Assembly (NCBI RefSeq): GCF_003260995.1
Contig: NZ_CP030040.1
Coordinates: forward strand, 1,401,736 to 1,465,735
Direction of reading: 5' to 3'
Length of the DNA stretch: 64,000 nucleotides
Origin: Acetobacterium sp. KB-1
Lineage (GTDB): Bacteria; Bacillota; Clostridia; Eubacteriales; Eubacteriaceae
This document shows positions 1-64,000 of the stretch, in pieces (within the stretch, counting starts at the first letter, position 1; the number at the start of each line of letters is the position of its first letter). A program made the translations under genes and the position numbers. The notes beneath the pieces are model-generated. The model did not search any database. It was not told where the DNA came from and saw only the letters and a list, made by a program, of their open reading frames with translations.

Positions 1-983
<983 letters not shown>

Positions 984-990
984 AGTTTGT

Positions 991-1014
991 ATTTAAAGCC
1001 GTTAGGCTTTAAAT
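991..1014 (-). other. hairpin at the 16S 5' border
   Basis: A perfect 10-bp inverted repeat (ATTTAAAGCC / GGCTTTAAAT, 4-nt loop) lies immediately upstream of the mature 16S 5' end in the transcribed leader. It is probably part of the pre-16S processing region. The rest of the leader (1015-1231) holds a second imperfect hairpin near 1111-1141 and a short direct repeat (TCTACCGAGT / TCTGCCGAGT near 1042-1075), with no ORF worth calling. Confidence 0.5.
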
Positions 1015-1231
1015 GCTGTCTCATGAATAACTGTGTTTTATACTCTACCGAGTGCACTTTATCCTCTGCCGAGTTAATGTTTTAAAGAGTACATCTCTCT
1101 GTTTCTATTTTAGCCGCCTTCATCCTTGCGGATGTTTTGGCTGTTTTACAGGTTTTATGGTACTATTCTCTTTTCTATGACCGCTGCATCTCAGGTGATT
1201 TTTAATCATTCCCCACCGAAGAAGCTTTTGT

Positions 1232-1260
1232 ATTATATCGTCGTTTTCCTGTGTTGTCAA
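1232..1260 (-). promoter_or_regulatory. rRNA promoter, perfect consensus
   Basis: Read on the minus strand this is TTGACA (1255-1260), a 17-nt spacer, and TATAAT (1232-1237): an exact match to the housekeeping sigma consensus. It lies about 250 nt upstream of the 16S 5' end and downstream of tRNA-Cys, so it acts as a second promoter after the tRNA-operon promoter. No terminator is visible between tRNA-Cys and this site, so tRNA transcripts may also read into the rRNA. Confidence 0.9.
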
Positions 1261-1301
1261 GCTGTTTTACAAAGTTTTTTTTGATTTTGCTTTTTTTATT
1301 T

Positions 1302-1375
1302 TGGAGGCGCCACCCAGACTTGAACTGGGGGTGAGGGTGTTGCAGACCCATGCCTTACCACTTGGCTATGGCGCC
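1302..1375 (-). tRNA. tRNA-Cys (GCA)
   Basis: Minus-strand cloverleaf with acceptor stem GGCGCC pairing with the 3' GGCGCC, anticodon loop CTGCAAC giving anticodon GCA, T-loop TTCAAGT, and an encoded CCA. It is the last of the five tRNAs before the 16S gene. Confidence 0.95.
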
Positions 1376-1384
1376 CTATTAAGT

Positions 1385-1459
1385 TGGAGCGGAAGACGAG
1401 ATTTGAACTCGCGACCCTCGCCTTGGCAAGGCGATGCTCTACCACTGAGCCACTTCCGC
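1385..1459 (-). tRNA. tRNA-Gly (GCC)
   Basis: Minus-strand cloverleaf with acceptor GCGGAAG / CTTCCGC, anticodon loop TTGCCAA (anticodon GCC), T-loop TTCAAAT, encoded CCA. Only 9 nt separate it from tRNA-Cys. Confidence 0.96.
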
Positions 1460-1465
1460 TGATGG

Positions 1466-1541
<76 letters not shown>

Positions 1542-1694
1542 ATGTAAAGAATTAATAAAACAACCATGTTAAACGTTTAAAGTCCGTTACATGACTTTAC
1601 TACGCCGTGGTTAATTACCCAATAATTGGATGACCATTAACCTTGGGGTAGCTATGAATTGCTATTCATTTTTGGTTCTCTGCTTAAAAATTTA

Positions 1695-1771
1695 TGGCGA
1701 CCTGGAAGAGACTCGAACTCTCGACCTCCAGCGTGACAGGCTGGCATTCTAACCAACTGAACTACCAGGCC
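1695..1771 (-). tRNA. tRNA-Asp (GTC)
   Basis: Minus-strand cloverleaf with acceptor GGCCTGG / CCAGGTC, anticodon loop CTGTCAC (anticodon GTC), T-loop TTCGAGT, encoded CCA. Confidence 0.95.
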
Positions 1772-1785
1772 GCTTGTAAAAAAAA

Positions 1786-1861
1786 TGGTGGTCGCAACAG
1801 GGCTCGAACCTGTGACCCCCTGCTTGTAAGGCAGGTGCTCTCCCAGCTGAGCTATGCGACC
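1786..1861 (-). tRNA. tRNA-Val (TAC)
   Basis: Minus-strand cloverleaf with acceptor GGTCGCA / TGCGACC, anticodon loop CTTACAA (anticodon TAC), T-loop TTCGAGC, encoded CCA. It is the first gene of the tRNA-rRNA transcription unit. Confidence 0.96.
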
Positions 1862-1882
1862 ATCAGTTGAGATACAAGTGTT

Positions 1883-1911
1883 ATTATACGGCTGTAAAAA
1901 CTAATTGTCAA
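1883..1911 (-). promoter_or_regulatory. tRNA operon promoter, perfect consensus
   Basis: On the minus strand TTGACA (1906-1911), a 17-nt spacer and TATAAT (1883-1888) match the housekeeping consensus exactly. The site lies about 22 nt upstream of tRNA-Val and just after the stop of the methyltransferase gene, so the stable RNA unit has its own start. Confidence 0.9.
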
Positions 1912-1934
1912 CTATTTTATTATATTTTTAGCTT

Positions 1935-2678
1935 TTATTTTTTTTCGGCAATAACCTGAATTCGTTCACCTTCATTACTGCCTTGCAGGAAGGTTCCGAA
2001 ATCATAATACTTCATATTTTTAAAACCAATCGTTGTCAAACACCGATGGATATCTTCAATGGTATAGAAATATTGAATCTGGGTCTCCTCATGACGATTA
2101 TAAGTGTCATTCTTGTTCTTCTCAAAAAATGTTAGATTGAAGTGCATCGCATTTTCGGCAAAATGCGGTTCATTTTCCCAAACACAAAAGATATCATCTA
2201 AATCATAGATATAGGTATTATCCATAATGGTCTTTTTATATTTAGTGACGGTGTTAACATCAAACAACAAAAGTCCTTCACTTTCCAAACATTCATAACT
2301 ACTCAGGAAAAAGCGCTGCAGGGCTTCTAGATCAGGCAGATAGTTGACACTGTCACAACAGGAAATCACGGCATCAAAAGTTTGATTAATTTGAAAATTA
2401 CTCATATCGCCTAAATAAAACTGAATATTTTTGAGTCCCATCCGATCCGCTTTTTCATCTGCCACCGTTAGCATCGCTTCGGATAAATCCACCGCCGTCA
2501 TTTTTAACCCCATTTGGGCCAGATTGCAGGTAATATTCCCCGTTCCGCATCCAAACTCCAAAACAGTTTTAATTTCACGCTTGCTATTAAAAAATAAACG
2601 CTGTACATAGTCAGACCATTTAGAATAATCTATTTCTTTCATCAATTCATCATAAACCTGTGCAAATTCTTCGTACAT
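1935..2678 (-). CDS. class I SAM-dependent methyltransferase
   Basis: This 247-residue soluble protein has the Rossmann-type SAM-binding motif I (EFGCGTGN, residues 41-48), an acidic residue at the end of strand 2 (AVDLSE, D64) and a motif II/III region (YLGDMSNF, then DAVISCCDSVNYL). It belongs to the broad Methyltransf_25/11 family; its substrate cannot be read from sequence. The start is well supported by AGGAGA six bases upstream of ATG. It follows the M20 hydrolase gene by 15 nt and is probably co-transcribed with it. The tRNA promoter begins right after its stop. Confidence 0.85.
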   Translation of the reverse strand: MYEEFAQVYDELMKEIDYSKWSDYVQRLFFNSKREIKTVLEFGCGTGNITCNLAQMGLKMTAVDLSEAMLTVADEKADRMGLKNIQFYLGDMSNFQINQTFDAVISCCDSVNYLPDLEALQRFFLSSYECLESEGLLLFDVNTVTKYKKTIMDNTYIYDLDDIFCVWENEPHFAENAMHFNLTFFEKNKNDTYNRHEETQIQYFYTIEDIHRCLTTIGFKNMKYYDFGTFLQGSNEGERIQVIAEKK

Positions 2679-2693
2679 ATTAACTCTCCTGTT

Positions 2694-3851
2694 TTAATAA
2701 TTTTTTGAATAGTTTATCAATTTAAGTGATGCTTCCATTCCCTTTAACAAAACCGTCTCATCAAAATTGAAATCTGAAGTATGCAGGTTTTTATTATAAC
2801 CTTTTTTTTCATTACCGGTTCCCAACCCGATGTACAATCCCGGAACTGCGCTCTGAAAATAAGAAAAATCCTCCGACAACATAACTTTTCGAAAAGGAAC
2901 CCTGTTTTCCCTCGGGACCAGTTCTTTATAAATCTCATATAATCGTTCATTATTAATAACTGGCGGATACATTTCGATGAATTCCAGCTCAATATTACAG
3001 CCATGGGTTAATTCAACCCCTTTTACGACTTCCTCAATCCGACGATGTAGTTTCTCGTGACTTTTATTGCTAAATGAACGGATGGTTCCCCCAAGCTTGA
3101 CCTCATCGGCCACAACGTTCACGCGCGTTCCACCATTTAGCAACCCAATTGAGATAACCACACTCTCCATCGGATTGGTATTTCGACTGACAATACTCTG
3201 GAGACAGGTGATCAATGAAGCACTTGCGACGATCGCGTCCATTGACCGCTGCGGCTGCGCAGCATGTCCGCTGATGCCACGAACCGTTATAAAGAATTCA
3301 CTGTTCTGCGCCATCATCGGCCCCGCCTTTGTTGCCAGCATACCTTCTTCAATAAAAGGAAACAGATGATAACCAAAGATCGCTTTAACCGGATATTTTT
3401 CAAAGATTCCGGCCTCGATCATCGGTTTCGCTCCGCCTGGCCCTTCTTCACCCGGCTGAAAAATTAACAGCACACTTCTTTTTCGTTGATCGGGAAAATC
3501 GGCCAGATATTTTGCCAATAGCAAATTCATCGTCATATGTCCGTCATGCCCGCAGGCATGCATCCATCCAGGATGACAGGAAACATAGTCGTGATCGGCT
3601 TCTTCCCGAATGCAAAGGGCATCCATATCAGCTCGAAAGGCAATGGCATCATCGTCACATTGTCCTTTTATATAGAGAATCAGACCGGTCTCACACACTT
3701 TTTCCGGCTGATAGCCCAGGTCCACTAGATAATTGATAAGATAAGCCTGGGTTTTTGCTAAATCAAACCCCTCTTCCGGTATTTGATGGAGTTCACGCCG
3801 CAGTCGGATCGCTTCTTCATCGTAATTTTTTACTCGCTCACTATCTTGCAT
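2694..3851 (-). CDS. M20 family metal-dependent amidohydrolase
   Basis: A 385-residue member of the M20D (AbgB/HipO/IAA-amino acid hydrolase) group, which removes acyl or aminoacyl groups from N-acylated amino acids or small peptides in the cytoplasm. The metal ligands are visible as HACGHDGH (residues 98-105) and GEEG (134-137); the dimerisation-domain motif GISGHAAQP and the C-terminal SEDFSYF are present. Length is typical of the family. The start is supported by AAGGA at good spacing. It is likely co-transcribed with the downstream methyltransferase. The exact substrate is unknown. Confidence 0.88.
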   Translation of the reverse strand: MQDSERVKNYDEEAIRLRRELHQIPEEGFDLAKTQAYLINYLVDLGYQPEKVCETGLILYIKGQCDDDAIAFRADMDALCIREEADHDYVSCHPGWMHACGHDGHMTMNLLLAKYLADFPDQRKRSVLLIFQPGEEGPGGAKPMIEAGIFEKYPVKAIFGYHLFPFIEEGMLATKAGPMMAQNSEFFITVRGISGHAAQPQRSMDAIVASASLITCLQSIVSRNTNPMESVVISIGLLNGGTRVNVVADEVKLGGTIRSFSNKSHEKLHRRIEEVVKGVELTHGCNIELEFIEMYPPVINNERLYEIYKELVPRENRVPFRKVMLSEDFSYFQSAVPGLYIGLGTGNEKKGYNKNLHTSDFNFDETVLLKGMEASLKLINYSKNY

Positions 3852-3933
3852 TTTATTCCTTCTTTTTCATTCTTTTTTTAATCCCATCCAAACTCTAATC
3901 TATCATACCTGATAAGTTAGAAACACACAATAA

Positions 3934-5013
3934 TTAACGTCTTTCCAGGGTGTAGGTATCGCCATAGTTTTCTTCATCAAATACAAACGCATCGTTTAAG
4001 CCACTGGTGACAACGATCTTATTTTCATTGGTAATAAAAATAGCTTCCACATCGGGCAGTGCTTCAACCTTTTTCAAACCTTCATCAAGCCCCAATAAAA
4101 ACAGGGTCGTCGACAAACTGTCGGCATCCACTGATGCTTTCGCCACCACGGTTACCTGAATAAGCCCTGAATCCGCCGGATAGCCGGTAAACGGATCTAA
4201 AATATGATGATATTTTTTTCCGGCTGCGTCTACAAAATAGCGTTGATAATCCCCCGAAGTCACCACCGAGCCATCTTTTAGGGATAAGACCCCGAGGTAT
4301 CCATTGCCCGGATTTCGGGGATCTTCAACCCCAACCCCAAAATCGGAATTATCGGCTTTTCCACCCATCACCAGCACATTTCCGCCAAGAAATACGATGG
4401 CATGCTCGACCCCTTCTTTTTTGAGAACGGCCATCACCTCATCGGCGATATACCCTTTGGCGATGGCTCCCAGGTTCACTGCCATCCCCGCATCGGTTAA
4501 ATAAACCGACTGATCGGCGGGATTCAAAATAATTTTAGTATAATCCGTTTTTGCCTTCGCCGCATTGATCGCTTCCAGCGCTGGGGCTTCCTTCGTTTCC
4601 GGGTAGTGAATCCCCCAGAGATCTACTAACGGACCGATCGTCACATCGAAATAACCACCGGAACTTTTTGAATATTCAATACTTTTTTCAATGATCCGGT
4701 AGGTGTCATCGGAAACCACAACTGGTTGAATGCCGGCATTTTCCTTTATCAAGCCCAGATCACTGCCCGTTTCAAAAGCTGTTAAAGTCGTGTTTAAGGC
4801 TTCAATCCGTTCAAAAGGTTGAGCCAATAAGCTTTCATCGGATTCGCCATATAAAGTGATGCTGACAAAAGTATCCAATAGGAAGTCACTTCGAGTTACC
4901 GTTTTACCTTGTTCACAGCCGGTTAAATACTGCATTAAAAAAAAGGTTGCTATTGCCACGCTGGCAAATAGGATACCTCGTTTCAATGTTTTTTTTATGC
5001 TCATTTGATTCAT
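3934..5013 (-). CDS. apbE: FAD:protein FMN transferase (ApbE lipoprotein)
   Basis: ApbE attaches FMN covalently to threonine residues of exported or membrane flavoproteins such as RnfG and RnfD. The protein has a lipoprotein signal peptide with lipobox LTGC, the GAIAKGYIAD substrate-binding motif, HHILDPFTGYP, and the metal-site segment SVDADSLSTTLF. I place the start at the ATG ending at 5013, preceded by GGAG with six-base spacing; an upstream in-frame ATG at 5073 would put about 20 residues before the signal peptide and lacks a ribosome site. The gene diverges from the NusG-II/Gx-transporter pair, a combination commonly seen with Rnf-type pumps. The Rnf genes themselves are not in this window. 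Confidence 0.92.
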   Translation of the reverse strand: MNQMSIKKTLKRGILFASVAIATFFLMQYLTGCEQGKTVTRSDFLLDTFVSITLYGESDESLLAQPFERIEALNTTLTAFETGSDLGLIKENAGIQPVVVSDDTYRIIEKSIEYSKSSGGYFDVTIGPLVDLWGIHYPETKEAPALEAINAAKAKTDYTKIILNPADQSVYLTDAGMAVNLGAIAKGYIADEVMAVLKKEGVEHAIVFLGGNVLVMGGKADNSDFGVGVEDPRNPGNGYLGVLSLKDGSVVTSGDYQRYFVDAAGKKYHHILDPFTGYPADSGLIQVTVVAKASVDADSLSTTLFLLGLDEGLKKVEALPDVEAIFITNENKIVVTSGLNDAFVFDEENYGDTYTLERR

Positions 5014-5044
5014 TCGTTGCTCCAATATCTTAATAAATAATGAT

Positions 5045-5050
5045 ATTATA
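5045..5050 (-). promoter_or_regulatory. apbE -10 element
   Basis: TATAAT on the minus strand, about 32 nt upstream of the chosen apbE start. The matching -35 region is weak. Its position inside the longer reading frame argues further against the upstream start codon. Confidence 0.5.
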
Positions 5051-5090
5051 CCAAAGTCTCTGAAAAAAAGCATAAAAAAATGCTAAAGTC

Positions 5091-5119
5091 TTTACCAGCG
5101 GCTATTTTTCAGATAAAAT
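5091..5119 (+). promoter_or_regulatory. promoter for the NusG-II / Gx transporter pair
   Basis: TTTACC (5091-5096), 17-nt spacer, TAAAAT (5114-5119), about 36 nt upstream of the NusG-II start. It lies back to back with the apbE promoter. Confidence 0.5.
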
Positions 5120-5154
5120 AAGAGCGTTCTTAATTAATATTAAAAGAGGTCTCC

Positions 5155-5499
5155 ATGAAAAAAAACGAATTTGTTATTATCATCGGCTTACTTGCTGTCA
5201 GTTTAATTGGCATAGCCGCTTTTTATTTTTTCGCCGCAACCGATAAACCACTTTCGGTTCGGGTCTCTCGCCAGGGCGAAGTGGTTGCTGTTTTTCCGCT
5301 CTCTGAAGATCATACCGAAACCTTTACCGATGCAAGCGGTTCAAATACCCTTGAAATTTCCGGGGGAACTGCCAAAATAATTGAGGCTGACTGTCCCGAT
5401 CATATTTGTGTTAAGACCCATCCCATCTCCAACCCCGGCGAGACCATCGTGTGTCTGCCCCACAAACTGGTGGTGGAAGTCATCACTGGTGAATCCTGA
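5155..5499 (+). CDS. NusG domain II-containing membrane-anchored protein
   Basis: A 114-residue protein with one N-terminal membrane segment (about residues 6-28) and an extracytoplasmic domain of the NusG_II family. Two conserved cysteine motifs are visible: CPDHICVKT and IVCLPHKLVVEV. The family is repeatedly found beside ApbE and Gx transporters in Clostridia; its function is not established. AGAGG precedes the ATG. Its TGA overlaps the ATG of the next gene (TGATG), so the two are translationally coupled. Confidence 0.85.
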   Translation: MKKNEFVIIIGLLAVSLIGIAAFYFFAATDKPLSVRVSRQGEVVAVFPLSEDHTETFTDASGSNTLEISGGTAKIIEADCPDHICVKTHPISNPGETIVCLPHKLVVEVITGES

Positions 5500-6026
5500 T
5501 GCATTCTAAGGCGTACCGATTGGTTATTCTGAGTCTTTATGTGGCGATGGCCTTAATTCTCAGTTATGTTGAAAGTTTGATCCCATTGCCGTTACCCATT
5601 CCCGGGGCAAAAATCGGCCTGCCTAATATTATTACCCTTGTTTCCTTGTTGACTTTGGGTTGGCCGTTGACTCTACTGGTCGTAATTGCCCGGATTCTTT
5701 TATCCGGCTTTCTGTTTGGTGGTGGCTTTTCGATTGTCTACAGTCTCGGCGGTGGCTTGTTGAGCCTGCTGGTGATGAGTCTACTGCTGTACTATTTTAA
5801 AGATAGAGGATCAATTATCCTAATTAGTGTTTTTGGGGCCATCTCACATAATCTGGGTCAGGTCATTGTTGCTGCCATTGTTGTCCAAACTACCAGCCTG
5901 CTCCTCTATTTTCTGTTCCTGATGTTGCTGGCCATCCCCACTGGACTTTTTATCGGCATCACCGCCCGTGAACTGATGCGCCTACTTAGTAAAACCACCA
6001 TCTTCTCAAAACTGAACCGACCTTAA
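5499..6026 (+). CDS. Gx transporter family membrane protein
   Basis: A 175-residue, very hydrophobic protein with about five membrane segments. It matches the Gx transporter family (older name: heptaprenyl diphosphate synthase component I), recognisable by the N-terminal YVESLIPLP-PIPGAKIGLPNI stretch, which resembles the ECF-transporter S-component fold. The transported substrate is unknown. The gene overlaps the NusG-II stop by one base and ends at a strong terminator. Confidence 0.83.
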   Translation: MHSKAYRLVILSLYVAMALILSYVESLIPLPLPIPGAKIGLPNIITLVSLLTLGWPLTLLVVIARILLSGFLFGGGFSIVYSLGGGLLSLLVMSLLLYYFKDRGSIILISVFGAISHNLGQVIVAAIVVQTTSLLLYFLFLMLLAIPTGLFIGITARELMRLLSKTTIFSKLNRP

Positions 6027-6063
6027 AAAAAATAGCCGGTCAAACCTGACCGGCTATTTTTTT
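6027..6063. terminator. bidirectional terminator
   Basis: A 12-bp perfect stem AATAGCCGGTCA / TGACCGGCTATT with a 4-nt loop, flanked by A and T runs on both sides. It ends the Gx transporter unit (+) and the histidine kinase operon (-). Confidence 0.92.
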
Positions 6064-6076
6064 AAGCAATAAAGCA

Positions 6077-6099
6077 GTACCGACAATTGTTACATCATA
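6077..6099. repeat. partial copy (end fragment) of the GTACCGAC intergenic repeat family
   Basis: GTACCGACAATTGTTACATC and the next three bases match the conserved end of the full-length repeats at 8881, 19511, 45458, 50586 and 52817. The match stops at about 6099; the opposite end is missing. It lies between the kinase stop codon (6124) and the terminator at 6027-6063. Confidence 0.75.
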
Positions 6100-6123
6100 C
6101 GCTGCGGTAATTTGTAACCTTCG

Positions 6124-7875
6124 CTATTCTTTATTTTTTGGCAGTTGAATCATAAACTCTGTTCCTTTTCCAACCTGGCTGTTGACGGTTATTTTTCCAC
6201 AATTATTCTGAACCGTGTGCTTGACAATGGCCAGACCTAAACCGGTGCCGCCTTTTTCCTTGGAACGACTCTTATCAACCCGATAAAACCGCTCGAAAAT
6301 ACGATTGACATCCTTTTCCGGAATCCCATAGCCATGATCTCGAACCCGGATGATGATGTTATGATCTTCTTCAGATAAGTCAACTTCCACCTGATTTCCA
6401 GGTTCTGAGTATTTAATGGCATTATCAATGAGATTGATCATCATCTGTCTGAATTCATCCGCGACAAACTCGAGTTTAATCGATTCTTTACTGGTTAATA
6501 CAAGCGTTGTATTTTTTGCTTCGGCACTGAGTTTTAAAATATCAAAAATCTGCATTATTTCCGTATCCAACTGTATCGTTTCATATCTTTTATCAAAGCC
6601 CCCCTTGTTTTCCAACTGCGACAAGGCCAGGATATCACTAACCAATCGGCTGAGGCGATCGCTCTCCTCGTAGATAATGGCATAAAATCGCTCCAGGGTC
6701 TTGGGCTCGGTAATGTGATTCTCCTGAATGGTTTCAATAAAACCTTTAATGGTGGTAATCGGCGTTTTTAATTCGTGGGAAACATTGGCAACAAAATCCC
6801 GACGCATTTTTTCCAGATTTTTCAGCAGTGTAATGTCCTCAAAAATAATAATATGGCCGTTAATATTATTATTCTCTTCAATCTGATTAATATAGATCCG
6901 TAAAACCTGATCGGAATGAATCCGCGATTCAAACGTGGTTTTCTCACAGGCGTCATTTTCAAGATAATTCATCAGTTCCAGGATAAAGGTTTCCCGATAG
7001 ACTTCCAGAATATTTTTTCCAATCACCACTTCCTTCATCGGAATCCGCAAGACCATGCGAGCCGCTTCATTTAAATGAACGATGTGATTTTTTTTATCAA
7101 TGGCAATGACGCCATGGTTCATGTTGGACAAAATAGCAGTGAGTTCGGCATTCTTCTGGTTCATTTCGGTAAACGAATTATTCAATTGGACGGACATCTG
7201 ATTAAGGGATTCCACCAGTTCGCCGATTTGGTCTTCCCTGATCATGGTCAGTTGTTGGCCATATTTTCCTGAGGCAATTGCTCTGGCAAATGCAGATGCA
7301 TCTTCTAAGGGTTTTAGCTCCCGATTGATAAAATAATTAATCAACAAGGTGGTGGCCAGAATTGTCGTTAATATCACAAAAATAATATTATTGATCATTT
7401 CAAACATGGCATCATCCATGGCATTCACCGGCATGGAAATCCGTAGCACTGCCCCAACTGACTGCGTCTCACCAAAATATGGGGTCGCCACATAAATCAT
7501 TTCATCTTTAAAGGTATTCGAAAAACGAACCTCCGTTGTTTCAACACCTTTTAGGGCACCAATAATTTCAGGACGATTTTTATGATTCTCTAGATCACCA
7601 ACCCCTTGCAAAGACTCATAAGTGACCTCTCCCTGGGGATTGATAATCGTCATTCGCACATTGGTGCTTTGGGAAAAATCATCAAAACTCTTTTTATTTC
7701 CAGTTTCCAAAAAGTCCGGCAGCATATAATTCATAATATAGTTACTACTCTTCTTTATATTGTTCTCTGTATCGGCATAGTAACTCTGCCGATAGCTGAT
7801 GGTGGTAAATAATCCACAGATCGTAATACTAACAACAATAATAATTGTCAGCGAAATGGACAGCCGTTTCTTCAT
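6124..7875 (-). CDS. sensor histidine kinase, PhoR/WalK type
   Basis: A 583-residue membrane kinase. Residues 9-29 and 161-183 are membrane segments enclosing an extracellular sensor domain of about 130 residues; a HAMP linker (184-236), a PAS domain (about 245-350), a HisKA domain with phospho-acceptor H367 (NVSHELKTP) and an ATPase domain with the N box (LIDNAIKYS), DHGYGIP and GTGLGLAIV follow. It starts 9 nt after the response regulator stop; the AGGAG site overlaps the end of that gene. Domain order matches PhoR of Firmicutes. Autophosphorylation and transfer to the upstream-encoded regulator are expected from the family. Confidence 0.92.
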   Translation of the reverse strand: MKKRLSISLTIIIVVSITICGLFTTISYRQSYYADTENNIKKSSNYIMNYMLPDFLETGNKKSFDDFSQSTNVRMTIINPQGEVTYESLQGVGDLENHKNRPEIIGALKGVETTEVRFSNTFKDEMIYVATPYFGETQSVGAVLRISMPVNAMDDAMFEMINNIIFVILTTILATTLLINYFINRELKPLEDASAFARAIASGKYGQQLTMIREDQIGELVESLNQMSVQLNNSFTEMNQKNAELTAILSNMNHGVIAIDKKNHIVHLNEAARMVLRIPMKEVVIGKNILEVYRETFILELMNYLENDACEKTTFESRIHSDQVLRIYINQIEENNNINGHIIIFEDITLLKNLEKMRRDFVANVSHELKTPITTIKGFIETIQENHITEPKTLERFYAIIYEESDRLSRLVSDILALSQLENKGGFDKRYETIQLDTEIMQIFDILKLSAEAKNTTLVLTSKESIKLEFVADEFRQMMINLIDNAIKYSEPGNQVEVDLSEEDHNIIIRVRDHGYGIPEKDVNRIFERFYRVDKSRSKEKGGTGLGLAIVKHTVQNNCGKITVNSQVGKGTEFMIQLPKNKE

Positions 7876-7884
7876 AGCACGCTC

Positions 7885-8580
7885 CTATTTCTCAATAAAA
7901 CGATACCCAACCCCGCGAACGGTTTCGATATATTTTTTGCCATCCTCTGATTGTTCCTCAATTTTTTTTCTTAAATAACGAATATGGACATCCACTGTTC
8001 GGGTCTCTCCATAGTAGTCAAATCCCCAGATCTGATCGAGCAATTGATCCCGGGTCAGTACCTGTCCCCGATGCTTCGCTAAGAACACCAGTAATTCATA
8101 TTCTTTTAAGGTAAGCGCCAGTTTTTCGCCATTTTGGTAGACTTCAAATGCCTTTGGCTCAATATGTAAGTCGCCAACAAAAATAGCTTCATCCTCTTTT
8201 GACAAAAGGATCTCGGTCCGCCTTAAAACGGCTTTAACCCGAGCACAGAGTTCTTTGACTCCAAAGGGCTTGGTGATATAATCATCGGCGCCGATTTCCA
8301 GTCCCAGAACCTTATCAAATTCTTCGCTTTTGGCGGTAAGCATTATAATCGGTATATAGGAGATGATACTATTGGCCCGGATTTCCCGGCAAATACTAAT
8401 GCCATCTTTCCCCGGCAGCATCAGATCCAGAATAATCAGGTCCGGCAGGACATCTAGTATTTTTTCAATGGCCAATGCACCGTCCTGGACGCCATCCACT
8501 TCAAATCCATGGGTTACCAGATTAAATTTGATCAGTTCATATATATTCAACTCATCTTCAATTATCAGTATTTTTTTCAT
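7885..8580 (-). CDS. response regulator, OmpR/PhoB family
   Basis: A 231-residue regulator with a receiver domain (acidic pocket E9/D10, phospho-acceptor D52 in LDLMLPG, K in TKPFG) and a winged-helix DNA-binding domain (VDVHIRYLRKKIE, GVGYRF). It is first in a two-gene operon with the PhoR-like kinase. AAGGAG precedes the ATG. The promoter carries several TTTACA units resembling PhoP boxes, which fits a phosphate-response pair. That assignment is inferred, since no phosphate transport genes are in the window. Confidence 0.92.
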   Translation of the reverse strand: MKKILIIEDELNIYELIKFNLVTHGFEVDGVQDGALAIEKILDVLPDLIILDLMLPGKDGISICREIRANSIISYIPIIMLTAKSEEFDKVLGLEIGADDYITKPFGVKELCARVKAVLRRTEILLSKEDEAIFVGDLHIEPKAFEVYQNGEKLALTLKEYELLVFLAKHRGQVLTRDQLLDQIWGFDYYGETRTVDVHIRYLRKKIEEQSEDGKKYIETVRGVGYRFIEK

Positions 8581-8610
8581 TATAACTCCTTGTGTTTTTA
8601 GTTTAACGAG

Positions 8611-8671
8611 ATTATACCATATCCTGGAATTCTATTTTGTAAATTTTAGATTAAATTGTAAACTTTTACAA
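8611..8671 (-). promoter_or_regulatory. response-regulator promoter with TTTACA repeats
   Basis: A TATAAT -10 (8611-8616) has no consensus -35. Instead the minus strand shows TTTACA at 8638-8643 and another half of a TTGTAAA-CT-TTTACAA inverted repeat at 8656-8671. Gram-positive PhoP proteins bind repeated TT(A/T/C)ACA hexamers, so autoregulation by the encoded regulator is plausible. Upstream (8672-8827) I see nothing else recognisable. Confidence 0.5.
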
Positions 8672-8828
8672 AATCCTGAAAACGTTATAGGAAAAATAAT
8701 GATTGTATTCTTTGTTTGAACTCCATATAATTAAATTATCACATATAATCCTTTATCTCTAAATGAATTACTCCCCTTTTTCATTTAGGAAAACGAGCTG
8801 TTTCTTCTGAATCGGTTCTTTTTTTTTG

Positions 8829-8860
8829 CAAAAAATTAAGACCGGCTGTCAAGCCAGTCT
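8829..8860 (-). terminator. terminator after the dehydratase-activase gene and repeat A
   Basis: On the minus strand AGAC-T-GGCT / AGCC-G-GTCT forms a hairpin (8839-8860) followed by TTAATTTTTTG. It follows repeat A, so the repeat should be part of the 3' untranslated region of the 1411-residue protein's transcript. Confidence 0.65.
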
Positions 8861-8880
8861 CAGGATGTCGATGAACTCCC

Positions 8881-9068
8881 GTACCGACCAATTGTTAATC
8901 TGTTGTTCGCCGCGCCATGCGAAATCCGCTTTGCTCCTTTCGCATTGGTCGCGGGCAGTCGCCAACTACAAGCAAGCTTGTGATTGGCTCGTTGCCTTCG
9001 CGCAGAATCGGACTGGCTCCGCCGTGTCCGCTCCGATGCGTACAACATGATGTAACAATTGTCGGTAC
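8881..9068 (+). repeat. intergenic repeat copy A, long form (188 bp)
   Basis: It begins GTACCGACCAATTGTTAATC and ends with the near inverse GATGTAACAATTGTCGGTAC, so the ends form about 25 bp of imperfect inverted repeat. Inside are three hairpins: ATGCGAAA / TTTCGCAT (8917-8945), GCCAACTACAAGC / GCTTGTGATTGGC (8961-8988) and CGGAC..GGC / GCC..GTCCG (9009-9030). Copies at 15066, 45458 and 50586 share the whole length. It lies 3' of the 1411-residue activase gene. Short reading frames here are incidental. Confidence 0.9.
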
Positions 9069-9118
9069 TACGTTAGTTCTATTTCTACAATTTTTGTCAA
9101 ACCAAACTAGCCAGTTTC

Positions 9119-12100
9119 TTAGTTTTTCCGATCCAGATTTCGTTTGGCGGTTTCCATCATCAGTTTGATGCGGTTTAGCTGATTGACTTCACTTGCTCCC
9201 GGGTCGTAGTCGATGGGGGCAATATTTGCGCGCGGATATTTTTGGCGGATCGGTTTGATCATCCCTTTTCCCATCACGTGGTTGGGCAGGCAGGCAAAGG
9301 GTTGAACACAAACAATATTCTCTACCCCATCTTCGATCAACTCCATCATTTCGGCGGTTAAGAACCAACCTTCCCCACCCTGATTACCAAGGGAAATCAG
9401 TTCCTGGGCTTTACCCGCCTTTTTCTCAATGGTGGATGGGGCATGGAAGTGGGTGCTGGCATCCAGGGCAAGCTTCATGTTTTTTCGGGAAAACTCCAAA
9501 AATTTAATCAGCAGTTTGGCACGTTTCATGGATTTTCGTTTACCTGAGAGTTCTTCGTATTTAAAGACCTGATTGTAAGCGCAATATAGAAAGAAATCCA
9601 TCAGGTCCGGCATAACCACCTCGGCACCTTCTGCTTCTAAGACTAACTGGAGGTTATTATTGGCCGTGGGATGGTATTTAACCAGGATTTCTCCAACGAT
9701 GGCAACCTTTGGCCGTTTTTTATCCGTTCGGGGCAGGGCATCAAATTCGTTGACAATCGCCCGAACATTTTCTTTGAAATCACGAAGTTTGCCATTTTTT
9801 AAACTGGCTTTTATTTTTTTGCGCCAAGATTGATACAATTCTTCAGTGGATCCGGGGTGCAGTTCATAAGGCCTTGTACCGCTGACCACCCGTTGCAGCA
9901 GATCACCATAAACAATCCCCACCAGCAGCCGCGCTAACAGCGGTAGACTGAGCTTAAACCCGGGATTCTTCTCCAAACCAATGGCACTCAGTGAAATAAC
10001 CGGAATTTGCGACATACCGGCCGATTCCAGCGCTTTTCTGATAAACGCCACATAGTTGGAGGCACGGCAGGGTCCGCCGGTCTGAGTCATTAATACGGAG
10101 ACATTATCAAGATCGTATTTTCCTGATTTCAGTGCTGCCATAATCTGACCCGTCGTAATAATGGTGGGATAGCAAGCGTCATTATTGACATAGGTTAACC
10201 CTTCGTCAATGGCCGCATTATCAACGCTGGGCATGACCTCGATGTGATAACCATATTTTTCCATTGCCTCTTCCAGAAAGTCAAAATGGATCGGTGACAT
10301 CTGAGGAGCCAGCAGCGTATGCTTCTTTTTCATCGCTTTAGTAAAAATCACCCGTTGGTTCATCAGGGTTGGGTCCACGACAATATTATTTTTCTCCCGC
10401 TCGATCATTGCTGCTTTAAGGGATCGCATTCGAATCCGGATGGCACCGAGATTGTTGACCTCGTCAATTTTAATCAGGGTATAAATATTGCCGTGACTTT
10501 CCAGGATTTCCTGCGTCTGCTCCGAGGTCACCGCATCCAATCCGCAGCCAAAGGAAGTCAACTGTACCAGCTCCAGAAAATCATGCTGATTAACCACCTC
10601 CGCCGCCTTATATAAACGGCTGTGATACTTCCATTGATCCAGGACTCGGAAGCGCTGCTCTTCTTTGGGATGATAGAGATGAGCAATGGCGTCTTCGGTA
10701 AGTACAGCCATGTCCAGGCCGGTAATGATATGATCCAGACCATGATTGACTTCGGGGTCAATGTGATAGGGCCGACCAGCCAGAACAATTCCCTTTTGCC
10801 CGGTTTCTTTTAGATATGCAATGGTTTCTTCCCCTTTTTTCTCCATATCCCGCCGGAAAGCGTCTTTTTGCGCAATGGCAGCTTTCATGGCCGCAGTAAT
10901 TTCTTGACGAGTGATACCAAAGGCGCCAAAAATTTCGGCTAATCGTTCTTCCAACCGTAAATCATTATCAAAGGGCAAAAACGGATTTAAGAAAGTAATA
11001 CCTTCTTTTTGCACATCATCCTGATTGTGTTTAATGGTTTCGGGATACGACATGACAATGGGACAATTGTACCAGTTATCAACATCATCAAATTCTTTTT
11101 CCTCATAGGGAATACAGGGATAAAAAATCAGACTGACACCCTGATCCAGCAGTGCCTGAATATGACCATGAGCCAATTTGGCCGGATAGCAGACCGACTC
11201 AGACGGAATGCTCTCCATCCCTTTTTCGTAAATTTTACGATTGGATTCCGGAGATAGTACCACCCGGTAACCCAGTTGGGTAAAAAAAGTATGCCAGAAG
11301 GGGTAATTTTCATAGAGATTTAAAACCCGGGGGATACCGATATTACCGCGCGGTGCTTCTGCTTCCGGCAACGCGGGATAATCAAAAATCCGCTGATACT
11401 TATATTGATAGAGATTCGGTAGATCAGCATTTTTTTTGACATTACCTTCACCAATCTCGCACCGGTTTCCGGTGATGTGTCGGCTGCCGTCGTTAAAGCG
11501 ATTAATCGTCAGCAGACAATTGTTACTGCAACCGCCGCAGCGTTTGTGACCGACTTCCACCGCAAAATCGTCCAGCGCTGCTAAACCTAAAAGATTGCTG
11601 CGTTCGCCTGGGCGATAATTTTCCCGGGCAATCAGAGCTGCTCCAAAGGCCCCCATCAAGCCCGCAATATCCGGGCGAATCACTTCTTTTTCGGTTATTT
11701 TTTCAAAGGTCCGCAGTACCGCTTGATTGTTAAAGGTTCCCCCCTGAACGATGATATGTTCGCCCAGTTCTTTGGGATTATGAATTTTGATAACCTTCTG
11801 CAAAGCGTTCTTGATGACCGAATAAGACAGACCTGCAGAGATATCCCCCACTTCGGCGCCTTCTTTCTGGGACTGTTTAACCTTGGAATTCATAAAAACA
11901 GTACAGCGGGTCCCCAGATCGACTGGCTTTTCCGCCATCAACGCAGCTTCGACAAAGGCCTGCATATCAAGATCCAATGATTTAGCAAAGGTCTCCAGAA
12001 ACGAACCGCAACCCGAGGAGCAAGCTTCATTGAGAATAATACTGTCGATGGTACCGTTTTTAATCTTCATGCACTTCATATCCTGGCCGCCGATGTCGAG

Positions 12101-13354
12101 GATAAAATCGACCTCAGGACAAAAATATTTTGCACCCTTATAGTGGGCAATGGTTTCAATTTCGCCGATGTCAATTTTTAATGCTTTTTTGATCAAACTT
12201 TCACCATAGCCGGTAACCGTCGAGTTACCAATCGTAACATCCGCCGGCAGCAATCCGTAGATTTCTTTGATAATTTTAATCGATTGAGCCAGTGGACTCC
12301 CCTCGTTGCCACCATAGTAACTGTACAGTAATGCACCATCACCATCGATCACAACGGCCTTGGTAGTGGTCGAACCGACATCGATCCCTAAAAAGCAGCA
12401 CCCGTGATGGTCTTTTAGCGCTTTTTTGACGACCTGATTTTTATCATGACGTTGCCGAAATTGCGTAAGCTCTTCCCGATTTTTAAACAGCGGTTCCAGC
12501 CGACCGACTTCATTTTCTGAAACTGCATCCAGGTTTTCAACGGCCGTAACCAGCTCTTTCAAATGCATTTTTTCTTCTTTTTCAGCCGAATAGGCGGCCC
12601 CGATGGCGACAAAGAGATTGGATTTTTCGGGAAAAATAATCTGTTCTTTTGTGAGTTTCAGGGTTTCGATAAAGCGCTGTCGCAATTCCGACAGGAAATA
12701 AAGGGGTCCCCCTAGAAAAGCTACGTTCCCGCGGATCGGATGTCCGCAGGCCAATCCGCTGATAGTCTGATTAACCACCGCCTGAAAAATTGAAGCCGCG
12801 ATATCCGCTTTCTCTGCCCCTTCATTAATTAGCGGCTGGATATCCGTTTTGGAAAAAACACCGCATCGTGATGCGATCGGATAAATCATCGTGTGGGTTT
12901 TGGACAATTCGTTGAGTCCCTCGGCATCGGTTTTTAGAAGCGTTGCCATCTGATCCACAAAAGCACCGGTTCCCCCGGCACAGGTACCGTTCATCCGCTG
13001 TTCGATGGTTCCGGTAAAAAAGGTGATCTTGGCATCTTCGCCGCCTAACTCAATGGCAACCTCGGTCTTGGGAATAACCCGGTCTACCGCCAGCGTGCTG
13101 GCCACGACCTCCTGAACAAAGGGAATTCCCAACCACTGGGAAATCATCAGTCCGCCGGATCCGGTGACACAAACCCGTGTCTCCAAATCCCCCAACTTTT
13201 GATAGGTTTCTTTTAACAGGTTAACAATAGTAACCTTGATGTTTGATAAATGACGCCGATACTCTTCATAGATGATTTCGTTTTTGCCGTCAATAACCAC
13301 CACTTTAATGGTCGTGGAGCCGATATCGATACCCATTTTGTAATTGTTCTTCAT
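9119..13354 (-). CDS. fused 2-hydroxyacyl-CoA dehydratase activase-type protein with DUF2229 region
   Basis: This 1411-residue protein has two tandem ASKHA ATPase domains of the BadF/BcrA/HgdC type (GIDIGSTT at 8-15, GIDVGSTT at 323-330). Each has the cysteines that in activases bridge a [4Fe-4S] cluster (C125 in GTCAGGTG and C164 in SRCGVF; C444/C448 in EACSSGCGS and C483 in TRCTVF). [11 protein letters not shown] motif follows near residue 617, and the C-terminal 700 residues match the dehydratase-like COG3580/COG3581 (DUF2229) region. Activases use ATP to drive one electron at very low potential into a partner; here activase and a partner-like part are one chain. The substrate is unknown. 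AGAGG lies a little far (13 bases) from the ATG. Confidence 0.87.
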
Positions 13355-13394
13355 TTTATTTTATGACCTCTTCTCTAACATGTCGGTTGTGATC

Positions 13395-14939
13395 TTATCT
13401 TATTTTTTCATACGATTGATATAAGGGTTTTACCCGACGATATAATTGCTTGTATAGTCTATTATAAATTTCTGTATATTTTATTACATTTTTCGGATTG
13501 GGTTCAAAAATCTGTGATTTTCGAATCATCGCCTTACTGGCGGTTTTGATATCCGGATAATGGTTTAAGCCCACAAAGGTGGCAATAGCAGCACCTAATC
13601 CGGTGGTTTCAAAGGTCTGCACCCGATAAACCGGGCGGTTTAAAACATCTGCCATGATCTGAGCCACACCATCACTGCGAGAGCCCCCGCCAGACAGACC
13701 AACGGCCTGAATTGGTACCTTTGTCTTTCTTTCAATCAGTTTTAGTCCTTCTAACAAGGCATATCCCAGGCCTTCGATAATGGCCCGGTAAAGATGGCGT
13801 TTATCATGTCCTTCACTAAATCCCATAAAGGTCCCCCGCGCTTCCGGCCGAAAAGCTTCCCGCCCCCAGTAGGGCTGATGAATCAGGCCATCCGCTCCCG
13901 GTGGGGTCGCTTCCAGATAGCCTTCCAGGATCTCATGGATATCTTTGGGATCAGTCTGATCAAGAAATTCTTTCGTGTACCAGTCCACCATCCAAAATCC
14001 ATGATAGATGGTAACTTCCGGATTATAGCAGTCATTCTCAACCGCCGCAAAAGCGGGATAAAAAGGATAGAGCTCCACGTATTTTTTAGTGGTAATCTCT
14101 ACCGTAGCTTGAGTTCCGAGTGAAATGCTGGCAATATCCGGGGTCAGTGCACCAACGCCCAGTGTCTCACAACCTTTATCCGTTCCCGAAGCTATAATTG
14201 GCAAACCCACCGGTAAGCCTGTGATTTCGGCCGCTTCAGCTGTCAGCTTTCCAATCACTTCACAGGAGTCGGTGAGTTCGTAACATTTTTCCGGTTCCAT
14301 TTGAAGAATCTGACTTTTAACATCATACTTGCCGCACCACTGCTTCTTTTTCGTATCAAAAGGCAGATGTCCGGCGGTATTAGAACGGCTGTCGGCGATG
14401 TTTCCGGTTAAGCGGGTCAAAAAATAGGTCGAAAGAAAAACAACCTTGTGGGTTTTGGCCCAGATGTCCGGCTCCGAAACCTTAATCCAATTAACATGGG
14501 CAGTTCTACTGAATGATTTTGCATAACCACTAAAACCAATCGTTTTAAAAAGCAGGTCGTAGGGCCAGGGATAGGGCAGTGGTTCAGTCAATTCCCGGCG
14601 ATCCAGCCAACTGATAAAATCACGCAGGGGTTTTCCGCGTTCATCTACCACGGTAATGACATCACGCTGACAGGACACCGTCATGCCTCGAATCGTAAGG
14701 AACAAATCCGGCTGTTTAACCTTCAGCTCACAAACAACCTTAACCAGAGCCTCCCAGAACATTTCTGGTGAAGCTTCCTTCCATTGAAAATGCTTTGAAT
14801 AATAACCCGTAAATAATTCTTCGCTTTTTGCCAGCTCATTGCCCTGCTCGTCAAAAAGAATTCCTCGGAGTCCTCTGGTGCCACAATCGATAGTTAAAAC
14901 CGAGTTCTTTTTTATGATGCTCTTTATCGTGTTGTTCAA
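13395..14939 (-). CDS. FGGY family carbohydrate kinase (xylulokinase-like)
   Basis: A 514-residue ASKHA-fold sugar kinase. The N-terminal phosphate-1 motif is DCGTRGLRG (18-26), followed by the FGGY signature regions and GLSGGGSRSDGVAQIMAD near residue 417, which matches FGGY signature 2. The family phosphorylates xylulose, ribulose, glycerol or similar polyols; which one cannot be told. The start is a TTG (14937-14939) with GGGAG eight bases upstream; the frame is closed by a TGA immediately before, so no ATG start is possible upstream. It has its own promoter and lies 5' of the dehydratase-activase gene with a 40-nt gap, so the two are probably co-transcribed. Confidence 0.85.
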   Translation of the reverse strand: MNNTIKSIIKKNSVLTIDCGTRGLRGILFDEQGNELAKSEELFTGYYSKHFQWKEASPEMFWEALVKVVCELKVKQPDLFLTIRGMTVSCQRDVITVVDERGKPLRDFISWLDRRELTEPLPYPWPYDLLFKTIGFSGYAKSFSRTAHVNWIKVSEPDIWAKTHKVVFLSTYFLTRLTGNIADSRSNTAGHLPFDTKKKQWCGKYDVKSQILQMEPEKCYELTDSCEVIGKLTAEAAEITGLPVGLPIIASGTDKGCETLGVGALTPDIASISLGTQATVEITTKKYVELYPFYPAFAAVENDCYNPEVTIYHGFWMVDWYTKEFLDQTDPKDIHEILEGYLEATPPGADGLIHQPYWGREAFRPEARGTFMGFSEGHDKRHLYRAIIEGLGYALLEGLKLIERKTKVPIQAVGLSGGGSRSDGVAQIMADVLNRPVYRVQTFETTGLGAAIATFVGLNHYPDIKTASKAMIRKSQIFEPNPKNVIKYTEIYNRLYKQLYRRVKPLYQSYEKIR

Positions 14940-14973
14940 AATTCATTCTCCCGACATCAACTGTTTTCGTACT

Positions 14974-15001
14974 ATTATACCAAATAGTTGTTAAGTGTAA
15001 A
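14974..15001 (-). promoter_or_regulatory. promoter of the FGGY kinase gene
   Basis: Minus-strand TTTACA (14996-15001), 16-nt spacer, TATAAT (14974-14979), about 35 nt upstream of the TTG start. It sits directly after the terminator of the preceding operon. Confidence 0.65.
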
Positions 15002-15044
15002 ACAAAAAGCGTTGAATAAAAAGAATTAACTTTTTACTCAACGC
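15000..15044 (-). terminator. terminator of the Tm-1-like / PEP-hydrolase operon
   Basis: A 15-bp stem with one mismatch (GCGTTGAGTAAAAAG / CTTTTTATTCAACGC on the minus strand, 15009-15044) is followed by TTTTTGTTTT. Repeat B lies between it and the stop codon of the PEP-hydrolase family gene. Confidence 0.8.
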
Positions 15045-15065
15045 CTGGCTCGATCGCAAAATTAC

Positions 15066-15255
15066 CGTGCGACCACTTGTTAATCTGTTGTAAGCTGCAA
15101 CCACGAGAAATCCGCTATGCTTCTTTCTCTTTGATTCGCTGACAGTCGCCAACTACAAGCAAGCTTGTAATTGGCTCGTTGCCTTCGCACAAGCTCGGAC
15201 TGGCTTTGTCGTGTCCGCCTTGCTGCATTCAACATGATGTAACAATTGTCGGTAC
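15066..15255 (+). repeat. intergenic repeat copy B, long form, most diverged
   Basis: The right end (AACAATTGTCGGTAC) is intact; the left end is altered (GTGCGACCACTTGTTAATC), so the exact left border is uncertain by a few bases. Hairpin 1 reads GAGAAA / TTTCTC (15105-15110, 15124-15129) against GCGAAA / TTTCGC in copy A, a compensatory pair change. Hairpin 2 (GCCAACTACAAGC / GCTTGTAATTGGC) and hairpin 3 (CGGACTGGC..GTCGTGTCCG) are kept. It lies in the 3' untranslated region of the PEP-hydrolase family gene. Confidence 0.85.
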
Positions 15256-15320
15256 GGCTTCACGTGCTTATTTACAATAACTATTTTCTTTTATCGACAG
15301 ATTTTTGTCTGGAATTGATT

Positions 15321-16148
15321 TTATAGTTTGATATCTTTGAAGTCCTTAACCTGTTTGGTAATGGCAATTTCGGTTGGGAGACGTTCGATGCTGGATGCTC
15401 CGAAGAAGCCGCAGACGCCTTTTGTCCGATCGAGGACATATTTGGCATCTTCCGGTTCCGCCACCGGGCCACCGTGGACAATGACCATCACATCGGGATT
15501 GATGGCTTTTCCGGCATCACAGATTTCCTGGGTCAGTTTGACACAATCATCAAGGGTTTTCGCTGACGAGGCGCCAATGCTCCCTTTGGTTGTCAGTCCC
15601 ATATGGGCAACCAGGACATCGGCTCCGGCTTTAGCCATTTTTTCGGCCTCTTCCACGTTAAACACATAGGGTGTGGTTACCAGATCTAGCTCATGGGCTT
15701 TTTTTATCATCTCAACTTCCAGATCATAACCCATGTTGGTTTCTTCCAGGTTTTGTCTAAATACGCCATCGATTAAGCCGACTGTGGGGAAATTTTGAAC
15801 CCCGGAGAACCCGGCTTCTTTGACCTGTTTTAAAAACATTTCCATATCTCTAAACGGATCCGTTCCGCAGACCCCAGCCAAAACTGGCGTGTCCTTGACA
15901 ATTGTGACGACTTCTCTGGCCATGTCCATGACAATGGCATTGGCATCCCCATAGGATAACAGCCCGGCTAAAGAACCACGACCTGCCATCCGGTACCGGC
16001 CGGAATTATAAATAATAATCAGATCCACGCCACCGGCTTCCGCGCATTTGGCAGAAATTCCGGTGCCAGCTCCGGCACCAACCACCGAAATCCCTTTTGT
16101 TTCTTGTTCTCTTAACCGTCTTAATACTTCTTCTCGTTTTATTGCCAT
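15321..16148 (-). CDS. phosphoenolpyruvate hydrolase family TIM-barrel protein
   Basis: A 275-residue protein of the PEP_hydrolase/TIM-barrel family: [18 protein letters not shown] at the N-terminus, then [16 protein letters not shown], a [14 protein letters not shown] strand and [12 protein letters not shown] at the C-terminus. The family name is automatic; the biochemical activity is poorly established. AAGGAG precedes the ATG. It lies 23 nt after the Tm-1-like gene and is the second gene of a sigma-54-type operon. The same domain forms the N-terminal half of the adjacent regulator, and plant Tm-1 resistance proteins join a UPF0261 domain to a TIM barrel of this kind. Confidence 0.87.
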
Positions 16149-16171
16149 GTTATTTTCTCCTTCACTCTTCT

Positions 16172-17380
16172 TTATCTTTCAAGCATTGAAATCAATTTTT
16201 TAGCCATTGCCAGGGCAAAGGCTTCGTCGTTGATATCGGTATCCATTTCCACCAGTTCAACTTTATCTTTTATATTTGCCCGCAATTGTGCAAACAATTC
16301 GGCATCCTCTTCCGGGCCATAAAATGGTGCCCCTTCCACATCGATAGCTGAAACACCTTTTAATGGAATAAACAAGGCAACCGGCCCGGTGGCCATATTT
16401 AGCTTACCGGCAATAATTTTCCCCATCTGGGAGCATTCATCGACCGTGGTCCGCATCAGGGTGACGCTGGCATTATGTTTGTACAGGTTGCGACTTTTGT
16501 ACTTTTCTGGAACGGTTTCAATAGCGCCAAAATTAACCATATCCAATGCGCCCACCGAAACGACCTCAGGGATTCCCGCTTTGGCAGCCGCTTCTAACCG
16601 GGTTGGTCCGGCCGTAAAGACACCGCCGGCCACCTCATCGCACCATTCGGTCGTGGTGGCGTCAAAAACGCCTTTGATAAACCCGGCTTCAATCAGACTT
16701 TCCATGGCCATGCCCCCAGCCCCAGTGGCGTGGAACACCAGTACCTCGTAGCCCTGATCTTCCAGGTATTCTCTGGCAGCGGTTACACAAGGCGTTGTGA
16801 CCCCAAACATCGTGGCCGCCAGCAATGGTTTCTCTTCTTTAAGTGCTGGAATATCAAAGCTGGCCATCCCGGCAATGGCATTGGCAGCGTTAGCTAAAAT
16901 ATGATTGGAAATGCTATTGATCCCGGAAATATCCACCACTGAATACATCATGGTGATATCTTTCTCCCCAACATAGGGACGGGTATCACCCGAAGCTACG
17001 GTAGAAACCATAATCTTAGGCACACCCACCGGCAGACTTCTCATGGCAAAGGTGCCAATAGTCGTTCCGGCAGAGCCGCCGAGACTAATCATTCCGTCAA
17101 CCTTGCCCTGGTCATAAAGGTCCTTGGTGATTTTAGCCGCTCCAGCCATCATGACATCAATGCCCAGACCGCGATCATGTTGTTGCCGTAACTCTTCTAG
17201 GGATGACCCGCCAGCGATTGCAACCGCCTCACTGCTAACATCCGGGACAAATAACGGCTCCCCAATAACCCCGCAGTTGATTGTGGTGGTACTAACCCCC
17301 CGCTTTTCAATCAATTCTTTGATAAACTTGAATTCATGACCCTTGGTATCAAAGGTCCCTACAATTAATACGTTTTTCAT
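16172..17380 (-). CDS. Tm-1-like ATP-binding protein (UPF0261)
   Basis: A 402-residue soluble protein of the UPF0261/Tm-1-like family: [14 protein letters not shown] at the N-terminus, GLGGSAGTT-like [14 protein letters not shown] in the first half, and [15 protein letters not shown] in the second. In tomato the homologous domain of Tm-1 binds a tobamovirus replication protein; the bacterial role is unknown. I start it at the ATG ending 17380, which has AAAGGGGGG upstream. A longer frame to 17437 would begin inside the -24/-12 promoter and is rejected. It is the first gene of the operon with the PEP-hydrolase family gene. Confidence 0.87.
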
Positions 17381-17420
17381 TCCATGCCCCCCTTTAGATT
17401 TATTATTATCTTTAATAACT

Positions 17421-17437
17421 CGCAAGGTTTGTGCCAA
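17421..17437 (-). promoter_or_regulatory. sigma-54 (-24/-12) promoter
   Basis: The minus strand reads TTGGCACAAACCTTGCG, matching the sigma-54 consensus TGGCAC-N5-TTGC with exactly ten bases between the invariant GG and GC. The predicted start (about 17410) leaves a short leader containing the ribosome site of the Tm-1-like gene. The sigma-54 activator gene ends about 120 bp upstream, and rpoN is encoded at 55354-56790. Confidence 0.88.
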
Positions 17438-17460
17438 CTATTAAAACCGGCGAAGCCATT

Positions 17461-17502
17461 GTTCCCGCCATTCTAAATAGGGGAACGGGAAATGTTTTTC
17501 CC
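17461..17502. promoter_or_regulatory. candidate upstream activator sites
   Basis: Two inverted repeats share GGGAA half-sites: GTTCCC..GGGAAC (17461-17486) and GGGAAA-TGTT-TTTCCC (17487-17502). They sit 24-81 bp upstream of the -24/-12 promoter, where enhancer-binding proteins dock. Assignment to the neighbouring activator is inferred. Confidence 0.45.
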
Positions 17503-17516
17503 AGACAAATGTAATA

Positions 17517-17553
17517 TGGGCAATATTTACTCATTTCGAGTAGATATTGCCCA
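17517..17553. other. 16-bp inverted repeat after the sigma-54 activator gene
   Basis: TGGGCAATATTTACTC / GAGTAGATATTGCCCA with a 5-nt loop and one mismatch. On the plus strand it is followed by CTTTTTT, but the flanking gene ends on the minus strand, where the U tract would precede the stem. It may be a Rho-type 3' end stabiliser, part of the regulatory region, or an imperfect terminator. Confidence 0.5.
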
Positions 17554-17558
17554 CTTTT

Positions 17559-19397
17559 TTATTCCATGGATTCCTGGTCTTCCATCGATAAATTAAATTT
17601 CACTATTTTATTGTAGAGTGTCCGCCGGGAGATGCCAATCCGGTTCGCTGCTTCGGTTCGATTCCATCGGCATGCCTTGAGGACACCCAATATGTAGGTA
17701 CTTTCCAGGTGTTCCTTGCTGGTAGTCAACAGATCTGAACCCAACTGGTTCTTTAGCTGGGTTTTTGGTTTGTGCAATTCTTCCACCACCATATCATCCC
17801 GACGGATATATTTCCCTTCACTGAGAATCACCGCTCTTTCGAGCACATGCTTCATTTCCCGAACATTACCTGGCCAGGGGCATTCCATTAAATAGGCCAT
17901 CGCATCCGGAGCCAGTCGTTTTTCCTCGAGTTGATACTTTATTCTAAACTCTTCTAAAAAGCGGTTGCACAGCAGTGGAATATCCTCGGGATGACGGCGT
18001 AGCGGCGGGGTATTTATTTCCACCACGTTCAGCCGATAGTAGAGATCTTCCCGGAAACGATTCTCTGCTACCGCCTGTTTAATATCCACATTGGTGGCGC
18101 AGACGATCCGCACATCCACAGAGATGGTTTTCTCGCCCCCGACACGTTCAAATTCCTGCTGCTGAATAATCCGCAGTACCTTCGCCTGGAGATCGACATC
18201 CATTTCACCGATCTCATCCAGAAACAGGGTTCCATGGTTGGCCAGTTCAAATTTCCCCAGCCGCCGCTTGTCGGCTCCGGTAAACGCTCCCTTTTCATGA
18301 CCAAACAGCTCACTTTCCAGCAAGTTGGGCGGCAAGGCCGCACAATTTACCTTAATCAGCGAACCCAGACAACGTTTACTGTTAAAATGCAGCGCTTTGG
18401 CGACCAGTTCTTTCCCGGTTCCACTTTCGCCCTGAATTAGAACATTGACGTCTTTATCGGCCACCTTATTAATTAGTTCATACATGTCCTGCATGATCAC
18501 GCTTTGGCCGACAATTTCATCAAAGCCCCGCTTTTTTAACAGTTCTTTTTTTAAATGCTTGTTTTCCTGCTTTAATTTATAATAATTTTTAAATTTATCG
18601 GTCGTTTCTGATATCGCCAGTTCAGTGGGGATTCGCTCAAAGCTGGAGCCGCCGATGTAACCGATGGTCTGGGAATTTTTATAAAAATAATAGGCGTCCT
18701 CCGGAGAATTAATGGGTCCGCCATAAATCATCTTGTAAGTTTGGGGATTGATCTGATCGACTGCTGCAAAAATCGCTTCTGTCATTTCCAGACATTCATT
18801 AATGGTGGAAAAAACCTTGCCGGATTTTTCGCCTCCCCGGGTCCAGCCAAAATGGGCACAGACCACATCCACACCCACCCGGGTCATTGCTCGGGCCTGT
18901 TTTTCATCAAAGACAAAAGCAATGGTAAAGAGATTGGCCGCCACCGCTTTTTTCATAAATTCTATTTCCTGGTCGTAGCCCAGCCCTTTTTCCTCCAGCC
19001 ATTCCCGGAATTGCCCATCAATCAGACCAATCGTCGGAAAATTATTGACACCGCTAAAGCCCAGTTCCCGGACTTTTTGAATCAGCTCCTGATGGGAATA
19101 GTTGGGATCGGTGGCGTTAATGCCGCAGATCACGGCCCGATCTTTAAGTTTTGGCAGTATTTCACGGCTGGAAAAGTCAAATACCAACTCATTACTGTTG
19201 GAAAATGGCATCATACAGCCGATTGAAGGAATCCCTGCCGATCGAAACCGCCCGGCACTCAGGGCCAGAAGCAAATCAGCCCCGCCCTTAACCGCCTGCT
19301 TGGCAAAAAGCCCGGACCCCACCGCCACGCCGATCACCGGTTTGTTCATTTTCAAACTATTCTGGATCATTTTTTCGATGGCTTCTTTTTTCTTCAT
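17559..19397 (-). CDS. sigma-54-dependent activator with PEP-hydrolase-type TIM-barrel sensor
   Basis: A 612-residue protein in three parts. Residues about 1-270 are a TIM barrel homologous to the neighbouring PEP-hydrolase family protein (shared [27 protein letters not shown] and [12 protein letters not shown]). A charged linker (about 274-290) leads to the AAA+ domain with Walker A GESGTGKE (323-330), the sigma-54 contact loop GAFTGA (370-375) and Walker [10 protein letters not shown] Fis-type helix-turn-helix ([16 protein letters not shown]) ends the chain. I use the ATG ending 19397, preceded by GGGAG; a GTG at 19409 overlaps that site. It probably activates the -24/-12 promoter of the next operon, with the barrel binding the pathway metabolite. 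Confidence 0.9.
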
Positions 19398-19441
19398 CGC
19401 TTCTCCCACTCACATAAATCTCACTTTATTATACAACCCCC

Positions 19442-19474
19442 GATCAAAAAACGCAAAAGACGATTGCAGCGTCC
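19442..19474 (-). terminator. possible terminator after rnpB and repeat C
   Basis: On the minus strand AGGACG..CGTCTT forms a short stem followed by TTTGCGTTTTTTG. The stem is only 4-6 bp, so this is tentative. If real, repeat C lies between rnpB and its terminator. Confidence 0.35.
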
Positions 19475-19510
19475 TGTATTAGACTAAGGCTATTGATAAA
19501 TTTATACCCA

Positions 19511-19609
19511 GTACCGACAATTGTTACATCTGTTGTTTGCATCGGGGCGAACAGGTTGATAAACCTGTCCGATCCCGCAGCAAACAACAGATTAACAATT
19601 GGTCGGTAC
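19511..19609 (-). repeat. intergenic repeat copy C, short form (99 bp)
   Basis: The ends are GTACCGACAATTGTTACATC and AACAATTGGTCGGTAC. Between them a perfect 10-bp stem TGTTGTTTGC / GCAAACAACA (19531-19540, 19580-19589) encloses one hairpin, CGAACAGGTT / AACCTGTCCG. Hairpins 1 and 2 of the long form are absent. It is in the opposite orientation to copies A, B and E. It lies between rnpB and the sigma-54 activator gene. Confidence 0.9.
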
Positions 19610-19670
19610 GGTAGTTTACCGATAACTCTAATCTTCTGCAGGTTCTGCAATCGTCCTAATTGACTTTTGT

Positions 19671-20012
19671 GATTTACTAAATCTATAAGCCGAGTTCTGT
19701 TTAAATAGTCATCTATCTCGATTTATTGTTACCAATAAATTCTAGCGACCTACCATAGGACAACGACGAGCAGCCGTCTTTCAAGGTCCGTTCTTGGTCT
19801 TGCTCCAGGTGGGGTTTACATAGCCGATGTGTTACCACACCGCTGGTGAGCTCTTACCTCACCCTTTCATCCTTACCATTGCTGGCGGTTTACTTTCTGT
19901 TGCACTGGCCTTAGAGTCGCCTCCACCGGGTGTTACCCGGCACCATGCTCTGTGGAGCTCGGACTTTCCTCAACCGGATTACTCCGGGTGCGACTATCTG
20001 ATTTACTAAATC
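19671..20012 (-). ncRNA. rnpB: RNase P RNA
   Basis: The minus strand starts near GATAGTCGCACCCGG, contains GAGGAAAGTCCGAGCTC (conserved P3/CR I region) and ends ACAGAACTCGGCTTAT (conserved CR V/P4 partner). The overall length of about 340 nt and layout fit bacterial type A. RNase P RNA is the catalytic subunit that removes 5' leaders from pre-tRNA. Both ends carry GATTTAGTAAATC (19671-19683 and 20000-20012), which can pair to extend the terminal helix. A promoter lies directly upstream. Confidence 0.95.
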
Positions 20013-20017
20013 ACTGT

Positions 20018-20046
20018 AGTATACCCTGTCTTTGCTCAAATTTCAA
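20018..20046 (-). promoter_or_regulatory. rnpB promoter
   Basis: Minus-strand TTGAAA (20041-20046), 17-nt spacer, TATACT (20018-20023), placing the start near 20011 at the beginning of the RNase P RNA. Confidence 0.75.
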
Positions 20047-20063
20047 GTTTTTTTATTCAGTCC

Positions 20064-21182
20064 CTAATAATTTACAATAAAATCCCGGGCCGACTCGGCG
20101 ACAATCATTTCCGGGCAGGCGTCTGGCAGACCAGCTTCCAGCAATTGCCGGAAGCAATCAGTTACCCATTTCTCGGTGCCGTAATGGCCGGCATCCAGGA
20201 CCCAGATATTGTTTTCCAGGGCTCGTTGCCCATCGTGATGCTTAAGATCACCCGTGATCAGCACATTGGCTTGTCTGGCTTTGGCCAGTCCAATCATGTC
20301 CGCTCCGGCCCCTGAACAGATCGCCACCCGCCGGACGATATCCGGCACCTTACCTGCCCCTCGTAAAGCCACCAGGCCCAGTCGGTCTTTGGTATGGGCA
20401 ATAAAATCCAGCCCGGCCATGGGTTGGCTTAACACGCCAATTTTTCCCAATCCGTTTTCATTGATCAGCCCCCCGTTTTCCAGAGCGATCACATCATAGG
20501 CCATTTCTTCATAAGGATGATTTCTTTTTACGGCGGCAATCAAATTTTTTAAATCCGGCGCTGCCACAATCGCTTCAATCCGATCTTCCGAGACACAGGA
20601 CAGTTTATTGAGATCCCCGATAAAAGGTTTGGCGCCCGCGAGCGGACGGAAGGTGCCAGTACCGGGTGAACGGTAAGTGCAATAGTCATAGTTGCCAATG
20701 GTCCCGGCGCCGTTTTTCCCTAACACCTCAATGATTTTCTGGCTGGCTTCCTGCGGCGAAAAAATTACCAGTTTATAATAAAGCGCCGGATTAGAAGGTT
20801 CCAGCGTTTTGATCTTATCGAGTCCCATCCGCAGGGCCAGATAGTGATTAAGGCCTTTCGCTGCCTTATCCAAATTGGTATGAGCCACATAAACAGCGAC
20901 CTCATTTTTAATCAGCATTTCAATGATCTGACCCTTTTCCCCGTCTGTTGACAGGGTTTTTAAACCCTTAAAAATAAACGGATGATGCGCAATAATGAGA
21001 TCTACCTTTTTTTCAATGGCTTCTGCAACCACTTCCGCCGTGATATCCAGAGTCAGCAGCAGCCGCTTAATGCTTTGTTGCCGGGAACCTACCTGGAGAC
21101 CCACATTATCCCACGCTTCCGCCAATTTTTCAGGAGCAAGCGCCTCAATTGTTTGAATAATTTGATTTAGTTTAACAGACAT
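20064..21182 (-). CDS. Nif3-like dinuclear metal centre protein (DUF34)
   Basis: A 372-residue NIF3/DUF34 protein. Metal ligands are visible in AHHPFIFKG, HTNLDKAAKG, ITGDLKHHDG and DAGHYGTEKW. The extra length over 250-residue members corresponds to the inserted PII/CutA-like domain in the middle (about 130-240). Databases call it GTP cyclohydrolase I type 2 homologue, but the function is not established. It is last in the dnaG-rpoD-trmK unit and overlaps trmK by 16 nt. GAGGTG precedes the ATG. Confidence 0.9.
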   Translation of the reverse strand: MSVKLNQIIQTIEALAPEKLAEAWDNVGLQVGSRQQSIKRLLLTLDITAEVVAEAIEKKVDLIIAHHPFIFKGLKTLSTDGEKGQIIEMLIKNEVAVYVAHTNLDKAAKGLNHYLALRMGLDKIKTLEPSNPALYYKLVIFSPQEASQKIIEVLGKNGAGTIGNYDYCTYRSPGTGTFRPLAGAKPFIGDLNKLSCVSEDRIEAIVAAPDLKNLIAAVKRNHPYEEMAYDVIALENGGLINENGLGKIGVLSQPMAGLDFIAHTKDRLGLVALRGAGKVPDIVRRVAICSGAGADMIGLAKARQANVLITGDLKHHDGQRALENNIWVLDAGHYGTEKWVTDCFRQLLEAGLPDACPEMIVAESARDFIVNY

Positions 21183-21868
21183 CTTTTCACCTCATTCAGT
21201 TTTTCAATAAACAAACTGCTCTCCTGCCATTGCTTTGTAGCAACTGCAGTGGTTTTGCCCTCGGTATTTAAAACGATTTGCTGCTCCAAAAATATTTTCC
21301 GCTCGATCAGATGCAGGAGCAAAGGATGTTTACTGGTATAAAATTCAAAACCCAATTCATATTCCAGCGGATTGGTCATTATCATCTTTCCCGGTGCTGC
21401 TACAATAACCTCATAAACCCGATCGCCCTCCCGAGCCAGATCTTCTCGAATAATTCGAAACCCGGTCGCTTCCAGATGTTTTCGCAGCACCGCCTGATTA
21501 TTCATCGGCTGAAGCACCAGTTTTTTTAGCTGCCGAGCCACCTCCGGCTGGGCTTCGAGCAGATCCCGGATTAACAGCCCCCCCATACCAGCCATGACAA
21601 CAGCCTCGACCTCCCCGGGTTTAAGCACAGAAAGACCCGAACCAAGTCGGGTCTCTATCTGTTTTTGTAATTGTTGTTCATTAATAATTTTTTCGGCTTT
21701 TTTAAGCGGCTGCCAGTTGGTATCACTGGCGATTACCCGGGAAACCATTGCGTTTTCCACCAGGTAAACCGGCAGATAGCCATGATCAGTGCCAATATCG
21801 GCGATCAATTTGGCCCCGGCAACACAATCGGCAATAACCTCCAGCCGCGGACTTAACTTAATCTTCAT
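21167..21868 (-). CDS. trmK: tRNA (adenine22-N1)-methyltransferase TrmK
   Basis: A 233-residue SAM-dependent methyltransferase with DIGTDHGYLPVYLV (motif I region) and VMAGMGGLLIRDLL (catalytic loop), the signature of TrmK, which makes m1A22 in tRNA. It begins one base after the rpoD stop, has no clear ribosome site and is probably translated by coupling with rpoD. The rpoD-trmK-nif3 order is common in Firmicutes. Confidence 0.9.
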   Translation of the reverse strand: MKIKLSPRLEVIADCVAGAKLIADIGTDHGYLPVYLVENAMVSRVIASDTNWQPLKKAEKIINEQQLQKQIETRLGSGLSVLKPGEVEAVVMAGMGGLLIRDLLEAQPEVARQLKKLVLQPMNNQAVLRKHLEATGFRIIREDLAREGDRVYEVIVAAPGKMIMTNPLEYELGFEFYTSKHPLLLHLIERKIFLEQQIVLNTEGKTTAVATKQWQESSLFIEKLNEVKRCLLN

Positions 21869-21869
21869 T

Positions 21870-23021
21870 TTAGGTTAAATAATCCTTTAATTTTTTGCTA
21901 CGGCTGGGGTGACGCAGTTTGCGTAAGGCTTTGGCTTCAATCTGCCTGATTCGTTCTCTGGTTACATTGAACTCTTTTCCCACTTCTTCCAGTGTCCGGG
22001 CCCGGCCATCGTCCAAGCCAAAACGCAACCTAAGTACCTTTTCTTCCCGTTCGGTCAGCGTGTTTAAGACTTCAATTAACTGTTCTTTTAGCAGCGCATA
22101 GGAAGCCGCTTCGGCTGGTGCCGGGGCATCTTCGTCGGGAATAAAATCGCCCAAATGGCTATCCTCTTCTTCCCCGATAGGTGTTTCCAGGGAAACCGGA
22201 TCCTGAGCGATCTTTTGAATTTCTCGTACTTTTTCTTCTGAAAAGCCCATTTCCTTGCCAATTTCTGCCGGGGTTGGTTCCCGGCCATATTCCTGTAGTA
22301 ATTGGCGGGAAACCCGAATTAGTTTATTAATGGTCTCGACCATATGAACCGGGATCCGGATGGTTCTGGCCTGATCAGCAATGGCCCGGGTGATCGCCTG
22401 CCGAATCCACCAGGTTGCATAGGTACTGAATTTAAAACCCTTGGTATAGTCGAATTTTTCAACCGCTTTGATCAAACCCAGATTGCCTTCCTGGATCAGG
22501 TCCAGAAACGACATCCCCCGTCCCACATAACGCTTGGCAATACTGACGACCAGACGCAGGTTAGCTTCAGCCAATTCTTTTTTGGCCGAATCATCGCCGG
22601 CTTCCATGCGGCGGGCCAGCGTCATTTCCTGATCTCCGGTTAGTAAAGGTACCTTGCCAATTTCTTTTAAATATAACCGAACCGGATCATTAACGCTGAC
22701 CGAATCTGCCAATTCAATTTCTTTCTGATTCTCTTCTTCAAGTTCAGCCGCTTCCAGGGCTTCCAGTTCGAGATCGGTAAAAGCGATTTCGATTCCTTCT
22801 TTTTGCAGATACAAATAGATTGAATCGATTTCCTCCGGATCAAGATCAGCTTTATCCAGGATTTCTTCAAAATCGTGATTATTTAAATTCCCTTTCGTTT
22901 TCCCGCGTTTTAATAACTGCTGCACTTCCGGCATCAGCTCAATTGCGACTTTTTCAATCTCAATGATGCTGTCATCAGTAACTATGATCACATCGTCGGT
23001 TTTTGTTTTGTCTTGTTTCAT
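21870..23021 (-). CDS. rpoD: RNA polymerase primary sigma factor RpoD
   Basis: A 383-residue housekeeping sigma-70. It has region 1.1 (about 25-85), region 1.2 ([11 protein letters not shown]), region 2 ([16 protein letters not shown], then the -10 recognition helix [14 protein letters not shown]), region 3, and region 4.2 with the -35 helix [18 protein letters not shown]. It should read the TTGACA/TATAAT promoters in this window. GGGAGG precedes the ATG, and dnaG ends two bases upstream. Confidence 0.97.
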
Positions 23022-23022
23022 T

Positions 23023-24801
23023 TTAGTGCCTCCCGTTTTCTTTCATCATTTTCTTAATCTCTATGAGTTGATTGGTAAGCCCGGCAACTGCATCGTCATT
23101 GCCATTGGCTGATTCTCTTTTTATTTGTTCAGAAAGTTTGTCAAGCTGAGCTTCATTATAAAAACGATTCATTATTTCCAAAGCATCTTGATAATCTGAC
23201 CGGGAGACTTCATCCTCGTTCATCATAAACTCAACTAATTTTTTGACATCCTCTGACGCATCAAAATGTGACATAATCTGATTGACTTCAATTTTTTCCC
23301 CTGCTTTCCGCTTTTCAAAAAGAGTTAGCAGTAGGTCCTTATAAAAGGGCTCCGTCAGGTAATCCATGGGAAACTCGTTTATTGTTTCCGGTCTTTCCAA
23401 GCAATAGCGGATCGCCAATTCCTGAGCTTTTTGATAAGCCTTAGGAATCTTTTGCAGCGATACCGCGTCGCGGGTTATCTCCACCAGTGGCGAAGGATTC
23501 TCAGCTCGGGTTTTTGACCGCAGAACCTCACGACGGATTACTTCCTGATTGATTCCCGTTTCACCGGCAACCATTTTGCTGTAATAATCAACTTCCACTG
23601 ACGTCTCAAGCTGTCTTAATATTTTTATGGCCTCATTACCATAACGCAGTCTGCCATCGGTTTGGGACAGATCATTGTGTCCTTTTAACAATTCCAGTTC
23701 GTATTCAACAATTGTTAATGCCTTTGAAACCGCGTCCTTAAATCCCTGTTGACCATATCTCTGGACAAAGGAATCGGGATCTTCATTTGTTGGCAAGCTT
23801 AATGTTTTAACATTTAAACTGGTATTTTTCAAGATCTTCATCGCTTTTTCTGTTGCCGATTTTCCAGCATTATCGCCATCAAAAGCAATAACCACCTCAC
23901 CAGCGTAACGCTCCAGGATTTTTCCATGAAACGGGGTAAAGGCCGTACCCAATGCTGCCACAGTATTCTTGATCCCTTTTTCATAAAGGGAAATCACATC
24001 CATATAACCTTCAACAATTACGATTCGCCCATCATCCAAGAAATTTTTACAATGATTCAAGTTATAGAGCTCATAGCTTTTAGAAAAGATGGTGGTTTCT
24101 GGGGAATTGAGATACTTGGGTCCATTTTGATCGGTTGCCATCAGGCGACCGCCAAACCCAACAATCTGTCCCCGGGGATTAACAATGGGAAACATGACCC
24201 GGCTCCGAAACCGATCATAATGGCGCTTGTTTTCCGAAGCCATAACCAGGCCTGAATCCAGCATGTCTGCTGTGGAAAAGCCTTTGGTGTTAAGAAAATC
24301 GGTTAATCGGCTCCAGTCTTCACTGGCATAACCTAAACCGAATGCTCTGATGGTTTCTTGGCCAATCCCTCTTTGCAACAGATATTCTCGCGCTAATTTA
24401 CTTGTTTTAAGCATTTTATAATAGTAATTAGCCGCTTCCCGATGCAATTCGTAGAGGCGCTTCTTTTTCTCATAGACCTGATGGTCTTCCTGCTGATTGC
24501 TTTTTTCCGGTAAAATCATGTTTACCCGGGCAGCCAGAAATTTTAGGGCATCGACAAAGGGGAGTTTTTCCATTTCCATAATAAAAGTAATCACATTGCC
24601 ACCAGCACCACAACCAAAACAATGGTATAATTGTTTTTCCCGCGAAACCGTGAAAGACGCTGTTTTTTCATTATGAAACGGACATTTGCCTTTAAACGAG
24701 TTCCCCACTCGTTTTAAGGTCATGTAACCCGAAGCGACATCGACAATATCATTTGCTTCGATGACCGATTGTATCAATTCTTCGGAGTAGTAAGTTGTCA
24801 T
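23023..24801 (-). CDS. dnaG: DNA primase DnaG
   Basis: A 592-residue primase that makes RNA primers at the replication fork. The N-terminal CHC2 zinc finger ([11 protein letters not shown], then [10 protein letters not shown]), the catalytic core, and the TOPRIM motifs ([10 protein letters not shown] and AFDGDNAGK) are present; the C-terminal region would bind DnaB helicase. Length is normal. It is first in the dnaG-rpoD-trmK-nif3 operon. AAGGA lies ten bases before the ATG. Confidence 0.97.
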
Positions 24802-25011
24802 TTGTTTTTTCCTTTTTTTAAAGTCTTGACCTTTAAGAGTCTATTATCTCTATTCTAAGTAAAATAGAATTCTCCTTGTTTTAATATCCTTTATTTTAAA
24901 ATTTAAACAAAAATAAAGTTTTGCCGCTCTTTCAATTTTTTATTGGATAAAATTCATTTATCGGGGTATTTAAAAAACTAAGAACACTACTATTTAGAAA
25001 GAGGTATATTT

Positions 25012-25266
25012 ATGGAAAAAAAACGTATGATTGAAATCATTCACGAAAAAGTGAAAGTTGCCAAATTTGATGATTATGGAAAAGCCCTTCTCAGCATGGA
25101 TGATGTCGGCGATGGTGAAATGATTATGGCTGTTCTCGAAGATTTAAAATCAGACACGAACTTTGATTTTGATTTTGATTTAGACAAAATGCTCTTAACC
25201 GTTTATAACCCCGATGATGACCTGGAAGGATTCAAGCGAAGACACCCCTCACCTCAACATTGCTAA
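25012..25266 (+). CDS. small acidic protein of unknown function
   Basis: An 84-residue protein, strongly acidic in the middle (SDTNFDFDFDLDKM) with a basic, proline-containing tail (FKRRHPSPQHC). No cysteine motif, membrane segment or known domain is recognised. AGAGG seven bases upstream of the ATG supports translation, and a hairpin plus a strong terminator follow the stop. It stands alone on the plus strand between dnaG and the PFOR gene. The odd C-terminus may reflect a frameshifted or degenerating end. Confidence 0.6.
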   Translation: MEKKRMIEIIHEKVKVAKFDDYGKALLSMDDVGDGEMIMAVLEDLKSDTNFDFDFDLDKMLLTVYNPDDDLEGFKRRHPSPQHC

Positions 25267-25275
25267 ATTTTTCAC

Positions 25276-25304
25276 GGATACCACCACTCCTAGTGATGGT
25301 ATCC
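25276..25304 (+). other. hairpin between the small ORF and its terminator
   Basis: GGATACCACCACT / AGTGATGGTATCC, a 13-bp stem with one mismatch and a 3-nt loop, begins 9 nt after the stop codon and ends three bases before the terminator's A tract. Two hairpins in tandem would cap the short mRNA. Confidence 0.6.
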
Positions 25305-25307
25305 ACC

Positions 25308-25345
25308 AAAAAAGCGCTATTGGTCAAGACCAATAGCGCTTTTTT
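25308..25345 (+). terminator. strong terminator after the small acidic ORF
   Basis: AAAAAAGCGCTATTGGTC / GACCAATAGCGCTTTTTT with a 2-nt loop, ending in TTTTTT; effectively bidirectional. Confidence 0.93.
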
Positions 25346-25356
25346 AAATGGTTAAA

Positions 25357-25388
25357 CAAAAGAGAAACCCCAAAGGATTTCTCTTTTT
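25357..25388 (-). terminator. terminator of the PFOR gene
   Basis: On the minus strand GAGAAATCC..GGGTTTCTC forms a stem followed by TTTTGTTT, 10 nt after the PFOR stop codon. The opposite side carries CTCTTTTTATT. Confidence 0.75.
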
Positions 25389-25398
25389 ATTATTTAAT

Positions 25399-28300
25399 TT
25401 ACATATCTGCTTTTTGTTTGTAACCCATGTAACGTTCCATTGCTTCTTCTTTTGCCTTATCATAAAGGGTTTCCGAAACTTCTGGGAAGGTCAGTTTTAA
25501 TGAGGTATAACGAACTTCTGAATCCAGGAATTCCGTAAATTTGTCCATATCGGGTTCCTTGGAATCCAGGATAAATGGATTTTTACCTTCTTCTTTTAAG
25601 CTTGGGTTGAATCGGTACAGGTGCCAGTAGCCCGCTTCCACTGCAAATGCTTCGTGGGTTTGGGTACGGCTCATACCGCCTTTAATGCCATGGTTGATAC
25701 AAGGTGCATAGGCAATAATCAGTGAAGGACCATCATATGCTTCCGCTTCCTGAAGGGCTTTCATAAATTGGTTCTTATCAGCACCCATGGCAACCTGAGC
25801 AACATAGACGTAACCATAGGTGGCCGCCATCATGCCAAGATCTTTTTTCTTGATCCGTTCGCCTGCTGATGCAAATTGTGCCACTGCAGCAGTCGGTGTC
25901 GATTTAGAAGCCTGACCACCAGTGTTGGAGTAGATTTCTGTATCCAGCACGAAAATATTTATGTTTTTGTTAGAGGCTAAGACATGATCCAGTCCACCGT
26001 AGCCAATATCGTAGGCCCAGCCGTCACCACCGAAGACCCATTGAGATTTTTTAATCAGGTAAGCCTGATTGTCAAGAATAAACTTGGCTTGGGTCGCTAA
26101 TGCTTCACCTGGTGTATAAGCGGTTAGAGCTTCTACCAGTTTTGCCGAGGCAATTTTTGAGCTTTCAGCGTCTTTTCGACTGTCAATCCAGGCTTGAGCC
26201 GCGCTTTTTACTGCTTCTGGTGCATCGCCAGCGATCATTTCTTTTAGGTAGCTTTCAATGGTGTCAGCCATTTTTTCGGTAGCCAGCATCATTCCAAATC
26301 CATACTCGGCATTATCTTCAAATAAAGAGTTTGCCCAGGCGGGTCCTTTTCCTTCAGCATTGATACAGTAAGGTGTCGATGGTGAGGAAGCACCCCAGAT
26401 GGATGAACAACCCGTTGCGTTAGCAACCATCATTCGATCGCCAAATAATTGGGTAATGGTTTTAATATATGGTGTTTCGCCACAACCTGCACAGGCTCCC
26501 GAGAACTCAAGTAATGGTTGACAGAATTGGCTCCCTTTGACGGTGGCCTTATTCATCAGGTTATCTTTGATTTTTACGGTCGTCGTATAGTTCCACATTG
26601 GGATTTGGGCCGCCTGGGTATCGATTGGCTCCATTACCAAAGCTTTTGTTTTGGCTGGGCAAGCGTCTTGACAGTTGCCACATCCGGTACAATCCAAGGT
26701 ACTAACCTGGATACGATATTCTAAACCATCAAATTGTTTTCCGTTTGCTTTAATTGTTGTATAACCTTCCGGTGCCGCTGCTTTTTCACCGGCATCCACC
26801 AGTACTGGACGAATCGCTGCATGTGGGCAGACAAATGAGCATTGGTTACATTGGATACAATTTTCCGGAATCCATTTTGGCACATTTACAGCAATTCCCC
26901 GTTTTTCATAAGCTGATGAACCCGACATAAAGGTTCCATCTTCTCCGCCTACAAAAGCTGAAACAGGGATGTCATCGCCTTCTAAGCGGTTTATCGGACG
27001 AAGTATTTTCGAAATGAATTCTGGTACATTTTCTTTGGCGATGGCTTCAGCACTGAGAGCCTTCCATGAATCTGGAACATCAATCTTAACCAAGGCGTCA
27101 ATTCCCTTATCAACGGCAGCATTATTCATATCAACAATTTTCTGGCCTTTGTTTCCATAAGACTTCAAAATACCGGCTTTAGAGAACTTAACGGCATCTT
27201 CAATTGGAATAATGTCAGCCAATTTGAAGAAGGCGGACTGCATAATCATATTGGTTCGACGGCCCAGCCCAATTTCTTCGGCAATTTTTGTGGCATTGAT
27301 GGTATAGAAATTAATGTCATTATCAGCAATATATTTCTTTAACGAAGCTGGTAATTTTTCATCCAGCTCGTTTGGTTCCCAAACGGTATTAAGCAGGAAG
27401 GTCCCGCCTTTTTTCAAACCTTTTAACAGGTCATACTGGTGAACATAGGCTTGGGTTGAGCAGGAAACAAAATCCGAGTTTACAATTAAGTACGTTGATT
27501 TGATTGGTTTTTTACCAAATCTCAAATGCGAAACGGTAACCCCACCGGATTTTTTACTGTCATAGGAGAAATAACCCTGAGCATACAAATCGGTATGATC
27601 GCCAATGATCTTAATCGCTGATTTATTGGCACCAACGGTTCCGTCAGAACCAAGACCCCAGAATTTACATCCTTTTGTTCCTTTCGGAACGGTAAAGATA
27701 TCTTCGGGTAATTCAAGACTTGTGTGAGTTACATCATCAACAATCCCGATCGTAAATTTGTCTTTGGGTTGATCCAATTTTAAATTATCGTAAACAGCTT
27801 TAATCTGCGTTGGAGTGGTATCTTTAGAGCTTAAACCATAGCGGCCGCCAACGACCAGTGGCTGGAATTCTTTGCCGTAGAATACGGTGCAAATATCCTG
27901 GTATAAAGGTTCGCCCAATGAGCCGGGTTCTTTTGTACGGTCTAAAACAGCAATCTTTTTAGCTGTTTTTGGTAATACTTTTAATAAATATTCCGGGGCA
28001 AAAGGTCTGAATAAACGAACCTTGATCAGTCCGACTTTTTCTCCCTGGGTCAATAAATAATCAATCGTTTCTTCGATGGTATCTGTTACCGAACCCATCG
28101 CCACGATAATATTTTCGGCATCCGCTGCGCCATAGTAATCAAATAAATGATACTCTCGGCCGGTTTCAGCTGAAATTTTTTCCATATAGTCAGCCACAAT
28201 TGCCGGGATATTATCATAGAAGGGATTGCATGCTTCTCTGGCCTGGAAGAAAATATCAGGATTCTGAGCCGTTCCCCGCGTGACCGGATGTTCAGGATTT

Positions 28301-28923
28301 AGGGCATTGTCGCGGAATGCCTGAATCGCTTCAAAGTCGGCCAGTTTTTTAAACACATCATAATCGATAACTTCGATTTTTTGAATTTCGTGTGACGTTC
28401 TGAAACCGTCAAAGAAATGCATAAACGGAATCCGGCTCTTAATGGCAGCCAAGTGAGCAATCGCAGCAAGATCCATTACTTCTTGAACACCGCCGGAAGC
28501 CAGTAAAGCAAAACCCGTTTGACGACAAGCCATTACATCGCTATGGTCTCCAAAAATCGAGAGTGCCTGAGCAGCCAAGGTACGGGCAGTAACATGAAAA
28601 ACACCTGGCAATAATTCACCAGCAATTTTGTACATATTCGGAATCATCAGTAAAAGTCCCTGAGAAGCAGTAAAGGTTGTGGTTAAGGCTCCCGCAGCTA
28701 ATGAACCGTGAACTGCACCAGCAGCACCGCCTTCAGATTGCATTTCGGAAACTTTTACTGTTTCTCCAAAGATATTTTTTCGTCCCTGAGACGCCCAAAC
28801 ATCGGCATACTCAGCCATCGGGGATGAAGGTGTAATTGGAAAAATTGCGGCAACCTCGGTAAACGCGTAAGCAACATGTGCGGCAGCAGTGTTTCCATCC
28901 ATTGTCATCATTTTTTTTGGCAT
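25399..28923 (-). CDS. nifJ: pyruvate:ferredoxin (flavodoxin) oxidoreductase
   Basis: A single-chain 1174-residue PFOR, which interconverts pyruvate + CoA with acetyl-CoA + CO2 and reduced ferredoxin. Domain order: pyruvate-binding domain I (EGGAAGAVHGS, FPITPSSPMAE), domain II, the gamma domain, a two-cluster ferredoxin domain (CIQCNQCSFVCPHA and CTGCGNCQDACPAK near 690 and 745), then the TPP domain (GACAGCGETPY, GGDGWAYDIGYGGLDH, NTGGQASKSTP). Length is normal. AAGGAGG precedes the ATG. In an acetogen it links pyruvate from glycolysis or alanine to acetyl-CoA. It has its own promoter and terminator. Confidence 0.97.
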   Translation of the reverse strand: MPKKMMTMDGNTAAAHVAYAFTEVAAIFPITPSSPMAEYADVWASQGRKNIFGETVKVSEMQSEGGAAGAVHGSLAAGALTTTFTASQGLLLMIPNMYKIAGELLPGVFHVTARTLAAQALSIFGDHSDVMACRQTGFALLASGGVQEVMDLAAIAHLAAIKSRIPFMHFFDGFRTSHEIQKIEVIDYDVFKKLADFEAIQAFRDNALNPEHPVTRGTAQNPDIFFQAREACNPFYDNIPAIVADYMEKISAETGREYHLFDYYGAADAENIIVAMGSVTDTIEETIDYLLTQGEKVGLIKVRLFRPFAPEYLLKVLPKTAKKIAVLDRTKEPGSLGEPLYQDICTVFYGKEFQPLVVGGRYGLSSKDTTPTQIKAVYDNLKLDQPKDKFTIGIVDDVTHTSLELPEDIFTVPKGTKGCKFWGLGSDGTVGANKSAIKIIGDHTDLYAQGYFSYDSKKSGGVTVSHLRFGKKPIKSTYLIVNSDFVSCSTQAYVHQYDLLKGLKKGGTFLLNTVWEPNELDEKLPASLKKYIADNDINFYTINATKIAEEIGLGRRTNMIMQSAFFKLADIIPIEDAVKFSKAGILKSYGNKGQKIVDMNNAAVDKGIDALVKIDVPDSWKALSAEAIAKENVPEFISKILRPINRLEGDDIPVSAFVGGEDGTFMSGSSAYEKRGIAVNVPKWIPENCIQCNQCSFVCPHAAIRPVLVDAGEKAAAPEGYTTIKANGKQFDGLEYRIQVSTLDCTGCGNCQDACPAKTKALVMEPIDTQAAQIPMWNYTTTVKIKDNLMNKATVKGSQFCQPLLEFSGACAGCGETPYIKTITQLFGDRMMVANATGCSSIWGASSPSTPYCINAEGKGPAWANSLFEDNAEYGFGMMLATEKMADTIESYLKEMIAGDAPEAVKSAAQAWIDSRKDAESSKIASAKLVEALTAYTPGEALATQAKFILDNQAYLIKKSQWVFGGDGWAYDIGYGGLDHVLASNKNINIFVLDTEIYSNTGGQASKSTPTAAVAQFASAGERIKKKDLGMMAATYGYVYVAQVAMGADKNQFMKALQEAEAYDGPSLIIAYAPCINHGIKGGMSRTQTHEAFAVEAGYWHLYRFNPSLKEEGKNPFILDSKEPDMDKFTEFLDSEVRYTSLKLTFPEVSETLYDKAKEEAMERYMGYKQKADM

Positions 28924-28993
28924 GATTTTCCTCCTTGAAATTAAAAACTAAATGTTTTTTTGTAGATTTAAATAGCAAAATTTTATCTATGAA

Positions 28994-29025
28994 ATTATAT
29001 CATATTAATTTTTGGGTGTATACAC
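28994..29025 (-). promoter_or_regulatory. PFOR promoter with GTGTATACAC palindrome
   Basis: Minus-strand TATACA (29017-29022), 17-nt spacer, TATAAT (28994-28999). A perfect 10-bp palindrome GTGTATACAC (29016-29025) covers the -35 hexamer and may be a repressor site. The remaining gap (29026-29187) is AT-rich and shows no gene. Confidence 0.6.
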
Positions 29026-29187
29026 TTTAGCATGGGTAATTTTTTGTTACGTTTTATTGGTAAATTTTCACTGATTTATCAGAAAACGATTAATGTTAAC
29101 CTTTAGATGGTTTAAATTTCTTTAATTAAGATATGGTCGTATGTTTGAAAACTTATATCCTTTCAAATTACTTTTTCACAATAATTT

Positions 29188-29234
29188 ACTGCGGATGAAC
29201 TGTTAAAATAATCATTAACAGTTCATCAACAGTA
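29188..29234. terminator. long hairpin downstream of the alanine symporter gene
   Basis: GATGAACTGTTA / TAACAGTTCATC is a perfect 12-bp stem, extended after a 2-nt internal loop by TTACTG / CAGTAA. TTTTT follows on the plus strand and a weaker A/T run on the minus strand. It sits about 50 nt past the symporter stop and probably ends the lrp-ald-symporter transcript. Confidence 0.6.
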
Positions 29235-29284
29235 ATTTTTGTGAATTGATAACTTTTTTTACTCAATTAATTGAATCGAAATCA

Positions 29285-30709
29285 CTATTTCTTTTTAGCT
29301 TCTTTAAGCGCCAGTTTCTCTGGTACTAAGAAATCTGACTGGAATTCAGAACACTCTTTGGCAACAACACTGCTTAAAACCAGCAAACTGATTAGGTTTG
29401 GTATGGCCATTAAGCCATTCATGGCATCTGATAAATTCCAGACAACTTCAAGAGCTGTGGTAGCGCCAACAAAGACAACAAGACAGTAAAGAATCCGATA
29501 AACTGTGACGGCAATTGGTGCTTTAATTAAATACTCCAATGACTTTTCACCGTAATACTCCCAACCCAGAATGGTTGAAAATGCAAAGAGGGCAATTCCT
29601 ACCGTTACAATATAGCCACCAACAGGACCCAGAGCGGACTGGAAAGCGGCAATGGTAAGATTTGCTCCCATTAAAAGTTCACCAGTCGCGTCCATTGTAC
29701 CCAGGGCGCCAGAAGAGGCAATAACTAGACCTGTAATTGTACAGACACAGATGGTATCAAAAAAAGTTCCTGTCATATTGATATAACCTTGTCGTGAAGG
29801 ATGATCCGTTTTTGCTGCGGCAGCGGCAATTGGTGCTGAACCAAGACCTGCTTCATTTGAGAACACGCCCCGGGCGACACCCCAACGCATCGATGTCAAC
29901 ATGGTTGCGACAATCGTTCCGCCCACGCCGCCAGCCATTGCTGTCGGTGAAAAGGCCATCGTAAAGATTTCCACAATACCTGCTGGTACGTTTTGAATAT
30001 TGATGATGATAACAACAAGTGCTGCTAAAACGTAAAACACTGCCATAAATGGAACAATGACCCCTGTCACCTTACCAATGCTCTTGATGCCACCGAGAAT
30101 AACTAAAAATGACAACACCGTTAGTATCAGGCCCGATATCCAGGTGGGTACGCCAAAAGTACCAAATACTGCCCCTGAAATTGAGTTAGCCTGGGTCATG
30201 TTGCCAATCCCGAACGATGCCACGGTGGCAAATAGTGCAAACAAAAATGCGAGCGCTAAACCGATTTTTTTGTTTTTAAAGCCATTTTTCATCGCATACA
30301 TGGGACCACCGGCCATTTCGCCTTTGGCATTGGTTTCCCGGTATTTTACCGCCAGTACACTTTCAGCATATTTGGTCGAAAGTCCAAACAGGGCTGAAAT
30401 CCACATCCACACCAGGGCACCCGGTCCTCCCAGGACCATCGCCGTTGCGACGCCAACGATATTCCCGGTGCCAATAGTGGCCGCCAGGGCTGTCATCAGG
30501 GATTGGAAGGGTGAAATGTCACCGCTTGAATCGTCTTTTTTGGATTTATCCGTTTTGGTAAAGACTGATTTAATGGCAAAGCCCAGGTTGAGCCATGGTG
30601 CAAACTTTAAGCGCACGGTTAAAAAGATCCCGGTCCCCATTAGTAGTGCCAGCATAATGGGTCCCCAAACAAAGTTATTTACAGCTGAAATGATATCCGA
30701 AAAATTCAT
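29285..30709 (-). CDS. sodium:alanine symporter, AgcS family
   Basis: A 474-residue membrane protein with about 11 hydrophobic segments. AgcS-family signatures include GTGIFLTVRLKFAPW, the segment GTGNIVGVATAMVLGGPGALVWMW and WGVARGVFSNEAGLGSAPIAAAAA. The family imports alanine or glycine with Na+. It follows alanine dehydrogenase (156-nt gap with a hairpin) and Lrp, so alanine is the likely substrate. AAAGGGGGC precedes the ATG. A long opposite-strand frame inside this gene is a shadow. Confidence 0.93.
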   Translation of the reverse strand: MNFSDIISAVNNFVWGPIMLALLMGTGIFLTVRLKFAPWLNLGFAIKSVFTKTDKSKKDDSSGDISPFQSLMTALAATIGTGNIVGVATAMVLGGPGALVWMWISALFGLSTKYAESVLAVKYRETNAKGEMAGGPMYAMKNGFKNKKIGLALAFLFALFATVASFGIGNMTQANSISGAVFGTFGVPTWISGLILTVLSFLVILGGIKSIGKVTGVIVPFMAVFYVLAALVVIIINIQNVPAGIVEIFTMAFSPTAMAGGVGGTIVATMLTSMRWGVARGVFSNEAGLGSAPIAAAAAKTDHPSRQGYINMTGTFFDTICVCTITGLVIASSGALGTMDATGELLMGANLTIAAFQSALGPVGGYIVTVGIALFAFSTILGWEYYGEKSLEYLIKAPIAVTVYRILYCLVVFVGATTALEVVWNLSDAMNGLMAIPNLISLLVLSSVVAKECSEFQSDFLVPEKLALKEAKKK

Positions 30710-30775
30710 ATTGCCCCCTTTAAATTTAAAAGTTCAGTGTTATCGATTACACTTTTGTGCAGAATTTTTTTAAAG

Positions 30776-30813
30776 GCAGGGCTCCACTGTTAATTAAAAC
30801 AGTGTCGCCCTGC
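30776..30813 (-). other. hairpin between alanine dehydrogenase and symporter genes
   Basis: GCAGGGC / GCCCTGC and ACTGTT / AACAGT form two stacked stems with a 3-by-3 internal loop. No U tract follows on the minus strand, so it is more likely an mRNA processing or stability element, or a partial attenuator, within the ald-symporter transcript. Confidence 0.5.
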
Positions 30814-30865
30814 AGTCAGTTTTTAAGATCCATCTTTTTAAAATCTCTCGATGCTACATTTAAAC

Positions 30866-31981
30866 CTATAGCAATTCGTCTGCGGGCACATATTCTTTGT
30901 TTAAGCCTTCAGCAACACCTTTGCAGGTAACATGACCTTTGTAAGTGTTTAAACCTAAAAGTAAAGCAGGATCTTCTTTCATTGCCGCTTCAGGTCCCTT
31001 GTTAACAATCGCCAGTAAATATGGCAGGGTCGATCCCGTCAGTGCATAGGTGGATGTTTTGGGAACAGCACCAGGCATGTTGGCTACTGAATAATGGATA
31101 ACGCCATGTTTTTCAAAGCAGGGATCATCGTGAGTTGTGCTGTGATCAATGGTTTCAACCGATCCGCCCTGGTCAATGGCGACATCAACAATAACAGATC
31201 CCTTTTTCATGTTTTTAACCATCTCTTCAGTGACCAGTTTTGGCGCTTTTTCGCCAGCAACTAAGACGCCACTGATAAGCAGATCAGATTTTTTGGTCAG
31301 TTCGGCCATGTTGTAGGGATTACTGACTAATGTGGAAACGCGACCATTAAAGACGTCATCCACATAGGTTAATCTTGGTTTGCTGATATCAATAACGGTA
31401 ACATGCGCGCCCAGACCAACTGCCATTTTTGCAGCGTTCATACCGACAGTACCCGCACCAATTATCATGACCTCTGCTGGTAATACACCGGTAACACCGC
31501 CAAGTAACATCCCAACACCACCGTGATAACGCTGCAGCATGGTAGCACCAACCTGGACAGACATTCTTCCCGCAACTTCACTCATTGGGATCAGCAGTGG
31601 CAATGATCGGTCTGGCAATTGTACGGTTTCATAAGCAATCCCGGTAATTTTTTTCTTAACTAATATATCGGTTAAAGGCAGGTTTGGTGCAAGATGTAGA
31701 TAAGTAAATAAGGTTTGGCCTTCCTTCATCAGTTCATATTCAGACTCAATCGGTTCTTTTACTTTTACAATAATATCAGCTTGTTCAAATACTTCTTTCG
31801 CCTGATTTAGAATAACGGCCCCTTCTGCTACATATTCCTGATCTTCAATTCCACTTTCAAGGCCAGCCTTTGTTTCGACAAATACCTTATGGCCACTCGC
31901 TACTAGGGCATGCACACCTGCTGGTGTTACGGATACACGTGACTCATTGTTCTTAATTTCTTTTGGAATACCTACAATCAT
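30866..31981 (-). CDS. ald: alanine dehydrogenase
   Basis: A 371-residue NAD-dependent L-alanine dehydrogenase (alanine + NAD+ + H2O to pyruvate + NH4+ + NADH). Signatures seen: [16 protein letters not shown] at the N-terminus, catalytic K and H region ([22 protein letters not shown]), the NAD fold ([22 protein letters not shown]) and [13 protein letters not shown]. Length is typical. AGGAGG precedes the ATG. It lies between lrp (51 nt upstream) and the alanine symporter, forming an alanine-use cassette feeding the adjacent PFOR. Confidence 0.96.
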
Positions 31982-32032
31982 GATAAAACCTCCTGTTCTA
32001 TAATATAAATTTGTAAACTTAATTAAAAAATC

Positions 32033-32494
32033 TTACATATTCGTATCTTCGTAGGGAAGAATGGAGTATGTATTTTTTACGGTTGACAGGGTTACAATCG
32101 TTCTTGTCTTTTGTACCCCGGTAACTGTTTTAATGCGATTCAACACTGCTTCCAGACTTTTAGTATCTTTAGTAATAATTTTAATTAAATAATCATAATC
32201 TCCGGCCAGATAATCACATTCAATGATCTCATTCTCATTCTCCACCAATTCGACAAAGCCTTCAATATAATTTGGGTGTTTAAGGGATATAAACATGTAG
32301 GCGACCAGATTTTTATTCATCTTTTGAGTCGACAGGATAATGGTGTACTTCTGAATGATTCCGGAAGAATCTAATTTTTTTATTCGTTCGCTGATTGCAG
32401 GAACCGATAAACTGACTTCACTGGCAATTTCGGAAGCTGTAACTCGTGCATTCTTCTGCAACAACTTAAGGATTTCAATATCAATTGAATCCAT
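32033..32494 (-). CDS. Lrp/AsnC family transcriptional regulator
   Basis: A 153-residue regulator with an N-terminal winged helix-turn-helix (IDIEILKLLQKNARVTASEIASEVSLS.. region, residues 3-50) and a C-terminal RAM ligand-binding domain (ECDYLAGDYDYLIKI). Members sense amino acids as dimers or octamers. Being upstream of ald and the symporter it probably controls them in response to alanine, and also itself. AAGGAG precedes the ATG. Confidence 0.93.
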   Translation of the reverse strand: MDSIDIEILKLLQKNARVTASEIASEVSLSVPAISERIKKLDSSGIIQKYTIILSTQKMNKNLVAYMFISLKHPNYIEGFVELVENENEIIECDYLAGDYDYLIKIITKDTKSLEAVLNRIKTVTGVQKTRTIVTLSTVKNTYSILPYEDTNM

Positions 32495-32526
32495 GTAATC
32501 TCCTTTCTATTAAAACTATTAAAATA

Positions 32527-32555
32527 ATTATACCCGACTTATCAAGTAAATTAAA
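32527..32555 (-). promoter_or_regulatory. lrp promoter
   Basis: Minus-strand TATAAT (32527-32532) has a weak TTTAAT 17 bp upstream. The short palindrome ACTT-GAT-AAGT (32537-32547) lies in the spacer and may be an Lrp contact. The rest of the 394-nt gap to the polyphosphate phosphotransferase gene holds no ORF, only two inverted repeats. Confidence 0.45.
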
Positions 32556-32800
32556 CGTTTTCAGTGAATAACAATAGATCTTTTTGTTATACTAATAAAT
32601 CACTTTAAATATTTAATTACTATTGGTGTCTATTCGTTCCCGCACTTTATTTATTTATGCAATCCGATTTTTCCATTGAAAAACTGAGGTAAAATCAAAA
32701 TAAACTTAAAAACATACGGCTCTCATTGTTAGTCTTTAACACCTGTGTGTTCAATCGGTTGCAACAATAACGATCTCAATTATTTCTATAATTTACTTCA

Positions 32801-32830
32801 CGCCTGACCATCAAGTGCGACAAACAGGCG
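32801..32830. other. inverted repeat CGCCTG..CAGGCG
   Basis: A 6-bp perfect inverted repeat with an 18-nt loop in the gap between lrp and the phosphotransferase gene. Function is not clear. Confidence 0.3.
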
Positions 32831-32849
32831 TGATTGTTTAAGGCGCAAC

Positions 32850-32880
32850 CTTTTTATCGATTATTATAATCGATAAAAAG
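32850..32880 (-). terminator. palindromic hairpin after the polyphosphate:AMP phosphotransferase gene
   Basis: CTTTTTATCGATTA / TAATCGATAAAAAG is a perfect 14-bp stem with a 3-nt loop, 8 nt past the stop codon. It is AT-rich and lacks a classic U tract after the stem, although the stem itself ends in A/T runs. It is probably a 3' end structure. Confidence 0.5.
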
Positions 32881-32888
32881 TGACTTAC

Positions 32889-34370
32889 CTAATTGTCTAA
32901 GCGTTTTTCGATCGCAGCGATGGTTTGCTTTAAAACCTTGATCCGGGCATAATATTTACTTTGAGCTTCCACGATAACCCAGGGTGCATCGACCGTTGAT
33001 GTCTTTAGTAGCATGTCATCCACTGCTATTTTATAAAGCTCCCACTTTTCCCGATTCCGCCAATCTTCTTCAGTGATTTTCCATTCCTTATCAGGATTTC
33101 CTTCCCGATCGGTGAAGCGTCTCAACTGTTCATCCTGATCAATTTGCAACCAGAACTTAATGACGATGGCACCCCAGTCGGAGAGTTGTTTTTCAAATTC
33201 GTTAATTTCCCGATAACTCCGATCAAATTCTTCCTGGGTGCAAAAACCTTCAATCGGCTCCACCATCACCCGACCATACCAGGTTCGATCCCATACGCCG
33301 ATATGACCATTTTTAGGGATGTCCCGCCAGAAGCGCCAGAGGTAATGATGCTTTTTCTCAATATCGCTGGGACTGGCTGTTGGATAGACCGTATAACCTC
33401 TGGGGTCCAGGTTTCTAGTCAGCCGTTTGATACAGCCACCCTTGCCGGCGGCATCCCAGCCTTCAAACCCGATAATCATGGGAATCCGTTCCCGGTACAA
33501 CTGAAATTGCAATAGCCGGATTTGTTTCTGATATTCTTTTATCTGACTCTGATACGCTTCTTCACTGATAACCTGGTCAAGTACAATCCCGTCAAGTATT
33601 TTCGATTGAAATGGCTTATCTCCAACCTCAATCAGTGGCGTAAGTTTTATTTTTGGCGTCATTTTTACGTCATTAATCGCTTTTTCCAGACGTCTTTCCA
33701 ATATACTCAGAACTTTAATCAGAGCGTAGTCTTTTTGTTCACCTTCGATAATCGCCCAAGGAGCACAATCGTTATCGGTCAGTTCCAGTCCCCGATTCAC
33801 CTTCTTATATAGTTTATCATAATGCTTATTTTCTTTTTTATCCCGGGGCGTAACCCGCCAGGCCGTGACATCATTATCGAGCAATTTGTCAAACCGTTTT
33901 TTTTGTTCTTTTTTACTGATATGAATAAAAAACTTAAAAATAATCATCCCATCCTCAGATAGGGTTTGTTCGAATTCATTGGCCTGTTTCATCAGCCTTT
34001 GCATTGAAATGGTATCTGTCGATTTACGATAAAACAAATCGCTATAATAGCTGCGATTAAAAATTGTGATTTGCCCCTCCTCCGGTGTTTTGGTCCAATA
34101 GCGCCATAAGAACGGGCGAAATAACTCCTCCTCATTTTCCTGCTTCTTAAAGTTATAAACCCGAAACGATCGCGGATCCATAGGCATCAGCAGTTCATTA
34201 ATGAGTGTCCCCTTGCCGCCCGCATCCCAGCCCTCAAAAAGAACTAAAACCGGTATCCCCATATCATGGAGAGTCCGCTGTAACTCGCCTAACCGGGTCG
34301 TCAGTCGTTCTTTTTCCTGACGATAGGTTTCTTTGTCGATTGTAACCCCTAAATCAATTTTCTCCAGCAT
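32889..34370 (-). CDS. pap: polyphosphate:AMP phosphotransferase (two-domain PPK2)
   Basis: A 493-residue protein made of two PPK2 domains. Each has a Walker A-like loop (FEGWDAGGKGT, residues 45-55; FEGWDAAGKGG, 302-312) and the downstream lid and Walker B segments (FNRSYYSDLF; WDRTWYGRV). Two-domain PPK2 enzymes phosphorylate AMP to ADP with polyphosphate, the C-terminal domain being the active one in characterised cases. AGGAGG precedes the ATG. It stands alone between terminator-like structures. Confidence 0.92.
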   Translation of the reverse strand: MLEKIDLGVTIDKETYRQEKERLTTRLGELQRTLHDMGIPVLVLFEGWDAGGKGTLINELLMPMDPRSFRVYNFKKQENEEELFRPFLWRYWTKTPEEGQITIFNRSYYSDLFYRKSTDTISMQRLMKQANEFEQTLSEDGMIIFKFFIHISKKEQKKRFDKLLDNDVTAWRVTPRDKKENKHYDKLYKKVNRGLELTDNDCAPWAIIEGEQKDYALIKVLSILERRLEKAINDVKMTPKIKLTPLIEVGDKPFQSKILDGIVLDQVISEEAYQSQIKEYQKQIRLLQFQLYRERIPMIIGFEGWDAAGKGGCIKRLTRNLDPRGYTVYPTASPSDIEKKHHYLWRFWRDIPKNGHIGVWDRTWYGRVMVEPIEGFCTQEEFDRSYREINEFEKQLSDWGAIVIKFWLQIDQDEQLRRFTDREGNPDKEWKITEEDWRNREKWELYKIAVDDMLLKTSTVDAPWVIVEAQSKYYARIKVLKQTIAAIEKRLDN

Positions 34371-34402
34371 GATAGCCTCCTACTATATTTTAATTGATGC
34401 CG

Positions 34403-34432
34403 CAAAAAAAGGACGTCATAAAAGACGCCCCT
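34403..34432 (-). terminator. terminator of the isocitrate dehydrogenase family gene
   Basis: On the minus strand GGGCGTC / GACGTCC with a 6-nt loop, followed by TTTTTTTGCGG, just after the stop codon at 34439. Confidence 0.88.
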
Positions 34433-34438
34433 CATTAA

Positions 34439-35632
34439 TTAGATGAAATTTTTATAAATCACGTCCAACTTCGGGTTGGACAATGTTTCCATTACGTAAT
34501 TGGCATATTCTGAACCGGTAGCACCTGTCTCACGGCCAGTCAGCACCAGTTTCTTTTCGTATAAACCGCAGATATCCAAAGCTTTTTGAAGCTGTTCTGC
34601 TTTTTGGCTATAACCAATATGCACGAGCAGCATTCCGGCGGCACGTATAATGCTACAGGGATCGGCGTATTGTCCACGACCCTCTTCGACCATTCTTGGG
34701 GCTGACCCATGGATGGCCTCAAACATCGCATATTGCTTGCCGATGTTAGCTGAACCAGCGGTACCGACACCGCCCTGGAACTCAGCCGCCTCATCAGTTA
34801 AGATATCACCATAGAGATTGGGTAGTACCATTACCTTAAATTGACTCCGACGCTTTTCATCTACTAATTTGGCAGTCATGATGTCAATATACCAGTCATC
34901 CATTTCCACGGTGGGATAATTCTTGGCAATCGCTTTGGCTGTATCTAAAAATTTACCATCCGTTGTTTTAATGACATTGGCTTTGGTAACGACTGTTACC
35001 TTATTTTTTCCGGATTTTTGGGCAAAATCAAAGGCCGCCTTAATGATTCGCTCTGAGCCGTCCTGGGTGGTGACGGTAAAATCAATGGCTAAATCATTGT
35101 TAACATGGATCCCTTTGCTACCAACTGCATAAGCACCTTCAGTATTTTCCCGATAAAAAGTCCAGTCGATATTCTTTTCCGGAACAGAAACCGGGCGCAC
35201 ATTGGCAAATAAGTCCAACTCGCGGCGCATGGCCACATTGGCACTTTCGATATTTGGCCAGGGATCTCCTTCTCGCGGTGTCGTTGTGGGTCCTTTTAAG
35301 ATGACATCGCAGGTTTTAAGTTCTGCTAAAACCTCATCCGGAATCGCTTTTCCACAAGCCGCGCGATTTTCAATGGTTAAGCCGTCGATGGTTTTAAAGA
35401 CAATTCTTCCGGTTTTAACATCATCCGCCAGTAGAAATTCTAAAACCCGTTGGGCTTCTGATGTGATAAATGGACCAATCCCATCGCCACCAACAATACC
35501 AATAATAATTCTATCTTTTGCTGTGAAATCGGTAAAATCCTTTTGAATCTTCATTTTTTCAATCCGTGTCAATTGTTCTTTGATCACCTCTCCAAAATGG
35601 GCCTTTGCTCGTTCAATCTGTTCTTCGATCAT
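34439..35632 (-). CDS. isocitrate/isopropylmalate dehydrogenase family protein
   Basis: A 397-residue beta-decarboxylating dehydrogenase. Seen: GGDGIGPFIT (nucleotide site start), the substrate arginine region ANVRPVSVP, YRENTEGAY, the Lys-containing VTKANVIKTTDGKF and the Mg-binding DEAAEFQGG region. YRENTEGAY favours isocitrate over isopropylmalate, so an isocitrate dehydrogenase serving glutamate synthesis is the likely role; coenzyme choice is undecided. I start at the ATG ending 35632, with GGAGG four bases upstream; a longer frame to 35665 would include that site. The HD-domain gene ends just upstream, so the two may be co-transcribed. Confidence 0.86.
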   Translation of the reverse strand: MIEEQIERAKAHFGEVIKEQLTRIEKMKIQKDFTDFTAKDRIIIGIVGGDGIGPFITSEAQRVLEFLLADDVKTGRIVFKTIDGLTIENRAACGKAIPDEVLAELKTCDVILKGPTTTPREGDPWPNIESANVAMRRELDLFANVRPVSVPEKNIDWTFYRENTEGAYAVGSKGIHVNNDLAIDFTVTTQDGSERIIKAAFDFAQKSGKNKVTVVTKANVIKTTDGKFLDTAKAIAKNYPTVEMDDWYIDIMTAKLVDEKRRSQFKVMVLPNLYGDILTDEAAEFQGGVGTAGSANIGKQYAMFEAIHGSAPRMVEEGRGQYADPCSIIRAAGMLLVHIGYSQKAEQLQKALDICGLYEKKLVLTGRETGATGSEYANYVMETLSNPKLDVIYKNFI

Positions 35633-35690
35633 AGTTCCTCCGTCAAATTTATTGATTTGTGTCATAGAAATGCTTAAGGCAAGCTGCCGA

Positions 35691-36197
35691 TTAAGCTCTG
35701 GACATCATACTTTTAAGCCGTTTGATGGGCTGGGTATTTTTAAAAACCAGTTCATTGGTGGCCACAAATTTATCCACCGCGGTAACAACCCAGCTGCCCA
35801 GGTTTGTCGGGGGAATAAGTGTCAGGGGAAACATATGTTTCACGATCATATCTGCCTGGCGCTGATCGATATCAAAATATTTTTCGGCATTTTCAAGTGC
35901 TACTTTAGGATGGGAGAAGCCATGCATTTCCTTAATCCGACTGAGCCCTTTGCCTGTTTTAACCTTACCCTGCCATGCTTCCAGAAAAAAATCATGGAGT
36001 GTTGCCCCTCTCGCAACGGATGCGTAATCCATCCTTAAAAATCTGGCTACGCGATAGGAATAATACCCCACTGCAACAGCGTGTTCATATAAACCATTGC
36101 CATGATGATCAATTTCCCTTAATTTTTGGAATTCACTGTGTGTTAATATATCGCCAACAATGGTTTCAAACTCATCATAATACTTTTTTGTTTCCAT
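35691..36197 (-). CDS. HD domain-containing phosphohydrolase
   Basis: A 168-residue protein of the HD superfamily. The metal-binding residues appear as H in GLYEHAVAV, HD in GATLHDFFLEAW, a later H (HGFSHPKVALENA) and a D in VTAVDKFV. Such proteins hydrolyse nucleotides or other phosphoesters; the substrate is unknown. AAAGGTC precedes the ATG. It is followed at 58 nt by the isocitrate dehydrogenase family gene. Confidence 0.82.
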   Translation of the reverse strand: METKKYYDEFETIVGDILTHSEFQKLREIDHHGNGLYEHAVAVGYYSYRVARFLRMDYASVARGATLHDFFLEAWQGKVKTGKGLSRIKEMHGFSHPKVALENAEKYFDIDQRQADMIVKHMFPLTLIPPTNLGSWVVTAVDKFVATNELVFKNTQPIKRLKSMMSRA

Positions 36198-36377
36198 TGA
36201 GACCTTTCTTTTACTGTTATTTATTCAGAAAAACTGAATAGAAGCTTTAAATATTATAGCATAGTATCTTTATTTTAAGTTAAAATTATCGGTGAAGTTC
36301 TTAAAAAAAACAAAAAAAGGTACGGTTATTATTGAAATCATGATAAACTAAATAAAAAAGAACAGGAAGGAAAGACC

Positions 36378-36836
36378 ATGAAAATTAAAAAGCTACTCAT
36401 CGGAACAGGTGTTGTTTTTGCAACTGGGATCGCCCTTTATCATGCTTGCGTGATCAAAAAAGGCAAGGAATTTGAAGCGAGCCTTGACAACAGTGCTGAC
36501 TCCTTGGATGAAACCGTTCTGTACGGCGGAAAAATGAAAGATTATCGGGATCAGACCATGCAGGATACAAAAATCGGAGCTTTCTTTGGCGGCATGCAGC
36601 TTGACTTTTCAGATGTCGTTACTAAAAAAGACCATTATCGCATGGATATCAGTATCATCAGCGGCGGTCTGAACATCATCGTTCCCGATAATTTTAAATT
36701 AAAAATTGTTGATACCTGTAAATTTGGCGGCATTGCCGACAATACGGTTTGTGTGGACCCCGATCATTCGGTAGCTCTTTCCGTTTTTGCCGATATCACC
36801 TGTGGTGGTCTTAATTTCGAAAATGCATCCGAGTAA
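36378..36836 (+). CDS. LiaF-like cell-envelope response protein
   Basis: A 152-residue protein with a short N-terminal hydrophobic segment (about residues 7-25) and a beta-rich C-terminal domain of the LiaF/DUF2154 type: GAFFGGMQLDFSDV and ISGGLNIIVPDNFKLKI. In Bacillus the full LiaF inhibits the LiaRS two-component system under no stress; here no LiaRS genes lie next to it and the N-terminal membrane part is reduced to one segment. Good AGGAAGGAAAG site. It is monocistronic and convergent with the GGDEF/EAL gene across a shared terminator. Confidence 0.78.
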   Translation: MKIKKLLIGTGVVFATGIALYHACVIKKGKEFEASLDNSADSLDETVLYGGKMKDYRDQTMQDTKIGAFFGGMQLDFSDVVTKKDHYRMDISIISGGLNIIVPDNFKLKIVDTCKFGGIADNTVCVDPDHSVALSVFADITCGGLNFENASE

Positions 36837-36889
36837 GAACATTTTTTTGTAAAACACTTTCTTAACATCAATAAAACGCCAACACCTCA

Positions 36890-36926
36890 AAAAACTGAAA
36901 TCAGCCTAAGCCGATTTCAGTTTTTT
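36890..36926. terminator. bidirectional terminator shared by the LiaF-like and GGDEF/EAL genes
   Basis: AAAAAACTGAAATC..GATTTCAGTTTTTT with an inner GC/GC pair and a 4-nt loop. The last codons and TAG stop of the minus-strand gene lie within the hairpin. Confidence 0.9.
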
Positions 36927-38402
36927 ATTGACAAAATCTTCAAATTCAATGACATTCATGGGTTTGGCATAAAAGAAACCCTGAGCAATATCGCAACCTT
37001 TTTCTTTTAAGAAATCGACCTGTTCCTGAGTCTCAACCCCTTCGGCAACCGTGATCAGATCTAAATCCTTAGCCATATTCAACATACTGGTAATAATCTT
37101 TTTTCCCCGCGCATTATCTTCGGTAAAAAAAGCTTTATCGAGCTTTAAAATATCTGCCGGCAGATTTTTAAGGGTATTGAGCGATGAATAGGCTCGTCCA
37201 AAGTCATCAATCGAAATATGAAACCCGGAAGCCTTTAAATGGTTCATAATCGCAACCATCTGATTTTCATTGTCAAAAACAGTTCCTTCCGTTAATTCAA
37301 TTTCAATCATCTTCGGATCGATGTGATAGCGATTGGCAATGGCCAGCAATTCCTCCGGCAATAACGTATTTTCCAGGTGGAGCCGGGAAAAATTAACCGA
37401 AATAATCATATTTGTCAGTTGATCCATTTCCTTTTTCCATTTTTGCAGCAGTTTACACACTTCTTCAAACATATAGGTATCGATTTTTTTCACAAACCCA
37501 TTTTTCTCGAACAGGGGAATAAAATCATTGGGCGGCAAGATGCCCCGTTTAGGATCATTCCACCGCACCAACGCCTCTGCGCCGATTATGTGCTCATCTG
37601 AAAACAAATACTTAGGCTGAAGATATACTTCAAACTCACGATTACGCAAGGCCATTTCCATTCTATTTTCAATCGCGTTCTCAATCATCATGCTGTGACG
37701 CATCCCGTCATCATAAAAGGCGTAACTCACCTGGGAGTTATCCTTTATCGAACGTTTGGCCATATTGGCCCGATCGCTAAGGGTATGGATATCCCTGTCT
37801 TCCTCAATGAGATAAATGCCCATCGAAATACCAATGATAAACTTGGGAGAATAGCCACTAATCTCGTGAATCAGTTTTTCGACCCGCTGAGAAAACTGCC
37901 CGTAACCTTTATATTTCATTAAAACACTAAAATTGTCGGTTGCGATTCTCGAAAACAACTCATTTGTTTCAAGGTGTTCTTCTAAAATCCGGGCAATTGC
38001 CGTCAGAACCTCATTACCTGTCTGATCGCCGTATAAATCATTGATCGCCTTGAACTTATCGACATCAAAAATGATCATGGCATAGGGTTGGGTCTGGTCT
38101 TTTTTAACGAGCGTTTCGACGTCGCGTTTAAACTTGATCCAATTGGGACAGCCCGTCAAAAAGTCAACATCCTGCATCCGCTTTAATTTTAAGATTTCTT
38201 TCTTAAGCTTGAAAACAAAATAATTGCTGGTCAGGCTGATAAAAAAAATGCCTATAAACGAAAAACTATAAAACAGAATACCAAAAATCGCCTGATCAGA
38301 AAGCTGAAAAAAAGAAACTGAGTGAACTATAAAAACCATCATGACCAAAAAAAACAACGCAAAGCTGAGGATTAATAACTTTTTTTCGTTATAAGTCTTC
38401 AC
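36906..38402 (-). CDS. membrane GGDEF/EAL protein, probable c-di-GMP phosphodiesterase
   Basis: A 498-residue protein with two membrane segments (about 9-29 and 38-64), a GGDEF-type domain (about 75-230) and an EAL domain (about 245-495). The GGDEF signature reads ATDNF (154-158), so cyclase activity is probably lost. The EAL domain keeps the catalytic set: EALVRW, NFSRLHLEN, EIELTEG, IDDFG, LKLDKAF, AEGVE and QGFFYAKP. It starts with GTG preceded by GGAGG at five bases. Linkage to motility is plausible, as flagellar genes lie further along. Confidence 0.9.
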   Translation of the reverse strand: MKTYNEKKLLILSFALFFLVMMVFIVHSVSFFQLSDQAIFGILFYSFSFIGIFFISLTSNYFVFKLKKEILKLKRMQDVDFLTGCPNWIKFKRDVETLVKKDQTQPYAMIIFDVDKFKAINDLYGDQTGNEVLTAIARILEEHLETNELFSRIATDNFSVLMKYKGYGQFSQRVEKLIHEISGYSPKFIIGISMGIYLIEEDRDIHTLSDRANMAKRSIKDNSQVSYAFYDDGMRHSMMIENAIENRMEMALRNREFEVYLQPKYLFSDEHIIGAEALVRWNDPKRGILPPNDFIPLFEKNGFVKKIDTYMFEEVCKLLQKWKKEMDQLTNMIISVNFSRLHLENTLLPEELLAIANRYHIDPKMIEIELTEGTVFDNENQMVAIMNHLKASGFHISIDDFGRAYSSLNTLKNLPADILKLDKAFFTEDNARGKKIITSMLNMAKDLDLITVAEGVETQEQVDFLKEKGCDIAQGFFYAKPMNVIEFEDFVNKKLKSA

Positions 38403-38690
38403 CGCTACCTCCTAAATTGTCAAATCTAATTGAGTAACTGGCTAACTTATAAAAGTCCCTTTAGCTTTGCGTCACTATTTCACAACAGTTTTGCCCTTTA
38501 ATTCCGTATTTTTTCTATTCCAACTGCAAATTTCATAAATTATGCTTCTTAATCTGCAGAGGTTATAGATATTTTGTATTAGATTTTTCGATATTGTATC
38601 ATAATTGTAACATTATGTCTTGCGTTCCTTGTTAAACTTTTTTTACTTTATTTTCACTCTGCCGCATTTAAACAAAATAACTTGACCGCC

Positions 38691-40028
38691 TTAAAAACGT
38701 TTTTCCAGTTCTTTTGTCAACTCTTCATATCCCGGTTTATGGAGTAGCGCAAACATATTTTTCTTATACGCTTCTACCCCTGGTTGATCAAAGGGATTTA
38801 CCCCTAACAGATAGCCGTTTAAACCACAGGCCTTCTTGAAAAAGTAAATCAGCTTGCCAATGTGAAAAGCATCCAGTTTTTTTAGATGAATAACCCCATT
38901 CGGGACGCCGCCATCTACATGTGCCAATAATGTCCCCATAAAGGCTTTTTCATTCACCGCATCGATTTCCCAACCGGTCAGGTAATTGAGTCCTTCGAGG
39001 TTTTTTTCATCGTTAAAAACTTTGATATCCGATTGATCATCGTCAATGACAATCACCGTCTCAAAATGATTCTTCGGGCCATCCTGGATCATTTGGCCCA
39101 GCGAGTGAAGGTCTGTGGAAAAATGAACCGAGGCCGGGAAGAGACCCTTGCCATCTTTTCCGTCACTTTCACCAAATAATTGTTTCCACCACTCAGCCAG
39201 ATACTCCAGCGAGGGATCGTAATCGACTAAAATTTCAATATTTTTACCCCGATTATAAAGAACATTCCGATACAACGCATATTGAAAACAGGGGTTTTTT
39301 TCAAACTCTGGTTTATTATAATCCTCATAACCGGATCTTCCCCCCTCCATCAACGCATCAATATCAATTCCAGCCGCAGCGATGGGAAGCAAACCGACCG
39401 CGGTATAAACCGAGTAACGCCCGCCCACATCATCGGGAATTACAAAGGTCTCATAGCCTTCTTCGTCGGCCATAAACTTTAGTGCCCCTTTAGCCTGATC
39501 CGTTGTGACAAAAATGCGTTCCTTCGCTTCATCTTTGCCATATTTTTCTTCCAGAAATTTCTTAAAAAAGCGGAACGCCATCGCGGGTTCCGTGGTTGTA
39601 CCGGATTTTGAAATCACATTGACACAGACTTCCTGATCCTTTAGTAACGCCAACAGATTTTCTAAATATTTTCCGCTGATATTCTGTCCGGCAAAATAAA
39701 TTTTAGGTGCCTTTCGCATGCCTCGTGGTTCTTCATTATAAAAAGGACTGGTCAATGCCGATATCACTGCCTTGGAACCCAGGTAAGATCCCCCGATACC
39801 AATAACAACCAAGGCATCACAGCGCTCCTTAATTTTTTTTGCCGCCGCTTTGATGCGGGCAAATTCGTCATGATCATATTTTACCGGATAGTCAACCCAA
39901 CCAAGGAATTCATTACCGACCCCGGTTTTATTCATTAATTGATCATTGACCGTCGTTAACTGGTCAAACCGACTTTCAAATTCACTGGCGTCTATATTTG
40001 CATAAGAGAAATCGAACTGAATACTCAT
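38691..40028 (-). CDS. pgi: glucose-6-phosphate isomerase
   Basis: A 445-residue isomerase of glucose 6-phosphate and fructose 6-phosphate. Seen: [13 protein letters not shown] (phosphate site), [28 protein letters not shown] (with the catalytic Glu region further on) and the C-terminal HKPGYEEL. Length matches Firmicute enzymes. Single gene with its own promoter. Confidence 0.96.
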
Positions 40029-40067
40029 TTCTTTACCTTCTTTCTAATACGATTGAGATGTATTTTC

Positions 40068-40097
40068 ATTTTACTACATTACGGAATAGCGTGTCAA
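40068..40097 (-). promoter_or_regulatory. pgi promoter
   Basis: Minus-strand TTGACA (40092-40097), 18-nt spacer, TAAAAT (40068-40073), about 40 nt before the ATG. Confidence 0.7.
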
Positions 40098-40226
40098 ATG
40101 ATGTCTCTCCGTCATTCTGAAAGAATGTTGAAATTTGGCGAATCTTCTGTCATCACCTTCATAAGAGGTGACTTTTTTTATTTGATATGTTAAAATAAGC
40201 AAAATCAAGAAAAGAAGAGGTGTAAA

Positions 40227-41246
40227 ATGGAAACGCGACTATTGGGAAGAACCGGATTAGAAGTGTCCCTTATTGGGTTTGGTGGTATTCCAATTCAACG
40301 CTGTAACCAATGGGAAGTCGATGAGATCATTGAAAACCTGATTGAAGAAGGCGTCAATTTCATTGACACAGCCAGAGCTTACACAAATAGTGAAAAAATG
40401 ATTGGGGAAGCCCTTAAACAATGGGGTCGGGAACATTTTTTTCTGGCCACCAAAACGCCGCAGCTTCGCTACGATGATGTCATCGCCGATGTAAAAGCCA
40501 GTCTTTGCGATCTCCAAACCGATTCCATCGATCTCTACCAGTTTCATAATGCCAAAACCATGGCCGCCTATGAAACCATCATGGGGCCGGGGGGCGGTTA
40601 TGACGCATTGGCCGACTGTAAAAAACAGGGATTGATTAAACATATCGGGATCACCTCTCACAGTTATGAGGTGTTAGAACGGGCACTGGAAGATGATCGT
40701 TTTGAAACCATTCAGTTTCCCTATAATATCGTTGAAAACCGTGGCGCCCCTCTTTTTGAAAAAGCAAAGCTTAGCAATGTGGGGGTCATCATTATGAAAC
40801 CGCTCGCTGGCGGCGCCTTTATGAATGCCGATTATGCCCTCCGATGGGTGGCTGAGAATCCTAATATTTCGGTTTTGATCCCCGGTATGGATTCGGTCAA
40901 ACAGGTTTTGGACAACGCCAAAATTGGCAATGATTTTGTTCCTTTGTCTGAGACCGAACGTCAAACCCTTGAAGCCGACGCTAAAGCCCTGGGCAAAACC
41001 TTTTGCCGCCGCTGCGGTTATTGCGCCCCCTGTCCCCAAGGTATCGATATTCCGATGCAGTTTATTGTAGAGGGCTATTACCGCCGTTATGATCTGGAAG
41101 AATGGGCTCTCGACCGCTACCGCAGCTTTGCAGCTAATGCCTCGGATTGCGTTTCCTGCGGCGAATGCGAGCCCCGCTGTCCCTACAATCTCCCAATCCG
41201 GGAAATGCTGACAAAAACCAGAGAACTGTTTGACCCGCTGGTTTAG
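40227..41246 (+). CDS. aldo/keto reductase with C-terminal [4Fe-4S] domain
   Basis: A 339-residue protein. Residues 1-250 are an aldo/keto reductase barrel (FIDTARAY with catalytic D and Y, ATKTPQ with K, QFHNAK in place of the usual QxH). A C-terminal segment carries two cysteine clusters (CRRCGYCAPCPQGI and CVSCGECEPRCPYNLP), expected to hold iron-sulfur centres. This combination is frequent in anaerobes; the electron acceptor and substrate are unknown. AGAGG precedes the ATG. It is monocistronic on the plus strand, convergent with gldA. Confidence 0.92.
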   Translation: METRLLGRTGLEVSLIGFGGIPIQRCNQWEVDEIIENLIEEGVNFIDTARAYTNSEKMIGEALKQWGREHFFLATKTPQLRYDDVIADVKASLCDLQTDSIDLYQFHNAKTMAAYETIMGPGGGYDALADCKKQGLIKHIGITSHSYEVLERALEDDRFETIQFPYNIVENRGAPLFEKAKLSNVGVIIMKPLAGGAFMNADYALRWVAENPNISVLIPGMDSVKQVLDNAKIGNDFVPLSETERQTLEADAKALGKTFCRRCGYCAPCPQGIDIPMQFIVEGYYRRYDLEEWALDRYRSFAANASDCVSCGECEPRCPYNLPIREMLTKTRELFDPLV

Positions 41247-41348
41247 ATGATGTTATCATTTGCCTTTTAAAAGATGTTCATCTATTATAATAAAACTTAC
41301 TAAAATAACGCTTACTAAATGCAGGTCCGTCAACCTCTACAAAAAAAG

Positions 41349-41388
41349 AAGGCCAAAATCCCAAACAAAAATGGGGTTTTGGCCTTTA
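41349..41388. terminator. bidirectional terminator between the aldo/keto reductase and gldA
   Basis: AAGGCCAAAATCCC / GGGGTTTTGGCCTT, a 14-bp stem with one mismatch and a 10-nt loop, with an A run on the left serving the minus strand. Confidence 0.78.
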
Positions 41389-41452
41389 ATCAGATCTTAA
41401 TTTATTCTGTTTTTATTCCGTTTTTAATTTATTCTACTACTTAATCACATTC

Positions 41453-42550
41453 TTAATCGCACAAATACATCCGCCCCAGTGCGTCTGCTGCCATAATCGC
41501 TGCATAAACAGTGTCGGCATCGACATCAAAAGGCATATTATGAATGGTTTCGCCAGGATCAGCCGCAGCCACAGCCACAGCCATAATTTTTTCCGGGGTT
41601 GGTTCGGTACAACCCAGTTCTCCTAATGTAATTGGCAAACCGACAGATAAACAGAAATCAATGACTTCTTCAATATCTTCAAGCGATCTGTTTTCCATTA
41701 CAAGCTGAACCAGGGTTCCAAAGGCTACTTTTTCCCCGTGATACATGTGGTGACATTCAGAAAGGACCGTTAAACCGTTATGGACGGCATGGCAGGCCGC
41801 CAGACCACCACTTTCAAAACCAACACCACTGAGATAGGTATTCGCTTCAATAACATTTTCCACCGCCGGGGTACAGGTTGCGGCCTCTACGGCCAACTTA
41901 GCTTTTAAGCCATCTTCAATTAAAATATCATAACACAGTTCTGCCAGTGCTAAAGCCGATCGAGTTGGGTGAGCACCTGACATGGTGGTACCATTCGAAT
42001 CTAATGTCGCCTTGGCTTCAAAATAAGTCGCCAATGCATCCCCCATTCCGGCAACAAAAAGTCGAGCCGGAGCAGCTTTAATGATATCGGTATCCATCAC
42101 AACAATTTCAGGGTTTTTAGGAAGGACGAGATACTCATCAAAAACGCCTTCTTCGGTATAAAGAACGGATAAAGCCGAGCAAGGTGCATCGGTGGAAGCA
42201 ATCGAAGGAGCAATAACAACGGGCAGTTTTTCGTAATGGGCCGTTGCTTTAGCCGTATCTAAGGTTTTTCCCCCACCGACACCAACAACCACATCACAGC
42301 CTTCTGCTTTTACGATTTTTTGTAGCCGGGCGATTTCGACCTTGGAGCATTCTCCGTTAAATTTTTCGGGTGTAAATTTAATTCCAGCAGCTTCAAAACT
42401 CGCTTTCAATTCCTCCGCTTTAGTTCGCATCATGGTTCCACTCATTAAGACAAGGGCTGATGTTCCAAATTTTCCCACATGTTCCGGCAATTTTCCAACT
42501 TCTCCGGCACCTTGAACATAACGGCTGGGAGACATAATAATCTTTTGCAT
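41453..42550 (-). CDS. gldA: glycerol dehydrogenase
   Basis: A 365-residue iron-containing-alcohol-dehydrogenase-fold enzyme matching GldA: MSPSRYVQGAGEVGKLPEH, GVGGGKTLDTAKA (NAD site), SIASTDAPCSALSV, and metal ligands in GMGDALATYFEAKA, LAACHAVHNGL and HHMYHGEKVAFG. It oxidises glycerol or related diols with NAD+ to the ketone. GGAGG precedes the ATG and TATAAT lies at 42585-42590. Single gene. Confidence 0.94.
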   Translation of the reverse strand: MQKIIMSPSRYVQGAGEVGKLPEHVGKFGTSALVLMSGTMMRTKAEELKASFEAAGIKFTPEKFNGECSKVEIARLQKIVKAEGCDVVVGVGGGKTLDTAKATAHYEKLPVVIAPSIASTDAPCSALSVLYTEEGVFDEYLVLPKNPEIVVMDTDIIKAAPARLFVAGMGDALATYFEAKATLDSNGTTMSGAHPTRSALALAELCYDILIEDGLKAKLAVEAATCTPAVENVIEANTYLSGVGFESGGLAACHAVHNGLTVLSECHHMYHGEKVAFGTLVQLVMENRSLEDIEEVIDFCLSVGLPITLGELGCTEPTPEKIMAVAVAAADPGETIHNMPFDVDADTVYAAIMAADALGRMYLCD

Positions 42551-42749
42551 TTTCTACCTCCGAAAATAGATTTATTTCGTTATTATTATATCAAATAATC
42601 GAAGCGATGAATTCGTTATCATCTAAAAAATACAGTCCAGCGCTGATACTATTCTCATGAATATTTTGCTTTTTTTACAAGCCCTTAAATAAATCAGTAA
42701 TTTTTTGTTTTGATCCATCACTTTTTTAAGCAGAATAGCACCAAACCGG

Positions 42750-42793
42750 AAAAAGAGACCAAATTACCCTAAAAGGTAATTTGGTCTCTTTTT
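42750..42793 (-). terminator. terminator of clpB
   Basis: AAAAAGAGACCAAATTACC / GGTAATTTGGTCTCTTTTT with a 6-nt loop, immediately after the clpB stop. Confidence 0.93.
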
Positions 42794-42797
42794 AATC

Positions 42798-45404
42798 TTA
42801 AGCCATATAAAAATCCCCGTTGGGGTCCACATCAATAACAATAGCCTGTCCTTCGTGGACATTGCCCTTGATAATTTCTTTACCAACCATGGTTTCAATG
42901 TGTTTCTGTAAATAGCGTTTCAGTGGTCGGGCCCCGTAGGCCGGGTCAAAGCCCATTTCAATAACAGCATCGATGGCCTGCTGGGTCAGGGTGACAGTAA
43001 TCTGACGTTCTTCCAGACGTTTTTGTAAATCTTTCAGGAGTAAGGTCACAATTTTGCCAATAGCTTCTTTATTAAGCGGTTTATAAAGGACAATTTCATC
43101 AATCCGGTTTAGAAACTCCGGCCGGAAATAGTTCTTTAACAACTCCATCACCGCGGACTCGGTTTTTTCAGTGATTTCGCCAAAAGCATTGATTCCTTCA
43201 AGCAGATATTCTGAACCGATGTTGGAAGTCATGATGATAATGGTGTTTTTAAAATCGACCGTTCGTCCCTGAGAGTCGGTAATCCGACCATCATCAAGAA
43301 TTTGTAGCAAAATATTAAAAACATCCTTATGCGCTTTCTCAATTTCATCGAGTAAAATAACTGAATATGGTTTGCGTCTGACCGCTTCTGTCAATTGCCC
43401 CCCCTCTTCATAACCGACATATCCCGGCGGTGCTCCGATTAACCGTGAGACTGAGAATTTTTCCATGTATTCACTCATATCAATGCGGATCATATTTTCT
43501 TCGGAGTCAAAGAGGGTCGCAGCCACGGCTTTAGCCAGTTCGGTTTTTCCCACCCCAGTGGGGCCTAAAAACAGAAAGCTGCCAATCGGGCTGTTGGGAT
43601 TTTTAATTCCGGCCCGGGATCGGATAATGGCGTCAACCACTTTTAGAATCGGTTCTTCCTGACCGATAACCCGTTGTTTCAGGGTGTCTTCCAGGGCCAG
43701 CAGTTTCTCGCGCTCGCCGGATACCAGCTTACTCAAAGGAATATTGGTCCAGTCGGAAATGATCTCGGCGATTTCTTCTTCGGTGACCTTTTCCCGTTTG
43801 AGACTGTCTTGCTCGTCTTTTTCATCCGCTTTGTGTTTAAGTGCTTCAATTTTTGCCGTTTTCTCCGGAATGAGTCCGTATTCCAATTCAGAAGCTTTGC
43901 GGTAATCCCCTTCCCGAATGGCTTTTTCCCGTTCGTAGGTAAGCTGGTTCAGTTCTTCCTGAAGGGATTTTAAGGTATCCGCTGACTGTTTTTCATTTTC
44001 CCATTGAATGCTCATGGTATTAAAACGCTCTTTGTATTCAACCAGTTCTTTTTGCAGCCGTTCCAGTCGTTCCTTACTAAGTTTGTCCTTTTCTTTTTTG
44101 AGTGCCACTTCTTCAATTTCAAGTTGCATCATTTTACGCCTGACCTCGTCCATTTCTTCGGGCATGGAATCCATTTCGGTGCGGATCTTGGCACAGGCTT
44201 CATCAATCAGATCAATGGCCTTATCGGGTAGAAACCGATCAGAAATATAACGGTTGGACAGGGTCGCAGCGGCCACCAGCGCGGTATCTAAAATCTGAAC
44301 CCCGTGATAGCGTTCATAGGTGTCTTTTAGGCCCCGCAGAATCGAAATGGTATCTTCCACCGTCGGTTCATCCACCAGCACCGGTTGGAAACGACGTTCC
44401 AAAGCCGGGTCTTTTTCAATGTACTGTCGATACTCGTCCAGGGTGGTGGCACCAATACAATGGAGCTCGCCGCGGGCCAGCATTGGTTTTAACATATTCC
44501 CGGCATCCATGGCCCCCTCAGTTTTACCGGCACCAACGATATTGTGGAGCTCGTCAATAAACAGGACTATTTCGCCGTTGCTGTCCACCACTTCTTTTAA
44601 AACAGCTTTGAGCCGTTCTTCAAACTCACCCCGATATTTGGCCCCGGCTACTAACGCGCCCAGATCCAATGCGATGATTCGTTTATCTTTAAGACCTTCT
44701 GGCACATCGCCGGCCACAATACGCATCGCCAAGCCTTCGACAATGGCAGTTTTACCAACCCCCGGTTCTCCAATAAGGACAGGATTGTTTTTGGTTTTTC
44801 GACTTAAGATCCGGATCGCATGGCGGATTTCGGAATCCCGACCAATCACCGGATCCAGTTTATTATCAATTGCATCCTGAACCAGATCATGACCGTATTG
44901 ACTAAGAGCTTCATAGGTGACTTCGGGATGGTCATTGACTACCCGCTGTCCGCCGCGGACTTCCTTTAAGACATTTTCGACATCTTTCTTAGCAATGCCA
45001 TGGCGTTCCAAAATCTCAACAGATTTGGATTTTTTACCCAGACCGTATAGCGCCAGTAAAATACATTCTACCGAAATATACTGGTCGTCTAGTTTTTTTG
45101 CTTCTTTATAGGATTCGTTTAAGACCTTATCGGTTTCTGTGCTGACATAAACCTTTCCCTGCTCCCGACCCGGCCCGGAAACGCTGGGCATCCGTCCGAC
45201 TTCCCGGCGCAGTTCTTCGGCAATGGTGTGGGAGTTTTTACCCAGGCGGTCAAAGATTCGCCCCACCACACCATTTTCCTGAGTAATCAGGCCCATCAGC
45301 AGATGCTCCGGTTCAATTTCCATGTGGTTATACTCTCCGGCGATCAATTCCGCCGTTTTAATTGCTTCTAGTGATTTTTGGGTGAATAAATTCATATCCA
45401 TCAT
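42798..45404 (-). CDS. clpB: ATP-dependent disaggregase ClpB
   Basis: An 868-residue Hsp100 chaperone that pulls proteins out of aggregates with DnaK. Clp_N repeats (about 1-145), NBD1 with Walker [10 protein letters not shown] near 210, the long coiled middle domain (about 400-530) that distinguishes ClpB from ClpA/ClpC, NBD2 with GPTGVGKTE near 610, and the C-terminal D2-small domain. GAGG precedes two adjacent ATG codons, so the start may be either. No CIRCE or CtsR box was found upstream; repeat D lies there instead. Confidence 0.96.
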
Positions 45405-45457
45405 TGTACCTCGTTTCTAAATAATTTTATTTAATATCAAAATAATCGATAACCTTA

Positions 45458-45644
45458 GTACCAACAATTATTACATCATGTTGTTTGCATTGGGCGAACA
45501 CGGCGTACCCTGTCCGATCCTGCGCGAAGGCAACGAGCCAATCACAAGCTTGCTTGTAGTTGGCGACTGCCCGCGACCAACGCGAAAGGAGCAAAGCGGA
45601 TTTCGCATGGCGCAGCAAACAATCGATTAATAATTAGTCGGTAT
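45458..45644 (-). repeat. intergenic repeat copy D, long form (187 bp)
   Basis: Opposite orientation to A. Ends GTACCAACAATTATTACATC and TAATAATTAGTCGGTAT are slightly decayed. All three hairpins are kept: hairpin 2 is identical in sequence to copy A; hairpin 1 reads GCGAAA / TTTCGC; hairpin 3 pairs CGAACA with TGTCCG. It lies between the ribbon-helix-helix gene and clpB, both on the minus strand. Confidence 0.88.
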
Positions 45645-45674
45645 GGTAGCGAAGTGCCAGCCTTAAGCTCGCAA

Positions 45675-46328
45675 CTAATCGTGGTTGTTTTTTTTGTAAT
45701 CCTCCCGGTAAATGGTTTCCAGGATGCTAAGTAGATCTTTTGCTTCAGCTTCATCGACTTTTGAGAAATAAACATTCATTGCCCGATCAATCATTTTTAA
45801 ATAGCGCGTCAGATTATCGGTGACGGTCTCGATGTCCTGGGTCAACTCACCCTCATCTTCAAAGGCTCGAACAAATTTATGATTGGTCAAGTTTTCTGCT
45901 AAATCTCGATGATCAACTCGTTGTGCTTTTTCAATACCGGCAATCAGCTTGAAAAATTCATCAAAATGATCATTCAGATTTTCAGACCTGGTCCGGGAAC
46001 TGATTTTTAATACCGCATATTTCCCCCGTTTGCTGCTGATAAATTCGTAACTGTACCGCACCTTGGGTCGATACTTATATTTCAGGCTTTTGCCGAATTG
46101 AATACTGGAATTTTTATTGATCTGACTCACTGACAGCGTGTCACTGAAATTTTCGTCCAGTTGTTCCAGAATTTTTTGTATTTTCTGCTCCGGCGTCACC
46201 AGCCCGATTTTTTCTGCTAAAATATCATTGATCAATTGGGAGCGGTTGGTATTGTTCTCATAGGCAATCTGGTCTATCTTCTCAACTATTTCATCAAATA
46301 GCATTAAACTGTATACGCTTTTTATCAT
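45675..46328 (-). CDS. ribbon-helix-helix domain protein of unknown function
   Basis: A 217-residue protein. The first 45 residues (VYSLMLFDEIVEKIDQIAYENNTNRSQLIND region) look like a CopG/Arc-type ribbon-helix-helix DNA-binding domain; the rest is charged, mostly helical with a beta-like stretch near 90-110, and matches no family I know. The ATG ending 46328 is chosen because AAGGAG lies seven bases upstream. It stands alone behind a good promoter. Cys is absent and no membrane segment is seen. It may be an autoregulated repressor. Confidence 0.65.
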   Translation of the reverse strand: MIKSVYSLMLFDEIVEKIDQIAYENNTNRSQLINDILAEKIGLVTPEQKIQKILEQLDENFSDTLSVSQINKNSSIQFGKSLKYKYRPKVRYSYEFISSKRGKYAVLKISSRTRSENLNDHFDEFFKLIAGIEKAQRVDHRDLAENLTNHKFVRAFEDEGELTQDIETVTDNLTRYLKMIDRAMNVYFSKVDEAEAKDLLSILETIYREDYKKNNHD

Positions 46329-46349
46329 ATCATCACTCCTTTTATATAA

Positions 46350-46378
46350 ATTATATTCCAACAACATTATTTAGTCAA
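46350..46378 (-). promoter_or_regulatory. promoter of the ribbon-helix-helix gene
   Basis: Minus-strand TTGACT (46373-46378), 17-nt spacer, TATAAT (46350-46355). Palindromes TTTATATAAA (46341-46350) and AACCGGTT (46377-46384) flank it and could be operator sites for the encoded protein. Confidence 0.75.
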
Positions 46379-46560
46379 CCGGTTTATATAATTTAAAGCG
46401 CATTTTTGCTTTCTTCAGATTTATTTAAGCTGGCGCGGGTCTTGAGAACAATTCTTTTGTGTCATTTTTGAAAAAATATTGTTGACGCAACAAAAACCGC
46501 CCCTGTACTTATGCTATACTGCATACCCAAATCCTTCTGACTTAACCTCACCGTAACAAC

Positions 46561-46597
46561 AAAAAAGACCTGAATGCAAGACTGCATTCAGATCTTT
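46561..46597 (-). terminator. terminator of hppA
   Basis: On the minus strand AAAAGATCTGAATGCA / TGCATTCAGGTCTTTTTT with a 4-nt loop and one mismatch, 30 nt past the hppA stop. Confidence 0.92.
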
Positions 46598-46627
46598 TAT
46601 AAGTAAAATGAAGATGATAAAACTTTA

Positions 46628-48598
46628 TTAGATTAAGAATAGTGGTGCAAATACCAATGATACGATGGTCATCAGTTTGATTAAGATATTAATTGAAGGG
46701 CCTGAGGTATCCTTAAATGGATCCCCAACGGTATCGCCAACAACAGCCGCTTTATGGGCATCACTGCCTTTTCCGCCGTGAGCGCCACCTTCAATAAATT
46801 TCTTGGCATTATCCCAGGCACCGCCGGCATTGGCCATAAAGATCGCCATTAATACCCCCGTAACCAGAGCCCCGGCTAAAAGTCCACCCAAAGCATCTGC
46901 CCCAAGAATCAGACCCATGGCGAGAGGAGCCGCAACTGCCATTATACCTGGTACGATCATTTGTCGAAGTGCCGCAGCGGTTGAAATATCAACACATTTG
47001 GCATAATCCGGTTTTTCGGTACCCGCCATAATTCCTGGGAATTCACGGAATTGACGTCGTACTTCTTCAATCATTTCATTGGCTGCTGAACCAACCGCTT
47101 CCATGGTTAAGGCTGAGAACAAGAATGGCAACATTCCACCAATAAACAAACCAATGATAACATTTGGATTTAAAATATCAATACTGGCTAGACCAACTGT
47201 TTGAGCATAAGAAGCAAACAAGGCTAACGCTGTTAAGGCTGCTGAACCAATGGCAAAACCTTTACCGATGGCTGCGGTGGTGTTCCCAACAGCATCCAGC
47301 TTGTCTGTGATTTCACGTACTTCTTTCGGCAGTTCTGCCATTTCGGCAATCCCACCGGCATTATCGGCAATGGGGCCGTAAGCATCCACAGCAATGGTCA
47401 TTCCACAGGTGGAGAGCATTCCAACGGCGGCTAAGGCAATACCAAAAAGTCCGAATGCTGTATAAGCAACAAAAATGGCTACTGCCATCGCTAAAATTGG
47501 GAACATGGTCGATTTCATCCCCACTGCCAAACCACTAATAATGGTGGTAGCGGCTCCGGTTTCTGATTGCTGAGCAATGTGTTGAACCGGTTTGTAATGT
47601 TCTGATGTATAATATTCCGTTAATTTACCAATAACAATACCAACTGCCAAACCGGCAACAATAGCAATAAATGCTGCATATCCGCCAGTAAAGTAGTTCG
47701 ATAAGAAGTAAGAAGCAATAACGACTAAAATCCCACTGACATAGGTACCCATATCCAGAGCCCGTTGTGGATTTCCACCTTCTTTACCACGGACAAAGAA
47801 CGATCCGATAATTGAAGCAAAAATACCAGTTGCTGCCAAAAGCATCGGGAATAAGATCCCATTGTAACCATCAAGGGCTAGTGCACCCAAGGTAATCGCA
47901 GAGATGATTGAACCAACATAAGACTCGAATAAATCCGAACCCATACCAGCAACGTCACCAACATTATCACCAACGTTATCAGCGATAACCGCGGGATTAC
48001 GGGGATCATCTTCCGGAATACCGGCTTCAACCTTACCTACAAGGTCAGCACCAACATCGGCAGCTTTGGTGTAAATACCACCACCAACTCGACCAAACAG
48101 TGCAATTGAAGATGCGCCCAAACCAAACCCGGTTACAATCGTCACGTCACCAAACAACAGATATAAAACACTGACGCCCAGTAAGCCCAGACCGACAACA
48201 CACATACCCATAACGGCACCGCCGGAAAAAGCCACTGAAAGGGCTTTGTTCATCCCGCTGGTTTTGGCTGCATTAGCAGTTCTAACGTTAGCTTTGGTGG
48301 CAACCTGCATCCCAAAGAATCCCGCCAGGATAGAAAAAATAGCGCCGACCAGGAAACATACCGCGGTAGTTAACCCTAACCCCGGTGTAACGGTCAAAAC
48401 AACAAATAAAACGGCCACAAAAATTGCGATCATTCGATACTCGCGTTTTAAGAATGCCATCGCACCCTCGTGGATATATCCCGCGATCTCTTTCATTCTG
48501 TCGGTACCGGCGTCAACTGCAGTTACGCGTTTTGCAAAAACAAGCGCAACAAGCAACGCCACGACTCCAATAGCTGGAGCCAGAAACAATAATTCCAT
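46628..48598 (-). CDS. hppA: K+-dependent ion-pumping membrane pyrophosphatase
   Basis: A 656-residue, 15-16-segment membrane protein that couples pyrophosphate hydrolysis to H+ or Na+ export. Seen: the substrate-binding [20 protein letters not shown] and DNVGDNVGD segments, and [15 protein letters not shown], in which alanine after GNTTA marks the K+-dependent class. Whether it pumps Na+ or H+ is not decided here; Na+ fits the Na+-based energetics known for Acetobacterium. I take the ATG ending 48598 (GGGGG nine bases upstream) over a TTG two codons earlier. It lies 49 nt after secG, so the two are probably one operon. Confidence 0.94.
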
Positions 48599-48647
48599 TT
48601 TCAATTTCCCCCTGTAAGTTTTTGCACCTCTCTAATTCAGATGCCTG

Positions 48648-48878
48648 TTATGATACGATTGAATAAACGAATGCCGACAACATGAATAACACCCCTGAGA
48701 TTTTGGTTGCTCTTTCGAGTACGCCTTCAAATCCCTTGGCTTTTTTCTTTCCAAATAAGGTCTCAGCACCACCTGCGATGGCTCCTGACATTCCTGCTGT
48801 TTTTCCCGGCGATAGAAGTATCGCGGCAATCAAAACCAGGCTGGAAATCAGTAATACGACCAGTAAAGCTTCTTTCAT
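48648..48878 (-). CDS. secG: preprotein translocase subunit SecG
   Basis: A 76-residue protein with two membrane segments joined by a conserved cytoplasmic loop (LLSPGKTAGMSGAIAGG, then LFGKKKAKGFE), the SecG pattern. SecG assists SecYE in protein export. The ATG ending 48878 has a perfect GGAGGTGA five bases upstream; a GTG three codons earlier overlaps that site and is rejected. It lies where eno-secG usually follows gpmI in Firmicutes, but eno is missing. Confidence 0.92.
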   Translation of the reverse strand: MKEALLVVLLISSLVLIAAILLSPGKTAGMSGAIAGGAETLFGKKKAKGFEGVLERATKISGVLFMLSAFVYSIVS

Positions 48879-48943
48879 AAGTATCACCTCCGTAAATAAT
48901 CGTGCACGTTATAATATCATACCCAAAAAACATTTTCAATCAT

Positions 48944-48968
48944 AAAAAAAGTCTCAGTCGAGACTTTT
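48944..48968 (-). terminator. terminator of the glycolytic operon
   Basis: On the minus strand AAAAGTCTC / GAGACTTTTTTT with a 4-nt loop, about 35 nt after the gpmI stop, separating the operon from secG. Confidence 0.88.
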
Positions 48969-49003
48969 CCTATGTAAACGCTCACAGCTTTGCTATTTTT
49001 ACT

Positions 49004-50539
49004 TTATTCTGCCTTAATCAGTGTTTTTCCAGTCATTTCTACTGGTACCGGCAGTCCCATCAAATCGAGTAGGGTCGGCGCAACATCAGCTAGCCGTCCA
49101 TCATCTCGCAGGGTCACATTGCCATCACCAAGAAGAATACACTTAACCTGGTTTGATGTGTGAGCAGTAAAGGGCATGTGTGTTTCGTAATCAATCATCT
49201 TTTCAGCATTACCATGATCAGCGGTGACAATCACCTTGCCGCCTTTTGCCAGAATGGTCGCAATGACTTTTTGGGCACAAGCGTCGACCACTTCGACCGC
49301 TTTTTCGGCGGCTTCTAAAATACCGGTATGCCCAACCATATCGGCATTGGCAAAATTGAGGATCATCAACTGATACTTATCGCTTTCTATCGCTTCAACA
49401 GCTTTATTGGCTACCTCGTAAGCACTCATCTCCGGTTGCATATCATAGGTTGCCACAAGTGGTGAAGGGATCAGAATCCGATCTTCCAGGGGATACTGTT
49501 TTTCCAGTCCACCATTAAAGAAATAAGTTACATGAGCATACTTTTCTGTTTCCGCAATGCGCAGCTGGGGAATCCCCAGATTACTAAGATATTCACCGAG
49601 GGTATTCCTAATGGTTACTGGCTTATAAGCAACGGATACCGTTTCAAACGATTTATCATACTGAGTCATCGTGACAAAATTCAAATCCAGAAAATCCGTT
49701 TTGCGAATAAACAAATTGAAATCCGGATCGATAAATGCTCGCGTTAATTCCCGGGCCCGATCGGGTCTGAAATTAAAGAAAATGATGGTATCCTGGGATT
49801 TAATGGTGCTGTCATCAACCGTGTCGATGATGGTTGGCAGCACGAATTCATCGGTAATTCTATTTGCATAGGTTTCGACCATGACATCCCTTGCCGATGC
49901 GGCATGATTGCCGGCTCCAGCGGTCATCGCATCATAGGCTCTTTCGACCCGATCCCAGCGGTTATCGCGATCCATTGCGTAGTAACGACCCATGATGGTG
50001 GCGATTTCGCCCACCCCTAATTGAGCCATTTTAGCTTCCAGTGCTTTGATATGGTCGATGCCGCTGTTTGGGGCCGTATCCCGACCATCCATCAGGCAGT
50101 GAACGTAGACCCGTTTTAAGCCTTGTTTTTTAGCCAGGTTCAGTAATGCGTAAAGATGGCATTCATGACTGTGAACCCCACCATCGGACAATAAGCCTAT
50201 CAGGTGCAAGGCTCCGCCTTTTTGTTTGGCGGCATTGATGCCGGCAAGAAAGGCTTCGTTGGTAAAAAAGTCGCCATCTTCGATGGATTTGGTAATTCGG
50301 GTCAGTTCCTGATAGACGACGCGACCGGCCCCCAGGTTTAAATGGCCAACCTCAGAATTACCCATCTGACCTTCTGGCAGACCAACGCCAAGGCCACTGG
50401 CGGTAATAAGGGTATGAGGCGCGTCCTGGGAGATGGCATCAAGAAACGGTGTTTGGGCCTGTAGAACGGCATTACCCTCAGTACATCTGGTAAAGCCGTA
50501 GCCATCCAGAATAATCAGGGCTGTTAAATTTTTATTCAT
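49004..50539 (-). CDS. gpmI: phosphoglycerate mutase, cofactor-independent
   Basis: A 511-residue Mn-dependent enzyme that interconverts 3- and 2-phosphoglycerate. The alkaline-phosphatase fold motifs are visible: LDGYGFT, the catalytic serine in GQMGNSEVGHLNLGAGR, MGRYYAMDRDNRW, and metal ligands NADMVGHTG and TADHGNAE. It is the last gene of gap-pgk-tpiA-gpmI. AAAGGTG precedes the ATG. Repeat E separates it from tpiA. Confidence 0.97.
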   Translation of the reverse strand: MNKNLTALIILDGYGFTRCTEGNAVLQAQTPFLDAISQDAPHTLITASGLGVGLPEGQMGNSEVGHLNLGAGRVVYQELTRITKSIEDGDFFTNEAFLAGINAAKQKGGALHLIGLLSDGGVHSHECHLYALLNLAKKQGLKRVYVHCLMDGRDTAPNSGIDHIKALEAKMAQLGVGEIATIMGRYYAMDRDNRWDRVERAYDAMTAGAGNHAASARDVMVETYANRITDEFVLPTIIDTVDDSTIKSQDTIIFFNFRPDRARELTRAFIDPDFNLFIRKTDFLDLNFVTMTQYDKSFETVSVAYKPVTIRNTLGEYLSNLGIPQLRIAETEKYAHVTYFFNGGLEKQYPLEDRILIPSPLVATYDMQPEMSAYEVANKAVEAIESDKYQLMILNFANADMVGHTGILEAAEKAVEVVDACAQKVIATILAKGGKVIVTADHGNAEKMIDYETHMPFTAHTSNQVKCILLGDGNVTLRDDGRLADVAPTLLDLMGLPVPVEMTGKTLIKAE

Positions 50540-50585
50540 TTGATCACACCTTTCAGTCCAAATATTTTAGGTTGTCGTGAGTACC

Positions 50586-50775
50586 GTACCGACCAATTGT
50601 TAATCTGTTGTTCGCTGCGCCATGCGAAATCCGCTACGCTTCTTTCGCATTGGTCGCGGGCAGTCGCCAACTATAAGCAAGCTTATGATTGGCTCGTTGC
50701 CTGCGCGCAGAATCGGACAGGTTGATCAACCTGTTCGCTCCGATGCAGACAACATGATATAACAATTGTCGGTAC
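50586..50775 (+). repeat. intergenic repeat copy E, long form (190 bp)
   Basis: Same orientation as A and B. Ends GTACCGACCAATTGTTAATC and AACAATTGTCGGTAC are intact. Hairpin 2 reads GCCAACTATAAGC / GCTTATGATTGGC, a C-G to T-A pair swap against copy A. Hairpin 3 has the AGGTT / AACCT apical form. It sits between tpiA and gpmI within one operon, so it should be transcribed with them. GTACC is duplicated directly before the left end. Confidence 0.9.
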
Positions 50776-50818
50776 TCACTATATCTTTTTTCGCTTTACT
50801 TTTGAAATGAGAATTGAA

Positions 50819-51556
50819 TTAGAACTTCACAATCTCCGAGAACGTTGGTTTCAGAGCTGCACCGCCGACCAGGGCGCCGTCGATGTTGTCCATGGCCATC
50901 AGATCTTTGATATTTTCCGGGTTGACTGAACCGCCGTATTGAATTCGGACTTTTTGGGCCGCATCTTCGCCGAACATTTTAGCGATCGTTTGACGAACCC
51001 AGCCGCAGGCTTCGTTAGCTTCTTCTTTGCTGGCTGTTTTACCGGTGCCGATGGCCCAGATCGGTTCATAGGCAACAACGACCTTGGTAATGTCACCAAT
51101 GCCCTTTAATCCCGCTTCCATCTGCGCAACAACCTTGGCTTCAGCTTTTCCGCTTTCCCGTTCTTCCAGGGTTTCACCGCAGCAGACAATCGGGGTAATT
51201 CCCAGTGCCAGAGCTTTAATGGCTTTTTTGTTGACGGCTTCGTCGGTTTCATTAAAGTATTCCCGTCTTTCCGAGTGGCCAATCAGAACATAATTTACAC
51301 CGATAGCCTGTAGCATTTCCCCGGATATCTCACCGGTAAAAGCACCGTTTTTTTCAAAGTGCATATTCTGAGCCCCGATGCCAACGTTCGAATCTTTGGC
51401 CATTTCCACGGCTTTTTGCAGACCCAAATAGGTAGGACAAAAAACCACTTCGGCTTCTGCCCCAGCTACCAATGGCAACAGCGTATTCATCAGTTTTTCA
51501 GTCTCAAAAATATCATTATTCATTTTCCAGTTTCCCGCAATAATTGGTTTTCGCAT
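50819..51556 (-). CDS. tpiA: triosephosphate isomerase
   Basis: A 245-residue TIM barrel. Seen: PIIAGNWKMN with the substrate lysine, the catalytic histidine in VLIGHSERREYF, the catalytic glutamate in VVAYEPIWAIGTGKTAS, and GGSVNPEN at the phosphate site. Two ATG codons are adjacent; I prefer the second (ending 51556), six bases from AAGGAG. It starts 12 nt after pgk. Confidence 0.97.
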   Translation of the reverse strand: MRKPIIAGNWKMNNDIFETEKLMNTLLPLVAGAEAEVVFCPTYLGLQKAVEMAKDSNVGIGAQNMHFEKNGAFTGEISGEMLQAIGVNYVLIGHSERREYFNETDEAVNKKAIKALALGITPIVCCGETLEERESGKAEAKVVAQMEAGLKGIGDITKVVVAYEPIWAIGTGKTASKEEANEACGWVRQTIAKMFGEDAAQKVRIQYGGSVNPENIKDLMAMDNIDGALVGGAALKPTFSEIVKF

Positions 51557-51568
51557 CATCTTCTCCTT

Positions 51569-52759
51569 CTATTTATCCTGTAAGATTTCAATACCTGGCA
51601 GTTTTTTTCCTTCCAGGAATTCCAGTGAAGCGCCACCACCGGTGGAAATGTGACTCATCCCTGCTTCATAGCCAAGAATTTTAACCGCTGCGGCCGAGTC
51701 TCCGCCACCAATAATGGTAATGGCTGTTGACTCTGACATCGCTTTAGCGACCGCTTCTGTTCCTTTGGCAAAGGCTGGCATTTCAAATACGCCCATGGGG
51801 CCATTCCAGATCACTGTTTTAGCTTCCAGAATTGCTTTTGAAAAAGTTGCTGCCGAAACGGGTCCAATATCGAGTCCCAATGAATCTGCCGGGATCGCAT
51901 TAATATCGACCACCTCAAAAGAGGCATCGGCGGCAAAGGTTTTTGCCGCAACTACATCCACTGGTAATAAAAGGTTAACCCCTTTGGCCTTCGCTTTGGC
52001 TACTAGTTCCTTGGCCAGTTCCATTTTATCTTCTTCCAATAGTGATTTTCCAATTTCATACCCTTGAGCTTTCAGGAAGGTAAAGGCCATTCCACCGCCA
52101 ATGATTAAGGTATCCACCTTTTCTAACAGGTTGTTAATCACACCAATCTTATCCGAAACCTTTGATCCACCCAAGATTGCCACAAAGGGACGTTCGGGTT
52201 TTTCCAGGGCTTTGCCCATAAAATCCAGTTCTTTTTGAATCAGAAAGCCTGATACGCCGGGTAAGAATTCGGCAACGCCAACGGTTGAAGCGTGAGCACG
52301 GTGAGCCGTTCCAAAGGCATCATTGACAAAAACATCACCTAACTGTGCCAGTTCTTTTGAAAATCCCTGGTCATTTTTTTCTTCTTCGCCACGGAACCGG
52401 GTATTTTGAAGCAAGAGTACCTCACCTGGTTTAAGATCGGCCGCTGCCGCAACGGTTAGTGATCCGGTCACGGCTCCATCATCATTAAAAATCACTTCTT
52501 TTTTAAGTAATTCAGACAGTTTCCTGGCAACGGGTTCCAGTGAATATTTTGGGTTTGGCTGATTTTTAGGCCGGCCCATATGGGACATTAAAATCAGTGA
52601 TCCCCCCTGCTCTAAAATATAATTAATTGTGGGTAATGCGGCGGTTATCCTTGTTTCATCGGTAATGACGCCGTTTTCATCTAATGGCACATTAAAATCG
52701 GCCCGCATTAAAACTTTTTTTCCTTTTAAATCAAGATCAGATACTGTTTTTTTACTCAT
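51569..52759 (-). CDS. pgk: phosphoglycerate kinase
   Basis: A 396-residue two-domain kinase converting 1,3-bisphosphoglycerate + ADP to 3-phosphoglycerate + ATP. Seen: [19 protein letters not shown], the hinge and nucleotide domain ([22 protein letters not shown]) and [11 protein letters not shown] near the C-terminus. Length is typical. AGAGGA precedes the ATG. It is separated from gap by 307 nt that contain repeat F and a hairpin. Confidence 0.97.
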
Positions 52760-52816
52760 ATTTTTATCCTCTCGGTTTATAATTTTCGCATTTCCATAAG
52801 ATTTCGGTATATTATC

Positions 52817-52915
52817 GTACCGACAATTGTTACATCATGTTGTATGCATCAGAGCGGATACGGCGATAGCCTGTCCGAGTCTGCAGCATACAACAGATTA
52901 ACAATTGGTCGGTAC
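52817..52915 (-). repeat. intergenic repeat copy F, short form (99 bp)
   Basis: Same form, length and orientation as copy C. Ends GTACCGACAATTGTTACATC and AACAATTGGTCGGTAC are intact. The inner stem reads TGTTGTATGC / GCATACAACA (52838-52847, 52886-52895), against TTTGC / GCAAA in copy C: an exact compensatory change. The apical hairpin pairs CGGATA..GGC with GCC..TGTCCG. It lies between gap and pgk. Confidence 0.92.
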
Positions 52916-52967
52916 TACTTCATCTTTTACCTAATCAGCTTCGCTTGAATATTTGCTTTATAAACAA

Positions 52968-53017
52968 TTTCAGAAGCAGTTGCAAGGGTTTTGCAAAAGC
53001 TTCTGAAAAGTTTTTTG
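52968..53017 (-). other. hairpin after gap
   Basis: TTTCAGAAGC / GCTTCTGAAA (10 bp) with an inner TTGCAA / TTGCAA stem, about 50 nt past the gap stop codon. On the minus strand it is followed by TTGTTTAT, so it could be a partial terminator that lowers pgk relative to gap, or an RNA-processing site as described for CggR operons in Bacillus. Confidence 0.55.
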
Positions 53018-53066
53018 ATTTGTATTATTTAAATTTAATGAGCTACTTTAATCGTGCTTAGGTCGA

Positions 53067-55188
<2,122 letters not shown>

Positions 55189-55220
55189 AGAATCACCCTT
55201 CTTTCGGATACATGCTCGCT

Positions 55221-55239
55221 TTTGTCCCGCTGGGACAAA
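55221..55239 (-). promoter_or_regulatory. probable CggR operator
   Basis: TTTGTCCC-GCT-GGGACAAA, an 8-bp perfect inverted repeat 3 bp downstream of the cggR -10 element, over the transcription start. The GGGAC/GTCCC halves resemble the CGGGAC-N6-TGTC units bound by Bacillus CggR, but only one symmetric site is present. Confidence 0.72.
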
Positions 55240-55242
55240 TTC

Positions 55243-55271
55243 ATTATACCCCATTTTAAATTTAAAAACAA
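55243..55271 (-). promoter_or_regulatory. cggR-gap operon promoter
   Basis: Minus-strand TTGTTT (55266-55271), 17-nt spacer, TATAAT (55243-55248), followed by the operator palindrome at 55221-55239. Confidence 0.78.
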
Positions 55272-55353
55272 GTTAAAAAAGACCAAAATCTAAAAGAAAA
55301 TCCTCGCCCTATTTTCAGGATGTGCCGGTATTTGGTGAAGATTTGTAGATGGT

Positions 55354-56790
55354 CTACCGATATTCTTTTCGCTTCGACGAAGGCTTTATCATAAGCGCTT
55401 CCCGATATTTGGCAACGGTTCGCCTGGCCACATCCAAATTTTTCTGTTGTAATAATTCTGAAATTTTTTGATCACTGAGCGGTTTTTTCTTATCTTCCTT
55501 TTCAATCAATTCCGAAATGAGCCGTTTAATGGCATCCGAAGAGCGATCTTCTTCACCCTGAGAATATCCTCGTTTAAAGAAAAACTTCAGTGCAAAGGTG
55601 CCCTTGGGGGTTTGAATATATTTTCCCCGGATCGCCCGACTGACCGTGGACTCGTGAACATCAATCATCTCAGCGATTGTTTTAAGCGTTAAAGGCCGCA
55701 GATCACCAACACCCTCAAAAAAGAAACTCGACTGGGACAGTGCGACAGCGTTAATAACCTTTTTAACGGTATCGCGTCGCTGCTCAATGCTGCGAATCAG
55801 AAATGCTGCACTATCGAGTTTTTTTTCCAGATACAGCTTGGTTTCATCGTTTTTGTCTGGCGTCTTTAACAACCCTTTATAATAATTATTGATGCGCAGC
55901 CGGGGGGCCGACACATCATTAACTTTCACCACCAGTTCACCATTTACAATTTCAATGCTCCCATCCGGGATCACGTAGGAAACCCGTTCCGAACTGGAAA
56001 ACTCCCGACCGGGTTTGGGCTCGAGTGATTTTAACACCTCTTTAAAGTCATAAACGTCTTCAATTGCTAAGCCCGTTTCCTGGGTGATCCGCTTAAATTG
56101 ATTATTGGCTAAATCCATCAAATGGTTTCTAACAATGTCCAGATACACTTCATCATCGTCATATCCCATTTGGCGCAGTTGAATCAGCAGACATTCTTCA
56201 ATCGTGCGACATCCCACCCCACACGGATCAAAGCCCTGGATGATGCCAATCATTTTCTTAATGCTCACTTCCTGAGCTTCTAAAACACTGGTGATATAGT
56301 CCATATCAATGATGAGATAACCGTTATCATCAATACAGTCAATCAAGTATTCGCCAATGCGTTTTTCCTGTTCACTAAGACTTTTCTTTAGCATCTTAAA
56401 TTGAAAATGAAGATACTCATTTAAGGTTTTCTCCTGGGATGTGAATTTTTCAAAACCATACTCGTCATCGGGCACGGTGCTTAATTGCGTCTGGCCCCGA
56501 TAGTCCGCGTTTTCCATGCTATGGAAATACTCCTCCCATTGAATCTCTTCTTTCGGCGGTTTTTCCTGAACGACTTCACCCTTTAGCGGTCCCCCATCCT
56601 CATTAACGGGCACCACTTCTTTAATGGACACCTCATTAAATTCCAGTACCGGGTTTTCCATGATTTCAGTTTCGATTAAGCCCTTTAGTTCCATGGCTGT
56701 CAGCTGAAGAATTTCAATGGATTGACGCATCTCCTGGGTCATGACGAGTTTTTGAGTTTGGGTTATATTTAAATCAAATTTGATATTCAT
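55354..56790 (-). CDS. rpoN: RNA polymerase sigma-54 factor RpoN
   Basis: A 478-residue sigma-54. The glutamine/leucine-rich activator-interacting region (QTQKLVMTQEMRQSIEILQL, residues 11-30), an acidic linker, the core-binding region, the helix-turn-helix (LKTIAEMIDVHESTVSRAI) and the C-terminal RpoN box ARRTVAKYRE that reads the -24 element are all visible. It needs an AAA+ activator such as the one at 17559-19397. AGGTGA precedes the ATG. Its position directly before cggR is also seen in other Firmicutes. Confidence 0.96.
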   Translation of the reverse strand: MNIKFDLNITQTQKLVMTQEMRQSIEILQLTAMELKGLIETEIMENPVLEFNEVSIKEVVPVNEDGGPLKGEVVQEKPPKEEIQWEEYFHSMENADYRGQTQLSTVPDDEYGFEKFTSQEKTLNEYLHFQFKMLKKSLSEQEKRIGEYLIDCIDDNGYLIIDMDYITSVLEAQEVSIKKMIGIIQGFDPCGVGCRTIEECLLIQLRQMGYDDDEVYLDIVRNHLMDLANNQFKRITQETGLAIEDVYDFKEVLKSLEPKPGREFSSSERVSYVIPDGSIEIVNGELVVKVNDVSAPRLRINNYYKGLLKTPDKNDETKLYLEKKLDSAAFLIRSIEQRRDTVKKVINAVALSQSSFFFEGVGDLRPLTLKTIAEMIDVHESTVSRAIRGKYIQTPKGTFALKFFFKRGYSQGEEDRSSDAIKRLISELIEKEDKKKPLSDQKISELLQQKNLDVARRTVAKYREALMIKPSSKRKEYR

Positions 56791-56824
56791 TTTTCACCTG
56801 ACTGTTTTTATAAATTATTTTAAT

Positions 56825-56850
56825 CAAAAAAAGACTAACTTTCGTTAGTC
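56825..56850 (-). terminator. terminator after trxB
   Basis: On the minus strand GACTAAC-GAAA-GTTAGTC followed by TTTTTTTGA, 16 nt past the trxB stop. It closes the flagellar-trxB unit before rpoN. Confidence 0.9.
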
Positions 56851-56866
56851 CTAATCATATCACAGT

Positions 56867-57784
56867 CTACTTAGGTTCTTCAATGTATTTGATCACATTT
56901 ACTGCCGCAATAGCGCCATCAGCCGTAGCCGTGACCACCTGGCGTAGCGATTTACGCCTGACATCCCCGGCTGCAAAAATCCCCGGGATGTTGGTGCGCA
57001 TTTCATCATCCGTAATCAGATAGTCTCTGGCATCGCGTTCCAACAAGCCGACAAATGCCTCTGAATTTGGTTTTTGACCTGCAAATACAAAAACGCCGTC
57101 AAGTGAAACGTCAGTCAATTCATTGGTTTTTACATTCTTAACAACAATGCCTTCAACTTGACCATTCCCTTTTATTTCCTCCACCACTGAATCGAGCAGC
57201 AATGAAATTTTTTCATTTTCACGAATGCGCTGCTGGAGAATTTTGGCTCCCCGAAGTTCATCGCGCCGATGGATAATGATAATTTCTGCGGCAAATTTCG
57301 TTAAATACAAGGCTTCTTCCAAAGCCGTATCGCCGCCACCGATCACCGCAACCTTTAAACCTTTAAAAAAATTAGCATCGCAGGTAGCACAATAGGAAAC
57401 GCCCATCCCTCGTAATTCCCGTTCACCTTTGCAACCGATTGGCTTGGGTTCTGCCCCGGTAGCCATGATAATGGTCTGGGACTCGATACTGCCAGAATCG
57501 GTTTCAACGATAAAACCGGCTTCTGTTTGATGCGATCTTAAGTAAGTCTTAGTAGCAAACTCAACCCCGAATTCCTCACATTGCTGACGCATCCGCTCAG
57601 TAAGACCTGGGCCCGTGCTGTCTGGTGGTGAACCGGGATAATTTTCAATCTCCCAACTGGTCGCAATCTGTCCACCAATGCCGGCTTTTTCCATAATCAG
57701 CACCTTTAGCGTTCCCCGAGCTGCATATATTCCTGCGGCTAAACCGGCTGGACCAGCCCCCACGATAATCGTATCATATCTCAT
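56867..57784 (-). CDS. trxB: thioredoxin reductase
   Basis: A 305-residue flavoprotein: FAD site GAGPAGLAAGIYAARG, redox-active CATC motif (SYCATCDANFF), NAD(P)H-site GGGDTALEEALYL followed by HRRDELR, and FAAGDVRRKSLRQ at the C-terminus. HRR-type residues after strand 2 favour NADPH, as in classical TrxB, though ferredoxin-linked variants exist in clostridia. AGAGG precedes the ATG. It starts 35 nt after fliJ and ends at the operon terminator, so it appears to be carried on the flagellar transcript. Confidence 0.94.
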   Translation of the reverse strand: MRYDTIIVGAGPAGLAAGIYAARGTLKVLIMEKAGIGGQIATSWEIENYPGSPPDSTGPGLTERMRQQCEEFGVEFATKTYLRSHQTEAGFIVETDSGSIESQTIIMATGAEPKPIGCKGERELRGMGVSYCATCDANFFKGLKVAVIGGGDTALEEALYLTKFAAEIIIIHRRDELRGAKILQQRIRENEKISLLLDSVVEEIKGNGQVEGIVVKNVKTNELTDVSLDGVFVFAGQKPNSEAFVGLLERDARDYLITDDEMRTNIPGIFAAGDVRRKSLRQVVTATADGAIAAVNVIKYIEEPK

Positions 57785-57819
57785 CTTTGTACCTCTTATC
57801 TTTCTTTTTTAGAAAATGG

Positions 57820-58269
57820 TCACGATCCATCTTTCATAATTTTGCTGGTGGTTATAAATTCTTCCATTGCCTTTTCTGTCTCTTTGACGATTTCTTTTTT
57901 GTAATCATCATATCTGTTTTCCTTAACAATTTCAAGTGAACGGGTTTCCAGCTTTAAATTTTTAACTACCTCAATTTGAATATCAATCTTCTCTGTAATT
58001 TCATCGATTCTTTTTTCAACAATTTTGATCTGCTCTTTCAGAAAAGACATGTAGTGGAGATACACCTGACAGGCTGTAGCGGTGATGGAAGCAGCCATAT
58101 CACGTTCGTAATTCTTCTGACTCTTTTCCAGTTGGTCTTCCAACTCCAGCTGTTTGTCCATTTCATCACTGAGTTGTCTGGTCAAGCCACCTAGTATCAT
58201 CATTTCATTTTCCAGATTCTGATCTTTATAAGAAAGGAGCTTTCCTAAATGAAATTGAAATTTTTTCAT
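57820..58269 (-). CDS. fliJ: flagellar export chaperone FliJ
   Basis: A 149-residue protein that is almost entirely coiled coil, beginning KFQFHLGKLLSYKDQ, the typical FliJ N-terminus. FliJ is the stalk-like partner of the FliI ATPase in the flagellar type III export apparatus. Its ATG overlaps the fliI TGA (ATGA), and no separate ribosome site is needed. Confidence 0.85.
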   Translation of the reverse strand: MKKFQFHLGKLLSYKDQNLENEMMILGGLTRQLSDEMDKQLELEDQLEKSQKNYERDMAASITATACQVYLHYMSFLKEQIKIVEKRIDEITEKIDIQIEVVKNLKLETRSLEIVKENRYDDYKKEIVKETEKAMEEFITTSKIMKDGS

Positions 58270-59570
58270 AAGACGGCCTTCTTCATGGCTTCAACACTCT
58301 CATCATAAAAACACTTTTCATCAACCTTCTGTTGCAAAAACTGATTGATGCCGGCAATTTTTTTAATGGCAATATCCAAAGACGGATTCGTGCCGCTTTT
58401 ATAAGCGCCGATACTGACCAGATCGTAGTTGGTATCATACACTGACATCATATTTCGCATCGACGAGGCCGCGTCCATCTGATCTTTACTGACAATATTA
58501 GACATCAATCGGCTGACACTATTAAGAACATCAATCGCCGGATAGTGGTTTCTGGCCGCAATTTTACGGGACAGCACAATGTGCCCATCAATAATCCCCC
58601 GGACTGTATCGGCCACCGGTTCATTCATATCGTCCCCTTCAACCAACACTGTGTAAATCCCGGTAATGGAGCCGGTTTCAAAATTTCCGCTACGTTCCAG
58701 CAGCTTTGGCATCATCGCATAAATGGAGGGCGTGTATCCTCGGGCAACAGGGGGTTCTCCAGTGGCCAGACCGATTTCCCGTTGGGCCATGGCAAATCGG
58801 GTCAGGGAATCCATCATCAGAAGGACATCATTGCCCTGATCCTTAAAATACTCCGCAATGGTAGTCGCTGTCAATGCGCATTTCATCCGCTGCATGGGGG
58901 GCTGATCGGAGGTGGCTACCACAAGCACTGATCGTTCCAGACCTTCCTGCCCTAAATCATTCTCTAAAAACTGGCGAACCTCCCGACCTCTCTCACCGAC
59001 CAGGGCAATCACATTAACCTGAGCTTTTACATTTCTGGCAATCATCCCCATCAGAGTACTTTTACCAACACCACTACCGGCAAAGATGCCCATTCTCTGG
59101 CCCTTGCCAATGCTTAATAAACCATCTATTGCCTTTACCCCAAATTCCAGGATATCGTCAATACATGGCCTTGAAAAGGGGTTAGCCCCAGCACTCTGAA
59201 TTTCGTAGGGCGTGGTATTTAAGATCGGGCCGCCCCCATCAATGGGTTCTCCCATGGCATTAACAACCCGGCCAATCATACTATCCGACACACCAATTTT
59301 CAGGGAAGAACCGGTGGGTTCTACAATATTTCCAAAACTAATGCCTTCTGGTTCTTCGTATGGCATCAATAAAACCTTATTGCCGCGAAAACCAACCACT
59401 TCAGCTAAAATGAAACGATCTGCATTCTGATCAAATATCTTACACAAATCCCCAATACGGCATTCCGGGCCCACGGATTCAATCATCATTCCGACGACCT
59501 TCTCAATTTTTCCAAAGTAGTGATAGGTTTCTGCTCGTTGAATGGCTTTACAAATTTCAGATGTATTCAT
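58266..59570 (-). CDS. fliI: flagellar export ATPase FliI
   Basis: A 434-residue F1-beta-like ATPase. Walker A GSGVGKSTLMG near 165, GERGREVRQFLE, Walker B VLLMMDSLTRFA and the C-terminal FLQQKVDEKCFYDES-type segment. It energises export of flagellar subunits together with FliH and FliJ. AGGAGG-like GGAGGC precedes the ATG. Confidence 0.96.
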   Translation of the reverse strand: MNTSEICKAIQRAETYHYFGKIEKVVGMMIESVGPECRIGDLCKIFDQNADRFILAEVVGFRGNKVLLMPYEEPEGISFGNIVEPTGSSLKIGVSDSMIGRVVNAMGEPIDGGGPILNTTPYEIQSAGANPFSRPCIDDILEFGVKAIDGLLSIGKGQRMGIFAGSGVGKSTLMGMIARNVKAQVNVIALVGERGREVRQFLENDLGQEGLERSVLVVATSDQPPMQRMKCALTATTIAEYFKDQGNDVLLMMDSLTRFAMAQREIGLATGEPPVARGYTPSIYAMMPKLLERSGNFETGSITGIYTVLVEGDDMNEPVADTVRGIIDGHIVLSRKIAARNHYPAIDVLNSVSRLMSNIVSKDQMDAASSMRNMMSVYDTNYDLVSIGAYKSGTNPSLDIAIKKIAGINQFLQQKVDEKCFYDESVEAMKKAVL

Positions 59571-59582
59571 TTTCGCCTCCAG

Positions 59583-60365
59583 TTACGAACTTTGTTCGAT
59601 GGCTTTCTCCAATTGATCCAATTGTACCGGCAGACTCATATCAATGACCGAATCATTGCTTTCCACCATGATCTTATCCTCATCCTTAAGAATAATTACC
59701 TTGGATTTTTTCGAAAGCTTCTTGAGCTTTTCTGCCATTCCCTTATTAATATGGAGATCCAGCGTTTTCTGGTTTTCAGATAAATAGATTTTAAGATCCT
59801 CTTCATCCCCATGAATGACCTCATCAAAAAACCGCAAGAACAGATCCTGGTCTTCTGCAACCTGATATTTCATTATTTTCTTGGCTATTTCAAAGGCGAT
59901 ATCGAGCAGCTCTTTTTCGCGAGTGTCCAGCGCCTGTTGCCGTTCTTCGTTGATTGCATCAAGAAGTTCATGAATCTCCTGAAGTTTCTGCTCAATTTCG
60001 CTTGTTGCCTGTGTCATGCCCTCGTTTAAGCCTTCTCTCAGACCAGCTTGAAAGCCATCCCGGGTGCCATCCTTCAAGCCTTCTTCGTGACCCGTTGCGT
60101 AGCCCTGCGAAAAGCCTTCCTGATAACCTGTTTCCTGAGATTTTTCTTTGATTTCCTGACTGGCCTTGATTGCTTCCTTCATCAGTTCATTGGCGGCATG
60201 CATCGCTTCAACGCTGTTATCCTGATCGGTTTGATCTTCAGCCATTGTCGTTTCCGTGTCTGGCTGACTGTCACTTTCTTGTTCTGTTTCATGATGACTG
60301 ATAACTGGTATCACGACTGGCGTACTAATTTGAGACACCCATTTAGCTTTTACAATACTAGACAA
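59583..60365 (-). CDS. fliH: flagellar assembly protein FliH
   Basis: A 260-residue protein; the N-terminal quarter is acidic and low-complexity, residues 80-116 carry ten glycines at exact four-residue spacing (the GxxxG run typical of FliH), followed by coiled coil and a C-terminal globular part that binds FliI. I choose the TTG ending 60365, eight bases from AAGGA, giving the common FliH start MSSIVKAKW; a GTG at 60383 is too near its ribosome site. The start overlaps the end of fliG by 8 nt. Confidence 0.87.
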   Translation of the reverse strand: MSSIVKAKWVSQISTPVVIPVISHHETEQESDSQPDTETTMAEDQTDQDNSVEAMHAANELMKEAIKASQEIKEKSQETGYQEGFSQGYATGHEEGLKDGTRDGFQAGLREGLNEGMTQATSEIEQKLQEIHELLDAINEERQQALDTREKELLDIAFEIAKKIMKYQVAEDQDLFLRFFDEVIHGDEEDLKIYLSENQKTLDLHINKGMAEKLKKLSKKSKVIILKDEDKIMVESNDSVIDMSLPVQLDQLEKAIEQSS

Positions 60366-61362
60366 TGATCTCGTCCTTTCCACCCTTAGATGTTACAATT
60401 TCGCCTTCTTCTTCCAGTCTTCGAATGACCGAAACAATCTTCTGCTGCGCTTCTTCTACATCCCGGACCCTGACATTATGCAAGAATTCCATCTCACTCT
60501 TAACCGTATCACCCATACGTTGGGACATATTGGCAAAAATAATGTCCGCAACTGCCTTGTTTGCACCCTTAAGTGCGACTGACATTTCTTTTGTATCAAT
60601 TTCTTGCAAGAATCGTTGAATCGACATTGAGTCAAGGATAACGATATCTTCAAATACAAACATCCGCTTACGAATTTCTTCTGACAGTTTGGCATCATTT
60701 TTACTGAGTTCATCAAAGATGTATTTTTCGGTTCCACGATCAATGTTGTTCATAATCTCAGCAATGTAATTAATCCCGCCAACTTCCAGCAAGTCAAAGG
60801 AAACAACCGATTCAAATTTGCGTTCAAGAATGGTTTCAACCTGTCTGATAATTTCCGGAGACGTCCGATCCATCCTGGCAATCCGTTCGACCACTTCAAC
60901 CCGAATGCTCTTGGGCAATTCCGAGATAATAGCCGAAGCCTGATCGGCTCTGGCATAAGATAAAACCAGAGCGATAGTCTGAGGATGCTCATTCATAATC
61001 ATGTTCATTAGATTTTTGTAATCCGCTTTACGGATAAACTCAAAGGCCTTCGTCCTGAGTGTTTTTGTGACCCGCTCCAAAAGTGCACTACCTTGCTGAA
61101 CCCCAAAGGCTTTTTCCAGTACATTTCGGGCATAATTAACCCCGCCTTCAATGTATACCTTTTGAGCCACACAAAGACCATAAAATTCGTCAATGACCTG
61201 ATCTGCCACCTCCGGCGGCACACTATCCTGTCGGGTAATCTCGTAGGTCAGAACTTCAATTTCTTCTTCTTGTAAATGTTTATATATATTAGAAGCAATA
61301 TCTGCGCCCAGAGAAATAACGACCTGCGCTGCTTTTTGTCGTGGTGTTAAGGTAACGTCCAT
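60358..61362 (-). CDS. fliG: flagellar motor switch protein FliG
   Basis: A 334-residue rotor protein with N, middle and C domains. The middle-domain EHPQTIALVLSY (NEHPQ..) and the C-terminal torque helix region (DIVILDSMSIQRFLQEIDTKEMSVALKGA) are clear. It couples stator movement to rotation. I prefer the ATG ending 61362, eleven bases from AAGGA, over a TTG three codons earlier that sits too close to the site. Confidence 0.95.
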   Translation of the reverse strand: MDVTLTPRQKAAQVVISLGADIASNIYKHLQEEEIEVLTYEITRQDSVPPEVADQVIDEFYGLCVAQKVYIEGGVNYARNVLEKAFGVQQGSALLERVTKTLRTKAFEFIRKADYKNLMNMIMNEHPQTIALVLSYARADQASAIISELPKSIRVEVVERIARMDRTSPEIIRQVETILERKFESVVSFDLLEVGGINYIAEIMNNIDRGTEKYIFDELSKNDAKLSEEIRKRMFVFEDIVILDSMSIQRFLQEIDTKEMSVALKGANKAVADIIFANMSQRMGDTVKSEMEFLHNVRVRDVEEAQQKIVSVIRRLEEEGEIVTSKGGKDEIIV

Positions 61363-61391
61363 ATTTGTCAACTTCCTTCAAAAATTCTTAT

Positions 61392-62978
61392 CTATTCACT
61401 TTCATTTTTAAGCCATGACTTAAATAACTGCGCCGCAATTTCCGGATTTGTGGTGGCAAACTCTTTGATTTTTTCTTTTTTATCATCTTTAAGCGTCTGA
61501 ATTGGCTCAATGGATTCCAGGTGATCTGCTGCCAGAGCACCAAATAAATCATCTGTTTGAGAATCTTCATCGGTTGCAAAGGCTTCATCAATCCCTTTTC
61601 CACGCTTGCCCTTCTTCTTATCTTTTCCATCCGCTTTTTTCTTTTTGCCACGGCTAAGAATAAATAACAAGACCAGCAGCAGTAACAGCACACCAGCTCC
61701 GATGCCACCAAACACCAATAACTGTTGCGGTGTAAACAGCGGTTCATCCACCTCTTCTTCCAGCTGAGCAAATTCAAAGTTACGCACGGTAACACTTGCG
61801 GGCGGGACGCCAGCGGCAAAAGCCACCAACTGAATCAGGTTTTCCCGGGCCACCGGGGTCATCGCCGGATCATCAATGGCAATCCCGATGGAGACCGTTT
61901 CGATGGCAGGGTCCAGTTTTTCAGTCTGCGTAATTTCCTGGCTAACCGAATAAGTGGTATTTTCGTTTATCCCAGTGACGATTCCACCATCACCAATTAG
62001 ACCTTCTGCATAGGTTGTGATATCCGTATTCCCGGTAACACCAGCAATTCCGCCGGCGATTCCGTCCTCATTGGAGATAACCAAACTGGAGGACTCCTGA
62101 TTGATCACCCCGGAGTTTTCACCATCTTCTGATGGCGTATAAACGGTTGATTCCTGCTTAATGGCATCGGTATTAAGAGTCGCTGTTACGGCAACCTTAT
62201 ACTGCTCCTGAGTGTAAGGTCCGTCCAATACCTTGTTTACTTTTTGAGTTAATGCATTCTCAACCGCATTTGTCAATTTTAACTTAGCCTCGCCGCCATT
62301 TTCAGCCGCCAGATTGTTGACCAGATCATTTCCTTCTCCATCTGTAAGTGCGATGTTTTCTGCCGTCAGACCCGATACGGACTTAATTACCAGATTTTGA
62401 ATCCCCGCAATTTGCTGCCGCGTTAAGGTGGCCCCCGGCTCTAAATGAATAATAACCGACGCCGTGGTACTTTCTGTTTCCTGTAGATAAAACACATTTT
62501 CTGTTGGTACCGAAATGGTAACAATGGCCTCTTTGACCCCGCTTAAGGTTTTAATGCTGGCACCCAGTCGCTCCTGAAGCTGCATGTTTTCATATTGTTT
62601 CCGCTCATAGTCGGTGGCCAGCATGCTGTTATTATCTTTAATGACGTAATAACTCAAGCCGTTTTTGGGGTAACCGGCTGTTGCCAACTGCATCCGCACC
62701 TTTGCCTCATCACCAGAGGGCACCATGATATTTCCCCCGGCATCTAACCTTACATCTACCGTCGATTCTGTCAGGGCTGACATAATTTCAGTGGTTTCTG
62801 CCTGGGTTAAACCAGTAAAAAGCGGTACATACTCTTTATGGTTCAAAAGAACGGTCAAACCGATGGATGCCAACAAGACCAGTGCAACCCCACCAATCAT
62901 CAGAATCTTAGCTTTTTTGGTCGTTCCGGTCCAGAAATTTTTGATTTTTTCTAAAAAGCCTTTAATTTTCTCATTCAT
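61392..62978 (-). CDS. fliF: flagellar MS-ring protein FliF
   Basis: A 528-residue membrane protein. Membrane segments at about 25-46 and 416-440 enclose a large external part with YscJ-type domain (VPLFTGLTQAE, then GLSYYVIKDNNSMLATDYERKQ spread over 125-150). The C-terminal tail is highly charged (RGKKKKADGKDKKKG) and ends in the FliG-binding segment (PEIAAQLFKSWL). It forms the base on which the flagellum assembles. The ribosome site is weak. Confidence 0.95.
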   Translation of the reverse strand: MNEKIKGFLEKIKNFWTGTTKKAKILMIGGVALVLLASIGLTVLLNHKEYVPLFTGLTQAETTEIMSALTESTVDVRLDAGGNIMVPSGDEAKVRMQLATAGYPKNGLSYYVIKDNNSMLATDYERKQYENMQLQERLGASIKTLSGVKEAIVTISVPTENVFYLQETESTTASVIIHLEPGATLTRQQIAGIQNLVIKSVSGLTAENIALTDGEGNDLVNNLAAENGGEAKLKLTNAVENALTQKVNKVLDGPYTQEQYKVAVTATLNTDAIKQESTVYTPSEDGENSGVINQESSSLVISNEDGIAGGIAGVTGNTDITTYAEGLIGDGGIVTGINENTTYSVSQEITQTEKLDPAIETVSIGIAIDDPAMTPVARENLIQLVAFAAGVPPASVTVRNFEFAQLEEEVDEPLFTPQQLLVFGGIGAGVLLLLLVLLFILSRGKKKKADGKDKKKGKRGKGIDEAFATDEDSQTDDLFGALAADHLESIEPIQTLKDDKKEKIKEFATTNPEIAAQLFKSWLKNESE

Positions 62979-63122
62979 CGTCTTTTCTCATCCATCCAAA
63001 GTATTTGCTGTCAATAGTCGTTAATAAACTGGCGCATTCTAACAGGGAATACCGGTCACCAAAATAAAATTTCAGCCCGGTATCCATTCCTGGTTTAAAA
63101 AAATGTTTTGACCTATCCAAAC

Positions 63123-63434
63123 TTATAGGCCTGTATTCATAACAGCCTGATAAGATTCTAAGACCTTATTACGCAACTGTACCATGGTTTGCAGTGCAAC
63201 ATCTGCCTTAGCGGTGTTGATCATCATGGTGTGCATATCGTCCATATTACCAATTGACAAATTGTAAGCATCTACCTTCGTAACTGCTTCTGTTTCTTCT
63301 ACATTATTAATCGTATCCTGTAGAATATTTTTAAAATCTCCGGCAACGCCGGTTTCTGCTGCATTTCCCGGGGTCGTGACAGCAGTGCCAATATTTGCTC
63401 CGCCGATAATGGAATTCATGGGTAAAATAAACAT
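63123..63434 (-). CDS. fliE: flagellar hook-basal body protein FliE
   Basis: A 103-residue protein. The C-terminal half (MDDMHTMMINTAKADVALQTMVQLRNKVLESYQ region) is the conserved FliE helix that joins MS ring and rod. The start is the ATG ending 63434 with AAGGAG six bases upstream; a GTG one codon earlier is closer than usual. A 144-nt gap (62979-63122) before fliF contains no gene. Confidence 0.92.
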   Translation of the reverse strand: MFILPMNSIIGGANIGTAVTTPGNAAETGVAGDFKNILQDTINNVEETEAVTKVDAYNLSIGNMDDMHTMMINTAKADVALQTMVQLRNKVLESYQAVMNTGL

Positions 63435-63446
63435 CACTTTCTCCTT

Positions 63447-63884
63447 TTAACGGCCGATTTCAAGGGCCTTTAATACAATTGATTTTGTCGCGTTAAATGC
63501 TGTTACATTTGCTTCATAGGCGCGGCTGGCACCCATGGCGTCAGTCATTTCCTGAGCGGTATTGACATTGGGATACATCACATATCCCTCAGCGTTAGCA
63601 TCTGGATGGGTGGGATCATAAACCGGAACTAAGGCCGACTCATCTTCAATCACTGCCTCAACCTGTACACCGGCCTTTTGAACAGCACCGGTTGCTGTTT
63701 TAAGCGCGTCCAGGAAGGTTCCCGTATTAACACTACTCAGCACTGTCATTTTTCGACGATACGGTTCACCTTCTTCGGTTCGGGTAACCTTGGCATTGGC
63801 AATATTTTGCGCAACAACATCCAATCGATACTTTTGAGCTGTCATACCCGATCCGGAAATATTAAAAGAACTTAAGAAACTCAT
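63447..63884 (-). CDS. flgC: flagellar proximal rod protein FlgC
   Basis: A 145-residue rod protein with the typical N-terminal SGMTAQKYRLDVVAQNIANA segment and the C-terminal NVNTAQEMTDAMGASRAYEANVTAFNATKS helix region. Its ATG overlaps the flgB stop by one base (TAATG), and GGAGG lies inside the end of flgB. fliE follows after 12 nt. Confidence 0.95.
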   Translation of the reverse strand: MSFLSSFNISGSGMTAQKYRLDVVAQNIANAKVTRTEEGEPYRRKMTVLSSVNTGTFLDALKTATGAVQKAGVQVEAVIEDESALVPVYDPTHPDANAEGYVMYPNVNTAQEMTDAMGASRAYEANVTAFNATKSIVLKALEIGR

Positions 63885-64000
63885 TATTTTCCTCCATTAA
63901 TTGCATATTTTAATCTGGAGTAGGAGTCACTGACACCACGAACCAGATAGTTATATTGCAGTACCGACTTTGTCATATCAATGTTTTCAGACTCCATATC
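63884..64000 (-). CDS. flgB: flagellar rod protein FlgB, C-terminal part (gene runs off the right edge)
   Basis: The last 38 codons plus stop are present. The translated end (DMESENIDMTKSVLQYN, then LVRGVSDSYSRLKYAING) matches the FlgB C-terminus, where V-E/D-E...MAEN-type helices repeat. It is the gene upstream of flgC in the standard operon. The N-terminal part is outside the window. Confidence 0.88.
   Translation of the reverse strand, partial: DMESENIDMTKSVLQYNYLVRGVSDSYSRLKYAINGGK

Follow-up and report, generated by a model that had tools for sequence, protein, structure and literature searches.

Organization of the locus

The DNA analyzed here (the window) is a stretch of 64,000 nucleotides from Acetobacterium sp. 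KB-1. An open reading frame on its minus strand (positions 9119–13354; ATG start, 4,236 bp) encodes a protein of 1411 amino acids, which the reading frame, Pfam and NCBIfam matches, HMMs of our own and a match to the literature identify as a putative fused PlsA-type glycerolipid ester reductase, that is, a candidate plasmalogen synthase. In database annotation, proteins of this kind carry the name ‘acyl-CoA dehydratase activase’ or else ‘2-hydroxyacyl-CoA dehydratase’. The protein matched PF01869 twice above cut-off (137 and 70.7 bits) and PF09989/DUF2229 once (314.8 bits), the latter being the only DUF2229 match in the genome. Domain limits, taken from HMMs built in this analysis, gave the order Act-Act-Red-Red. 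All of the following features lie on the minus strand. The first HgdC-type ATPase domain, Act1 (ca. residues 3–290; 12485–13348), contains C125, C164 and the motifs DIGSTT and ELGGED; the second, Act2 (ca. residues 318–590; 11585–12403), matches TIGR00241 and contains C445, C484, the extra invariant C449 and the motifs DVGSTT and DIGGQD. They are followed by a four-cysteine module, C606-x2-C609-x3-C613-x18-C632 (11459–11539), by Red1 (DUF2229/COG3580; residues 670–996; 10367–11347), a HAD-type reductase half, and by Red2 (COG3581, PlsR-like; residues 998–1411; 9122–10363), a putative second half of that type. Likely cluster ligands are C722, C764 and C937 in Red1 and C1061, C1096 and C1355 in Red2, C764 and C1096 being assigned by conservation alone. 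HMM and Pfam evidence thus bears out the proposal of an earlier note that two activase domains and a COG3580/3581-like part share one chain; that part is present, but it consists of two dehydratase-type (HGD-D) units rather than a single one. HgdC/HadI activators are free-standing homodimers of ca. 270 residues, whereas both activase copies are here part of one 1411-residue chain.

Nucleotide differences from the homologue at locus L041 numbered 140, 57 and 697 at codon positions 1, 2 and 3, respectively, and third positions dominated in comparisons with six members of the genus. Stretches encoding relatives numbered at least 578 among the genome contigs, the best 80 of these at least 578 being kept. 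Both observations indicate that the reading frame did not arise by chance.

Directly upstream, at a distance of 40 bp, lies a gene for an FGGY-family kinase identified by Pfam (13395–14939, minus strand), which is perhaps co-transcribed. Within this lineage such a kinase gene often lies upstream: it is the neighbouring gene on the same strand in 14 of the 104 distinct fused loci. In Enterococcus faecalis this place is taken instead by a TetR-like gene (PMC9702350), and a TetR-like gene is also found in Collinsella. The gene uppS lies 9–31 bp downstream of the fused gene in six of the 104 loci, followed by cdsA in the locus checked (L076), and cdsA, ispG and polC occur near some of these uppS-adjoining loci. 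None of the neighbouring gene families is found at most fused loci: within 9 kb, the four largest clusters reach 25, 22, 16 and 15 of 105 loci, one of which is a duplicate. The idea of an electron donor for IspG/IspH, suggested by the vicinity of uppS, was set aside because the fused gene is also present in lactic acid bacteria with the mevalonate route.

Conservation of cysteines and ATPase motifs

Conservation was assessed in 121 loci, of which 105 have a single chain of more than 1250 residues; 104 of these chains are distinct, the proteins of L054 and L077 being identical. The other 16 comprise 15 loci of the two-gene or split type plus L121, in which the frame is broken into pieces of 567 and 846 residues. 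Cysteine was found in 104/104 distinct chains at positions 125, 164, 445, 449, 484, 606, 609, 613 and 632 and, in the reductase halves, at 722, 764, 937, 1061 and 1096. C1355 was kept in 103/104, with one gap, and C1349 in 102/104; C747 was present in only 75/104. The earlier statement that the cluster cysteines are kept holds in these single-chain homologues. The two cluster cysteines per protomer characteristic of activases of the BCR/HAD superfamily are present in every distinct chain as C125/C164 and C445/C484. The ATPase motifs occurred in all 48 aligned sequences, and the loss of motifs in homologues that the earlier note had named as an argument against its reading was seen in none of these. 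Of 123 long chains, two of which are identical, 121 showed the C606–C632 pattern, as did 31/31 free-standing activases, the HgdC of the KB-1 genome excepted; a pattern check found this four-cysteine module absent from that HgdC.

Fold and profile comparisons

The chain was folded as two separate halves (pTM 0.85 and 0.67). In VIA-align, the Act1 model (residues 3–262) matched 1hux_A with Z 26.8 and the Act2 model (319–583) matched 4ehu_B with Z 28.3; matches of the activase models to 4ehu, 9gai, 1hux and 7yyl_E spanned Z 24–28. Foldseek and VIA-align matched Red1 to HadBC, DCCP, BzdNO and Mbd; its VIA-align score was Z 14.5 across 280 residues, and all nine Foldseek matches of the reductase model at E ≤ 0.001 belonged to this same family (HadBC, DCCP and Bzd/Mbd subunits). 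The structure prediction proposed earlier thus assigns the modelled activase domains an activase fold and Red1 a HAD-family fold. The COG3581 half retrieved in VIA-align only common Rossmann-type domains, with Z 8 or less.

Profile comparison by hhalign gave probabilities of 97.9% for Red1 versus HGD-D, 97.6% for Red2 versus HGD-D and 99.8% for Red1 versus Red2. Judged by these profiles, the two halves are homologues of one another as well as of HGD-D. A profile search of the PDB returned weak HAD-family rows with Red1 and weak unrelated rows only with Red2; the likely HAD-type fold of Red2 is drawn from the hhalign comparison. In the alignments the first and third cysteine columns of Red1, Red2 and HGD-D coincide; the middle cysteine of each half lies a few columns off that of HGD-D, a point against the assignment made below. 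The halves thus resemble HGD-D-fold reductases with a three-cysteine site, with the first and third cysteines placed by alignment, the middle one by conservation, and each site would hold a [4Fe-4S] cluster.

Probable identification as PlsA

PlsA is a known ATP-consuming iron-sulfur enzyme of anaerobic bacteria that converts ordinary membrane lipids into plasmalogens. In E. faecalis (4,248 bp), Lactococcus cremoris (4,311 bp) and Bifidobacterium longum (4,920 bp) one gene encodes the whole enzyme in the order Act1-Act2-Red1-Red2, and the three fused proteins yielded plasmalogen when expressed in Escherichia coli (PMC12838417). The KB-1 protein has the same layout, two activation domains and then two reduction/dehydration domains. 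By the published description, it shares with these enzymes the single gene, the conserved cluster cysteines and membership of the BCR/HAD superfamily, and at 4,236 bp its gene is nearly equal in length to those of E. faecalis and L. cremoris. Its full-length relatives include proteins of Enterococcus raffinosus (56% identity, residues 6–1407), Listeria (54% over 99%) and Collinsella (51% over 100%); Enterococcus, Listeria and Coriobacteriales are among the carriers of plsA named in PMC12838417 and PMC9702350, so that homology to PlsA-type proteins of named carrier genera (E. raffinosus, Listeria) extends over the full length. Plasmalogen-derived dimethyl acetals have been reported in Acetobacterium, although the table and the description in PMC12062537 contradict each other on the strain. 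Some strains with PlsA homologues made no plasmalogen (PMC12838417). Taken together, we consider it very probable (ca. 0.86) that the chain represents the single-chain (PlsA-PlsR) version of PlsA and reduces glycerophospholipid esters at the expense of ATP, its likely reaction being conversion of the phospholipid sn-1 ester into a vinyl ether. The earlier note called the target unknown; as E. coli forms plasmalogens when it expresses fused PlsA proteins with the same layout (PMC12838417), the target is then known, and the observation is for the most part an ordinary one.

Alternative assignments

The protein could instead be Ger (glycerol ester reductase), a PlsA-like enzyme whose products at sn-1 (and sn-2) are saturated alkyl ethers and not vinyl ethers. 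Ger of Thermotogota (Thermotoga maritima) and of Desulfatibacillum (D. alkenivorans) is described as having two activation domains and as converting ester to ether bonds. According to PMC13274423, one activation domain goes with plasmalogens in most genomes screened, and PlsA and Ger are at present inseparable by sequence; no diagnostic motif is known for Ger. Like these Ger proteins, the KB-1 protein is PlsA-like and has two activation domains. However, two PF01869 stretches were present in 7/7 further proteins scanned, including an Enterococcus homologue and two two-gene forms, and the tested plasmalogen makers are themselves drawn with Act1 and Act2 (PMC12838417). The number of activation domains therefore does not discriminate Ger from PlsA, and with plasmalogen-derived acetals reported for the genus (PMC12062537) we regard Ger as unlikely.

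Superfamily and three-cysteine pattern would also suit a 2-hydroxyacyl-CoA dehydratase that serves amino-acid fermentation, depends on ATP and has its activator fused to it. HadBC and its activator (3o3n, 4ehu) indeed have the same activase and reductase folds and three-cysteine sites, but they are separate proteins acting on a CoA ester, and the KB-1 genome encodes, apart from the fused chain, an HgdC-like activase together with two HGD-D proteins (C1:844469-847580). The fused form, moreover, is found in lactic acid bacteria, and its tested relatives produce plasmalogens (PMC12838417), making this assignment very improbable.

DCCP has six cluster cysteines per subunit. A double-cubane reductase like DCCP, acting on substrates that are small or unknown, would be in line with the likeness to double-cubane systems supposed earlier, but was rejected as scarcely credible. 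DCCP (7yyl, 6eno) is one of the best structural matches to the reductase half and is likewise served by an ATP-driven activase, but the family-wide cysteines are three per half. The KB-1 protein itself has no more than four in Red1 and no more than five in Red2, whereas the double-cubane subunit BzdN uses six (Cys36/73/100/263/293/327).

Fused, two-gene and three-gene forms

The PlsA-PlsR operon of Clostridium perfringens (PMC12838417) has the same parts as the KB-1 protein, but in two genes. In one clade of the loci collected here a two-gene fission lies at the COG3580/COG3581 (Red1/Red2) junction; these are two genes, not products of processing of one chain. The complete two-gene forms, L057–L059, are 50–51% identical to the KB-1 protein in the part of ca. 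980 residues and 44–46% in that of ca. 440 residues. The phylogeny of fused against split forms called for earlier gave a divided answer: the two-gene clade is nested inside the fused clade in the Red1 tree, but outside it in the Act1 tree. A concatenated tree was built from 43 of 44 chosen rows (L227, with no COG3581 match, was dropped; L158 and most fused rows were outside the choice). It placed the two-gene clade as sister to 22 fused rows, the two outgroups being fused as well, at a point where long branches meet. By parsimony, this placement argues for fission, and the two-gene form looks, from the Red1 and concatenated trees, like the outcome of fission of an ancestral fused chain, with the Act1 tree in disagreement.

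In 31 of 36 loci of the split three-gene relatives, an activase that carries this four-cysteine tail is encoded next to the other genes; no other shared partner gene was seen by eye in 10 split operons. The role of ‘PlsA homologues without activation domain’ is called unclear in PMC13274423; these homologues probably correspond to the split systems described here, in which the activase is mostly encoded next door. More tentatively, and at low confidence, ATP-driven ester reductases might form a larger group of which PlsA is only the fused tip. Its three-gene systems (COG3580-COG3581-activase), common across Clostridia, would reduce other lipid or carboxylic esters, and the four-cysteine module would be an extra [4Fe-4S] electron-entry site that distinguishes this group from the activases of HAD and benzoyl-CoA reductase.

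Proposed mechanism and implications

The earlier idea of an intramolecular ATP-driven injector of low-potential electrons appears to be the best reading of the chain, because it joins a pair of activase domains to a dehydratase-like module with motifs and cysteines intact. From the observed domain make-up, modelled folds, conserved residues and kinship to PlsA-type proteins we infer the following cluster types, pseudo-dimer contacts, electron path and reaction for Acetobacterium sp. KB-1. Act1 and Act2 would form one activase pseudo-dimer, in which C125/C164 and C445/C484 hold one [4Fe-4S] cluster between them, and ATP binding and hydrolysis would push a low-potential electron from this cluster into Red1/Red2. 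The latter would form a pseudo-heterodimer with one three-cysteine [4Fe-4S] cluster per half, where the electrons may reduce the phospholipid sn-1 acyl ester, loss of water then giving the alk-1′-enyl (vinyl) ether of the plasmalogen.

Plasmalogens are membrane lipids with antioxidant roles. The present assignment removes an apparent mystery, as proteins annotated as dehydratases or activases share their architecture with tested plasmalogen makers. It also provides a gene whose deletion could reveal the role of plasmalogens in acetogens.

Reading frame, domains and conserved cysteines

The gene at 9119–13354 (minus strand) is a complete ORF of 4,236 bp with an ATG start, encoding 1411 residues. 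The bulk of its nucleotide differences from six members of the genus fell at third codon positions (140, 57 and 697 differences at codon positions 1, 2 and 3 against locus L041), and on this basis the frame was judged to be real. Pfam matched BcrAD_BadFG twice and DUF2229 once, and NCBIfam matched an acyl-CoA dehydratase activase domain twice. Our own HMMs, built on up to 52 diverse homologues, placed Act1 at residues 3–290, Act2 at 318–590, a four-cysteine module at about 600–640, Red1 (COG3580) at 670–996 and Red2 (COG3581) at 998–1411. These results bear out the earlier note, which had described two activase domains and a COG3580/3581-like part in one 1411-residue chain.

Cysteines were surveyed in 121 loci, 120 fetched plus that of the window. 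A single chain of more than 1250 residues was present in 105 (104 distinct); of the remaining 16, 15 had two-gene or split forms and the last was L121, a metagenome contig with a PlsA-type frame in two pieces of 567 and 846 residues, either a pseudogene or an assembly error. Fourteen positions were cysteine in all 104 distinct chains: C125, C164, C445, C449 and C484; C606, C609, C613 and C632; and C722, C764, C937, C1061 and C1096. C1355 was cysteine in 103 and C1349 in 102, and C747 in just 75. The claim that the cluster cysteines are kept was thus confirmed. Loss of the ATPase motifs in homologues was looked for and not found: the key residues of DIGSTT and ELGGED in Act1, and of DxGSTT and DIGGQD in Act2, showed little or no variation across 48 sequences. 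When split relatives were included, three cysteines were invariant in Red1 (722, 764 and 937; 40 sequences) and three in Red2 (1061, 1096 and 1355; 41 sequences). The window protein has C747 in Red1 and C1258 and C1349 in Red2 in addition, which still leaves fewer than six per half.

Fold and architecture

An AlphaFold2 model of residues 590–1411, made with 50 homologues, had a mean pLDDT of 88.2 and a pTM of 0.85. Foldseek against the PDB returned nine matches at E ≤ 0.001, all of them double-cubane cluster proteins or subunits of 2-hydroxyisocaproyl-CoA dehydratase or benzoyl-CoA reductase. The top match in VIA-align 2, HadBC 3o3n_B (Z 14.5, rmsd 4.1, 280 residues), covers protein residues ~653–985, that is, Red1. 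In a model of residues 1–670 (pLDDT 83.6, pTM 0.67), Act1 matched HgdC 1hux (Z 26.8) and Act2 the 2-hydroxyisocaproyl-CoA dehydratase activator 4ehu (Z 28.3). Profile comparison showed Red1 and Red2 to be homologous (99.8%, E 2e-30) and related to the HGD-D family (97.9% and 97.6%, respectively). In the alignments, cysteines one and three of each half fell in the partner's cysteine columns, with the middle one a few columns away; the assignment of an HGD-D-type fold to Red2 rests on these profiles.

According to the accessible text of PMC11971306, the [4Fe-4S] subunit BzdO has three cluster cysteines (Cys95/128/380), like the three invariant ones of each reductase half here, against six in the double-cubane subunit BzdN. 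A double-cubane protein was rejected on this count, and the likeness to double-cubane systems drawn earlier did not hold. From the cysteine numbers per half, the chain looks like one activase pseudo-dimer joined to one HAD-type pseudo-heterodimer, with putative clusters.

Layouts and history of the family

DUF2229 was found in 50 of 61 genomes in a genus-to-order survey and in 146 of 159 in a phylum survey. Among the matches listed, at least 41 of the 146 had a single frame of ≥1217 residues scoring above 270 bits, and at least four had one of 979–1015 residues. Three layouts were distinguished: a fused chain, a pair of genes of ~980 and 440 residues like the published plsA-plsR, and a split into three genes. 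The split relatives (L062–L071 and L171–L196) occur in many Clostridia and are probably the homologues without activation domain whose role is called "unclear" in the accessible text of PMC13274423. Of their 36 loci, 31 had the order COG3580-COG3581-activase; the remaining five showed no same-strand activase starting within 4 kb, and in one of these, L178, the contig stops where the third gene is expected. Apart from the own-genome HgdC, which is without it, every free-standing activase (31 of 31) ended in a CxxCxxxC...C motif, and the motif was present in 121 of 123 long chains (one identical pair), the exceptions being L157 and L158. These two and L227 are divergent fused chains (1348, 1434 and 1292 residues) in which the standard four-cysteine module is absent. 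L227, carried by a Paraclostridium bifermentans plasmid, adjoins genes for a Crp/Fnr regulator and an ABC transporter and gave no COG3581 match with our HMMs. The own-genome HgdC-type activase is a classical one, encoded with two HGD-D genes at G000:C1:844469–847580 (L001, L035, L036).

Fused and split forms were compared in trees whose rows include no tested Ger, the PlsA-like glycerol ester reductase. In the concatenated tree (43 rows, 1081 columns, SH-aLRT support), the two-gene clade (100) was sister to 22 fused rows (92), and outside that pair stood two further fused chains, L226 from Haliovirga and L157. Given this placement, the simplest reading would be that the two-gene form arose by fission of an ancestral fused chain. 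The single-domain trees conflict on fission versus fusion, and long branches meet in the concatenated tree.

Gene neighborhood

An FGGY kinase gene (13395–14939) lies 40 bp upstream; its best match, xylulokinase, scored 249 bits, below the cut-off of 380. Such a kinase was the adjacent upstream same-strand gene in 14 of 104 distinct fused loci, pairing with the PlsA gene in the genus and some relatives, and overlapped the fused gene by 8 bp in two. Seven of the 14 are among the eight loci of the genus; the eighth is a paralogue, L045, without a kinase neighbor. In six of the 104 loci uppS follows 9–31 bp downstream, in L076 succeeded by cdsA. These neighbors are consistent with a lipid context, but they are confined to particular lineages and are no proof of it. 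A rhomboid-like membrane protein (recognized by eye) with a cysteine-rich C-terminal part is encoded within 9 kb of 22 of 105 fused loci (L101–L155), on the opposite strand in 21 and mostly upstream; the one copy scanned had no Pfam match at 1e-5. At 15321–19409 of the window, Pfam identified two PEP_hydrolase-like genes, one fused to a sigma-54 activator and Fis-type DNA-binding domain (616 residues), and a UPF0261 gene, perhaps a self-regulated operon.

Probable function in plasmalogen synthesis

Papers on ether lipids came up when the literature was searched with the Pfam name. The accessible text of PMC12838417 describes PlsA as a plasmalogen synthase encoded by one gene of 4,248 bp in E. 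faecalis K-4 and of 4,311 bp in L. cremoris, and likewise by one gene in B. longum; the window gene has the layout of these single genes. PlsA from all four sources, C. perfringens included, gave plasmalogens in E. coli; two other homologue-bearing strains themselves produced none. Relatives matching the window protein over its full length include those of Enterococcus raffinosus (56% identity), Listeria (54%, with 99% query coverage) and Collinsella (51%). Plasmalogen-derived dimethyl acetals are reported in Acetobacterium in the accessible text of PMC12062537, where the fatty-acid table and the subspecies descriptions assign them to different strains, so that the report backs the genus only. 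Given the layout and length of tested PlsA, these relatives and the acetals, the window protein most likely carries out ATP-driven reduction of the phospholipid sn-1 ester to a vinyl ether. The ATP-driven electron injector proposed in the earlier note stands in principle, but not its "unknown target", since tested relatives of the same layout make plasmalogens.

It is improbable that the protein is instead a Ger, forming saturated alkyl ethers. The accessible text of PMC13274423, in which PlsA and Ger are inseparable by sequence alone, puts forward a rule by which, in most genomes screened, plasmalogens accompany one activation domain, and two would point to Ger. Under this rule the two domains here lean to Ger. 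However, two PF01869 stretches were present in 7/7 further proteins scanned, including an Enterococcus homologue and two proteins of the two-gene type, and PMC12838417 depicts both Act1 and Act2 in the plasmalogen makers that were tested; domain number is thus not discriminating here. L045 is a second fused paralogue in one species of the genus (G014), 54% identical to the window protein, and with the other fused copy possibly makes up a PlsA/Ger pair. On the strength of the acetals and of the single-chain relatives that have been tested, identification of the window protein as PlsA is preferred, at a probability of roughly 0.86, and it would add a member to the PlsA-type enzymes already described.
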